A DNA stretch of 33,767 nucleotides. It comes from a virus. Under the pieces are notes generated by a model. It was not told the origin of the DNA, did not search any database, and worked only from the letters and a program-made list of their open reading frames with translations. Location of the stretch: positions 1 to 33,767 of IMG/VR virus record IMGVR_UViG_3300037193_001942; one strand, written 5' to 3'. Of the stretch, positions 1 through 33,767 are shown piece after piece. The position numbers and the translations under genes were made by a program. Each line of letters starts with the position of its first letter. The first letter of the stretch is position 1.

Positions 1-57
1 GCCGAGCGGGCCGAGGTGGAGCGGCGGCGGGTGGCGTGGCGGACCTGGGCGCGCTAG
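1..57 (+). CDS. 3' end of a truncated gene entering from the left edge
   Basis: Frame 1 is open from the first base and ends at TAG 55-57, giving a 19-residue Arg-rich tail ending WARTWAR-like (…VAWRTWAR). The stop shares bases with the stop of the convergent excisionase-like gene, the tight convergent packing expected of two real genes. Too little is present to name a product, and the frame could be open by chance. Confidence 0.3.
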   Translation, partial: AERAEVERRRVAWRTWAR

Positions 58-266
58 TGCTGCCCCTCGTCGGCCTCGTTCAGGTCGGGGCGATGCTCAG
101 TGATCCACGCTTCGACGTCGGCGGTGAGCCACATCCGCCCGGCCGCCGGCTCGTCGAAGGTGTCCGGCCAGGTCGGGAGCGCCAGGTAGTACTTCAGCCG
201 GGTCTCGCCGATGCCGAAGCGCCGCATGATCTCGGCGGCTCCCATGAGGCGGCCCGTGCGTGGCAT
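54..266 (-). CDS. Excisionase-like MerR/AlpA-type DNA-binding protein
   Basis: A 70-residue protein. Residues 8-33 (MGAAEIMRRFGIGETRLKYY) form the winged-helix first helix-turn-helix of the MerR/AlpA/Xis fold, followed by the aspartate-proline linker and GRMWLTADVEAW, the typical C-terminal strand-helix of small excisionase/AlpA proteins that read a DNA-binding site before an integrase. Family knowledge: such proteins direct integrase toward excision or control integrase expression. Context supports this, since a tyrosine integrase lies 0.6 kb away on the same strand. There is no clear Shine-Dalgarno before ATG 266; ATG at residue 8 is an alternative start. It could also be a general MerR-like regulator rather than a true Xis. 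Confidence 0.7.
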   Translation of the reverse strand: MPRTGRLMGAAEIMRRFGIGETRLKYYLALPTWPDTFDEPAAGRMWLTADVEAWITEHRPDLNEADEGQH

Positions 267-532
267 AAGCCCCGACGCTATGGAGTTCGGTACGGACGCT
301 TCCGGTAGTGCCGTTTACGTCACTGGTCGCGCGACATGATGCCGGATTGATTGGAACGAATCAAGGGGCGAGGTGGCATCCAAACCGGACGGTTGATGAG
401 CGTCGTTCGATTGCTTGCTGTCCGACAACGATCGCCGTTATGGCTGTCCGTTACGGTGGTGTTACTGCGCGTCCACCTGGGGTTCTCTGGGTCGGGCCGG
501 GAAGTCCGGACTGACCACGGGGAGGTCCACCC
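267..532. promoter_or_regulatory. Divergent intergenic region with small repeats
   Basis: This 266-bp gap separates the divergent excisionase-like gene and the 533 gene. It is lower in GC than its surroundings. It holds a perfect inverted repeat TTGATT-N6-AATCAA (347-364) and two near-identical copies of CCGTTAYGG (435-443 and 448-456, 13 bp apart, about one helical turn). These fit promoter/operator or integrase/excisionase arm-site functions, but no confident -10/-35 pair or attachment core was identified. Confidence 0.3.
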
Positions 533-814
533 ATGTCCGAATCCGAAGAAGTCATCGTGTTTGTGCCGCACATCGACGACGGCTGGCTGTTGCAGTGCAA
601 CGAGCACTGCGACCACTGCGGCTACACCTACTCGATCATCGTCGCCGACGAGGCCGCCGTTGCCCGCGCCCTGCTCGCCGGCGCCGCCCGGAAGGTGGTC
701 GTTGCCCGCGCCGAGCACTTCCAGCCGGATTGGTGGCCGACGATCGAGGTCGTCGCCTCAGCCCGCACGCCGCCCGGCCGTCGCCGCGAACACCGCCCGA
801 ACATCGTCCCGTAA
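533..814 (+). CDS. Hypothetical small protein
   Basis: A 93-residue acidic protein starting at ATG 533 with a good ribosome site (GGGGAGG, about 7 nt upstream). Residues 5-45 contain CNEHCDHCGYTYS, three cysteines plus a histidine that may bind zinc, in a beta-rich context. The tail is Pro/Arg-rich and ends just before a strong terminator. No family is recognised. Its place between excisionase and integrase makes a role in lysogeny possible, but nothing in the sequence shows it. Confidence 0.6.
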   Translation: MSESEEVIVFVPHIDDGWLLQCNEHCDHCGYTYSIIVADEAAVARALLAGAARKVVVARAEHFQPDWWPTIEVVASARTPPGRRREHRPNIVP

Positions 815-822
815 AACACGAC

Positions 823-860
823 AGCGCCGCCGCCCCCCAGGGAAGTGGGGCGGCGGCGCT
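823..860. terminator. Bidirectional terminator between convergent genes
   Basis: Perfect 14-bp stem: AGCGCCGCCGCCCC (823-836) pairs with GGGGCGGCGGCGCT (847-860) around a 10-nt loop. The outer AACAC/GTGTT bases can extend it. It lies exactly between the stop of the 533 gene and the stop of the integrase, so it can terminate both converging transcripts. T-tracts are short, as is usual in actinomycete terminators. Confidence 0.8.
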
Positions 861-869
861 TCGCTGTGT

Positions 870-1688
870 TCAGGCCACGTCAGGCAGGCCCGCCACCGCC
901 GCCGCCATCTCGTCCTCGGCGACGTCGATATAGACCTGCGTCGTGGTCAGCGAGGTGTGGCCGAGCAGCTCTTGGACGGCGCGCGGGTCCTTGGTCGCCT
1001 TGTAGGTGTGCGTGCCGAACCAGCGCCGGAGCGCGTGCATCGAGATGCCCGGGTAGCCGAGCGGTCCGCGCAGGTGGTGGTTGCCGCGGTGGGCGACCTG
1101 CTTCGCGGTCAGCCGGGTTCGGCCGTCTCGCTCGACGGCGATCGGCCCGGGCGGCAGCGCCTGGACGACTTCCCAGACGCGCGGGTGGCACGGGATGAGC
1201 CGCTCCTTGCGACCCTTGCCCTCCTTGATCCATATCTGCTTCTCGCTGACGTGGGCGCGGTCGAGCCCGGCGATCTCGATGCACCGCAGGCCGCCGTACG
1301 CGGCGATCGTGAACCAGGTCCGGTACGGCTCGCTGGCTCCGCGCAGGATGTCGGTCAGGAAATCGTTGCGGATCACCCGGCGGCGGCGCTGCGGCACCTT
1401 GACCTTCGGCAGGTCGGCGGCGGCGTTGTAATCCAGGTGCGGGCCGTCGAGCGCCGACGCCCACGCGCAGAACCCGGCGACGATGGCGGTGTTCAGGCTG
1501 CGGGTGGCCGGCGCGCTGCGGCACGGGGCGGTGATGTACTCGCGCAGTTCGTCCGTGTGGGCCCTGAGGAGCCCGTACGGCAGGTCGCGGTCCATGCGGC
1601 GGAGCAGGCCGATGTAGTCCTCGATGGTGCGCGGGGAGCGGTCGAGGCTGATCAGGTGCTGCTCGTACTCGGCGATGAAGTCGATCAC
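870..1688 (-). CDS. int: Tyrosine recombinase / phage integrase
   Basis: A 272-residue site-specific recombinase that integrates and excises the phage genome. An N-terminal SAM-like core-binding domain spans residues 1-95 (RSPRTIEDYIGLLRRM). The C-terminal catalytic domain spans about 105-262 with all active-site residues visible: R135 (GGLRCIE), K158/K161 (EGKGRKERLIP), H218-x-x-R221 (MHALRRWF), H244 (LLGHTSLTTT) and nucleophile Y253 (QVYIDV). I choose GTG 1688 because GGAGG lies 7 nt upstream and the start overlaps the stop of the preceding gene (GTGA), giving translational coupling. At 272 residues it lacks the arm-binding domain of lambda-type integrases and resembles XerC/D-sized enzymes. 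An upstream in-frame extension to 2057 is open but belongs to the neighbour's sequence. Confidence 0.92.
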   Translation of the reverse strand: MIDFIAEYEQHLISLDRSPRTIEDYIGLLRRMDRDLPYGLLRAHTDELREYITAPCRSAPATRSLNTAIVAGFCAWASALDGPHLDYNAAADLPKVKVPQRRRRVIRNDFLTDILRGASEPYRTWFTIAAYGGLRCIEIAGLDRAHVSEKQIWIKEGKGRKERLIPCHPRVWEVVQALPPGPIAVERDGRTRLTAKQVAHRGNHHLRGPLGYPGISMHALRRWFGTHTYKATKDPRAVQELLGHTSLTTTQVYIDVAEDEMAAAVAGLPDVA

Positions 1689-1915
1689 CGGGTCGCCTCC
1701 GCCAGCTCGGCGCGCACGATCTCGACGGCGGCGAGGATGTTCCGGATTCGCTCGACGTCCTGGACCTCTTCGCCCGGGTACCTGTTGCTGGCGATGACCT
1801 TGATGAACTCCATGCCGCACAGGCGGATGTCCGTCCAATGCGGGGCGCTGGCGCGAAGCCTCGTGGCGAACCAGTCCACCGTTCCGAACGCGTGTTCGGT
1901 GGCTACAGTCTGCAC
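1685..1915 (-). CDS. Small unknown protein coupled to integrase
   Basis: A 76-residue protein beginning at GTG 1915, chosen because GGGAGG lies 8 nt upstream; a longer frame reaches ATG 2002 but has no ribosome site. The sequence is amphipathic and helical, with FATRLRASAPHW near the start and a charged C-terminal helix (VERIRNILAAVEIVRAELAE). Its stop overlaps the integrase GTG by 4 nt, so the two are co-translated. No family is recognised. Possibilities include a recombination directionality factor, an integrase partner or a regulator; these are inferences from position only. Confidence 0.65.
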   Translation of the reverse strand: MQTVATEHAFGTVDWFATRLRASAPHWTDIRLCGMEFIKVIASNRYPGEEVQDVERIRNILAAVEIVRAELAEATR

Positions 1916-2072
1916 TTGGGTTGCCTCCCTGGTAGGCGGCCAAGTGGTCCCCGGCCGGTGTTCGCGCACCGCGATTCCGGGGGCCCGCTTGGGGTTGGGC
2001 ATCGATCATTTCGCTGTGAGTAGATCTCACGTATCCGCAGGGTGACCATGAATGCATCGGCCACGATCCGCG

Positions 2073-2507
2073 CTAGGTGGGCCGTCCGGCTGACCGCACG
2101 GTGGTGGGCCGCCGCCGGCTCGCCGGAACGGCCGACACGGGCCGGACGGAATCCTTGCGTGCCTGGCTGAACGGGCGGGGCGCGACGTGCGAACGGCTGG
2201 CGAGGTCGGCTGTGCGGCCGATCTGACCAGAACCTAATTTAGGGTCTCCCCCGGCCCTGACCTGCTTCGGCATCAGGTCAGTGACCTCGACATCGAGCGC
2301 GTCCGCGATCAGCTCCAGGTCGTCCATGTCGAACGCGGTCTCGCCGGTCATGCGCCGGCTCATGGTGCTCTGCTTGATCCCCGTGCGGCGTGCGAGCTCC
2401 GCAGCACTGATGCGCTTGCGGGCGAGGAGTACGCGGATCTCCTCTGCCACATGCTCGCGGAGACGCCCTCGCGGCGGCGTCCTCTCGTCACTCATGGGAG
2501 ACATCAT
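2073..2507 (-). CDS. Phage repressor, XRE/Cro-C1 helix-turn-helix
   Basis: Up to 144 residues. Residues 15-75 form a five-helix XRE domain (ELARRTGIKQSTMSRRMTGE, then DMDDLELIADALDV). The rest is a basic Ser/Pro/Arg tail with no LexA/S24 protease domain, so RecA-stimulated self-cleavage is not expected. It is divergent from the Cro-like gene at 2618, and its operators fill the gap between them. Its recognition helix (QSTMSRRMTGE) almost matches that of the Cro-like protein (QSVLSRRMTGE), implying a shared operator. Start is uncertain among ATG 2507, 2504 and 2495; none has a clear ribosome site. Role: maintains lysogeny by silencing the early operon (inference from family and layout). Confidence 0.85.
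   Translation of the reverse strand: MMSPMSDERTPPRGRLREHVAEEIRVLLARKRISAAELARRTGIKQSTMSRRMTGETAFDMDDLELIADALDVEVTDLMPKQVRAGGDPKLGSGQIGRTADLASRSHVAPRPFSQARKDSVRPVSAVPASRRRPTTVRSAGRPT
2233..2243. repeat. AT-rich palindrome inside the repressor 3' half
   Basis: CCTAA-T-TTAGG, an 11-bp palindrome in an unusually AT-rich patch (2229-2247) of otherwise very GC-rich DNA. It lies just beyond the codons of the repressor's HTH domain. It could be a strand-exchange core for the nearby integrase or a regulatory site; neither is proved. Confidence 0.35.
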
Positions 2508-2508
2508 G

Positions 2509-2645
2509 ACCCGCTGGGCGGGTCAGAGGCAAGCCTGAGGTATGCCAACCCGACAGGTCTGAAGTTTACCCGCTGAGCGGGTTGACTACCCGCCCGCTGG
2601 GCGCGTAGAACAGTCACATGCAAGAAATCAACCCGGTGAGCGGGA
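2509..2645. promoter_or_regulatory. Operator array of the repressor/Cro switch
   Basis: Four copies of a 15-bp palindromic element, consensus ACCCGCTGAGCGGGT: 2509-2523 (ACCCGCTGGGCGGGT, one base off), 2568-2582 (perfect dyad with a single central G), 2592-2606 (three mismatches) and 2631-2645 (two mismatches, inside the first codons of the Cro-like gene). The second touches the -35 hexamer and the third lies in the spacer to the -10 of the rightward promoter, so binding would block early transcription. The first abuts the repressor start, allowing autoregulation. Confidence 0.8.
2582..2618 (+). promoter_or_regulatory. Rightward early promoter with predicted leaderless start
   Basis: TTGACT (2582-2587) and TAGAAC (2606-2611) are separated by 18 bp and resemble a housekeeping-sigma promoter. 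The expected start site, about 7 nt after the -10, falls on the A of ATG 2618. No Shine-Dalgarno precedes that ATG, so the transcript is probably leaderless, a common arrangement in actinobacteria. Two operator copies overlap the promoter. Confidence 0.6.
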
Positions 2646-2866
2646 CGCGAGAGGCGGTGATCGCCGCCGTCCGCGAAGCCATGGCAGAGCGCAAGGTCTC
2701 CGGCCGGGCGCTGGCCGCCCAGCTCCGCATGCCGCAGTCCGTCCTCTCCCGCCGCATGACCGGCGAGATCCCTTTCACGGTCGACGAACTCGCCGCGATC
2801 GCGACGGCCCTGAACTGGGAGCTGACCCTCCTGGTCACGCCCGCCGAGGCGGCGGGTGCCGCATGA
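2618..2866 (+). CDS. Cro-like XRE helix-turn-helix protein, first gene of early operon
   Basis: An 82-residue single-domain XRE protein (REAMAERKVSGRALAAQLRM, then QSVLSRRMTGE, then VDELAAIATALNWEL). It is the first gene of the long rightward operon, divergent from the repressor, with which it shares the recognition helix. Small single-domain proteins in this position are Cro-type: they bind the same operators and lower repressor and early transcription (family knowledge). The start at ATG 2618 coincides with the predicted transcription start. Its stop overlaps the next ATG (ATGA). Confidence 0.82.
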   Translation: MQEINPVSGTREAVIAAVREAMAERKVSGRALAAQLRMPQSVLSRRMTGEIPFTVDELAAIATALNWELTLLVTPAEAAGAA

Positions 2867-3501
2867 CCGCCGCCCGCGACCCCCGCGACCTCGACCAGGT
2901 GTTCGGCGACGTGCGCCGCGACGACGATGGCGAGGGACTGCGTATCAGCGCAGGCAGGAACGAAGCCGAGCTTCGACGCAACCTCGCGTCCGCCGCCCAC
3001 GCGTACGGCTGGTTCGTCGAAGAGGAGGTCGTCGTTCCCGGGTGGGGGCGGATCGACATCGTCCTCCGCGACGGCGTGAGTGCCCCGCTCCTGATCGAGC
3101 TGAAGCTGGACCTGATCAAGCCCGCCCAAGTTAGGCGCGCCTTCCAGCAGACCGACGGATACGGCCGCTGGTGGACGCAGGAGCGCGGCGAGGCAGCCGA
3201 CACCCTCCTTGTCGGCCTGCGGGTTGATTGGGAGCTGATGGCCAGCGTGCACCGCGCATACCCGAGCGTCGGATGGGGCACTGCGGGAAGCCTGCTGCGC
3301 CGCCTTCAAACCCGCGGCGACGATCGCGCCCGGATTCTGCGCCGTCGTCGTAGCGCTGATCGCCTGCGCACCCTCCGGGCGCTCGCCAAGGCGTACGAGG
3401 CCGCCATCCAGCAGCTACCGCCAGACCCGGCCGGTGACGTGTTCGGCGCGCTCGAAGTCTTCGATCAGTTCCAGCCGGCCGACGAGGACGGTGCCGCGTG
3501 A
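2863..3501 (+). CDS. PD-(D/E)XK nuclease-like protein
   Basis: 212 residues. Residues 33-82 show a PD-(D/E)XK core order: E36 (NEAELRRNLA), D65 (WGRIDIVLRD), then E79-x-K81 (LLIELKLDLI), followed by a helix with QQTDGYGRWW. This is the metal-binding arrangement of restriction-like nucleases and Holliday-junction resolvase relatives. The C-terminal 100 residues are a basic helical region (RILRRRRSADRLRTLRALAK) suited to nucleic-acid binding. It starts at ATG 2863, overlapping the Cro-like stop. A nuclease as the second early gene could act on host DNA, host defence or recombination; which one is unknown. No close named family was recognised. Confidence 0.65.
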   Translation: MTAARDPRDLDQVFGDVRRDDDGEGLRISAGRNEAELRRNLASAAHAYGWFVEEEVVVPGWGRIDIVLRDGVSAPLLIELKLDLIKPAQVRRAFQQTDGYGRWWTQERGEAADTLLVGLRVDWELMASVHRAYPSVGWGTAGSLLRRLQTRGDDRARILRRRRSADRLRTLRALAKAYEAAIQQLPPDPAGDVFGALEVFDQFQPADEDGAA

Positions 3502-3752
3502 TCGCGCTCGCTCCCGGCCCGTCCGGCCCCGGCGGCCCGACGCATCCGAAGCCGACCGGCCCGCCGGCCCCGTCTCCGCCGCCGCGCATTGCGGTCGGCC
3601 CGTTCCCGCCGGACCCGCCTCGGCCGCTCCCGCCGAAGCCGAAGAACCAGCGCGGTTCGGGTCCCGGCCCGTCCGGCCCGGGTGGTCCGACCGGGCCGAG
3701 CTACCCGCGCCCGCTGCCGCCGTATCCGCCGTCGCAGATCACGCGGCCCTGA
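3498..3752 (+). CDS. Proline-rich small protein
   Basis: An 84-residue low-complexity protein, nearly half Pro, with two copies of GPSGPGGPT (near residues 7-15 and 57-65) and PPKP/PRPLPP stretches. GTG 3498 overlaps the preceding stop (GTGA), the same coupling used throughout this operon. No signal peptide is evident. Its composition would give an extended, disordered chain. It may instead be a fortuitous open frame in GC-rich DNA; confidence rests on the coupling and the following gene's spacing. Confidence 0.45.
   Translation: MIALAPGPSGPGGPTHPKPTGPPAPSPPPRIAVGPFPPDPPRPLPPKPKNQRGSGPGPSGPGGPTGPSYPRPLPPYPPSQITRP
3512..3679. repeat. 18-bp direct repeat within the proline-rich gene
   Basis: TCCCGGCCCGTCCGGCCC occurs at 3512-3529 and again at 3662-3679, 150 bp apart and in the same reading frame. 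It encodes the repeated PGPSGP motif. This suggests internal duplication of the gene. Confidence 0.6.
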
Positions 3753-3833
3753 ACAGATGCGCGCCACCTCCGGATGCAGCCGGGGCGGCGCGCGCACCAC
3801 CGGACACACCCTCCCTACCAGAAAGGCCGTCCG

Positions 3834-4646
3834 ATGACTCAGCCCAACGTACCTGAGAAGCACTGGGCCGACGCCCTGGCCGACGAGCTGCACCGCATCG
3901 CGGGCGACGTGCGCCGGCTCAATGGCAGCACGCACGGCATGCCGCGCTCCTTCCAGATCAACATCCAGCCCGGCGGCGTAGACGCTGCCGACGGCGAGGT
4001 CGTCGCCGCCCACGACGAGATCGCCAGGGCGCTGCTCGGCGTCCCCGGCTCGCCGAAGGCGATGGGTGACGGGAGCACCCACTACAACGCTGCGGGCCGC
4101 CGTGGGCCCATCTCGGTTGCCATCTACCGCTCGATCGATGGGGCATTCGCTCGCGGCCTGATGCAGTCCCGCGAAGCGGCGGCCGTGCTGGCCGCCAAGG
4201 AGGCCGAGCTGGAGCGGCTGCGTGCCGAGGTGGCGAAGCTGCGCGGCGCGCACTCCGAGCCGGGCGCAGTGAAGCACTTCCAGTTCATCGCCGGCGACAC
4301 CGCCTGCATGCTGGACCGCCTGCCCGAGGGCGCCACGGCGACCACGGACGCGGGGGCGGTCACCTGCTCCGGCTGCCGCAAGAGCCTGAAGCTCGACGAG
4401 CCGGCGCGCGAGGCCGCGCGTGAGCTGCTGGCCATCGCCCCGACCGGCGACGGCGGCGCGGTGTTCGCGATGTCCGGCCCCGCTCCGGTCGTGCACCACC
4501 TGGGGCCTGACTCCGACGGCGACCCCGGTGACAGCGTGGCCTGTGGTCTGCGTCTGGGGAACATCCTCAGCTACAGCGGCAGCCTCGACCGGGTCACCTG
4601 CGGGATGTGCCGGGCAGTCGCCGAGCCGGTGAGCGAGACCCGCTGA
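3834..4646 (+). CDS. Hypothetical phage protein with coiled coil and Cys-rich C-terminus
   Basis: 270 residues from ATG 3834 (AAAGG about 8 nt upstream; an in-frame extension to 3774 lacks a ribosome site). Residues 1-100 are a mixed domain, about 120-145 form a short coiled coil (AAVLAAKEAELERLRAEVAK), and the C-terminal half holds two CxxC pairs or near-pairs (VTCSGCRKSLKL; VACGLRL with VTCGMCRAV) that look like two zinc-ribbon-type repeats. It is in the early operon between the proline-rich gene and a small Cys-containing protein. No function can be assigned; nucleic-acid or protein binding through zinc ribbons is plausible. Confidence 0.75.
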   Translation: MTQPNVPEKHWADALADELHRIAGDVRRLNGSTHGMPRSFQINIQPGGVDAADGEVVAAHDEIARALLGVPGSPKAMGDGSTHYNAAGRRGPISVAIYRSIDGAFARGLMQSREAAAVLAAKEAELERLRAEVAKLRGAHSEPGAVKHFQFIAGDTACMLDRLPEGATATTDAGAVTCSGCRKSLKLDEPAREAARELLAIAPTGDGGAVFAMSGPAPVVHHLGPDSDGDPGDSVACGLRLGNILSYSGSLDRVTCGMCRAVAEPVSETR

Positions 4647-4909
4647 TGCCCGCCGCCACGCTGACCGTCCCGCGCTGCCGGTACGCCGAGCTGGCCGCCC
4701 GCGTCTCCCTCATCCGGACCGGCCGCCCGGCCGCCGCCCCGCTCGGCTGTGAGGTCCGCGCGACCTTGCGGGTGCGGATCGAGGAGCACGGCGAGGGGAT
4801 CGCCTCGTGGACGGTCGCGGAGGTGTGCGCCTGCTGCGCGCACATGGCCCGCGACCTGCCCGGCTTCCTCGGCAACCCGTGGCCGATCCCGGTGCACGCC
4901 TCTTCCTGA
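4646..4909 (+). CDS. Hypothetical small protein
   Basis: 87 residues from ATG 4646, which overlaps the previous stop by one base (TGATG). It has an Ala/Arg-rich N-terminus and a VCACCAHMARDLPGF segment with three closely spaced cysteines and a histidine that may bind metal. It is the last gene before two strong hairpins. No family is recognised. Confidence 0.6.
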   Translation: MPAATLTVPRCRYAELAARVSLIRTGRPAAAPLGCEVRATLRVRIEEHGEGIASWTVAEVCACCAHMARDLPGFLGNPWPIPVHASS

Positions 4910-4950
4910 CTCTCCCTCGGCGCGGCGGGCTTCCCTGCCGACGCGCCCCG

Positions 4951-4977
4951 GCCGAGCCCGCCGCGAACGGGCTCGGC
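4951..4977. terminator. Strong hairpin, first of a tandem pair
   Basis: Perfect 10-bp stem GCCGAGCCCG / CGGGCTCGGC with a CCGCGAA loop, in the 152-bp gap between the 4646 and 5062 genes. It has no U-tract; actinomycete terminators often lack one. It could terminate, attenuate, or protect mRNA ends. Confidence 0.55.
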
Positions 4978-4980
4978 ACC

Positions 4981-5018
4981 GGCCCGGGATGCCGGAGTCG
5001 CCACCGGCGTCCCGGGCC
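4981..5018. terminator. Strong hairpin, second of a tandem pair
   Basis: A 15-bp stem with one G-T wobble (4981-4995 pairs with 5004-5018) and an 8-nt loop, three bases after the first hairpin. The pair stands out as the only large structured gap in the first half of the early operon and probably attenuates or processes the transcript. Confidence 0.55.
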
Positions 5019-5061
5019 ACCCGAACTGACTTCAGGGCACTTCAGCAGCAAGGACATAGCG

Positions 5062-5403
5062 ATGACCCTCTTGGACTCCTTCGTCTTCGACACCGGCGAG
5101 ATCCCGCCGCGCCTGCCCGACCGCGAGACCGTCACCCGCCAGATCACCCCGCCGCCGCGCCGTCCGCGCCTGGACGACTCGCGTGAGCAGCCGCTGTACG
5201 CGCCGCAGACGATCGGCCTGGCCGACCCGGCGAGCACGGTCCGATTCGCTGCGCCGCCGCTGTACGTGCGCCCGGCCGGGCCGCCCAAGCCGGCCAAGCC
5301 GAAGGCCGACCCGCGCCGCCCGTTGTTCTACCGGGGCCGCTGCCGGTGGACGCGGTCGCGGGCCGCGCTGTTCGCTGCGACGTGGCCGGGCGGTGCGCGG
5401 TGA
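5062..5403 (+). CDS. Hypothetical proline/arginine-rich protein
   Basis: 113 residues from ATG 5062 with AAGGA 9 nt upstream. The N-terminus is TLLDSFVFDTGEIPPRLPDR; the rest is basic and Pro-rich (RPAGPPKPAKPKADPRRP) and ends in an Arg/Trp-rich tail. It is likely disordered. A longer in-frame extension runs back through the hairpins and is rejected. No family is recognised. It overlaps the next gene by 4 nt. Confidence 0.6.
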   Translation: MTLLDSFVFDTGEIPPRLPDRETVTRQITPPPRRPRLDDSREQPLYAPQTIGLADPASTVRFAAPPLYVRPAGPPKPAKPKADPRRPLFYRGRCRWTRSRAALFAATWPGGAR

Positions 5404-5612
5404 AGACCGTCGCCGTTCTTTCCCTGACGATCGCGTCCTGGCTGATCTCCGCCTGGACGCTGATGTTGACCGTCGGCATCGTCCACGCGGAGTGGATTCC
5501 GCAGCTGCCCACGATCGGCTTCAGGCTGGCGCTGCTGCTGGCCGGGATCTTCTTCATCCGCGCGGTCATCGCGGCCGTCTTCACCGAGGTCCTCAAGGCG
5601 GACCGGCGATGA
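5400..5612 (+). CDS. Small membrane protein, two transmembrane segments
   Basis: 70 residues from GTG 5400, overlapping the previous stop (GTGA). Residues 2-24 (VAVLSLTIASWLISAWTLML) and about 38-60 (FRLALLLAGIFFIRAVIAAV) are two hydrophobic helices joined by a short loop. The short ends suggest a simple helical hairpin in the host inner membrane. Early small membrane proteins of phages are often superinfection or host-modification factors, but no such family is recognised here. Confidence 0.7.
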   Translation: MKTVAVLSLTIASWLISAWTLMLTVGIVHAEWIPQLPTIGFRLALLLAGIFFIRAVIAAVFTEVLKADRR

Positions 5613-6169
5613 CCGCGCTGGCCCTGAACGCCGAGCTGGCGTACCGCGTCCTGGACCACATCGACGCGCACCCGGAGCAGCACGACCAAGGTCTCTGGTT
5701 CGCCGAGAAGTATGAGTGCGGCACCGTCGCGTGCTTCGCCGGGTGGACCGCCATGCTTGCGGGCGGCCGGCTCGCCAAGGTTAAAGATGAGTGGGACTTC
5801 GCCACCACGGTCATTGTCGGCGGCCTGCCCGAAGAGCTGATCGGCAAGCACGTCTCGTACGCGGCGGCCGTGCTGCTCGGCATCGCCGAAGATCTGGATG
5901 ACGAGGACGAGGCGCAGGCCCTCAGGATCTTCAACGGCCACAACACTCGCGAGGACCTGGGCGAGTTGGTCGCCGAGACCTTCGGCCCGCGCCCGGCCGC
6001 CGCTCCGGATCGCTGGTCGGCGATGATCCCGAACCCTCACCCCCTGGCGAACTGCGGGCCGCTCCTGATGCAGCTGCCGCCAGGCGTAATGTGCCCGACC
6101 TGCGGCACCGTGCCGCCGGTGCCCGACCCGACCGACGACGTCCCGCCGAACGCGGGGTCCGCGTCATGA
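5609..6169 (+). CDS. Conserved-looking phage protein with CGTVACFAG motif
   Basis: 186 residues from ATG 5609 (ATGA overlap). Residues 20-50 carry YECGTVACFAGW, a signature I associate with hypothetical actinophage and proteobacterial phage proteins of unknown role; acidic helices follow (LGIAEDLDDEDEAQAL) that resemble repeats of the same family. The C-terminal part ends with VMCPTCGTVPP, a possible half zinc ribbon. No catalytic motif is evident. Confidence 0.72.
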   Translation: MTALALNAELAYRVLDHIDAHPEQHDQGLWFAEKYECGTVACFAGWTAMLAGGRLAKVKDEWDFATTVIVGGLPEELIGKHVSYAAAVLLGIAEDLDDEDEAQALRIFNGHNTREDLGELVAETFGPRPAAAPDRWSAMIPNPHPLANCGPLLMQLPPGVMCPTCGTVPPVPDPTDDVPPNAGSAS

Positions 6170-6354
6170 CCGCCCACTCCGCCGCCCGCCCGTGGCGCGT
6201 CCTGCAGCAGCAGTCCAACTGCGACGACATCGAGGTCTGCTCTCACCGTTTCGAGCTCACTGCCGACCTGCACGCGATCTGGCGCGGCAGCCGCTCCCGC
6301 CGAGAGACCGGCGTCTTCTACACCGTTCGCCGCCGCGAGGAGGTGGCGTCGTGA
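6166..6354 (+). CDS. Hypothetical small protein
   Basis: 62 residues from ATG 6166 (ATGA overlap with the previous stop). Mixed polar sequence with NCDDIEVCSHRFELTAD and a basic C-terminus. No motif or family is recognised. It is supported mainly by the unbroken chain of overlapping starts and stops around it. Confidence 0.55.
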   Translation: MTAHSAARPWRVLQQQSNCDDIEVCSHRFELTADLHAIWRGSRSRRETGVFYTVRRREEVAS

Positions 6355-6608
6355 CCGCCACCAAGCTGACTGGCGTCTGCCGCGCCGACCGCCGGGTCCG
6401 CCGCCCGCTGATCGCGTTTGAGGCCGAGGAGCTGTCGGAGCAGCTTCAGGCCGAGGGCCTGCCGGTGACGGTTCAGCTGCCCGTCGAGGGTGACCCGCAG
6501 ATCGTGTTGTGGCCTGCGCTGGCGTTGACGACGCGGGAGCAAGTCCACGCGATGCACGTGGTCAAGGAGGCCACGGACGCCCCGGTGCGCTGGGCAGGGG
6601 TGGCGTAG
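6351..6608 (+). CDS. Hypothetical small protein
   Basis: 85 residues from GTG 6351, overlapping the preceding stop (GTGA). It reads as an alpha/beta domain (LIAFEAEELSEQLQAEGLPV, then a VTVQLPVEGDPQIVLWPAL strand pair and a helix). No family is recognised. Its TAG is directly followed by the ATG of the next gene. Confidence 0.58.
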   Translation: MTATKLTGVCRADRRVRRPLIAFEAEELSEQLQAEGLPVTVQLPVEGDPQIVLWPALALTTREQVHAMHVVKEATDAPVRWAGVA

Positions 6609-6893
6609 ATGGCCGCGACGCACCGAGTGAGGAGGTACGTCCCGGCCGCGCCCCGGATCGACGCGCTCGACGACCGGTTCGCCGACAACCTGCGCACGAT
6701 CCGCACCGCCCGGAAGATCTCCCGGCCCGTGCTGGCCGAGAAGACCGGCATCCCGCGCCGCACCATCGAGAACATCGAGACCGGTCACGGGTGCCCGCCC
6801 GGGCGTCGTCGCCGGGTCACGATCGGCGAGGCGGTCGTGCTCGCTGAGGCCCTGGGCGTGAAGCCGGGCGAGCTGCTGCGCGGTGCCGAGTGA
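6609..6893 (+). CDS. XRE-family helix-turn-helix protein
   Basis: 94 residues. Residues 22-90 form an XRE domain (NLRTIRTARKISRPVLAEKT, then IPRRTIENIETG, then TIGEAVVLAEALGVKPGELL). The N-terminal 20 residues are basic. It sits immediately before the YqaJ exonuclease gene, which starts inside its last codons, so it could regulate the recombination cassette or the early operon. It is a third XRE protein distinct from the repressor and Cro-like proteins; the recognition helix differs. Confidence 0.8.
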   Translation: MAATHRVRRYVPAAPRIDALDDRFADNLRTIRTARKISRPVLAEKTGIPRRTIENIETGHGCPPGRRRRVTIGEAVVLAEALGVKPGELLRGAE

Positions 6894-7897
6894 CCGCCGT
6901 CGAGCTTCTGCCGCCCGGCACCGGACCACATGACGAGCGCTGGCACGAACTGCGCCGCGCCGGCGTGACCGCCTCCGAGATCGCCGCCGTCATGGGCCTG
7001 TCGCCGTGGCAGTCGCCGTTCTCGCTGTTCTGGTCGAAGACGTACGCGTGGGACGGCGGCGACAACGAGTTCATGTCGGCCGGGCGGCACCTTGAGGACG
7101 GCATCGCCGACTGGTGGATGGCCGAGCACGACCCGCTGGAGAACCTGGTCATGTGCCGGGCCGGGCTGTACGCGCACCCGGACCGGCCGTGGCAGCTCGC
7201 CACCCCGGACCGGCTGATCTGCGACCCGCAGACGCACGATGACCCGTTCCCGGACGACCCGGAGTTCGAGTGGAGGCACCCGAACAGCAACGTCTGGGCG
7301 CTGCTGGAGTGCAAGTGGGTGGCGCAGTCGTGGGACGGCTGGGGTGAGTCCGGCACCGACGAGATCCCCGTCTACTACCGCGCCCAGGTGCTCTGGCAAG
7401 CCGACGTCATGGGCGTTGACGAGGTCAACGTCGCCGCGCTCGGACCTGGTGGCTTCCGGGCCTACCGGGTGCGCATCGACGAGCAGGCCGAGACCGACCT
7501 GGTGCTCATGCGCGCCGCCGGCCTGGAGTTCCAGCAGCGCGTCGAGAGCGGCGACGCCCCGGACCTGGACGGCCACACGGCCACGATCGGCGCGCTCCAG
7601 AAGCTCTACCCCGACGTGGGTCAGGGCGACGTGGAGGTGCCGCTGGAACTGGCCGAGGCGTACCGGCAGGCCCGCGCGGATCGCAAGGACGCGGAGCAGC
7701 GGGTCGCCGAGTGCGAGGCGCGGATCCGGGCGGCGCTCGCATCCGAGTACAGCCGGGCCGTCTGCAACAAGAAGCTCGTCGCCTCCCGCTCGGTCTTCGA
7801 GCGCACCGCCGCCGACGAGGACGAGCTACACGCCCTCGACGACGGCTTCCCCATCACCGACCGCCTTAACCCTGGCCGCGCGGCCAGCTACCTCTAG
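6890..7897 (+). CDS. YqaJ-type phage recombination exonuclease
   Basis: 335 residues from GTG 6890 (GTGA overlap). A lambda-exonuclease-like PD-(D/E)XK nuclease that resects double-strand ends to make single strands for RecT. Family signatures: GVTASEIAAVMGLSPWQSPF (residues 25-44), GRHLEDGIADWW (65-76), D107 in ATPDRLI, E140-x-K142 in LLECKW, and YYRAQVLWQ (162-170), the conserved Tyr/Gln segment. A C-terminal helical extension (ADRKDAEQRVAECEARIRAA) follows. Length is usual for the family. The RecT gene lies one gene downstream, giving the classical two-component recombination set. Confidence 0.88.
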   Translation: MTAVELLPPGTGPHDERWHELRRAGVTASEIAAVMGLSPWQSPFSLFWSKTYAWDGGDNEFMSAGRHLEDGIADWWMAEHDPLENLVMCRAGLYAHPDRPWQLATPDRLICDPQTHDDPFPDDPEFEWRHPNSNVWALLECKWVAQSWDGWGESGTDEIPVYYRAQVLWQADVMGVDEVNVAALGPGGFRAYRVRIDEQAETDLVLMRAAGLEFQQRVESGDAPDLDGHTATIGALQKLYPDVGQGDVEVPLELAEAYRQARADRKDAEQRVAECEARIRAALASEYSRAVCNKKLVASRSVFERTAADEDELHALDDGFPITDRLNPGRAASYL

Positions 7898-7906
7898 GAG
7901 CCCATC

Positions 7907-8686
7907 GTGGGTTTGGATATCTACCTTTACGACAAGGCGCAGGCCGAGCAGAACGAGCGGCACAACGTCGCTTCGACCGCGTTCTACGAGCGGGCCGACT
8001 ACGACTCGTTGACCGAGGAGCAGAAGGAAGCCGAGCGCGCGAAGATCCCCGCGTACGCGCCGTGGACAACGGTCCCGTCCGAGCGCCACCCGGAGCATCT
8101 GTTCAACCGGCGCTACCTGCGCAGCTCATACAACAACGGCGGCTTCAACCACGCGGTACCCGAGATGCTCGGGACGGCGAAGAACGACTACCCGGACGAG
8201 CGCGGCTCGCTGTACTGGATCTTTAAGCCGATGGGCCGCGAGTGGGACGGCGACGACGGCAACCTCACTGCCGCGGACATCGACAAGCTGCGCGAGTGCA
8301 AGGCCCGCGCCCAGGAGATCGCCGCCGATCTGACGAAGTGCGACCGGCTGCGCGTCACCACGATCAACCCGAACCTGTTTGCCAGCGCGCCGCAGCACAC
8401 CGATGACGAGGCGCTTGCCATGTACCGCGCCGAGCTGCCGCTGCATGGTGACGGCTGGTACTCGAAGGGTCCGGACTTAAACGTCTTCGGTGACGGGCTG
8501 GTCGTGCTGGCCGCGATTCCCGGCAAGGCGTCGTTCGGCCCGCCGGGTGTGCACCTCATCTACCGAGCGTCCGACGACGCCTTCGAGTCCTACGTCCAGT
8601 CCGCCGAGATCGTCGCCGAGTTCTGCGACGAGGCAATCGCGCTGATCGAGCGCGACGGCGGCGCCCGCATCTCCTGGAGTGGCTGA
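7907..8686 (+). CDS. Unknown conserved-type protein between exonuclease and annealase
   Basis: 259 residues from GTG 7907, with TAGGAG about 6 nt upstream. It begins MGLDIYLYD, and residues 60-85 read HLFNRRYLRSSYNNGGFNHA. Phage proteins beginning MGLDI…/HLF..RYLRSSYN..GFN are familiar to me as uncharacterised. No nuclease, helicase or SSB motif is visible; a central coiled helix (LRECKARAQEIAADLTKCDR) and a beta-rich C-terminus follow. Sitting inside an exo-RecT operon suggests a recombination accessory role, but this is inference. Confidence 0.75.
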   Translation: MGLDIYLYDKAQAEQNERHNVASTAFYERADYDSLTEEQKEAERAKIPAYAPWTTVPSERHPEHLFNRRYLRSSYNNGGFNHAVPEMLGTAKNDYPDERGSLYWIFKPMGREWDGDDGNLTAADIDKLRECKARAQEIAADLTKCDRLRVTTINPNLFASAPQHTDDEALAMYRAELPLHGDGWYSKGPDLNVFGDGLVVLAAIPGKASFGPPGVHLIYRASDDAFESYVQSAEIVAEFCDEAIALIERDGGARISWSG

Positions 8687-8689
8687 CCC

Positions 8690-9589
8690 GTGCCTGAGAC
8701 CGTCGCCAACGCCGTTGCCCAGCGAGACACCTCGCCGGGCGCACTCATCAAGACCTACAGCAGCAGCTTCGCCACCGTGCTGCCGTCGCACGTCAAGCCG
8801 GAGACCTGGGTCCGGCTCGCCCAGGGCGCGCTCAAGAAGGGCAAGCGGATCCAGGCGCCGAACCCGAAGTCGCCGGATCACCGCAACCACGGCCGGTTCG
8901 AGCTGGAGGTCGCCGCCGAGAACAACCCGGGCGTGTTCCTCGCCGCCCTGCTCGACGCCGCCCGGCTCGGGCTCACCCCCGGCTCGGAGGAGTACTACCT
9001 GACCCCTCGCCGGGCCGGCGGCCAGCTGGAGATCCTCGGCATCGTCGGCTATCAGGGCTACGTCGAGTTGATGTACCGGGCCGGCGCGGTGTCCTCGGTG
9101 GTCGTGCAGGTGGTCCGCGAGAACGACGAGTACCGCTACCAGCGGGGTGTTGACCGGGTGCCGGTGCACCGGTTCAAGCCGTTCGCCCGGGAGGCCGAGC
9201 GCGGGAAGCTGATCGGCGTCTACGCCTACGCCGAGTTGCAGAGCGGCGCGGTGAGCCAGGTCGTCGAGCTGAACCAGGACGACATCGACCGGATCAAGCG
9301 GGTCAACCCGGCATCCGGCAGCGACTACTCGCCGTGGACCAACTGGGAAGCCTCGATGTGGATGAAGTCGGCGGCCCGGCAGCTGCGCAAGTGGGTGCCG
9401 ACCTCCGCCGAGTACCGCAAGGAGATCGCCCGCGCCGCCGCCGAGGTTCAGCGGGTGATCGCCGATCCGGAGATGCCGCCCGGTGCCGACGCGCCGCAGG
9501 GCGACGTCCTGGAGGGCGAGCTGGTCGATGACGCGCCTGCTGGCGCCGACTGGCCGGAGCCCGCCGAGATCCCGGTCGGTGGCCAGTGA
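8690..9589 (+). CDS. recT: RecT-family single-strand DNA annealing protein
   Basis: 299 residues from GTG 8690. It anneals complementary single strands in phage recombination. Family features: a helical N-terminus (LIKTYSSSFATVLPSHVKPE), the NNPGVFLAALLDAARLGLTP segment, ILGIVGYQGYVELMYRAG with the conserved GYQG…L turn, VRENDEYRYQRG, GVYAYAEL and the KSAARQLRKWVP region near residues 225-240. The acidic C-terminal tail (VLEGELVDD) resembles SSB-interaction tails. It is paired with the YqaJ exonuclease upstream. Its stop overlaps the next GTG. Confidence 0.9.
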   Translation: MPETVANAVAQRDTSPGALIKTYSSSFATVLPSHVKPETWVRLAQGALKKGKRIQAPNPKSPDHRNHGRFELEVAAENNPGVFLAALLDAARLGLTPGSEEYYLTPRRAGGQLEILGIVGYQGYVELMYRAGAVSSVVVQVVRENDEYRYQRGVDRVPVHRFKPFAREAERGKLIGVYAYAELQSGAVSQVVELNQDDIDRIKRVNPASGSDYSPWTNWEASMWMKSAARQLRKWVPTSAEYRKEIARAAAEVQRVIADPEMPPGADAPQGDVLEGELVDDAPAGADWPEPAEIPVGGQ

Positions 9590-9909
9590 CCCGCCTCGAC
9601 CTCCGCTCACCGTTCTCCGCCTCGTTCAGGCCCGCCGACGCCGACGCTCTCGCGGTCGCGCTGAAGGCGCTGGCCGCGCCGGCTCGGCTGCGGATCCTCG
9701 CCCTGCTGCACGCGCATTCCCAGATGGCCAACCGGGACCTGGAGGAGGCGCTTGGCCTGTCGCAGCCGACCGTCGCCCATCACCTTCAGCTCCTCGGCGA
9801 GGCCGGGCTGATCCGGACCACCCGGCAGGGCGTGTGGGGCGTCCGCACGCTGAACGAGGCCGGACTGGCCGATCTGGTACGGCTGCTGACGCCGGGCGGT
9901 GCCGAGTGA
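9586..9909 (+). CDS. ArsR-family winged-helix regulator
   Basis: 107 residues from GTG 9586. Residues 18-90 form an ArsR-type winged helix (LAVALKALAAPARLRILALL; LEEALGLSQPTVAHHLQLLG; EAGLIRTTRQGVW as the wing). No metal-binding ELCV(C/G)DL cysteine motif is present, so it is probably not metal-responsive. It lies directly after RecT, overlapping by 4 nt, an unusual place for this chromosomal regulator family. It may control the recombination or replication segment or host genes. Confidence 0.83.
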   Translation: MTRLDLRSPFSASFRPADADALAVALKALAAPARLRILALLHAHSQMANRDLEEALGLSQPTVAHHLQLLGEAGLIRTTRQGVWGVRTLNEAGLADLVRLLTPGGAE

Positions 9910-10067
9910 GCGCGCCGCAGGTTGTTGACCATGTCTGGCGTCCGCCCACGTCGAACGGCACCGCGCGCCGGGGTGGCCCGGTGCACGCCCGGCTGTGCGA
10001 GTTCATGAACTGCCGCCGCCCGCGCGCCGAGCACGAACGCGCCGTCACGGGGCGGTGGGGCCGGTGA
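9906..10067 (+). CDS. Very small Cys/His-containing protein
   Basis: 53 residues from GTG 9906 (GTGA overlap). Basic, with HARLCEFMNCRRPRAEHERA, where two cysteines and two histidines could form a small metal site. It is followed by another short Cys-containing gene with the same overlap. No family is recognised. Confidence 0.55.
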   Translation: MSAPQVVDHVWRPPTSNGTARRGGPVHARLCEFMNCRRPRAEHERAVTGRWGR

Positions 10068-10237
10068 CCGACTGGGACCGCTACCGCAAGTGCGAAGCGT
10101 GCGCCGCCGAGATCAGCAAGCCGTGCCTTCAGCTGTCCGGCGTCGCGCCGGGCGGTGCCGCTGTCGCCGTGGAGGCCGACCGTCCGCACGGCGGCCGAGA
10201 GCTGCGCGTCGGGTACGCGCGAGTGAGGAAGTCCTGA
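10064..10237 (+). CDS. Small zinc-knuckle-like protein
   Basis: 57 residues from GTG 10064 (GTGA overlap). The N-terminal KCEACAAEISKPCLQLSG carries CxxC followed by a PC, a pattern common in tiny actinophage and actinobacterial proteins; the C-terminus is basic. Probably a single metal-binding module. Its stop overlaps the next ATG (TGATG). Confidence 0.6.
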   Translation: MTDWDRYRKCEACAAEISKPCLQLSGVAPGGAAVAVEADRPHGGRELRVGYARVRKS

Positions 10238-10629
10238 TGACCCAGATCGAACGCCCCAAGCTGACCATCAACCGGCCCGACGACGACCACCTCGTCATCG
10301 AGATCGACGGCAAGGAGATCGCGTCGGCGAACCACGACGAGCACGGCTGGTGCGGCATGGACGCCGTCGAGCAGACCGCGCTTGCCGTCGCCAAGGCGGC
10401 CGGGCTGGCCATCGACGAGCCCGAGCCGATGGGTGACATAGAGGCCTACGCGATCGAGCTACTGCACGAGGGCGGCCAGTCGACCGCCGAGGACGACACC
10501 GACGAGGACGAACGGTTCGAGCGCCCTAACGACCACCTCGCCGCCTGCAACCTGTCGATCAACATGGCGAACGCCATCCGCGAGAACCCGGGCGACTTCC
10601 TGGACTGGTACCGGCGGGTGAGGCCCTGA
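10237..10629 (+). CDS. Hypothetical acidic protein
   Basis: 130 residues from ATG 10237 with GAGG upstream. The N-terminal beta-rich half (LTINRPDDDHLVIEIDGKEI) leads to an alpha-helical segment and a strongly acidic stretch (AEDDTDEDERFERPN), then a C-terminal helix ending DFLDWYRRVRP. High acidity suggests a protein-interaction or DNA-mimic-like character, but no family is recognised. Confidence 0.65.
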   Translation: MTQIERPKLTINRPDDDHLVIEIDGKEIASANHDEHGWCGMDAVEQTALAVAKAAGLAIDEPEPMGDIEAYAIELLHEGGQSTAEDDTDEDERFERPNDHLAACNLSINMANAIRENPGDFLDWYRRVRP

Positions 10630-10862
10630 TGCTGCGCCGCCTGTTCGGCCGCCTTCCGGCCATCCGACCCGAGTTCCTCGACGCCCCCGACGGCGTGATC
10701 CTCGGCGACCCGAACGCCGACCGCATCCGCGCCATCGACCAGCAGATCCTGCGCGCCACCACCTGGGACGAGGTGGACGCGCTGCTCGACGAGCGGCTGA
10801 AGCTGCGGCCCGCGCCGGCCGCCCGCCGAGTCCCGGTCGTCCCGGGCGGGGGTGGGTCGTGA
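10629..10862 (+). CDS. Hypothetical small protein
   Basis: 77 residues from ATG 10629 (TGATG overlap). It begins MLRRLFGRLPAIR, an amphipathic basic helix, then a mostly helical acidic middle (IDQQILRATTWDEVDALLDE) and a Gly-rich tail. No family is recognised. It overlaps the following membrane protein gene by 4 nt. Confidence 0.58.
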   Translation: MLRRLFGRLPAIRPEFLDAPDGVILGDPNADRIRAIDQQILRATTWDEVDALLDERLKLRPAPAARRVPVVPGGGGS

Positions 10863-11044
10863 ACGCCCTCGGTGCGCTGCTGCTGGTGCTGCTCGCCCCG
10901 GTCGCGCTCTACGCGCTGGCTCGCTGGGTCGGCCTCGGCCGGTGCCTTTCCTGCGGGCGTGCCTGCCTGCCGTGGTCGGCCTGCTGCTGGACGCACAGCC
11001 CGGACAACCCGGAGGCCGTGCCGGGCGGGGAGGGCGGATCATGA
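10859..11044 (+). CDS. Small membrane protein with Cys-rich tail
   Basis: 61 residues from GTG 10859. Residues 2-24 (ALGALLLVLLAPVALYALAR) are a clear transmembrane helix or uncleaved signal. It is followed by CLSCGRACLPWSACCW, six cysteines within 20 residues, probably metal-binding or disulfide-bonded. No family is recognised. Confidence 0.6.
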   Translation: MNALGALLLVLLAPVALYALARWVGLGRCLSCGRACLPWSACCWTHSPDNPEAVPGGEGGS

Positions 11045-11127
11045 GCACCACCGAGACCATCCTGCTCATCGTCGGCGCGATCGTCGTCGTCCTGCTGTTG
11101 GCCGGGAGCAGCAATGACGGCCGGTGA
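11041..11127 (+). CDS. Single-helix membrane peptide
   Basis: 28 residues from ATG 11041 (ATGA overlap with the previous stop). Nearly all of it is one transmembrane helix (TILLIVGAIVVVLLLAGSS). The overlap chain on both sides (the next ATG at 11114 lies inside it) supports expression. Function is unknown; tiny phage membrane peptides can affect host envelope or lysis timing. Confidence 0.5.
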   Translation: MSTTETILLIVGAIVVVLLLAGSSNDGR

Positions 11128-11401
11128 CCGCATCGTCCGCACCGTCGAGATCGACCTCGACCGCCAGGGCAACGGCATCCAGCACCGGGTGCCCGGCGGT
11201 CCGACCATCGGGTTCCGGCGCTACCACCGTTCCGTGCTGCTCGGCGTCCACGGCACGGCGACGTGGCTCGGGCCGGACGACGCCGAGGCGATCGGCATCG
11301 AGCTGCTCGCGGCGGCTGAGGCGATGCGCCGGTGCCGGCACGGGCTCAGCTCGGGTACCGCGCCTAATCCCACTGCCTCGAAGGAGCCCCGTCGTGCCTG
11401 A
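11114..11401 (+). CDS. Hypothetical protein
   Basis: 95 residues from ATG 11114, with GGGAG 8 nt upstream; it overlaps the membrane peptide by 14 nt. It has a beta-rich N-terminal half (IVRTVEIDLDRQGNGIQHRV) and a helix (AEAIGIELLAAAEAMRRC). No family is recognised. Confidence 0.6.
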   Translation: MTAGDRIVRTVEIDLDRQGNGIQHRVPGGPTIGFRRYHRSVLLGVHGTATWLGPDDAEAIGIELLAAAEAMRRCRHGLSSGTAPNPTASKEPRRA

Positions 11402-11585
11402 GTTCCGGATCACCTACACCATCGAGCGCCGGGACAGCAACGGCGACTGGGCCGAGATCGGGTTCGGTTCGTCCGCTGGTGACGCGACCCTCGACGCGGC
11501 GCTGTACCACGTCCAGTCCGACATCCAGAACCGCCAGTGGGAGACCTCGGGCGACATGCCGGAGCCGGAAGAGGTGGACGGGTAA
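11394..11585 (+). CDS. Hypothetical small protein
   Basis: 63 residues from GTG 11394 with AAGGAG 8 nt upstream. The N-terminal YTIERRDSNGDWAEIGFGSS pattern looks like a small beta-sheet domain seen in several actinophage hypotheticals, followed by a helix (LDAALYHVQSDIQNRQW). No assigned function. Confidence 0.62.
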   Translation: MPEFRITYTIERRDSNGDWAEIGFGSSAGDATLDAALYHVQSDIQNRQWETSGDMPEPEEVDG

Positions 11586-11839
11586 TGGCGGGCGCCTACT
11601 GCATGTACTGCCAACGGCGGTGCTTCGTCTCGCGACAGGTGATCGTCGGCGGGCAGGTGCTCTGGTCCGGGCACATGGCCACCTGCCAGCGCGGAAAGCA
11701 GCACGACCGCGACGCCCTCGGCATGGACTCGGACACGGCGCACAACCCCGTCTGGGATGGCTGCGAGTGCCCGAACGCCTGCGGCCCCAAGCAGGCCGCG
11801 ACAGCTACCGGTTCGAGCCCGACGGGCGGTGCGCCGTGA
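11585..11839 (+). CDS. Small zinc-binding-type protein
   Basis: 84 residues from ATG 11585 (TAATG overlap). Cys/His spacing AYCMYCQRRCFVSR near the start and MATCQRGKQHDRD later resembles one treble-clef or ribbon site; another cluster, CECPNACG, lies near the C-terminus. No family is recognised. It is one of a run of Cys-rich proteins in this segment. Confidence 0.62.
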   Translation: MAGAYCMYCQRRCFVSRQVIVGGQVLWSGHMATCQRGKQHDRDALGMDSDTAHNPVWDGCECPNACGPKQAATATGSSPTGGAP

Positions 11840-12258
11840 CCCCGATGCCCGCAGCCGCCGCCGACTGGATCTACCACCAGGTGCTCACCCTCGCCTACCG
11901 GCAGTCGGTCGGCGCCGAGGGTCGCGGCCACGATCACGACCTCGCCCGCGGTCCGGCCGCCGTCCGATCCTGCGCCTGCGAGTGGGGGCGCTGCCACGGC
12001 TGCCAGGTAGGCCGGCACAGCCACTGCGTGCGCGCCCGGGTCGTGAGCCCGGCCGCCCGGATCCTCACGCGCTCCGGCCAGGTCGCCACCGTGCGTCTCG
12101 ACAACGAGAAGTCGGTGTACGCCGAGGTGCTCCCGTCCGGGCGGGCGTGCGGCTGGCGGTGCCCGTGCGACTGCCTGCCGCCCGCGATGCCGGTCGCGGT
12201 GGTCGAGCCTGAGCCGGCCGTCCAGCTGGAGCTCTTCGCGATCGGAGGTGCCCGGTGA
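11836..12258 (+). CDS. Cys-rich hypothetical protein
   Basis: 140 residues from GTG 11836 (GTGA overlap). The middle has CACEWGRCHGCQVGRHSHC (seven Cys/His ligands in about 20 residues) and later WRCPCDCLPP, so at least one zinc site is likely; a beta-rich stretch (QVATVRLDNEKSVYAEVL) lies between. The acidic hydrophobic tail (EPAVQLELFAIGG) resembles a beta-clamp or other short interaction motif (QLELF). No family is named. Confidence 0.65.
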   Translation: MTPMPAAAADWIYHQVLTLAYRQSVGAEGRGHDHDLARGPAAVRSCACEWGRCHGCQVGRHSHCVRARVVSPAARILTRSGQVATVRLDNEKSVYAEVLPSGRACGWRCPCDCLPPAMPVAVVEPEPAVQLELFAIGGAR

Positions 12259-12578
12259 TCGAGCCGACCGACGAGATGCGCATGGTCGCCTACCGCGACG
12301 CCCGCGAGTGGGCCGCCGTGCACGGTCACCAGCAGCCCGACGACCGGATGATCGACGACGTCGTGGCTGCCGTGCTCGCCATCGTCGAGCGGGACAGGTC
12401 GGACGAGCCCGGCCTCACGCGGGCAGCGAACGCCGCTCGGCGGATCGCCGACCGCTTTGACGAGCAGGCCAAGGGCAAGACCGGCGCGGAACGGATCGAG
12501 AAGCTGTCTCAGGCCATCGGGGCCCGCCTCGTGGCGATCCGGCTGATCGAGCTGGCCGACGCTGAGGGTAAGTCGTGA
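12255..12578 (+). CDS. Hypothetical helical protein
   Basis: 107 residues from GTG 12255. Entirely helical by pattern, with heptad-like charged helices (AANAARRIADRFDEQAKGKT). It overlaps the next GTG. Features resemble DUF-type actinophage hypotheticals, but I do not recognise a specific family. Confidence 0.6.
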   Translation: MIEPTDEMRMVAYRDAREWAAVHGHQQPDDRMIDDVVAAVLAIVERDRSDEPGLTRAANAARRIADRFDEQAKGKTGAERIEKLSQAIGARLVAIRLIELADAEGKS

Positions 12579-12781
12579 AGCCGCCGCGCAGCAAGGTCAC
12601 CCCGCACGTCTTCCAGCCCGACCCCGACGTGCCGCCCGACCCGCTGAGCCGCAACGCCCGCGAGGTGTGCCGGACCTGCCACCTGCTCGGCCAGCCCGGC
12701 GACGCCCACCACACCATGCCCGAACCGGTCGAGGACGCACAGTCCCGGGCCGCCGGCGAAAGGAGCGGAGGCGACCGATGA
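12575..12781 (+). CDS. Small zinc-finger-like protein
   Basis: 68 residues from GTG 12575. CRTCHLLGQPGDAHH gives CxxC...HH, a compact zinc site of a type frequent in actinobacterial phage proteins. The rest is Pro/charged and likely disordered. The ribosome site of the next gene lies in its last codons. Confidence 0.62.
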   Translation: MKPPRSKVTPHVFQPDPDVPPDPLSRNAREVCRTCHLLGQPGDAHHTMPEPVEDAQSRAAGERSGGDR

Positions 12782-13227
12782 CCGACGTCCAACTCGCATA
12801 CGAGCGGGCCCGAGCCGAGGAGGCCGAGCGCAGGGAGGCACAGTTCCGCAACTGGTGGGCGGGGGTGTCCAAACAGCTCGATGACCTGAAGCGCCAGTAC
12901 GCCCGGGAGACCTGGGAGCGGGCCGAAAGCTGCGACACGCACGGCGAGAAGATCAAGACCCTCGACGCCCAGCTTCTGTACTTCCAGCGGCGGTCCCGCG
13001 AGACCGAGGACGCACGCGTCAAGCTGGTGATCGGCCTGCACGTTCTCCAGGACATCGTCCGCGAGCATCGCGCAGGGAACACCCGCGCGGACCTGACCGT
13101 CGACGAGCTGATCGGCGCGGTCGAGGCAATCGTCTGGCGCACCCTCGACCAGAAGCCGGAGACGGAAAAGCGGCCCCCGAAAGTGGTCCAGGCGAGCCTG
13201 TTGGACGTCGGCGGTAACGCGGCATGA
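12778..13227 (+). CDS. Hypothetical coiled-coil protein
   Basis: 149 residues from ATG 12778, with AAAGGAG and GGAGG upstream. Residues 5-50 are a charged helix (LAYERARAEEAERREAQFRN) and 45-95 continue with coiled-coil character (RETWERAESCDTHGEKIKTL); the rest is a mixed domain ending in VVQASLLDVGG. It overlaps the sigma-like gene by 4 nt. No function can be assigned. Confidence 0.65.
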   Translation: MTDVQLAYERARAEEAERREAQFRNWWAGVSKQLDDLKRQYARETWERAESCDTHGEKIKTLDAQLLYFQRRSRETEDARVKLVIGLHVLQDIVREHRAGNTRADLTVDELIGAVEAIVWRTLDQKPETEKRPPKVVQASLLDVGGNAA

Positions 13228-13877
13228 CCCGGTTGGACGCCTCGCTCAAGTGGGGGCTCAGACTCTCCGACCTTGAGCGCGTCGCTCGCCGGGCGGCATG
13301 GAACACCCGAGCCGGCGCGGCCCAGTTCGACGACCGATATGCGGTGGCGTTCGGCGCCGCGGTGGAGTTCCTCTATGCCGCCGAGCAGCCCGTGCCCGAG
13401 GCCCTCCTTTACCGGGCCGCCCAGGACGGGCTCTTCCGCGAGTCGGACAAGGTCCGCAGCTACGCGGGGATCGGTTGGCGGCCCGATGAGGGGTACGGCG
13501 AATCCGGGGCCGCGCCGAGATTCGTCATGTACTGGGCTGACCAGAACCTTCCGACACCGTCACCGGAGAACGGTGTCGTGGAGCGGATGGCGCTCGCCCA
13601 GATCCTGCCCACGCTCCCCCCGAAACAGTTGCAGGCCGTCCTGGCGCTCGCGGCGACGGGGAGCCACCAGGCCGCAAAAGAGGCGCTCGGCAACCCGTCC
13701 TGGTACGGCCGGTACTTGTCCCTGGCTCGGCGGCACATCCTGGCGCTGTGGCACGAGGGCGAGGAGCCCAGTCGGGTCTGGGGAATCGACCGCCGAGGCT
13801 CCCGGCCGGTGCGTGACCGGCTCAGGAATACGCGCAACAAGCGCGCCCGAAAGGGGTCGCCTGACGCCCGGCCGTAA
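13224..13877 (+). CDS. Sigma-70 region-4-like regulatory protein, candidate late activator
   Basis: 217 residues from ATG 13224. Residues about 120-175 (RMALAQILPTLPPKQLQAVL then ALAATGSHQAAKEALG) match the helix-turn-helix arrangement of sigma-factor region 4, where LPPKQ…AVLAL and a second helix contact the -35 element. An N-terminal helical domain is of unknown type, and a very basic tail (RDRLRNTRNKRARKGSP) follows. No region 2 is seen, so it is not a full sigma factor. Being the last gene before a gap and the replication block suggests a switch protein for later transcription (inference). Confidence 0.6.
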   Translation: MTRLDASLKWGLRLSDLERVARRAAWNTRAGAAQFDDRYAVAFGAAVEFLYAAEQPVPEALLYRAAQDGLFRESDKVRSYAGIGWRPDEGYGESGAAPRFVMYWADQNLPTPSPENGVVERMALAQILPTLPPKQLQAVLALAATGSHQAAKEALGNPSWYGRYLSLARRHILALWHEGEEPSRVWGIDRRGSRPVRDRLRNTRNKRARKGSPDARP

Positions 13878-13927
13878 CCATTCCCCACGCGGCCGGACCG
13901 CATTCCACTAACGCACGTCCCCGCAAT

Positions 13928-13957
13928 TTGCGAGGGCTTGCAGATAGCGATTAGAGC
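13928..13957 (+). promoter_or_regulatory. Possible promoter before the replication genes
   Basis: After the sigma-like gene there is a relatively AT-rich gap with TTGCGA (13928-13933) and TAGAGC (13952-13957) separated by 18 bp. The match to consensus is weak. The surrounding 13878-13967 stretch holds no other clear element. Confidence 0.3.
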
Positions 13958-13967
13958 ACGAGGCGAG

Positions 13968-14123
13968 ATGGTGATCAAGAATACGGCAGGCGACGGCGCG
14001 CCATTGATTGTCATGCGCCGTGAGCTGGGAGAATTGGGTGGACCGGAAAGGGCGTGTCACCGCCCGATCCGGCCGCTAGGTCCCCGATTCGAGCCAACCG
14101 AACCGGAAGGAGCCGTGCTGTGA
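13968..14123 (+). CDS. Possible 51-residue peptide upstream of initiator
   Basis: ATG 13968 follows GAGG at 6 nt. It encodes VIKNTAGDGAPLIVMRRELG and a basic Pro-rich tail. The stop overlaps the GTG of the next micro-gene (GTGA), continuing the operon's coupling pattern. It is lower in GC than its neighbours. No family; may not be expressed. Confidence 0.35.
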   Translation: MVIKNTAGDGAPLIVMRRELGELGGPERACHRPIRPLGPRFEPTEPEGAVL

Positions 14124-14194
14124 CTATCGCATGGCGCTCACCGTTTCCGCACGCCCACGCCGCCGTGTCATTCGCCATTCCGGCGGGCGACTGA
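14120..14194 (+). CDS. 24-residue leader peptide coupled to the initiator
   Basis: GTG 14120 has an excellent ribosome site (GGAAGGAG, 14105-14112, 7 nt away), whereas the initiator's own ATG has none. The peptide runs VTIAWRSPFPHAHAAVSFAI and stops at TGA 14192-14194, sharing one base with initiator ATG 14194. This fits translation of the initiator being coupled to a leader. The alternative is that the initiator starts at ATG 14131 in another frame, 18 nt from the site. Confidence 0.45.
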   Translation: MTIAWRSPFPHAHAAVSFAIPAGD

Positions 14195-14946
14195 TGGGCG
14201 CGACCAACGCGCTCGACGCGTACCGGCGCTTCGGCGGCAAGGTGCCGGCCACCTCGCTGGCGGTCCTGGTCTACATGGCGCTGGTCTCGAAGGACCGCGA
14301 CGCCTGGCCGTTCTACCGCTCCGGCCAGCACGCCATCGCCCAGCATGCCCTCGGCCGCACGAACCCGACCGAGCCCGACCTGAGGGCCGTCCAGCGCGCC
14401 CTGAAGCCCCTCCTTGACGCCGGGGCGATCACCGTCGAGCGCGCCGGAGCGGCCCGATCCGACGGCAACACCACCGCCCGATACCGGCTGAACCTTCACG
14501 AGCGGGCCGACAAGGCGCGCGCCGATTGGGAGCAGACACCCGACGGAAAGCGTCGGATGTCGGATGGCCGCAGAGATCAACAACATACGACGAAAAGTGG
14601 CGGAGACATACGACGAAAAGTGACGGGACATACGACGGTTTCTGACGAGACACCCGACGAAAACCGTCGGCCTAAGGAGACAAGAGGAGACATGAGGAGC
14701 GATAAAACCGAGGAAGAAGGGGTTGATGTAACTACGGCCTCTCACCCTCCGCGCGCGAGCACGCCGAGCGCCAAAGCCCCCGTGATCCGCCTCGATGAAC
14801 GCCGACCCCGCGACAGCCGCCCGCCCGGCCGCGCCGTCGTCACCCGCAGCGAGGAAGTCGCCGAGCGACTCCGCGAAGCCAGCGCCCGCGTCGCAGCTCG
14901 ACGCGCCGAGCACCAAGCCCGCCTCGCCTCAGGAGAGAACCCGTGA
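14194..14946 (+). CDS. Replication initiator, winged-helix protein
   Basis: 250 residues. The N-terminal domain (residues 5-100) is a winged helix of the phage replication-protein O / RepA type: LDAYRRFGGKVPATSLAVLV, YMALVSKD, SGQHAIAQHALGRTNPTE, VQRALKPLLDAGAITVERAG. The middle (about 115-175) is a polar linker whose DNA is the iteron array. The C-terminal part is basic and helical (VTRSEEVAERLREASARVAA). By analogy with lambda O, the N-terminal domain would bind iterons in its own gene. The start at ATG 14194 is coupled to the leader. No DnaC/DnaB-like partner is found downstream, so host helicase loading is implied. Confidence 0.75.
   Translation: MGATNALDAYRRFGGKVPATSLAVLVYMALVSKDRDAWPFYRSGQHAIAQHALGRTNPTEPDLRAVQRALKPLLDAGAITVERAGAARSDGNTTARYRLNLHERADKARADWEQTPDGKRRMSDGRRDQQHTTKSGGDIRRKVTGHTTVSDETPDENRRPKETRGDMRSDKTEEEGVDVTTASHPPRASTPSAKAPVIRLDERRPRDSRPPGRAVVTRSEEVAERLREASARVAARRAEHQARLASGENP
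14536..14670. repeat. ori: Iteron array: predicted replication origin inside the initiator gene
   Basis: Five repeats with core ACAyacGACGaaaa lie at 14536-14552, 14583-14599, 14606-14622, 14628-14644 and 14650-14666. The last four are spaced 22-23 nt, two helical turns. Two copies (14583, 14606) are identical over 17 bases (ACATACGACGAAAAGTG). The outermost copies are dyads CCGACG-N5-CGTCGG (14540-14556, 14654-14670). An AT-rich, purine-rich stretch (14671-14730) follows, a plausible unwinding element. The layout mirrors the lambda origin inside gene O. Confidence 0.75.
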
Positions 14947-15194
14947 CCTGCCTCGCCATCTGCATCACCCCCAGCCCGACCAACGCCCACTGCGGCGCAT
15001 GCCACGTCACCTTCGGCTCCGTCAGCGGCTTCGACCGCCACCGGCGCGGCGGCGAATGCCTCGACCCGGCCGGGCTCGGCTTCGTCCGTGACCGCAACGG
15101 CATCTGGCGGTACGCCTCGCCTGACGGCCTGGCCGCCTGGCCGCAGCGTGCCGCCGCCCCCGCCATCCCGCTCGACTCCCGGAGGACCTCGTGA
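14943..15194 (+). CDS. FDxHR-type putative zinc-binding protein
   Basis: 83 residues from GTG 14943 (GTGA overlap). CGACHVTFGSVSGFDRHRRG followed by GEC reads as CxxC-x10-FDxHR-x4-C, the signature of the small actinobacterial and actinophage FDxHR zinc-binding family, related to C2H2 fingers. The C-terminus (GIWRYASPDG) is also typical. Function in phage is unknown; nucleic-acid binding is likely. Confidence 0.8.
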   Translation: MTCLAICITPSPTNAHCGACHVTFGSVSGFDRHRRGGECLDPAGLGFVRDRNGIWRYASPDGLAAWPQRAAAPAIPLDSRRTS

Positions 15195-15376
15195 CCACCG
15201 AACAGCACTACGCCCGCGGCCTCGAACTGTTGGCCGAGTCCGAGCGCTACACCGGCGACAACCTCGCCATCTGGCGGGCGCAGCGAGCAGCCGCCCACTT
15301 CGCCGCTGCCGCCGCCGGAGCACAACTCCGCGCCGACGCCCGCCTCGCCGCCGAGAACACCCCGGAGGTCTCCTGA
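15191..15376 (+). CDS. Hypothetical small helical protein
   Basis: 61 residues from GTG 15191 (GTGA overlap). Almost entirely helical and Ala-rich (HYARGLELLAESERYTGDNL, then an AQRAAAHFAAAAAGAQL helix), TPR-like in pattern but only one repeat long. Small proteins with the opening YxxGLxLLxxAE are frequent in actinophages; no function. Confidence 0.62.
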   Translation: MTTEQHYARGLELLAESERYTGDNLAIWRAQRAAAHFAAAAAGAQLRADARLAAENTPEVS

Positions 15377-15900
15377 TGGCCGACCTGCCCCCGACCCAGT
15401 ACCTCGTCATGGAAGTCCTCGCCGCCCGCCACCGCCTCGGCGAGACGCTCTGGACCTTCCCGTCGAACCTCCGGCAGACCATGGAGCAGCTCGCCCGGCA
15501 GCAGCTCATCGGCTGGAAGTCCGGCGTCGCGCCGGCGTCCATCCAGGCGTGGCTTACCGACACCGGCCGCGCCGAGGTGCTGAAGCCCGACTACGTGCCG
15601 CCGATCCTGCGCGCTGACGGCTACCAGCGCGCGATCGCCGTGCTCAACGGCGTCGCGGCCCGAAGCGGCAGCCCGGCAGCACGGTGGGCCGCCGAGTACC
15701 TCGCCGCCGACCCCGACCGCGCGCTGCTCGCCGACTCGTGTACCTGCCCGCCGCCGTACCGCACCAGCGCCGCCGCTGACCCGGACTGCCCCGTCCACCA
15801 CGGCCGCCGCGCCCGAGGGCCCAAGCCGCCGCCGCTCGGGCCCGACTGCATCTGCGACGGCTCCGGCCGCACCTGCCCACGACACGGAGCCGTCCTGTGA
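15376..15900 (+). CDS. Hypothetical protein with Cys/His-rich C-terminus
   Basis: 174 residues from ATG 15376 (TGATG overlap). The N-terminal half looks like a winged helix (TQYLVMEVLAARHRLGETLW then LEQLARQQLIGWKSG-like helices, and IQAWLTDTGRAEV). The C-terminal half holds DSCTCPPPYRT, DPDCPVHHG, DCICDGSGRTCPRH, likely one or two zinc sites. It could be a DNA-binding regulator; no family is recognised. Confidence 0.68.
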   Translation: MADLPPTQYLVMEVLAARHRLGETLWTFPSNLRQTMEQLARQQLIGWKSGVAPASIQAWLTDTGRAEVLKPDYVPPILRADGYQRAIAVLNGVAARSGSPAARWAAEYLAADPDRALLADSCTCPPPYRTSAAADPDCPVHHGRRARGPKPPPLGPDCICDGSGRTCPRHGAVL

Positions 15901-16121
15901 TCCGCCTGCCCGACGACGGTCGCATCGGCCCCGCCCTGCGCGGGATCCGCCGCATGCACCGCCTCACCCAGAAACAACTCGCCGCCGACAGCGGCCTCTG
16001 GCCATCCCAGCTCGCCCACTGGGAACGCGGCGACCGCCAGCCCGACCTGGCGTCACTCATCAAGCTCGCCGCCGGCCTCGGCTACGACCTGGCCCTCATC
16101 CCCCGGGAGGACGCCGAATGA
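15897..16121 (+). CDS. XRE-family helix-turn-helix protein
   Basis: 74 residues from GTG 15897 (GTGA overlap). A complete XRE domain: ALRGIRRMHRLTQKQLAADS, GLWPSQLAHWERGDRQP, DLASLIKLAAGLGYDLALIP. Its recognition helix (PSQLAHWERG) differs from those of the switch proteins, so it reads another site. Candidate regulator of the initiator/replication segment or of a host promoter. Confidence 0.82.
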   Translation: MIRLPDDGRIGPALRGIRRMHRLTQKQLAADSGLWPSQLAHWERGDRQPDLASLIKLAAGLGYDLALIPREDAE

Positions 16122-16651
16122 ACAAGGAGCGCGTAGTTGCTCGTCTGACGAAGTACAGCCGACGAGACGGGGACTGCATCCGGTGGACAGGCCGGCTTAA
16201 CGTCAAGGGCTACGGGCAGATCGGCGTTGACGGGAAGTCCAGAGCGGCCCATCGGGTCGCGTACGAAGTGCTGGTCGGGCCCATTCCTGCCGGTTTGGAG
16301 ATCGACCACCTGTGCCGAGTCCGGGACTGCATCAACGTGCAACACCTTGAGCCGGTGACCCACCTGGAGAACGTTCGCCGTCGGCGTGACAACCCTGACG
16401 AGTGCGTCAAAGGCCACCCGTTCAACGAGGAGAACACCTACTGGTTCAACCAGAAGGGCCGCTCGAACCCGGTGCGAAAGTGCAGGCGGTGCAGGAAAGA
16501 ATCCAACGCCGCCCGGCCGCGTCGGCCGATGACCGACCAGGACAAGGAGCGACTGGCTGCCCGTGATCGACGGGGCCGGAAACGTGCCCGGCCCGCGCGG
16601 CCCATCCCGGACCCGGATCAGGGCCTGTGGCTGACCAGGGAGGGCGCGTGA
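16118..16651 (+). CDS. HNH endonuclease, possibly mobile
   Basis: 177 residues. The HNH_3-type core is clear: GYGQIGVDGKSRAAHRVAYE, GPIPAGLEIDHLCRVRDCIN and HLEPVTHLENVRRR, where the DH, N and H residues of the fold are all present. A zinc-ribbon-like C-terminal region (KCRRCRKESN) and a basic tail follow. Codon use is less GC-biased than its neighbours (for example GTAGTTGCTCGT early in the gene), suggesting recent acquisition. HNH_3 proteins are usually homing-type endonucleases; a role in packaging is less likely as it is far from terminase. Confidence 0.85.
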   Translation: MNKERVVARLTKYSRRDGDCIRWTGRLNVKGYGQIGVDGKSRAAHRVAYEVLVGPIPAGLEIDHLCRVRDCINVQHLEPVTHLENVRRRRDNPDECVKGHPFNEENTYWFNQKGRSNPVRKCRRCRKESNAARPRRPMTDQDKERLAARDRRGRKRARPARPIPDPDQGLWLTREGA

Positions 16652-16902
16652 TCACCGCACTCGCCCTGTTCGTCGGCGGCGTCGCCGTCGGCTACCTCGT
16701 GAGTCGCTGGCGTGAGGACTGCTTCTGGCACCGCCTCTTCGTCCGCGAGTTCACCCGCCCGCAGATGAGCACCACGCCGCCAACCGTCGCCGAGGTGGGC
16801 CGACCGATCTGGCTCACCGGCCCGTGCCCGATCTGCGACGACGGACCGTTCACGGAACTCGCCTTCGCGGAGCACATGCGCGCCCGGCACGGTGACTCAT
16901 GA
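16648..16902 (+). CDS. Membrane-anchored small protein with zinc-finger tail
   Basis: 84 residues from GTG 16648, overlapping the HNH stop (GTGA). Residues 1-21 (ITALALFVGGVAVGYLVSRW) are a transmembrane helix. The C-terminus CPICDDGPFTELAFAEHMRA then RH is C-x2-C-x12-H-x4-H, a C2H2-like finger. It would face the cytoplasm. No family is named. Confidence 0.65.
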   Translation: MITALALFVGGVAVGYLVSRWREDCFWHRLFVREFTRPQMSTTPPTVAEVGRPIWLTGPCPICDDGPFTELAFAEHMRARHGDS

Positions 16903-18041
16903 CCGACCCGACCTGCGTGTGTGGTTGCGACCGCCCCTGCCCCGACGGCTACGCCCGAGCCGAGTGTGCCGCCCGTGTCCGGCTGGCCCTGCTCGGCGAC
17001 GACCGGCAAGACGACCGGCCCGGCCTCGTGGACACCGCGCCCGCAGCCCGGGACATCGCCTACGGGATCGCCGTTGTCGGCACCGGGGGTGGATCATCCG
17101 GCAAGCCAGGGTCGCGAATGCCCCTGGATCTTGCCGTGGCGGCCAAACTGGACGCGGTGCAGGGGTCGGTTACCACCTGGGCCCGTCACGTCGCAGAAGA
17201 GCGCTCAGGCGGTTTGTGGGTCGTCACCGAGCCGCCCCGCCGGGAACCCATCGCCGGGCCGCTGTGCCGCAGCCGCTACGAGTGCGGGCACGACTCGTGC
17301 AAGCCGATCCGAGACCCGGAGTCGGTCAAGGCCGCCGACCCGCTTGAACAGGCCGCCCGGTATCTCGCGCACAACCTGGAGTGGCTGCGGCATCGGCCCG
17401 AGTGCGACGAGGCGTTCTCGGACTTGCTGGCGGCGGCGGGCGTGGTGCGCGCGATCGTGGCCATGCGGGGCGGGCGGAAGTACCTCGGGCCGTGCGGGGC
17501 GACGCTGAGGCCGAGGCCCTGTTGCGACCTGCACAACGAGAACTGCGAGCCCTCCGGAGATCTGTGCTGCCAGGAATGCACCGAGGCGGCGCACGCCACG
17601 TTCCCGGTGCCGCACCTCGATGGCTCCCACTGCGTCCTGAACACCATGACCTGCGAGGGTGACGTCTACGGCTACCCGGGTGCGGCCAGCGGGCGATGCC
17701 GGACGTGCGGCGCCGAGCACGACCAGGGCGAGCGGCAGGCGTGGCTCGCCGAGGAAGCCAGCAAGGCCGTCGCCCGCGCCTCACTCATCGCCGACGCCCT
17801 CCGCATCAACGTCAACACCATCCGGTCCTGGGCGTTCGGACGGCCCGAGGTGGTCGCGGAGAACGGCGTCGTCGTGCGCGAGGCCAAGCCGCCCGTGTTG
17901 TTCCCGCGCGACCACGACTCGGCAGGGCGTCCGCTGTACCTGGTCGGAGACGTGCGCGAGCTGGCCAGGCAGGCGGCCGAGAGGCGCGAGGCGGCGCGGG
18001 CGAAACGAGAGCAGCGGGAAACCGCCGAGATGGGAGCATGA
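16899..18041 (+). CDS. Large Cys-rich protein with C-terminal HTH-like region
   Basis: 380 residues from ATG 16899 (ATGA overlap). The N-terminus CVCGCDRPCPDGYARAEC is a Cys cluster, and several more CxxC/CxC sites lie in the centre (PRPCCDLHNENCEPSG, LCCQECTEAAHA, GRCRTCGAEHDQGERQAW). The last 130 residues read as a DNA-binding module (SLIADALRINVNTIRSWAFG then RPLYLVGDVRELARQ), similar to a helix-turn-helix with a wing, as in excisionase-like or MerR-like readers. Proteins of this build are frequent in actinophages, with unknown function; a nucleic-acid-binding regulator is likely. Confidence 0.7.
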   Translation: MTDPTCVCGCDRPCPDGYARAECAARVRLALLGDDRQDDRPGLVDTAPAARDIAYGIAVVGTGGGSSGKPGSRMPLDLAVAAKLDAVQGSVTTWARHVAEERSGGLWVVTEPPRREPIAGPLCRSRYECGHDSCKPIRDPESVKAADPLEQAARYLAHNLEWLRHRPECDEAFSDLLAAAGVVRAIVAMRGGRKYLGPCGATLRPRPCCDLHNENCEPSGDLCCQECTEAAHATFPVPHLDGSHCVLNTMTCEGDVYGYPGAASGRCRTCGAEHDQGERQAWLAEEASKAVARASLIADALRINVNTIRSWAFGRPEVVAENGVVVREAKPPVLFPRDHDSAGRPLYLVGDVRELARQAAERREAARAKREQRETAEMGA

Positions 18042-18045
18042 CGAA

Positions 18046-18249
18046 ATGACCGAGACGCACCGCTGCGAGACCTGCGACACTCCGGTCGAGGTCGGCCTGG
18101 TCGATACGACCACCCGGGCCGACTTCACGCGCGGCGTCCGGACCTACGTCTGGGGGCGACACGAGCAGTGCACCGGCTGCGGCAGCACGGCCCGACCCAA
18201 GCTGGTCGTCGATGAGGCGGACTTCCTGACGCAGCCGGTGGAGGGGTGA
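18046..18249 (+). CDS. Small zinc-ribbon protein
   Basis: 67 residues from ATG 18046, with GGGAG about 9 nt upstream. CETCDTPVEVGLVDTTTR and CTGCGSTARPKLVVD give two CxxC pairs 35 residues apart, a zinc ribbon. The stop overlaps the next GTG (GTGA). Function unknown. Confidence 0.65.
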   Translation: MTETHRCETCDTPVEVGLVDTTTRADFTRGVRTYVWGRHEQCTGCGSTARPKLVVDEADFLTQPVEG

Positions 18250-18728
18250 TCGCCGTGGACGATTTGCTGAGCTTCATCCGAGTCAGACTCGACGAGGAGG
18301 AGCAGGCGGCGCGGGCCGCTGCCGCCGACAGTCCCGGGCCCTGGCGAAACGAGACGGAAAGCGACGAGAGCGGCTACCACCAGGGCAAGATTCTCAGCGC
18401 CAAGGGCTACACCGTCGTGCACGTGGAAGACCAAACCCCACGGCCTGGAACTGCTGCCCACATCGCCCGCTGGGATCCGGCCCGCGTGCTGGCCGAGGTC
18501 GAGGCCAAGCGGCGCATCCTCGACCTGCACGCTCCGTTCACGCAGCCGTACGGCAGCAAGCACGTCCAGTGCGGCCACTGCGCCGATCTGTGCCACTCCC
18601 GTAGCGGGCTCGGATGCGACGACCCGGTTGACGCACCCTGGCCCTGCCCTACCGTGCGCCTGCTCGCTCTGCCGTACGCCGACGACCCCGACTACCAGCA
18701 GGAATGGCGTCCGTCACCCCGTTCTTGA
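18246..18728 (+). CDS. DUF6221-family protein
   Basis: 160 residues. The sequence follows the DUF6221 pattern found in Streptomyces and other actinomycetes: LLSFIRVRLDEEEQAARAAA, GPWR, HIARWDPARVLAEVEAKRRI, LDLH, then a CxxC region and the end TVRLLALPYADDPDYQQEWR. Function is unknown. The start may be GTG 18246 (coupled to the previous stop) or GTG 18255. It is the last gene of the early operon, followed by hairpins and a terminator. Confidence 0.85.
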   Translation: MIAVDDLLSFIRVRLDEEEQAARAAAADSPGPWRNETESDESGYHQGKILSAKGYTVVHVEDQTPRPGTAAHIARWDPARVLAEVEAKRRILDLHAPFTQPYGSKHVQCGHCADLCHSRSGLGCDDPVDAPWPCPTVRLLALPYADDPDYQQEWRPSPRS

Positions 18729-18764
18729 CGGCCCGTGTCAAGCCTGCAATGATCCCGTGCAGGC
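18724..18764. repeat. Two adjacent small hairpins after the early operon
   Basis: CTTGAC-N7-GTCAAG (18724-18742) overlaps the DUF6221 stop codon and shares one base with GCCTGCA-N9-TGCAGGC (18742-18764); a third short dyad GGCGGA-N5-TCCGCC follows (18762-18778). They may fold into a processed or protective 3' structure ahead of the terminator. No tRNA features (TTCRA arm) are present. Confidence 0.45.
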
Positions 18765-18789
18765 GGATCCAGTCCGCCCAGACCACGAC

Positions 18790-18817
18790 AAGCCCTCGCC
18801 CAACCGGCGGGGGCTTT
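18790..18817 (+). terminator. Rho-independent-type terminator of early operon
   Basis: AAGCCCTCGCC (18790-18800) pairs with GGCGGGGGCTT (18806-18816) with one G-T wobble around CAACC, followed by TTCGTCGT. It is the likely end of the early transcript, between the DUF6221 gene and the first HNH gene. Confidence 0.75.
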
Positions 18818-18913
18818 CGTCGTATCCAGGCTCCGGATGCACGCCGGATGGTGGGGGAAACGGGGCGCGTCACGGCCGGGCTACCTGGCGCGCCCCACAC
18901 CGCGGAGGTGGCC

Positions 18914-19240
18914 ATGCCCCGTAGGCCATGCCTCGACTGCGGCACACCCACCGACCGGGCCGGCTCCCGCTGCGCTAGATGCGCCAGTGCCCGCAACCGC
19001 ATCAAGGACGCAGCCCGCGGCAACCGGCACCAGCGCGGCTACGACAGCACGCACGACAGGCTGCGGGAGCAGTGGAAACCACAGGTTGAGCGAGGTGTCG
19101 TTTCCTGCGCACGATGCGCGGAGCTGATCCCTCCGGGCTCCGAATGGGCGCTCGACCATACCGATGACCGCACCGGCTATCTCGGTCCAAGTCACAAGGC
19201 CTGCAACAGCCGTGCAGGCGGCCAGGCCGCCCACCGCTGA
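18914..19240 (+). CDS. HNH endonuclease adjacent to terminase
   Basis: 108 residues from ATG 18914, with GGAGG 6 nt upstream. An N-terminal zinc ribbon (C6, C9, C20, C23) precedes the HNH domain: C65xxC68, ALDHTDD (H82), GPSHKACNSRAG (H94, C97, N98). HNH proteins immediately before terminase are a feature of cos-packaging HK97-like phages and are needed for terminase cleavage in several systems (family knowledge). A longer frame upstream runs through the terminator and is rejected. Confidence 0.87.
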   Translation: MPRRPCLDCGTPTDRAGSRCARCASARNRIKDAARGNRHQRGYDSTHDRLREQWKPQVERGVVSCARCAELIPPGSEWALDHTDDRTGYLGPSHKACNSRAGGQAAHR

Positions 19241-19257
19241 CCCCCGCCGCAGCAAGA

Positions 19258-19288
19258 AGCCCGGGAGCGCGTCACCGCTCACCGGGCT
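19258..19288 (+). terminator. Hairpin after the first HNH gene
   Basis: AGCCCGGGAGCG (19258-19269) pairs with CGCTC-a-CCGGGCT (19276-19288), 12 pairs with one bulged A and a 6-nt loop. It lies between the stop of the HNH gene and the ribosome site of the second HNH gene, 30 bp before the next start. Confidence 0.6.
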
Positions 19289-19317
19289 ATTCGCCATTCC
19301 TCTCACGAAGGAACGAC

Positions 19318-19830
19318 ATGCAGCAGCGTACGTGCACTGTGCCCGGATGCGAGAACCCACCACGGACGGGTAAGGCCGAGTGGTGCAAGAAGCACTACCA
19401 CCGCTGGTATCGGCATGGCGATGTCGGCCGCTGCGCGCTCCGGTCGGGCATCACGGTAAGCGAGGGGCGGCGATACCGTTCGACGCACCAGCCAGGTCAT
19501 CCGCTGGCCAGGGCGAGCGGCAGGGTGTACGTCCATCAGGTCGTGCTCTTTGCGGCCATCGGGCCAGGCGCTCACCCGTGCCACTGGTGCGGCAGCCCCG
19601 TGCGCTGGGATGCGGCCAAGAGCGAACCTGATCGCCTCACAGTCGATCACCTCAACGGCATCAGCGACGACAATCGCCGCGAGAACCTGGTCCCTTCGTG
19701 TGGTCGCTGCAACACCTTGCGAGCACAGCAGGCCAAGGCAAGCGCGCTGCGGGCAGCAGGCTGGTGGTCGAACCACGACACCGTGGCGAAGCAAGGTCGC
19801 AGCCCACGCGTCACCGCCCGCGCTGCGTGA
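19318..19830 (+). CDS. HNH endonuclease with N-terminal zinc finger
   Basis: 170 residues from ATG 19318 with GAAGGA 7 nt upstream. The N-terminal CTVPGCENPPRTGKAEWCKK then HYHRWYRHGD is a treble-clef-like Cys/His finger common in homing HNH enzymes. The HNH core follows: CHWCGSP, LTVDHLNGISDDNRRENL and VPSCGRCN. Close to the terminase, but of the mobile-endonuclease type; it could cut at or near the packaging region. Codon choice is somewhat less GC-rich than in flanking genes. Confidence 0.83.
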   Translation: MQQRTCTVPGCENPPRTGKAEWCKKHYHRWYRHGDVGRCALRSGITVSEGRRYRSTHQPGHPLARASGRVYVHQVVLFAAIGPGAHPCHWCGSPVRWDAAKSEPDRLTVDHLNGISDDNRRENLVPSCGRCNTLRAQQAKASALRAAGWWSNHDTVAKQGRSPRVTARAA

Positions 19831-19893
19831 CCTTCGAGAGCGCCAGCCCGGAAGAGTGCACGTGGATGCCCCCGTGCCGCCAGGCAACGCGAC

Positions 19894-20084
19894 TCACCCT
19901 CCGTTACTCATCACTCTGCGTAACTCGCCCTGGCTTGGGTGACGATTACGCAGGGTGAGGGGGGAGGGGTCGGCACGCAGAAACCAGGAGGTCAGGGGAC
20001 CGCCGGGGAACCTGCCTCGCAGTCTGTACGATTCCCGGTCACCCTTTGTAGTCAACGCTGGGTGATCGCCATCCGTCATCACCC
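19894..20084. repeat. Cluster of six GGGTGA/TCACCC motifs: candidate cos/terminase-binding region
   Basis: In the 293-bp gap before the terminase genes the hexamer TCACCC or its complement occurs at 19894-19899, 19937-19942, 19953-19958, 20039-20044, 20060-20065 and 20079-20084. They form large dyads: CTCACCCT…AGGGTGAG (19893-19900/19952-19959) enclosing CTGCGTAA…TTACGCAG (19916-19923/19946-19953, sharing a base), and TGGGTGAT-N11-ATCACCCA (20059-20085). The region is AT-richer. Its position between HNH and terminase small subunit fits a packaging site; a late-promoter operator is the alternative. Confidence 0.5.
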
Positions 20085-20091
20085 AAAGTGA

Positions 20092-20117
20092 TATAACGCT
20101 GTGTTACTCCCGGGAGG
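20092..20117 (+). promoter_or_regulatory. Candidate late promoter -10 and ribosome site of terminase
   Basis: TATAAC (20092-20097) is a strong -10-like hexamer, the only one in the gap. No -35 consensus is found 16-18 bp upstream, so activation by a phage factor such as the sigma-like protein is possible. GGGAGG (20112-20117) is a strong ribosome site 6 nt before ATG 20124. Confidence 0.45.
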
Positions 20118-20123
20118 TCTGTG

Positions 20124-20540
20124 ATGCCGAGGCCGCCGAGTGAGAACCCTGTCCGGCGCAATGCACGGGTCGGCCCGCTCGTTCTGCCGGCGGGCGGGCG
20201 TCAGGGCGACACTCCCGATTGGCCGCTGGAGCTGGTGAGTAGCGCCGAGCTGGGACTCTGGAAGGACCTGTGGGCTACTCCGCAGGCCGTGGCGTGGGAG
20301 CGGCTCGGGTTTACCCGGGTGGTGGCCCGCTACTGCCGTTTCGCGCTGCTCGCGGAGAACGGCAACAAGGACGCGTTCGCCGAGGCCCGCCAGTTGGAGG
20401 ACCGGCTAGGGCTGACGCCGAAGGCGATGCGCCTGCTGCTGTGGACGATCTCCGCCGACGAGGTGGCCGAGAAGCGCGCCGAGAAAGGCCAGGGGGCGCC
20501 GGAGAGGACCGCACGGGGCCGGATCAAGGCCGTGGGCTGA
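20124..20540 (+). CDS. terS: Terminase small subunit-like protein
   Basis: 138 residues from ATG 20124. It is a helical protein with a basic N-terminus (MPRPPSENPVRRNARVGPLV), a WPL/LWKDLWATPQAVAWERLG segment, and helices ending LLLWTISADEVAEKRAEKGQ. It directly precedes, and overlaps by one base, the large subunit, so it is called small terminase by position and by size. Sequence signature is not strong. Role: recognises the packaging site, possibly the GGGTGA cluster just upstream. Confidence 0.72.
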   Translation: MPRPPSENPVRRNARVGPLVLPAGGRQGDTPDWPLELVSSAELGLWKDLWATPQAVAWERLGFTRVVARYCRFALLAENGNKDAFAEARQLEDRLGLTPKAMRLLLWTISADEVAEKRAEKGQGAPERTARGRIKAVG

Positions 20541-22150
20541 TGCCCTGGCGTGGTCCGAGCGAGCCCGGCGAGTTCCCGACGCTCGGCTACCTGGTCGGCG
20601 AGTGGATCGAAGAGCACCTGGTCGTCCCGGACGGCTACCGGCAGGGCGAGCCGTACAAGCTCACCGACGAGATGTGGCGGTTCCTGCTGCACTTCTACCG
20701 GCTCTACCCGCACGCGGGGCCATGGCCGGAGCCGGACGCCCTGCGGTACGCCGGCGGGCAGCTGCGCCGGTCGCAGAAGTGGGGCAAGGACCCGTTCGGT
20801 GCGGCGATCATCTGGGCGGAGGCGCTCGGCCCGACCCGCTTCGACGGGTGGGACGCCGACGGCGAGCCGGTCGGGGCCCCGTATCCGACGCCGCTGATCG
20901 TGTGCCTGGGCACCAGCGAGGAGCAGACCGACAACACCTGGCGGCCGTTCGTCGCCGAGGGGCAGTTGGGGCCGCTGGCGAACTGGCCGGGCCTGGACAT
21001 CGGTCTGACCCGGTGCCTGCTGCCGGGCGGCGGGAAGGTCGAGCCGGTGACGACGTCGGCGAAGGCCCGCCTCGGTGCGCCGCTGACGTTCCTGACGATG
21101 ACCGAGTCGCACCTGTTCACCCTGCAGGGCGGCTACCGCAAGGTGGCCGGCGCGGTGAAGCGCAACGTCGCCGGCATGGACGGCCGGTGGCTGGAGCTCA
21201 CAAACGCGTGGGACCCGTCGGAGGGTTCCGAGGCGCAGGTAACCGGCGACAACCCGGACGAGCGCACCTACGTGGACACGATCGAGCCGCGCCGGGTCGA
21301 GGACCTGGGTGACGACGAGGCGCTGTACGCGGAACTGCTGCGCCAGTACGGCGACAGCGCCCGCGAGCGGGGCGGCTGGGTGAACATCCGCGGCCGCATC
21401 TTCGGCGAGGCCCGGTCGAGCAAGCACATGGAAGCCGACCGGCGCCGCTACTTCCTGAACGAGATCGTCGTCGGCCAGTCGGTATTCGTGGACCCGATCC
21501 GCTGGGACGCCTCGGTCGGCGATGAGCGGCTGAAGCCGGGCGAGCAGATCGCCCTCGGGTTCGACGGCAGCAAGAAGCGGGACGCCACCAGCTTGATCGC
21601 CTGCCGCCTGTCGGACGGGCAGCTGTTCAACCTGCGGACGTGGCAGATCCCGGACGACCCGGAGAAGGCGCTGCAGTGGTCGGTGCCGTCGGTCGAAGTC
21701 GATCAGGTGGTTTCGGCGACGTTCGAGGCGTACGCCGTGGTGATGATGTTCGCCGACCCGTACCGGTGGCAGGACTACCTGGACGTGTGGGCCGGGAAGT
21801 GGCCGAAGCAGGTCGTCGAGTTCCCGACGAACGTCGAGCAGCGTATGGACAAGGCGATCGAGCGGTTCACGACCGCGTTCGCCGGCGGCCAGATCAAGCA
21901 CGACGGCGACGAGACCCTCACCGCGCACGCGAAGAACGCCGTGCTGGTGAAGGGCTCGAAGAGAAAGCAGCGGCCGGGCGAGGAGGAAGAGCTCGCCTCG
22001 CACTACTTGAAGATGGCCAAGCGCGGGAAGGGTCAGCTGATCGACGCGGCGGTGGCCGCCGTGCTCGCCTACGCCGCCCGCGGGCAGGCCATCGAGGACG
22101 GGGCGCTGGTGCCCGAGCCGGTTCAGCCGTTCTTCGCGGCCTGGCGCTGA
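20540..22150 (+). CDS. terL: Terminase large subunit
   Basis: 536 residues from ATG 20540 (TGATG overlap). DNA-packaging ATPase and nuclease. Walker-A-like RRSQKWGKDPFG (76-87), a variant of the usual GKT, is followed by Walker-B-like PLTFLTMTESH (181-191, with E189) and coupling residues. The nuclease domain begins at ALGFDGSKKRDAT (D342, D348) with MMFADPYRWQDYL further on and a C-terminal GQLIDAAVAAVLAYAA helix. Length is normal for HK97-like terminases. It acts with the adjacent small subunit and probably an HNH protein at the portal vertex. Confidence 0.9.
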   Translation: MPWRGPSEPGEFPTLGYLVGEWIEEHLVVPDGYRQGEPYKLTDEMWRFLLHFYRLYPHAGPWPEPDALRYAGGQLRRSQKWGKDPFGAAIIWAEALGPTRFDGWDADGEPVGAPYPTPLIVCLGTSEEQTDNTWRPFVAEGQLGPLANWPGLDIGLTRCLLPGGGKVEPVTTSAKARLGAPLTFLTMTESHLFTLQGGYRKVAGAVKRNVAGMDGRWLELTNAWDPSEGSEAQVTGDNPDERTYVDTIEPRRVEDLGDDEALYAELLRQYGDSARERGGWVNIRGRIFGEARSSKHMEADRRRYFLNEIVVGQSVFVDPIRWDASVGDERLKPGEQIALGFDGSKKRDATSLIACRLSDGQLFNLRTWQIPDDPEKALQWSVPSVEVDQVVSATFEAYAVVMMFADPYRWQDYLDVWAGKWPKQVVEFPTNVEQRMDKAIERFTTAFAGGQIKHDGDETLTAHAKNAVLVKGSKRKQRPGEEEELASHYLKMAKRGKGQLIDAAVAAVLAYAARGQAIEDGALVPEPVQPFFAAWR

Positions 22151-22162
22151 AAGGAAAGCCCC

Positions 22163-22393
22163 GTGACCGTTTACGACCTGACCGCGCGGGTCTCCGCCGA
22201 GGCCCGGCGCTACGAGTTCGCCCGCACGGTGCGGACCGCCTTGCGGGCCGTTCTGACCGCGATAGCCGCGGTGCTCTACGCCGCCGGGTGGGTGGCATTC
22301 AAGACGCTCGCCGGGCTGTGGCTCGTCGCCGTATGGGTCGGCGCGGCCGTGAAGGTGGGCTGGCGGGAGGCCCGCGCCGCCGAACGCACATGA
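22163..22393 (+). CDS. Small membrane protein between terminase and portal
   Basis: 76 residues from GTG 22163 with AAAGGAAAG upstream. Residues 25-44 (RAVLTAIAAVLYAAGWVAFK) and 47-66 (LAGLWLVAVWVGAAVKVGWR) are hydrophobic helices, with charged termini. Placed within the head operon, 12 bp after terminase. No family is recognised; it is unlikely to be a virion protein and may be a small host-membrane factor. Confidence 0.62.
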   Translation: MTVYDLTARVSAEARRYEFARTVRTALRAVLTAIAAVLYAAGWVAFKTLAGLWLVAVWVGAAVKVGWREARAAERT

Positions 22394-22414
22394 CGCTGAC
22401 GGGAGTGTGACCGG

Positions 22415-23785
22415 GTGGGCCTGCTCGAAAAGGTCAGCGCCGCGGCCCGCGGTCGCACGGAGACCCGTTTCTCGGTGGATCAGTGGATTAGTCAGTACCT
22501 GATCCCGTCGCAGTTCCAGTACGGCGGCAACACGTACTCGTTCGGGCTCACGCAGACGCTGGCCGGCCAGCGCGTCCAGCAGGTGGCGGCGACGCTGCCC
22601 GGGTATGCGGCAGCACTGCGGGCGTGCCCGCCGGCGTTCGCGGCGCAGATGGTCCGCGCGCTGGTGATCAGCCAGGCCCGGTTCGCGTTCCGGAACCGGC
22701 CGTCGACGCGGACGCCGCGGCGGATTTTCGGCACATCGGAGCTGTCGATCCTGGAACGGCCGTGGCCGAACGCCACGACCGGCGAGCTGCTGGCACTGAT
22801 GGAGTGGCACGCCGGGCTGACCGGCAACGCGTTCGTGGTCCGTCAGCCCTCCCGGCTGCGGGTGCTGCGCCCGGACTGGACGGCCGTGGTGTACGGCTCG
22901 GAACAGGACCCGGACGACGCGGCGACCGCCCTCGACGGGGAGATCATCGGCTACGTCTACCAGAACGGCGGCATCGGCTCCGGGCGAGGCAAGCCACAGA
23001 CCATGCTCCGCGAAGAGGTGGCCCACTGGTCGCCGATCCCGGACCCGGAGCGGCCCGGAATGGGCCAGTCCTGGGTCACCGCGGCGCTCGCCGACATTCA
23101 GGGCGACCGGGCGGCCACCCAGCACAAGCTGAAGTTCTTCGAGAACGGCGCCACCCCGAACATGGTCGTCTCGGGCATCACCGCGGCGAACCGGGATCAG
23201 TTCAACGAGATCGTCGCCGCGATGGACGAGAGCCACGCCGGGGTCGCCAACGCGTACAAGACGCTGTACCTGGCGGCCGGCGCCGACGCGACCGTGGTCG
23301 GCGCCGACCTCAAGCAGCTGGACTTCAAGGCCACCCAGGGCGCCGGCGAGACCCGCATCGCGATGCTCGGTCGGGTGCCTGCGCCGCTGCTGCAGATCTC
23401 CGAGGGCCTGGCCGGATCGAGCCTGAATGCGGGCAACTTCGGCATGGCCCGGCGCATCTTCGCCGACAGCTGGGTGTATCCGAGCCTGCAGGACGTCTCC
23501 GCTGCCCTGGCGCCGCTGTTGCGCGTGCCGGGCGACGCGGAACTGTGGTTCGACACCACCGACATCCCGCTGCTGCGCGAGGACGCCAAGGACGCCGCCG
23601 AGATCACCGAGATCCAGGCGCGCACCATCGGCGGCCTCGTCAAAGAGGGCTTCACCCCCGAGTCGGCCAAGGCTGCCGTCCTCGGCCAGAACATGGCGCT
23701 GCTCGAACACTCCGGGCTTGTCAGCGTCCAGCTGCAGGTGCCCGGCACCGTCACCTCACCCCAGCCCCCGGGAGGCACCACGTGA
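22415..23785 (+). CDS. Portal protein (HK97 family)
   Basis: 456 residues from GTG 22415 with GGGAG upstream. It forms the dodecameric ring for DNA entry and connector attachment. Family cues: the N-terminal VQQVAATLPGYAAALRACPP region, LLALMEWHAGLTGNAFVVRQ, WTAVVYGSEQDPD, RFYENGA-like FFENGATPNMVVSG, LGRVPAPLLQISEGLAG and the final LWFDTTDIPLLREDAKDAAE, all in order for the HK97/gp3 portal fold. It lies directly before the prohead protease with 4 nt overlap. Confidence 0.88.
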   Translation: MGLLEKVSAAARGRTETRFSVDQWISQYLIPSQFQYGGNTYSFGLTQTLAGQRVQQVAATLPGYAAALRACPPAFAAQMVRALVISQARFAFRNRPSTRTPRRIFGTSELSILERPWPNATTGELLALMEWHAGLTGNAFVVRQPSRLRVLRPDWTAVVYGSEQDPDDAATALDGEIIGYVYQNGGIGSGRGKPQTMLREEVAHWSPIPDPERPGMGQSWVTAALADIQGDRAATQHKLKFFENGATPNMVVSGITAANRDQFNEIVAAMDESHAGVANAYKTLYLAAGADATVVGADLKQLDFKATQGAGETRIAMLGRVPAPLLQISEGLAGSSLNAGNFGMARRIFADSWVYPSLQDVSAALAPLLRVPGDAELWFDTTDIPLLREDAKDAAEITEIQARTIGGLVKEGFTPESAKAAVLGQNMALLEHSGLVSVQLQVPGTVTSPQPPGGTT

Positions 23786-24579
23786 GTACCACCCTGGCCC
23801 GGCCGGCGGGGATCTGTCTGCGGGCGGCCGAGTTCCGCGCAGACGACGACCCCGGCGACGGCCGCACCCTGACCGGCTACGCCGCCGTGTTCAACTCGCC
23901 GACCCGGATCCGGTCATGGGAAGGCGAGTTCGACGAGGTGATCGCCCCGGGCGCGTTCAAGCGGACCCTGCGCGAGCGGACCCCGGTGCTGCAGTTCGAC
24001 CACGGCCGCGACCAGCGCACCGGCACCGTGCCGATCGGGTCGATCGACGACCTGCGCGAGGACGAGCAGGGTCTGTTCGTGTCGGCGCGCCTGTTCGACA
24101 ACCCGGTGGTCGAGCCGATCCGGCAGGCCATCGCCGGCAAGGCCATCACGGGCATGTCGTTCCGGTTCGCCGTCGCCGAGGAGCGATGGACCGACTCCGA
24201 CGGCAAGAAGGTCCGCGACGACGAACTCGCCCGGCTGCTGTGGGAGCCGGGTGACCGCGGCCCGCTGAAGCGCACGATTCTGCGCGTCGACCCGCTGTTC
24301 GAGCTCGGCCCGGTCGTGTTCCCCGCCTACGACTCCACCTCCGTCGGTGTGCGGTCGCTGCTGGCGCAGCTGACCCCCGACGAGCACCGCGAGATGCTGC
24401 GCGAACTGGCCGCCGAACTGCGGCAGGCCGGGCAGCTCCCAGACCTCACCGGGCGACCCGCGCAGGGTGCGGGTGGCGGTGAGCCAGGCACGCAGCCAGG
24501 GAACGGCGAGCGGCCAACCGTTTCGACCCGTTCGCTCGCCGACGACGGTGAGCTTCGCCTGAGAGGCATCCTGAAGTGA
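23782..24579 (+). CDS. Prohead protease (HK97 / U35 family)
   Basis: 265 residues from GTG 23782 (overlap with portal). It matures the prohead by cleaving the N-terminal scaffold of the capsid protein. Visible family features: LTGYAAVFNSPTRIRSW, EVIAPGAFKRTLRE, catalytic H74 in VLQFDHG, and catalytic S126 in GKAITGMSFRF, followed by RTILRVDPLFELGPVVFPAY. An acidic and Gly/Pro-rich C-terminal tail (about 190-265) is likely auto-processed. Genes on either side (portal and capsid) confirm the role. Confidence 0.92.
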   Translation: MSTTLARPAGICLRAAEFRADDDPGDGRTLTGYAAVFNSPTRIRSWEGEFDEVIAPGAFKRTLRERTPVLQFDHGRDQRTGTVPIGSIDDLREDEQGLFVSARLFDNPVVEPIRQAIAGKAITGMSFRFAVAEERWTDSDGKKVRDDELARLLWEPGDRGPLKRTILRVDPLFELGPVVFPAYDSTSVGVRSLLAQLTPDEHREMLRELAAELRQAGQLPDLTGRPAQGAGGGEPGTQPGNGERPTVSTRSLADDGELRLRGILK

Positions 24580-26057
24580 CCGAGATTCTCGACGAGCTGC
24601 GCGGCAAGGATGCCGCGGACCTCAAGGACGCCGGCCTGCCCGACGAGCTGCGCGGCAAGACCCCGGATGAGCTGGCCCGCTACGTCGAGGTGCTCGACGC
24701 GCACCTGCGCGCCCTGCATCAGGACGACGACACCGGCGAACTGCGCGACAAGACGCCGGACGAGCAGAAGGCGTTCGACTACGGCCTCAAGCTGCGCGAC
24801 CTGGCGATCGCCCGGATCGAGGAGCACCGCAACATCCAGGAGATCTTCCGCCGCAAGCCGAAGTCGGTCGAGCGGGCACTCGCCAACATCAAGTACGGCG
24901 ACGAGCCCGGCGGCAGCGTCATCCGGCTGTCCACCGCCGAAGCCCGCGACAAGGCGCTGCGCGTCCTCGACGACCGCAACGCCGCGGCGCACCTGCGTTC
25001 CGACCAGAAGGACCAGGTCGAGAAGGCGGTCCGCCGCAACTCCGACATCGCCCGGCGCATCCTGGTTACCGAGAACGACGCCTACCGGTCGGCGTGGATG
25101 AAACTGGCCACCGACCCGCACCCGATGCTCACCGACGACGAGCGCCACGCCGTGCTCGCCTACAACGAGTACCGGGCCATGTCCGAGGGCACGACCACCG
25201 CCGGCGGCTTCGGCATCCCGGTGTTCATCGACCCGTCGATCATCCTGACCGCGCAGGGCAGCGGGAACCCGTTCCTGACGCTCGCCAAGCAGGTGGACGT
25301 CAACACCAACATCTGGAAGGGCGTCAGCTCGGCCGGCGTGTCCTGGGCGTTCCAGTCCGAAGGCGTGGCCGTCACCGACAACTCCCCAACCCTGGCGCAG
25401 CCGCAGGTTCAGGTGTACATGGCCCGCGGTTTCATCCCGTTTTCGATCGAGGTCGGGCAGGACTACCCGGGCTTCGCCGACGAGATGCAGACGCTGCTGG
25501 CGTCCGGCTACGACGAGCTGCTCGTGGACAAGTTCACCCGCGGCTCCGGCACCGGCGAGCCCACCGGCATCGTGACCGCCCTGAGCGCGAACACCAACGT
25601 GCGGGTGACGGTGACGACCGGCGGCTCGTTCGGCACCCCCGACCCGTACAAGGTGTGGAAGGCGCTGCCGCAGCGCTACCGGCGGATGGCGAACTGGATG
25701 ATGAGCGTCGGCGTGAACAACGCCGTTCGCCAGCTCGGCACCGCGAACGTGTTCCACGCGTTCACCGAGAACCTGCCCGCCGAGTGGGCCGACACCCTGT
25801 TCGGCAAGGGCGTGTACGAGACGCCGTACATGAACGACGTCACCACCTCCACCTCGGCCACCACCGAGCTGGCCGTGGTCGGCGACTGGGCGAACTACGT
25901 GATCGCCCGCCGCGGCGGCATGAGTGTCGAGCTGGTGCCGCAGCTGTTCGACGTCACCAACAACCGGCCGACCGGCCAGCGCGGCTGGTTCGCGTACGCC
26001 CGGATCGGCGGCAACTCGGTCAACGACCTCGGTTTCCGGCTGCTCGTCAACGCCTGA
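24576..26057 (+). CDS. Major capsid protein, HK97 fold, with N-terminal scaffold
   Basis: 493 residues from GTG 24576 (GTGA overlap with protease). The N-terminal about 170 residues are charged and helical and act as the delta/scaffold domain. The HK97-fold body begins near ALAYNEYRAMSEGTTTAGGF-like residues at 190-210 and continues with QVDVNTNIWKGV, WAFQSEGVAV, the P-domain region FIPFSIEVGQDYPGF, and the A-domain end YVIARRGGMSVELVPQLFDV. The N-terminus has three repeats of (D/G)ELRxK: residues 6-11, 23-28 and 54-59. The protease upstream would remove the scaffold. Confidence 0.93.
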   Translation: MTEILDELRGKDAADLKDAGLPDELRGKTPDELARYVEVLDAHLRALHQDDDTGELRDKTPDEQKAFDYGLKLRDLAIARIEEHRNIQEIFRRKPKSVERALANIKYGDEPGGSVIRLSTAEARDKALRVLDDRNAAAHLRSDQKDQVEKAVRRNSDIARRILVTENDAYRSAWMKLATDPHPMLTDDERHAVLAYNEYRAMSEGTTTAGGFGIPVFIDPSIILTAQGSGNPFLTLAKQVDVNTNIWKGVSSAGVSWAFQSEGVAVTDNSPTLAQPQVQVYMARGFIPFSIEVGQDYPGFADEMQTLLASGYDELLVDKFTRGSGTGEPTGIVTALSANTNVRVTVTTGGSFGTPDPYKVWKALPQRYRRMANWMMSVGVNNAVRQLGTANVFHAFTENLPAEWADTLFGKGVYETPYMNDVTTSTSATTELAVVGDWANYVIARRGGMSVELVPQLFDVTNNRPTGQRGWFAYARIGGNSVNDLGFRLLVNA

Positions 26058-26067
26058 TCGCCAGCGA

Positions 26068-26093
26068 CGCCGGGGAGTGCCCGCTCCCCGGCG
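26068..26093 (+). terminator. Hairpin after the capsid gene, flanked by direct repeats
   Basis: Perfect 10-bp stem CGCCGGGGAG / CTCCCCGGCG with loop TGCCCG. It is flanked by CGCCTGATCG (26051-26060, containing the capsid stop) and CGCCTGATCG (26092-26101). It may lower downstream expression relative to capsid or stabilise the capsid mRNA. Confidence 0.7.
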
Positions 26094-26152
26094 CCTGATC
26101 GGCAAGGGGTGGCACGCTCGCACGCCGTACCTACCCCTCCCGAGGAGGAGCC

Positions 26153-26359
26153 ATGCCCGAGACCAAGCCCGAAACCGGCAAGGCCGACACGAAGCCCGAC
26201 CGCACCGCGCGGGTGGGCGGCCAGCTCGCGCCGGCGGCCGAGTCCTCCGACCCGGCCGTACACCAGCTGCTCGGTGACATCCAGACCGCGCAGATGAACG
26301 ACGACAAGGACGCCGAGGCCGCGGCCCGCGAGGACCTGCGCGCCCTCGGCTACGAGTGA
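26153..26359 (+). CDS. Small acidic protein after the capsid gene
   Basis: 68 residues from ATG 26153 with GAGGAGGAG upstream, a very strong ribosome site. Disordered basic/polar N-terminus (PETKPETGKADTKPDRTAR) and an acidic helix ending DAEAAAREDLRALGYE. It lies between two hairpin groups. Small ORFs here are often head-assembly or decoration factors, but no family is recognised. Confidence 0.62.
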   Translation: MPETKPETGKADTKPDRTARVGGQLAPAAESSDPAVHQLLGDIQTAQMNDDKDAEAAAREDLRALGYE

Positions 26360-26366
26360 CACGCAA

Positions 26367-26425
26367 CCTGCGGTAGCGCACCGCAGGCCAGGAAGCCCCC
26401 GGGAACTCCAGGCCCGGGGGCTTCC
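26367..26425 (+). terminator. Tandem hairpins downstream of capsid block
   Basis: First: CCTGCGG-N7-CCGCAGG (26367-26387). Second: a perfect 13-bp stem GGAAGCCCCCGGG / CCCGGGGGCTTCC with a 9-nt loop (26391-26425). With the hairpin at 26068 this makes three strong structures between the capsid gene and the sugar-cassette genes, a likely attenuation point in the late operon. Confidence 0.75.
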
Positions 26426-26442
26426 GCACACCTGGAGGAAAC

Positions 26443-26679
26443 ATGGACGTCGTCTACGCGACCGCCACCGCGGTCGTCCCCCTGCCCGGCGGAGGCCGGG
26501 CGCACGTCGCCAAGGGCACGCACTGGCCCGCCGACGACCCGGTCGTGCTGGGACAGCCGAGCCTGTTCAGCCCGGATGCCCGGTACGGGCTGAACTTCAG
26601 CACGCCGCCGGCCGGGTTCGACGCACCGGTCGAGCAGGCCACCGCAGCCCCCGGCGAACGGCGGAACCGCCGTGGCTGA
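26443..26679 (+). CDS. Hypothetical small protein
   Basis: 78 residues from ATG 26443 with TGGAGGA 7 nt upstream. A short beta-rich domain (DVVYATATAVVPLPGGGRAH) with KGTHWPADDPVV and an Arg-rich tail. Small proteins of this build (W/ADDPVV, then FS and P-rich tail) often follow capsid genes in actinophages; they may act as head-tail or capsid accessory proteins. It overlaps the glycosyltransferase gene by 8 nt. Confidence 0.65.
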   Translation: MDVVYATATAVVPLPGGGRAHVAKGTHWPADDPVVLGQPSLFSPDARYGLNFSTPPAGFDAPVEQATAAPGERRNRRG

Positions 26680-27451
26680 CCGGACTCAGGCCGTCACCGT
26701 CGCCTACGTGTGCGGCAACACCGTCGTCTACTCGTGGCACCGCAGCATGATCGAGCTGATCGGCTACGACGCCGCCAACCACCAGCGCATCATGGCCGGC
26801 GGGTTCATCGCCATGCGACACGGCACCGACGGGCTCGTGACCGCCCGCAACACCGCGGTCAAGACGTTCCTCGCCGAGGACAAGGCCGACTGGCTGTTCT
26901 GGGTCGACACGGACATGGGGTTCGCCCCGGACACCGTGGACCGGCTCCTGGAGGCCGCCGACCCCACCGCACGGCCGATCGTCGGCGCCCTGTGCTTCTC
27001 CCAGCGCGAGGACGAGGCCGACGGGATCGGCGGCTACCGGTGCACCGCCACCCCGACGGTGTACGACTGGGCACACGTGGACGGCCAGTACGGCTGGCAG
27101 GTCCGCTGGGACTTCCCGCCGAACACCGTGACCCGCGTGGGCGGCACCGGCGCCGCGTGCATCCTGATCCACCGGTCGGTGTTCGAGAAGATCGAGGCCG
27201 AACATGGTCGCGCCTGGTACGACCGGGTACCGAACACCACCACCGGGCAGCTGATCGGCGAGGACTTGTCGTTCTGCCTGCGCGCCGGCGCTCTCGGCGT
27301 CCCGATCCACGTGCACACCGGCGTCCCGACCAGCCACTTCAAGTACCTGTGGCTGGGCGAGGAGGACTACTGGCGGCAGGTGGCGTTGCGGTCGGCGCAG
27401 GAGAAGCTGTCCGGCCTCGCGCCGAAGGCAGCCGAGGCGGTGGCGCCGTGA
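26672..27451 (+). CDS. Glycosyltransferase-like protein (GT-A type), capsid-linked
   Basis: 259 residues from GTG 26672, overlapping the previous gene by 8 nt. The N-terminal Rossmann-like part (VTVAYVCGNTVVYSWH, LVTARNTAVKTFL) and DWLFWVDTDMGF at residues 73-84 give D79-x-D81, the metal/nucleotide-sugar DxD motif. A variable middle (VGALCFSQREDEADG) and GEDLSFCLRAGALGVPIHVH provide the acceptor-side signature. Predicted to transfer a sugar from an NDP donor, probably onto virion proteins, given its position just after the capsid gene (inference). Confidence 0.8.
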   Translation: MADRTQAVTVAYVCGNTVVYSWHRSMIELIGYDAANHQRIMAGGFIAMRHGTDGLVTARNTAVKTFLAEDKADWLFWVDTDMGFAPDTVDRLLEAADPTARPIVGALCFSQREDEADGIGGYRCTATPTVYDWAHVDGQYGWQVRWDFPPNTVTRVGGTGAACILIHRSVFEKIEAEHGRAWYDRVPNTTTGQLIGEDLSFCLRAGALGVPIHVHTGVPTSHFKYLWLGEEDYWRQVALRSAQEKLSGLAPKAAEAVAP

Positions 27452-28140
27452 CGGATCTCGTCGTCATCGTGCCGTCCCGCGGCCGCCCCGGCGCCGCCGT
27501 CGAGCTGGCCGCCGCGTTCGCCGAGACGGAGTCCACCAGCCGCCTGGTGTTCGCCGTCGACGACGACGACCCGACCCGCAGCCGGTATCTGGCAGCCCTG
27601 GATGCCTACCCGGCGACCACCGTGCATTTCTGCCTGCCGTTACTGCCCCCGTCGACCATGGTGAAGGCCCTGAATAGCGCGGCCGGCCTGTACGCGAACG
27701 AGGCCTACGCGCTCGGGTTCATGGGCGACGACCACCGGCCCCGCACGCAGGGCTGGGATCGGCTGTACGTGGAGGCGCTGCGCGAGCTGGGCACCGGCAT
27801 CGTCTACGGCAACGACCTCCTGCAGGGCGAGCGGATCCCTACTCAGGTCGCCATGACCGCCGACATTGTGCGGGCGGTCGGGCACATGGCCCCGCCGACG
27901 CTCACCCACCTGTACGTCGACAACTACTGGAAGGACCTCGGCGAGCGCGCCGGATGCCTGCGCTACCTGCCCGACGTCGTGGTGGAGCACATGCACCCGA
28001 TCGCCGGGAAGGCCGCGTGGGACGCCGGGCACGTCCGCGTCAACCAGCGGTCCATGTACCAGCGCGACAGCGACGCCTACGCCGACTACGCCGGTTTGCA
28101 CCTGGCGGTCGACATCGAGAAGGTGAGGGCGCTGCGATGA
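27448..28140 (+). CDS. Second glycosyltransferase-like protein
   Basis: 230 residues from GTG 27448 (GTGA overlap). It begins DLVVIVPSRGRPGAAVELAA, with FAVDDDDPTRSRY giving an Asp cluster (38-41) where a DxD is expected, then LGFMGDDHRPRTQGWDRLYV and GTGIVYGNDLL. This is the GT-A fold of the GT2 type with a shorter C-terminus. It acts with the neighbour GT; the acceptor is unknown. Confidence 0.75.
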   Translation: MTDLVVIVPSRGRPGAAVELAAAFAETESTSRLVFAVDDDDPTRSRYLAALDAYPATTVHFCLPLLPPSTMVKALNSAAGLYANEAYALGFMGDDHRPRTQGWDRLYVEALRELGTGIVYGNDLLQGERIPTQVAMTADIVRAVGHMAPPTLTHLYVDNYWKDLGERAGCLRYLPDVVVEHMHPIAGKAAWDAGHVRVNQRSMYQRDSDAYADYAGLHLAVDIEKVRALR

Positions 28141-28700
28141 TACGCAAGCGCCTCCGGCCGACTCCGACATCCGCCGAGCTGGCCAAGCTGTACGCCGCGC
28201 CACACGACCACCTTCAGTTCGACGACCACGTGTACCGGGTCGATGTCTCCTCGGCCATGGCTCATCACCTGCTCCCGCCGGGCGGGACCGTCGCAGACCT
28301 GTCCTGCGGCAACGCACTGATCGCTCGCCGCCTGCAGGCCTCCCATGGCGCCAGGATGGTTCTCGGCGACTACGCGCCCGGCTACCAGCACACCGGGCCG
28401 ATCGAGCAGACCATCGAGGCGATCGAGCCGGTTGACCTGTTCATCTGCTCAGAGACGATCGAGCACCTCGACGACCCGGACGCCGTCCTGGCGAAGATTC
28501 GCCGCAAGACGGCGCGGCTGCTGCTGTCCACCCCGGACGGCGAGACCGACGACAGCAACCCCGAGCATGTATGGGGCTGGGACGCCGAGGCGGTCGAGAA
28601 GATGCTGCGCGAGGCCGGGTTCATCCCGGACGTGCACACCACCGTCGATCTGCGCCCGGCGGGCGGCGTCTACGCGTTCCAGATCTGGGCGTGCCGATGA
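28137..28700 (+). CDS. SAM-dependent class I methyltransferase
   Basis: 187 residues from ATG 28137 (ATGA overlap). The Rossmann-fold SAM site is visible: VADLSCGNALIARRL (motif I, 52-66; the usual DxGxG is DLSCG), acid D78 in VLGDYAPG, and DLFICSETIEHLDDP (100-114), the UbiE/Coq5-type motif. The product methylates a small molecule or sugar more likely than DNA, as there is no target-recognition domain or DPPY motif. It probably completes a methylated sugar in this cassette. Confidence 0.82.
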   Translation: MIRKRLRPTPTSAELAKLYAAPHDHLQFDDHVYRVDVSSAMAHHLLPPGGTVADLSCGNALIARRLQASHGARMVLGDYAPGYQHTGPIEQTIEAIEPVDLFICSETIEHLDDPDAVLAKIRRKTARLLLSTPDGETDDSNPEHVWGWDAEAVEKMLREAGFIPDVHTTVDLRPAGGVYAFQIWACR

Positions 28701-29599
28701 AGGCCTTCGTCACCGGCTCGGCCGGTTTCGTCGGGCGGCACGTGGTTGCCGAGCTTCAGCGGCGCGGCTGGAACGTGATGCTCTGCGACGTCGCATACCC
28801 GGGCGGCCTCGGGCTCCCCCCGAAGGACGCACTCGAAGCGTTCCGGGTCATCGACGACATCCGGTTCGACCTGGTCGTGCACGCCGCCGCCTCGTCGCCG
28901 CATCGGGCCGCGATCGACGGCGAGCCGCAGCACTTCGCCCGCAACCTGCAGCTCGACAGCGCGATGTTCGACTGGGCGGTGCGTACCGACCAGGGCCGGG
29001 TGCTCTACCTGTCGTCGAGCGCCGCCTACCCGATCGACCTGCAAGACGACCACGCGACCGCGCGCCACCTGCGGGAGGACGACATCCGCTGGAATGGCCG
29101 CCGGAACCTCGGCAACCCGGACGCGGTCTACGGCTGGGCGAAACTGACCGGCGAGATGCTCGCCGAGCAGGCGCGCCAGGCCGGGCTGCCGGTCACCGTG
29201 GTCCGGCCCTTCTCCGGCTACGGGGAGGATCAGACGGAGAGCTTCCCGTTCCGGGCGCTCGTCGAGCGGGCACGCCGGCGCGAGGACCCGTTCGTGATCT
29301 GGGGCGACGGCAACCAGGTCCGCGACTGGATCCACATCGACGACGTGGTGGCCGGGATGCTCGCGGTCGCCGAGTCCGGCACCGACGAGCCGGTGAACCT
29401 GTGCACCGGCGTCGGCACGTCGATGCGCGAGCTGGCCGAGCTGGCGTGCGCGGTGGCCGGCCACGCGCCGCGTTTCGAGTTCCTCGCCGACAAACCCGCG
29501 GGCGTCGCCTACCGGGTTGGCGACCCGGCGCGGTTCCGCCAGCACTGCAAGCCGACGGTGACGCTCGCCGAGGGCGTCGAGCGCGCCCTGAAGTCCTGA
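28697..29599 (+). CDS. NAD-dependent nucleotide-sugar epimerase/dehydratase
   Basis: 300 residues from ATG 28697 (ATGA overlap). Extended SDR: GSAGFVG (7-13) is the GxxGxxG NAD site, LVVHAAAS is the conserved strand, LSSSAAY carries the catalytic Ser, and YGWAK (145-149) is the YxxxK catalytic pair; VRPFSGYGEDQ and RDWIHIDDVV are classic GalE/RmlB-type motifs. It converts an NDP-sugar (epimerisation, dehydration or reduction; substrate unknown). Adjacent GTs and methyltransferase suggest it prepares the donor sugar. Confidence 0.9.
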   Translation: MKAFVTGSAGFVGRHVVAELQRRGWNVMLCDVAYPGGLGLPPKDALEAFRVIDDIRFDLVVHAAASSPHRAAIDGEPQHFARNLQLDSAMFDWAVRTDQGRVLYLSSSAAYPIDLQDDHATARHLREDDIRWNGRRNLGNPDAVYGWAKLTGEMLAEQARQAGLPVTVVRPFSGYGEDQTESFPFRALVERARRREDPFVIWGDGNQVRDWIHIDDVVAGMLAVAESGTDEPVNLCTGVGTSMRELAELACAVAGHAPRFEFLADKPAGVAYRVGDPARFRQHCKPTVTLAEGVERALKS

Positions 29600-29615
29600 C
29601 GAGGAGGGCCGCGCC

Positions 29616-30152
29616 GTGGTTCAGTACGCGACCGCCGCCGAACTGGCCGGGTATCTCCAGCAGGACGTGGACACCTACACCGCGAACCAGGTCCTCACGC
29701 TGGCGTCCGGCCAGTTCTCGCAGGCCGCGTGCACCTGGTTCGAGCCTGTCGAAGTCACCTGGACGACGACCGGCACCATCGGCTCGTCGATCAGGCTGCC
29801 GTTCCGCCCGGTCACCGCAGTCTCCGAGGTCCGGGTCAACGGCGCCGTCGTGACCGGCTGGACGCTCGTCAAGGGCAAGCTGTGGCGGGCGGCCGGGTTC
29901 GGTAGTTCATGCAAGGTCCCTCCGGACGTGGTCGAGATCGACCTGACGCACGGCGAGACCGCAGTGCCCGACGACGTGAAGGCCGTGATCCTCGAAACCG
30001 GCGCCGCAGCCTACTCGGTGCCCGTCGGCGCGGTGATCGGCGAGTCGATCGACGACTACCAGGTGCGCTACGCGGCCACGGGCGGCGGCGTCCAGCTGAC
30101 CACGGCGGCACGCGAGCTCGCGCAGCAGTACCGCGGCACCTTCGCCGCATGA
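29616..30152 (+). CDS. Head-tail connector / adaptor protein
   Basis: 178 residues from GTG 29616, with GAGGAGGG upstream. YATAAELAGYLQQDVDTYTA is the opening helix of gp6/gp15-type adaptors; the middle is beta-rich (VTAVSEVRVNGAVVTGWTLV) and the C-terminal DDVKAVILETGAAAYSVPVG helix leads to the typical LTTAARELAQQY end. It attaches to the portal ring. It is separated from the capsid gene by the sugar cassette. Confidence 0.78.
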   Translation: MVQYATAAELAGYLQQDVDTYTANQVLTLASGQFSQAACTWFEPVEVTWTTTGTIGSSIRLPFRPVTAVSEVRVNGAVVTGWTLVKGKLWRAAGFGSSCKVPPDVVEIDLTHGETAVPDDVKAVILETGAAAYSVPVGAVIGESIDDYQVRYAATGGGVQLTTAARELAQQYRGTFAA

Positions 30153-30181
30153 CATTTGACCAGAACCAGGAGGGCTCGCCC

Positions 30182-30772
30182 GTGGGCATCGACTACGCCG
30201 CCGGCACCACGCACTGGCGCGTCGAGCGCTGGGACGCCGACCAGACGCGCTGGGCAATGCAGAAGCTCGGCGTCATCGACCACGGGCGCAGCATCTCCAT
30301 CCCGCCCGTGATCTTCGCCCAGCTCGGCGTGCGGCCGTACGAGGTCACCGAGCTGCTCGGCAACCTGATCACCAACGCCGGCTGGACCAGGTTGATGAAC
30401 CTGCTCACCGCCCAGGGCGGCACGCAGGCGCTCACCGCGACCGCGGTCCGGATCGGCGTCGGCAACAGCAACACGGCCGAGGCGTACACGGACACCGACC
30501 TGGCGGCGTCCGCGGGTGCGAGCAACCGCTACTTCCAGCCGGTGAGCGGCGCCGGCACGCTCGGCACCCGCACCCTGGCGTTCGCGGCGACGTTCGGCAC
30601 CGGCGACGGGAATTTTTCTTGGAATGAATTTGGCATCGACGTCGGCACTCCGACGGTGAGCGGTGGCACCACGGTCAACGCGCTGTTGTTCAACCGCAAG
30701 GCGGGCATCGCACAGGGCACGAAGGCCAGCGGGCAGACCTGGACTGCTACCGCCACGATCACGTTCAGCTGA
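30182..30772 (+). CDS. Phage virion-associated protein, tail/decoration type
   Basis: 196 residues from GTG 30182, chosen because AGGAGG lies 8 nt upstream; ATG 30149 overlapping the preceding stop is a possible longer start. Features: LGNLITNAGWTRLMNLLTAQ, VRIGVGNSNTAEAYTD and GDGNFSWNEFGID, a beta-rich module seen in many phage tail and baseplate hypotheticals. Codons for the NFSWNEFG stretch are unusually AT-rich (30611-30633). It lies between connector genes and may be a surface protein. Confidence 0.72.
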   Translation: MGIDYAAGTTHWRVERWDADQTRWAMQKLGVIDHGRSISIPPVIFAQLGVRPYEVTELLGNLITNAGWTRLMNLLTAQGGTQALTATAVRIGVGNSNTAEAYTDTDLAASAGASNRYFQPVSGAGTLGTRTLAFAATFGTGDGNFSWNEFGIDVGTPTVSGGTTVNALLFNRKAGIAQGTKASGQTWTATATITFS

Positions 30773-30787
30773 TCCGGAGGTCTCGCC

Positions 30788-31711
30788 GTGGCGAACCTCT
30801 TCACCTCGCAGACGCCGAGCAGCACCGACAACTCCGACGGAACGCCGGGGATCACGTTCGCCGTGACCGTGACGTTCGCCGTCGATGGCCAGGTGACCGG
30901 TGTCCGCTTCTACTCGACGACCACGGTCAGCGGGACGTACACCGGGGCGCTCTGGGCGGTCAACTCGTCCGACCCCGGCACCGGCACGGCGCTGGCCACC
31001 AAGACCATGGGCGCCGCTCCGAGCGCCGGTGCCTGGAACACGATCACGTTCGACACCCCGGTCTCGGTCACCGCGGGGGTCGCGTACCGGGCCGGGGTCT
31101 TCAGTGGCGCTGGGCGATACGTGGCCACGCTCTCATTCTTCGGCAGCGCACTGACCAACGGCGACATCACGGCGCCGGCGCACAACGGCTCGGCTGGCGG
31201 CTTCACGGTCAGCCAGGGGACGTTCCGCATCGACGCGAGCCTCGGCTACCCGAATAGTCCCGGCTCCGGCCAGACCAACTACTTCGCCGACGTCGAGTTC
31301 ACCGCGGGCGGTACGCAGATCAGCGTCTCCGACGCCGGGTCCGCAGCCGAATCCCTCGCGGTCGCGGTCGCGGCGGCGCTCGCCGAATCGGGCTCCGGCG
31401 CAGACTCCCCGACGTCGGCCGCAGCCGCGCCGCTCGGCGACTCGGCCTCCTCGGCGGAGGCGCTCGCGCCTGTCGCCGCGCTCGCGCTCGGTGACGCCGG
31501 CTCGGCCGACCAGGCGCTCGCAGTGGTCGCGGCCGTCGGGCTGACCGAGTCCGGTGCCGCCGCAGACGCGGGGGATGCCGACGATGGCACCAACGTGCCG
31601 AAGTCGTTCGGCGACACCGGCGCCGCGTCGGAGCGCCTGCGCACCACCACGGTCCGGCCGAACACCGGTATTACGACTAGGCCGTTCACCGGAATCACGT
31701 TCCGGCCCTGA
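30788..31711 (+). CDS. DUF4082 protein with C-terminal tandem repeats
   Basis: 307 residues from GTG 30788 with GGAGG upstream. Residues 1-170 form a DUF4082 domain (VTFAVDGQVTGVRFYST then TYTGALWAV, WNTITFDTPVSVTAGVAYRA), a beta-sandwich found in surface-exposed carbohydrate-related proteins. Residues 178-275 carry about five 18-19 residue Ala/Ser/Gly-rich repeats (consensus DAGSAAEALAVVAALAL-like). The end repeats RPNTGITTRPFTGITFRP, two RPxTGIT units. It probably protrudes from the virion, as a decoration or receptor-binding module. Confidence 0.8.
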   Translation: MANLFTSQTPSSTDNSDGTPGITFAVTVTFAVDGQVTGVRFYSTTTVSGTYTGALWAVNSSDPGTGTALATKTMGAAPSAGAWNTITFDTPVSVTAGVAYRAGVFSGAGRYVATLSFFGSALTNGDITAPAHNGSAGGFTVSQGTFRIDASLGYPNSPGSGQTNYFADVEFTAGGTQISVSDAGSAAESLAVAVAAALAESGSGADSPTSAAAAPLGDSASSAEALAPVAALALGDAGSADQALAVVAAVGLTESGAAADAGDADDGTNVPKSFGDTGAASERLRTTTVRPNTGITTRPFTGITFRP

Positions 31712-31720
31712 GGGGGTGCG

Positions 31721-32116
31721 ATGTCCCGCGAGTCCGTGCTTGCCCGTGGTCGCGCCGCCGCTGAGGCCGGAATGGTGGACGCCTGCACGATCCGGCGCTC
31801 CGTCGGCGAGGCCACCGACCCGGTCAGTGGCGTCGTCACCCCCATCTGGCAGCAGCTCTACGCCGGCAAGTGCCGGGTGCAGCAGAAGTCGATCCAGGCC
31901 GAGGATGAGGACGCCGGCGAGGCCCGGCTGCTCATGGTCCGACTGGAGGTGCAGCTGCCCATGTCGGTAACCGACCTGGAGCCGGACGACCAGGTGCTCA
32001 TCACCGCGTCCGCGTCCGACCTGGATCTCCCGGGCCGGGTCTTCTGGATTGCCGACCTGTTCCACAAGACCCACGCGACCGCGCGCCGGATCGGCGTCAT
32101 CGAGCGCACCAGCTGA
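31721..32116 (+). CDS. Head-tail stopper-like protein (DUF6093-type)
   Basis: 131 residues from ATG 31721 (GAGGGGG upstream). The N-terminal helix (RGRAAAEAGMVDACTIRRSV) is followed by a compact beta-barrel (AGKCRVQQKSIQAEDEDAGE, RLEVQLPMSVTDLEPDDQVL), characteristic of DUF6093 and phage head closure proteins between adaptor and tail-completion genes. It seals the portal after packaging. Confidence 0.72.
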   Translation: MSRESVLARGRAAAEAGMVDACTIRRSVGEATDPVSGVVTPIWQQLYAGKCRVQQKSIQAEDEDAGEARLLMVRLEVQLPMSVTDLEPDDQVLITASASDLDLPGRVFWIADLFHKTHATARRIGVIERTS

Positions 32117-32126
32117 GGAGGTGGCC

Positions 32127-32540
32127 GTGGACCGGATCATCGTGGACGCCAGCGACCTGAGCCGCCTGGCCGCCGCCATCGACGAGTCCGCCGCGACCGC
32201 GCAGCGCGACATCCGGCCCGTCGTCCAGCGCGGCGCCCTGAACATCAAACGGGGCGCTCAGAAGCGGGTCGCCGGGATCAAGAGCGCCCCGAACTACGGC
32301 CGGACCATCACCTACGACTCCCACGAGACGCCTGCGGGGAGCTGGGCGGAGATCGGCCCGGAGACCAGCAAGCAGGTCGGCGGCGGCGTCCGCCGCACGC
32401 CCGGCAACCTGGGCTGGCTGTTCGAGGACGGCACGCCCACCTCGGCGCCGATCCCGCACATGCGCCCCGCCCTTGAGGAAGAGGCGCCGCGGTTTGAGCG
32501 GGCGCTGGAGGCGGTCGTCGAGAAGGCGCTCGACCTGTGA
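32127..32540 (+). CDS. Tail-completion / HK97 gp10-like protein
   Basis: 137 residues from GTG 32127 with GAGGAGG upstream. It begins IIVDASDLSRLAAAIDESAA, followed by RPVVQRGALNIKRGAQKRV, and ends WLFEDGTPTSAPIPHMRPAL, the gp10-family pattern (GTxxxxPxPFxRPA). It joins the head-tail neck. Its stop overlaps the next start (GTGA). Confidence 0.83.
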   Translation: MDRIIVDASDLSRLAAAIDESAATAQRDIRPVVQRGALNIKRGAQKRVAGIKSAPNYGRTITYDSHETPAGSWAEIGPETSKQVGGGVRRTPGNLGWLFEDGTPTSAPIPHMRPALEEEAPRFERALEAVVEKALDL

Positions 32541-32932
32541 TCGCCGAGCACTCGGCGCCGATCCTGGCCGCGCTCACGTCGCCGCCGACGGGGATGCGGA
32601 TGTTCGACGGCCCGGTCACGGCGAACACCACGCCGCCGTACTTCGTCGTCTACATCTCTGTGGTCACGCCTGAGGCGGTCGGTCTGGAGGCGTCCGCGGA
32701 CCTGGTCGAGACGACGGCCCGGGTGCACTCGGTCGGCGCCAGCGCGACCGCGACCCGGATCGTCGCCGACTGGGTGTACGCGGCGCTGGCCGGCGTGCGG
32801 CCGGTGGTGGCGGGCCGGGACTGCCAGCGGATACGGCTGATCGACGGGCGCCCGCTGGACGTCAACGAGGAGACCGGTCAGCGGGTGCTGAACCAGGTGG
32901 ATGTCTACCGGTACACGAGCGTTCCGGGTTAG
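32537..32932 (+). CDS. Tail terminator-like protein
   Basis: 131 residues from GTG 32537 (overlap). Pattern PPYFVVYISVVTPEAVGLEA, followed by ATRIVADWVYAALAGVRPVV and VDVYRYTSVPG, matches gpU/Gp17-like tail terminators of actinophages, which cap the tail tube. Position after gp10-like and before the tail genes agrees. The stop (TAG) shares bases with the convergent gene on the minus strand. Confidence 0.7.
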   Translation: MIAEHSAPILAALTSPPTGMRMFDGPVTANTTPPYFVVYISVVTPEAVGLEASADLVETTARVHSVGASATATRIVADWVYAALAGVRPVVAGRDCQRIRLIDGRPLDVNEETGQRVLNQVDVYRYTSVPG

Positions 32933-33297
32933 CGGCGGGCTACGCCGACGATCGCGCTGGTCAGGATGAGCAGCACGACGCCGACGACCCAGCCGAGCGC
33001 GGTGCCGGTGACGACGTTGATGAACAGCGCGGCTAGCACCGAGTACAGGATCCGGTTGCCGAGGGGGTTCAGGCTCCAGTCCCACCGCCGCCGCTTCGGC
33101 TTCTCGGTAGTTGCGGTCGCCTCTTCGATGACGCGATCGACGTAGTCCTCGGCCACGCCGTAGCGGGCGGCTATCTGCGGGACCGGCGTCCCGCCCACGA
33201 ATTCGCTGATCATCTGCTCGTCCCGGGTCATGGCCGCCAGGGTACGGCCCGCGCGCACGAGATCACCTTCCGTCATTCGGCGGACTGTCCGCATCAT
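32929..33297 (-). CDS. Reverse-strand HTH plus membrane protein (moron)
   Basis: Up to 122 residues; alternative ATG at 33276 gives 115. Residues 28-62 (ISEFVGGTPVPQIAARYGVA, EDYVDRVIEE) look like a homeodomain-like helix-turn-helix, then a basic linker (EKPKRRRWDWS) and two transmembrane helices (ILYSVLAALFINVVTGTALG; VVGVVLLILTSAIVGVARR). It is the only minus-strand gene inside the late operon, typical of moron genes that are expressed in lysogens. Possible roles: superinfection exclusion or host-fitness factor; not shown by sequence. No clear ribosome site. Confidence 0.78.
   Translation of the reverse strand: MMRTVRRMTEGDLVRAGRTLAAMTRDEQMISEFVGGTPVPQIAARYGVAEDYVDRVIEEATATTEKPKRRRWDWSLNPLGNRILYSVLAALFINVVTGTALGWVVGVVLLILTSAIVGVARR
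33280..33292. promoter_or_regulatory. 13-bp palindrome at the start of the reverse-strand gene
   Basis: GCGGAC-T-GTCCGC, a perfect dyad. If translation begins at ATG 33276, it sits directly upstream of the start and could be an operator for the HTH protein itself; if it begins at 33297 the palindrome is within codons 2-6. Confidence 0.4.
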
Positions 33298-33317
33298 CTG
33301 ATAAGGGGGTGCGCCGC

Positions 33318-33653
33318 ATGGCGCTGCTCACCGCCGTGTCCGTCACTTCGGCGGCCACGACCGTAACCGCGGCGGCGATGTCCACCTCGGACACCATCGC
33401 TTCCGCCGACGTCGGCGTCAACGGCGCCCTGCTCCAGGTCCTGAACGGCGGTGGCTCGTCGATCAACGTGACACTGGCCGACCCTGGCACTACAGGCGTG
33501 GGTAACGCCGGGACAACCACACCGCAGGCCGTGGCCAACGGCGCCGACCGCTGGTTCCGTATCTCGCCGGCGCACGTCAACCAGACGACCGGCGTGGCCA
33601 CCGTGACGCTGTCGAGCGCGACCAGCGTCACCTACAAGCTGATCCGCTGCTGA
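33318..33653 (+). CDS. Hypothetical virion-region protein
   Basis: 111 residues from ATG 33318 with AAGGGGG 8 nt upstream (GTG 33309 is too close to that site). Thr/Ala/Ser/Gly-rich beta-strand sequence (VTSAATTVTAAAMSTSDTIA; INVTLADPGTTGVGNAGTTT; VATVTLSSATSVTYKLIRC) resembles small beta-sandwich decoration or tail proteins. TGA overlaps the next ATG (TGATG). No family named. Confidence 0.65.
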   Translation: MALLTAVSVTSAATTVTAAAMSTSDTIASADVGVNGALLQVLNGGGSSINVTLADPGTTGVGNAGTTTPQAVANGADRWFRISPAHVNQTTGVATVTLSSATSVTYKLIRC

Positions 33654-33767
33654 TGGCCGGGCAGACGTACTGGCTCGCCGATCCGGACGGCAACCTCGCG
33701 CCGGCCGAGAGCGTCGCCGAACGCGACCGTCTCGCCGGGATCGGCTGGACCGTCGCCGACATCCAGC
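33653..33767 (+). CDS. Start of a gene running off the right edge
   Basis: ATG 33653 overlaps the previous stop by one base. The 38 visible residues read MAGQTYWLADPDGNLAPAES and continue in frame to the edge. Likely a tail-region protein by context. It cannot be identified from this fragment. Confidence 0.6.
   Translation, partial: MAGQTYWLADPDGNLAPAESVAERDRLAGIGWTVADIQ

Follow-up and report, generated by a model that had tools for sequence, protein, structure and literature searches.

We found a putative phage replication origin in a virus record of 33,767 bases and about 70% G+C (the window, by which we mean the whole stretch of DNA that was analysed). An array of five repeats and the AT-rich tract behind it very probably constitute this origin, which would lie inside the gene of its own initiator in the manner of lambda O and SPP1 gp38. 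Most likely, a phage of soil-type bacteria here starts DNA copying at repeats located within the gene for its starter protein. Such an in-gene arrangement was common among the relatives of the window, each of which has a repeat sequence of its own. That the origin lies within the initiator gene after the fashion of lambda O had been proposed in the initial annotation, and this remained the best supported reading, with constraint at the DNA level, a predicted winged-helix initiator, the tract, and the arrays of relatives all pointing to it. To our knowledge, the origins of most actinophages are unmapped. Genes for an integrase, a portal protein, a capsid protein, RecT, and YqaJ were all found in the window, and the RecT relatives detected in genomes came from Actinomycetota according to record titles in 16 of 16 cases. 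One related locus (L017) is as long as the window (33,767), probably by coincidence; in the part compared, it had only the recT and yqaJ DNA in common with the window (67-74%).

The predicted initiator gene (P0001) extends from position 14194 to 14946 on the plus strand, encodes 250 aa, and was recognized by a match to phrog_391, by alignment, and by structure models. Its product is predicted to consist of a winged helix (approximately residues 1-105), a disordered linker (approximately residues 105-215), and a C-terminal helix (approximately residues 219-246). The match to phrog_391 ("replication initiation O-like") was weak and lay partly in the linker (E 6.4e-7, 30.3 bits, residues 63-186). 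Close homologues of P0001 were found neither in phages (tblastn, 1e-3) nor in plasmids, viral contigs, or genome contigs. A search relaxed to E 10 listed four phage records, whose E values of 6-9 were taken as chance, and a tblastn match to L106, a Lentzea locus (E 4e-5, small search set), was dropped as it read as a CI-type repressor. The nearest homologue, encoded by L018, was 26% identical in the N-terminal stretch that was aligned, and alignment with initiators of related loci revealed a winged-helix pattern that P0001 has in common with them. An alignment-based model of the N-terminal domain contained helices and a two-stranded wing (mean pLDDT 75.8). The fold search with the P0001 model returned winged helices generally, among them 4pt7 and 5kbj, whose titles name initiators, and did not single out initiators from other winged helices. 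The full-length protein was modelled poorly from the single sequence (mean pLDDT 53), with no predicted structure in the part encoded by the repeats; the C-terminal helix (residues 219-246, encoded at 14848-14931 on the plus strand) was the sole part after the linker that this model predicted confidently (pLDDT 88-91 in blocks covering residues 221-240).

The array occupies positions 14535-14670 in the middle of this gene, behind the sequence for the DNA-binding domain. The earlier placement of the repeats in the linker-coding part of a winged-helix protein agreed with the alignment and the models, in which the repeat region is disordered. Five plus-strand copies of a 22-mer make up the array (iterons 1 to 5 at 14535-14556, 14582-14603, 14605-14626, 14627-14648, and 14649-14670) with spacings of 47, 23, 22, and 22 bp, so the last four are indeed 22-23 bp apart as first noted. 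All copies share the core ACAYMCGACGR; of the longer consensus ACAyacGACGaaaa originally given for five repeats, the number of copies held, and the terminal "aaaa" was exact in copies 2, 3, and 5 only, with GGAAAG in copy 1 and GGTTTC in copy 4. The perfect 6-5-6 dyad CCGACG-N5-CGTCGG reported for both array ends was present there (14540-14556 in iteron 1, 14654-14670 in iteron 5) and was restricted to these outer copies. The three inner copies kept the left half, with a weak right half in which approximately 3 of 6 positions pair as judged by eye. Thus two outer iterons are perfect inverted repeats and three inner ones are weak, while the lambda copies scored 6, 4, and 5, with the fourth not returned. 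Single dyads of the form CGACG-N5-CGTCG (1 mismatch) showed no enrichment across the record (12 observed versus 12.9 expected), and the evidence therefore lies in the array and not in lone dyads. In a tiled scan of the record, 14535-14670 was the strongest 22-mer array. No match to the window iteron was found among viral contigs, and the GC skew showed no clear turn at the array.

Directly behind the last iteron lies a tract (14671-14730, plus strand) that we propose as the unwinding element on the basis of its composition, its repeats, and its likeness to L018. The AT-rich purine tract of the initial annotation was recovered, since these 60 nt were 52% A+T and 77% purine (the coding strand being purine-rich) and the most AT-rich 60-nt segment of the 33,767-base record begins at 14675 (32/60). 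The tract holds three 10-bp repeats (14675-14704), and among 398 background windows 0.5% reached its periodicity; repeats of short period after the array were significant for the window (0.005) and not for many other records. The window tract and that of L018 had 19 of 23 bases in common (CCTAAGGA..CAAGAGGA..CAT), in codon phases 0 and 2, respectively. When the two sequences were scanned for this level of likeness in 303 and 562 windows, each gave one window as good, which by its position was the tract itself. Among viral contigs, five stretches matched the tract motif, of which one was the known L018 record (L103) and four were not initiators. Across arrays whose ends were placed by hand, the 60 nt that follow the final repeat had a higher A content than the whole gene in 23 of 24 cases (mean 0.294 vs 0.195). 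For 20 of 21 arrays, including that of lambda, the last repeat spacing before the tract fell within 20-25 bp. Array ends were likewise set by hand for the periodicity and Arthrobacter analyses, and L027 was kept in the A-content and periodicity work although its array lies outside any shown initiator gene.

We collected 80 related viral loci by RecT. In the three loci with RecT identities of 84% (L003), 77% (L004), and 73% (L005) to the window, the corresponding neighbourhood, located before Xre and phrog_908-like genes, again had a winged-helix gene with a repeat array, and the repeats differed (GGGGACA..TGTCCCC, AGGGCAC..GTGCCCT, and CACGGA..TCCGTG, respectively). A strict detector of tandem dyads with out-of-frame spacing (score 26 plus spacing filters, thresholds chosen after a first look) returned 13 arrays in the 80 loci, all 13 in genes matching PHROG replication-initiation families; run on loci including the window, it did not return the window array. 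Lowering the score to 20 under unchanged filters gave 27 listed arrays, of which 15 (lambda included) were placed in initiator genes. A mirror-repeat control gave 22 mirror versus 13 dyad arrays at score 26 and 2 versus 11 at score 35. Because this control was not clean at score 26, initiators were also picked by protein family alone (phrog_391 places) for a synonymous-shuffle test, in which a gene passed if its observed score was equalled or exceeded by no more than 3 of 300 shuffles. This test was passed by 11 of 18 initiators, window and lambda O included, and by none of 15 recT controls; without the window and lambda, 9 of 16 initiators passed. For the seven failing initiators, the shuffles out of 300 that reached or exceeded the observed score numbered 7 (L120), 14 (L034), 6 (L073), 199 (L027), 154 (L071), 69 (L074), and 103 (L078). 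The initial annotation would have been contradicted by homologues lacking the repeats; a significant array was present in 11 of 18 initiator genes and not in the other seven, and an in-gene array is common but not universal among initiators. In-gene arrays were also present in prophages of Propionibacteriaceae and Streptomyces genomes (L114, L115, L116, L117), the one in L116, from Streptomyces griseofuscus DSM 40191, lying near 17,360-17,590; the initiator of L116 had no PHROG family match, L115 and L117 being outside that scan. Propionibacterium phage PFR1 (L084) carried 8-bp GGAACAGA repeats after TCTCGCGAG repeats at 16259-16298, inside its annotated replication initiation gene, and the GGAACAGG repeats of L034 resembled those of L084.

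Conservation of repeats at the DNA level could be followed among Arthrobacter phages, for which we used Amelia, Abidatro, Brynnie, Kuleana, and Andrew, five of eight phages after three near-duplicates were left out. All five had a GGGGTG iteron with mostly 22 bp spacing inside a winged-helix gene. Protein identity across pairs was 51% in the linker, 81% in the winged helix, and 78% in the C-terminal part. Synonymous differences at identical residues amounted to 5/94 in iteron-core codons and 14/146 in the A-rich tract, and to 34/197 in the linker, 245/729 in the winged helix, and 291/786 in the C-terminal part. In these five phages, which is the scope of this statement and does not extend to the window, the repeats are kept as DNA while the linker protein drifts; a comparison of this kind had been suggested in the initial annotation. 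The five Arthrobacter phages and Streptomyces phages SV1, Mojorita, Tubberson, ToastyFinz, and Eklok resemble the window in having a winged-helix gene, in-gene iterons, and an A-rich tract after them. They differ from it in their repeats (GGGCCGG-type dyads, or GGGGTGMAC without dyad), and their initiators belong to other winged-helix families with a longer conserved C-terminal part. Their genes were annotated as DNA-binding, helix-turn-helix, or replication initiation protein, and the feature tables of these phages had no origin annotated. In open-licence literature screened by title and abstract, with subscription papers outside the scope, in-gene iteron origins of Streptomyces or Arthrobacter phages were not described. 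The signature of out-of-frame repeats in a winged-helix gene followed by an A-rich tract indicates where an origin may lie in named phages that are in culture, among them Streptomyces phage SV1 and Arthrobacter phage Kuleana.

Among known systems, lambda O with ori-lambda is similar to the window in that the origin lies in the middle of the initiator gene (L011), which the text of PMC7466680 describes also for the Stx phages P27 and 933W. Lambda-type origins have 4-6 imperfect inverted-repeat iterons followed by an AT-rich tract, those of lambda being 6-5-6 and 20-24 bp apart according to the same account (PMC7466680). The array score in the shuffle test was 11 for both lambda O and the window. 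The window iterons are, however, unrelated to those of lambda in sequence, the protein is related by a weak family match only, and its model lacks a folded C-terminal domain. Gene P comes after lambda O, whereas after the window initiator comes a gene with a zinc domain, and no loader is recognised. SPP1 offers a further parallel, as direct repeats and an AT-rich unwinding region are described within gene 38 and are bound by its product gp38 at oriL (PMC6316719); SPP1 encodes the helicase loader gp39 and the helicase gp40, whereas the window had no match to PF01695 or PF03796. RepA of mycobacteriophages Miko, Rachaly, and Jeeves has an N-terminal helix-turn-helix, and its authors suggest that the origin may be within repA, as in lambda (PMC7157519). 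Unlike in the window, repeated motifs were not reported for repA by these authors, and RepA serves prophage maintenance beside parABS (PMC7157519). Features of the lambda O type found in the window were in-gene repeats after the DNA-binding domain as candidate sites, the adjoining AT-rich tract, and the N-terminal winged helix; an adjoining loader gene of the lambda O/P type and a phage DnaB helicase of the SPP1 type were not found. By its anatomy the window would thus be classed with the in-gene origins of lambda O and SPP1, short of the adjoining loader.

If the linker needed a repeated peptide or a particular base composition, the DNA repeats would simply follow from coding, and arrays of this sort do occur in the record: those starting at 3514, 24588, and 31314 have most or all spacings in multiples of 3. 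Among ten arrays listed from the record, only 14535-14670 has no spacing divisible by 3. Its copies stand in codon phases 0, 2, 1, 2, and 0, so that the same DNA encodes different peptides (TPDG, HTTK, DIRRK, HTTV, and TPDE for copies 1 to 5). None of 3000 synonymous-codon shuffles of the gene reached its array score of 22, the shuffle maximum being 14. The Arthrobacter relatives moreover freeze synonymous sites at the repeats while the protein varies. Codon phase and the 3000 shuffles rule out repeats of purely coding origin for the window, and we assign this explanation a negligible probability.

It is improbable, though less so, that the repeats are operators through which the winged-helix protein or another phage regulator controls its own operon, with replication starting elsewhere. 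Winged helices are common in regulators, from which the fold search does not separate P0001, and the record does have an operator-like dyad array at 2509-2645 between divergent repressor genes. Against an operator function, the array under study lies deep in a coding region and not at a promoter, is unlike the 2509-2645 array in sequence, has the AT-richest 60-nt stretch of this record behind it, and has equivalents in genes named replication initiation. We consider it slightly less probable again that the array is an origin, but a decayed or alternative one, in a phage that replicates mainly by recombination or from another origin. The RecT and YqaJ genes, the weak dyad symmetry of the inner iterons, and the lack of an encoded loader or helicase would fit with this; the intact reading frame, the strength of the array, the fact that lambda iterons are imperfect too, and the lack of a comparable array elsewhere in the record argue against it.

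An active in-gene origin, the reading we prefer, could work as follows. The N-terminal winged helix would bind the five iterons lying in the coding sequence of its own linker and bend the DNA into a nucleoprotein complex, and the resulting strain would open the AT-rich tract at 14671-14730 beside the last iteron pair. Host DnaB might then be loaded via host factors such as DciA or via the C-terminal helix of the initiator, which is the weakest step of this scheme. Host DnaB is proposed because neither a loader nor a DnaB helicase nor DciA was recognisable in the record. The initial annotation had noted that no helicase loader or primase was recognisable nearby. For the loader this was extended to the whole record, which had no match to PF01695, DnaB_C (PF03796), or DciA; primase was looked for only by family scans of 20 non-structural proteins, which returned no replication enzyme except RecT and YqaJ. 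The genes adjoining the initiator have other domains or none, and a P-type loader outside PF01695 could still be encoded. Directly downstream, an overlapping plus-strand gene (14943-15194) encodes a protein with an FDXHR zinc-binding domain by domain match, and L004 has a relative of this gene directly 3' of its initiator.

Loading by host proteins directly, for want of a phage loader, had been considered unusual, which was not borne out. We screened 21 records, namely the window and 20 loci, many of them fragments and including L007, L010, and L027 with unconvincing arrays; a PF01695 loader was found in 6, a DnaB-type helicase in 5, neither in 14, and DciA in none. With 14 of 21 records devoid of both, the window is not exceptional among those screened. 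Among the initiators listed, those of loader-bearing records tended to have a helical C-terminal domain and cysteine-rich tails occurred in loader-free records, a simple pattern in hand-picked genes; the window has neither. Actinobacteria such as mycobacteria have DciA in place of DnaC or DnaI (PMC5109545, PMC5720831), and recruitment via host DnaB or DciA would therefore be the likely route for the window. Bare and zinc-tail initiators, should they prove to load the host helicase with no loader from the phage, would offer small tools for studying DnaB loading in bacteria without DnaC and DnaI.

Similarity between winged helices was correlated with similarity between iterons, the positions of which were placed by hand (Mantel r 0.59 with n=26, and 0.49 with n=21 after removal of near-duplicates; 0/5000 permutations each). 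The rank correlation after de-duplication was not significant (Spearman 0.10, 851/5000). The genes at L005 18269-19018 and L079 13412-14323 had winged helices with 48% identity, nearly the same iteron, and different C-terminal halves, and loader and helicase genes were present in the L079 record and not in the L005 record. From sequence comparison, the pair appears to reflect a natural swap of domains at the origin. We tentatively suggest, as a possibility we would not put at even chances, that temperate actinophages have a modular origin cassette, in which the winged helix and the type-specific iterons behind it travel together and the 3' half is exchanged, with the window as the bare form. 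On the same tentative reading, the exchanged 3' halves would be of three kinds, namely a helical domain that depends on a loader, a zinc-tail form, and one that is nearly bare, and a bare initiator would open the origin without a folded helicase-recruiting domain and leave loading to host DciA/DnaB.

Upstream of the initiator, a leader ORF of 24 aa (14120-14194, plus strand) lies behind GGAAGGAG, and its stop codon overlaps the initiator ATG (TGATG), which suggests that translation of the two may be coupled. The region before the initiator, including the start of this ORF (13950-14134), was 75% identical over 191 nt to L005 17630-17814, and the initiators behind it differ. A shared regulatory leader may thus front exchanged initiators in the window and L005. 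An Rfam search of 13700-14950 gave no match up to E 1, and a structured RNA in the conserved leader (13870-14119) was not convincing by folding (z -1.33).

Some further features of the window were observed. The second dyad array at 2509-2645 comprises four dyads of type ACCCGCTGRGCGGGT between divergent Cro/CI-type HTH genes at 2073-2507 (minus strand) and 2618-2866 (plus strand), and these dyads are likely operators of a lysogeny switch. At the extreme left end a tRNA-Thr gene (19-99) adjoins the integrase gene and is perhaps the attachment site. Surrounded by morphogenesis genes, we also found a gene for an NAD-dependent epimerase/dehydratase (28571-29599; PF01370, E 3e-37), the product of which is possibly involved in glycosylation of the capsid or the host surface.

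What the first reader, a model, noticed from the sequence alone, without database searches (positions are those of the whole stretch)
26672..29599. Four-gene sugar cassette inside the structural operon
Seen: two GT-A-like proteins, a SAM methyltransferase and an extended-SDR epimerase, all overlapping by 4 nt, directly after the capsid block and before the connector genes. Known: some actinophages glycosylate capsid or tail proteins. Inference: the cassette builds a (possibly methylated) sugar and attaches it to the capsid or to the Ser/Ala-rich DUF4082 protein. The combination of all four with the head genes is worth a targeted study.
Basis: partly seen in the sequence, partly recalled or inferred. 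Interest (0 to 1): 0.65.

Follow-up and report, generated by a model that had tools for sequence, protein, structure and literature searches.

The report
Capsid-locked sugar transferase with swappable cassette
A soil actinomycete phage carries, between its capsid and connector genes, one sugar transferase that evolves in lockstep with the capsid protein, followed by an exchangeable set of enzymes for making, adding and methylating a sugar; this suggests that a whole group of phages coats its particles with interchangeable, often methylated sugars.

Summary
Four intact genes (GT-A glycosyltransferase GT1, second GT-A glycosyltransferase GT2, class I SAM methyltransferase MT, extended SDR) sit at 26672-29599 with three 4-nt overlaps, between the capsid block and a head-tail adaptor. 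Catalytic residues are invariant in 25-44 relatives per family. The same order recurs in many IMG/VR contigs and in prophages of Spongiactinospora rosea and S. gelatinilytica.

It is not one four-gene unit. GT1 is bound to the capsid gene: every relative of this capsid protein with enough sequence downstream has GT1, some phages have GT1 alone, and GT1 distances track capsid distances (r = 0.92-0.95) better than protease or portal do. GT2-MT-SDR behaves as a separate, exchangeable module (r = 0.15-0.21 to capsid), also found beside unrelated head genes. Where GT2 is missing, GT1 is usually fused to a second GT domain; further methyltransferase types occur at the same site. Best reading: GT1 primes a capsid-shell protein with a sugar and the module makes, extends and methylates it. 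The DUF4082 protein is not supported as general acceptor.

Virion glycosylation is known from mycobacteriophages, but Che8's transferases are not detectably homologous. A loop-RBS complementary hairpin ahead of the cassette looks new. No chemistry was tested.

The parts
24576..26057 (+). Major capsid protein (HK97-type), most likely glycan acceptor by co-divergence
   Evidence: PF05065 E 7.6e-29; MCP-GT1 distance correlation r 0.92-0.95
26153..26359 (+). g68: small protein with Thr/Pro/Lys/Ala-rich N-terminus, alternative acceptor candidate
   Evidence: 26 relatives between MCP and g78
26391..26437 (+). RNA element: 13-bp stem 26391-26403/26413-26425, loop 26404-26412; loop CTCCAGG (26406-26412) complementary to CCTGGAG (26431-26437) in the RBS of g78
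   Evidence: no Rfam match
26443..26679 (+). g78: small post-capsid protein ending VEQATAAPGERRNRRG; overlaps GT1 start by 8 nt
   Evidence: phrog_9538 connector E 0.002
26672..27451 (+). GT1: GT-A glycosyltransferase, capsid-linked; proposed protein-priming transferase
27448..28140 (+). GT2: GT-A glycosyltransferase, proposed extending transferase
   Evidence: mutually exclusive with GT domain fused to GT1
28137..28700 (+). MT: class I SAM methyltransferase with invariant ExxEH...H motif (HEN1/UbiG-like metal site), proposed sugar O-methyltransferase
28697..29599 (+). SDR: extended SDR nucleotide-sugar epimerase/reductase, lacks 3,5-epimerase Cys; 4-epimerase-like
29616..30152 (+). Head-tail adaptor, right border of the cassette
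   Evidence: phrog_442 E 2.7e-22
30788..31711 (+).
   Evidence: PF13313 E 3e-22; 1 of 171 loci

Best explanation
A capsid-dedicated protein glycosylation system in two layers. GT1 (shown: GT-A fold, invariant DxD; inferred: protein-directed) transfers a first sugar from a host nucleotide sugar to a capsid-shell protein, most likely the major capsid protein, possibly the small post-capsid proteins g68 or g78. GT2-MT-SDR is an exchangeable sugar module: the SDR converts a host nucleotide sugar (probably a GDP- or UDP-hexose) by epimerisation or reduction at C4, GT2 adds the product to the priming sugar, and MT puts a methyl on a hydroxyl of it by a metal-dependent O-methyl transfer. A stem-loop between the capsid genes and the cassette, whose loop is complementary to the next ribosome-binding site, probably keeps cassette translation far below that of the capsid. 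Shown: gene structure, families, invariant catalytic residues, recurrence, co-divergence, module swapping, fusion exclusivity, loop-RBS complementarity. Inferred: substrates, order of steps, acceptor, effect of the RNA element.
For: (1) Linkage: all MCP relatives with sequence beyond g78 carry GT1 right after it; GT1 alone sits between MCP/g78 and connector in Streptomyces, Nonomuraea and Acrocarpospora prophages. (2) Co-divergence: MCP-GT1 r 0.95 (27 loci) and 0.92 (66 loci), against MCP-protease 0.63 and, in a 45-locus subset, MCP-portal 0.79; MCP-GT2 0.15, MCP-SDR 0.21, GT2-SDR 0.58. (3) Fusions: 26 of 72 dereplicated capsid-linked GT1 proteins have a C-terminal extension; a separate GT2 gene is present in 5/26 of these and 36/46 of the others (Fisher p 1.4e-6). 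Extensions examined are GT domains, and the five exceptions instead belong to two small clusters, of which the one scanned (L173) is an FkbM methyltransferase domain. (4) Recurrent methylation: 53 of 67 loci have a methyltransferase within 4.5 kb after GT1, of several Pfam types. (5) GT1 fold neighbours include viral A197 of STIV, collagen galactosyl/glucosyltransferases, Mnn9 and polypeptide GalNAc-transferases; GT2 neighbours are mostly glycan-extending enzymes. (6) Precedent: mycobacteriophages carry glycans on capsid and tail tube; cluster O phages have an O-methyltransferase beside three GTs (PMC11256854, PMC12619734, PMC11600133).
Against: No chemical evidence. Linked neighbours co-diverge anyway, and the MCP-GT1 excess over MCP-protease is small inside the window's own clade (0.62 vs 0.57); there (10 loci) GT2 and SDR also correlate with MCP (0.61, 0.65). 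The capsid protein has no Ser/Thr-rich C-terminal tail, although in mycobacteriophages the glycans sit on C-termini. TM scores to solved GTs are only about 0.5 (GT1) and 0.6 (GT2), too low to assign substrate. Fourteen of 67 loci have no recognised methyltransferase.
Confidence: 0.68

Rival explanations
1. The cassette glycosylates another virion protein (tail tube, DUF4082 adhesin, or a fibre), and its place after the capsid gene only reflects late expression.
For: Mycobacteriophage glycans are on tail tube as well as capsid (PMC12619734). In the window and the two Spongiactinospora prophages a protein with Ser/Ala-rich repeats follows the cassette.
Against: GT1 distances follow the capsid protein more closely than portal or protease; the DUF4082 protein is absent from nearly all related cassettes, and the Ser/Ala repeat criterion found only the two prophages among all loci. 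Tail-tube co-divergence was not tested because the window ends before it.
Confidence: 0.15
2. Lysogenic conversion: the enzymes change the host surface glycan and block superinfection.
For: The phage is temperate (integrase, repressor-like genes) and SDR/GT genes of this sort occur in surface-glycan loci.
Against: No membrane-spanning segment in any of the four proteins (maximum 19-residue Kyte-Doolittle 0.94-1.22), no flippase in the four-gene cassette, and the genes are overlapped into the late structural operon.
Confidence: 0.06
3. DNA modification: GT2 and MT decorate phage DNA (GT2's phrog_2675 is labelled DNA methyltransferase).
For: Label of phrog_2675; phage GTs that glycosylate hypermodified DNA are known.
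Against: The label probably derives from fusions like that in phage phiAsp2, whose second half is Methyltransf_24 and was called a putative O-methyltransferase by its depositors. No hydroxymethylpyrimidine synthesis gene was seen among about 40 window proteins scanned; not every small ORF was scanned.
Confidence: 0.04
4. The genes are decaying or passenger morons with no current role in the particle.
For: The module is swapped and sometimes absent.
Against: Catalytic residues are invariant over relatives down to 34-45% identity, ORFs are intact and overlapped, and GT1 is present in every sufficiently long MCP relative.
Confidence: 0.05

Closest known systems
Virion glycosylation of mycobacteriophages (Che8, cluster F1; cluster O; Freeman et al. 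2023, Cell Host Microbe)
   Same: Phage-encoded GTs in tandem, methyltransferase beside GTs in cluster O, actinobacterial hosts, capsid as target (by report; PMC11256854, PMC11600133, PMC12619734).
   Different: Che8 gp108-110 lie near the right end of the genome, not beside the capsid. Gp109 and gp110 were compared with both profiles and gp108 with GT1 only; none was detectably homologous (hhalign probability at most 7.75%). Glycans there are on C-termini; the window's MCP has no Ser/Thr-rich tail.
Actinoplanes phage phiAsp2 pas33-pas34-pas35
   Same: pas34 carries a GT2 relative (42% identity over 99%) fused to a methyltransferase, flanked by two further GT genes.
   Different: Placed after tail genes; methyltransferase is Methyltransf_24, no SDR annotated, GT1 relative not found.
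GT2-like genes of Streptomyces and Arthrobacter phages (Tomas, Annadreamy, Mimi)
   Same: GT2 at 38-44% identity.
   Different: Beside a nucleotidyl/adenylyltransferase in many of them, not annotated with MT-SDR.
GDP-mannose 3,5-epimerase, GDP-fucose synthase, MoeE5 (SDR)
   Same: Best solved relatives of the SDR profile; same WGDGxQxR region as GME.
   Different: Catalytic Cys of GME/GFS replaced by invariant Ala109.
HEN1 small-RNA 2'-O-methyltransferase / UbiG-type O-methyltransferases
   Same: MT profile aligns with HEN1 including its ExxEH segment.
   Different: Weak match (E 9e-5); genomic setting is sugar genes, not RNA repair.

Membership tests
Phage virion-protein glycosylation system (mycobacteriophage type) | Phage-encoded glycosyltransferases with intact active sites | tested here: met
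Phage virion-protein glycosylation system (mycobacteriophage type) | Covalent glycan on capsid or tail-tube subunit | not testable with these tools
   needs virions and MS
Phage virion-protein glycosylation system (mycobacteriophage type) | GTs homologous to Che8 gp108-110 | tested here: not met
   hhalign probability 0.1-7.75% for the five comparisons made (gp108 against GT1 only); single sequences against profiles, so remote homology is not excluded
GT-A glycosyltransferases | GT-A fold and acidic metal motif (DxD or equivalent) | tested here: met
   GT1 D79xD81 invariant, GT2 D94-D95-H96 invariant; Foldseek probability 1.00 to GT-A enzymes
Extended SDR, nucleotide-sugar type | GxxGxxG and YxxxK | tested here: met
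   G7, G10, G13, Y145, K149 invariant; PF01370 E 2e-37
GDP-mannose 3,5-epimerase / GDP-fucose synthase | Catalytic Cys in the SSxC segment | tested here: not met
   Ala109 at that column, invariant
4,6-dehydratase (RmlB/GMD type) | Asp-Glu pair in the TDE segment | tested here: not met
   Segment reads SSSAAYP; S106, S107 and A109 invariant and S108, Y111, P112 nearly so; motif of RmlB from own knowledge
HEN1/UbiG-type metal-dependent O-methyltransferase | SAM motif I and ExxEH plus distal His | tested here: met
   D54LSCG58, E106xxE109H110, H144 invariant; ExxEH aligned to HEN1; metal role of the UbiG/HEN1 His from PMC9774615
HEN1/UbiG-type metal-dependent O-methyltransferase | O-methylation activity | not testable with these tools
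   needs enzyme assay
Gtr-type serotype conversion cluster | Membrane flippase and membrane glucosyltransferase | tested here: not met
   no membrane segment in the four proteins
DNA hypermodification pathway | Hydroxymethylpyrimidine synthesis gene in the genome | tested here: inconclusive
   none seen in scanned window proteins, but the contig is probably partial

The most novel reading that the evidence does not exclude
A large, unrecognised group of actinomycete phages has a capsid-glycan system built like bacterial surface-antigen loci: one constant, capsid-matched priming transferase, a swappable sugar-and-methylation module that sets the glycan type, and a new RNA element (stem-loop with loop complementary to the next RBS) that meters cassette expression against capsid expression.
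Probability: 0.4. Interest if true: 0.78.

Novelty: new variant of a known kind. Interest (0 to 1): 0.6.

Why it matters
Virion glycosylation in phages is documented for a few mycobacteriophages. This would extend it to many soil actinomycete phages, with transferases not detectably related to those of Che8, and would name a capsid-specific enzyme whose acceptor can be tested directly. Module swapping at one site would explain how phages change their particle glycan without changing the capsid, and the repeated, independent recruitment of methyltransferases points to a benefit of methylated sugars on particles. Prophages with the intact four-gene set exist in sequenced, cultured strains, so the question is open to experiment.

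Tried and rejected
Peptide EQATAAPGE[KR]R at the end of g78 as a GT1 sequon: rejected, since of 57 loci found by a pattern scan that have enough sequence downstream only 25 carry GT1, and GT1-negative ones mostly continue straight into other short genes, some of them connector-like. DUF4082 as general acceptor: rejected on conservation. Ser/Ala repeats as shared acceptor: found by regex only in the two Spongiactinospora prophages. First fusion table was wrong because fused GT1 proteins were among the queries; redone. phmmer and profile searches of GT1 and GT2 against PDB sequences gave nothing usable; fold search was needed. Promoter/terminator scan found none in 24400-31000; the hairpin was missed because it has no T run. 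Literature searches for capsid-adjacent sugar cassettes gave no direct precedent, but the Freeman 2023 text itself is not held.
Full report
What is there. The window is a 33,767-bp IMG/VR virus record of a temperate phage: tRNA-Thr at 19-99, integrase on the minus strand, repressor-like genes, RecE/RecT, O-like replication protein, TerL, portal, protease, capsid. Junctions: g78/GT1 overlap 8 nt; GT1/GT2, GT2/MT and MT/SDR overlap 4 nt; SDR to adaptor 16-nt gap.

What the proteins are. GT1: phrog_34859 and GT-A fold at pLDDT 92.9; best solved neighbours are A197 of the archaeal virus STIV, LH3 and COLGALT1, Mnn9 and polypeptide GalNAc-transferases, at TM about 0.5. GT2: phrog_14945 and GT-A fold at pLDDT 96.4; neighbours WrtF fucosyltransferase, chondroitin polymerase, TarP. 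This contrast, protein-directed versus glycan-directed neighbours, fits GT1 as primer and GT2 as extender but does not prove it. MT: profile matches HEN1 at E 9e-5; ExxEH and a distal His are invariant. In UbiG/COQ3 and HEN1 the corresponding His is described as metal-binding (PMC9774615). SDR: Ser-Tyr-Lys extended SDR whose best solved relatives are GDP-mannose 3,5-epimerase, MoeE5 and GDP-fucose synthase; the 3,5-epimerase Cys is an invariant Ala and no dehydratase DE pair is present, so C4 epimerisation or reduction is the more likely chemistry.

How general it is. IMG/VR scans gave 26 loci for GT1, 102 for GT2 (80 kept) and 64 for MT. Gene order MCP-(g68)-g78-GT1-GT2-MT-(second MT)-SDR-adaptor is common. 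The triad GT2-MT-SDR also lies in another head type, after a phrog_776 portal and a Mu F-like protein, and before a very large protein, and as SDR-GT2-MT beside other GTs. A GTDB scan found the full set in Spongiactinospora gelatinilytica and S. rosea prophages, GT1 with a long C-terminal extension and a different methyltransferase (c41) in Amycolatopsis pretoriensis, and GT1 alone between capsid and connector in Streptomyces, Nonomuraea and Acrocarpospora.

One plus three, not four. A scan with the capsid protein returned 19 further contigs; every one that continues past g78 has GT1 there, followed by different sugar genes: GT2-MT-MT-SDR, GT2 only, a C-methyltransferase (PF08421/PF08484) with GDP-mannose 4,6-dehydratase, another GT, another methyltransferase, or nothing recognised. 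Distance matrices: MCP-GT1 r 0.95 in 27 loci and 0.92 in 66; MCP-protease 0.63 (66 loci), MCP-portal 0.79 (45 loci); MCP-GT2 0.15, MCP-SDR 0.21; GT2-SDR 0.58. Inside the window's own capsid clade the contrast is smaller (MCP-GT1 0.62, MCP-protease 0.57), and with only ten module-bearing loci GT2 and SDR correlate with MCP too. The broad pattern is therefore that GT1 stays with its capsid over deep divergence, while the module is replaced.

Fusions. In 72 dereplicated capsid-linked loci, 26 GT1 proteins have a long C-terminal extension. A separate GT2 gene is found in 5 of those 26 and in 36 of the other 46 (Fisher p 1.4e-6; loci are related, so the p value is optimistic). The extensions fall into four sequence clusters; the two large ones (21 loci) contain the members scanned as glycosyltransferase domains, and none of these 21 has a separate GT2. 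The five exceptions form two small clusters, and the one scanned (L173) is an FkbM methyltransferase domain. Fusion exactly where the separate gene is missing is good evidence that GT1 works with a second transferase. Of 67 loci with enough sequence, 53 have a recognised methyltransferase within 4.5 kb.

RNA element. Between the capsid genes and g78 lies a strong stem-loop (window 26391-26425) whose loop CTCCAGG is complementary to CCTGGAG in the RBS of g78. In dereplicated loci with GT1, 61% have a match of six or more bases between loop and the 30 bases after the stem, against 8% when loops and downstream segments of different loci are paired; 0 of 2000 permutations reach the observed mean; 50 different pairing sequences occur, which is covariation. 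Loci without GT1 show 12-13%. No Rfam family matches at its threshold. The spacer between the stem and the RBS pairing is mostly 3-6 nt, tight for a pseudoknot over a 13-16-bp stem, so the two pairings may be alternatives rather than simultaneous. The GT1 association is partly confounded with capsid lineage, only about half of the pairings (32 of 60) met a simple SD-plus-start criterion, and the mechanism is inferred.

Comparison with the known. Mycobacteriophage Che8 has glycans on its capsid, and cluster O phages have an O-methyltransferase next to three GTs whose products modify capsid and tail tube (PMC11256854, PMC11600133, PMC12619734; the original Freeman 2023 paper was not available). 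Che8 gp108-110 are not detectably homologous to GT1 (all three compared) or GT2 (gp109 and gp110 compared) by profile comparison and lie elsewhere in the genome. phiAsp2 pas34 carries a GT2-methyltransferase fusion between two further GTs. So the kind, phage virion glycosylation, is known; the capsid-matched transferase family, the swapped modules at a fixed site and the RNA element appear new as far as this library shows.

Limits. No chemistry, no acceptor residue, no expression data. Start sites are predicted. Locus sets come from pattern-seeded scans and are biased to recognisable relatives. Mantel tests do not correct for linkage or for tree structure.

Noticed in passing
window 26391-26437; also L004, L009, L029, L033, L038, L045, L144, L163, L274: Stem-loop after the capsid genes whose loop is complementary to the next gene's RBS, with about 50 different pairing sequences in GT1-bearing phages; no Rfam family.
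   Followed up: partly
window 26632-26676 (end of g78); L004 g68; L109 (duplicated); L220-L298: Peptide E-x-A-T-A-x-P-G-E-[KR]-R at the C-terminus of the small gene after the capsid gene in a wide range of actinophage-like contigs (119+ stretches in IMG/VR), with or without GT1. Function unknown.
   Followed up: partly
window 30788-31711; L192 10736-11941; L193 11566-12771: Protein with DUF4082 (window) or a different N-terminal domain (prophages) followed by Ser/Ala-rich repeats, next to the cassette in all three; looks like a swappable-head particle protein.
   Followed up: partly
window 19-99 and 870-1688: tRNA-Thr at the very left edge with an integrase gene close by, as expected of an integration site; the record may start at attL.
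   Followed up: no
L112 9466-14979: 1,837-aa protein with an internal NUDIX hydrolase domain directly after the GT2-MT-SDR triad in a portal/Mu F-type phage lineage.
   Followed up: no
L004 8383-9551, L006, L018, L125: Tandem pair of distantly related methyltransferases (27% identity) in many cassettes, suggesting two methylations; the window has only one of the pair.
   Followed up: partly
L173 5934-7529, L177, L220, L285, L321: GT1 with a C-terminal extension unlike the GT domains, alongside a separate GT2 gene; in L173 it is an FkbM methyltransferase domain.
   Followed up: partly
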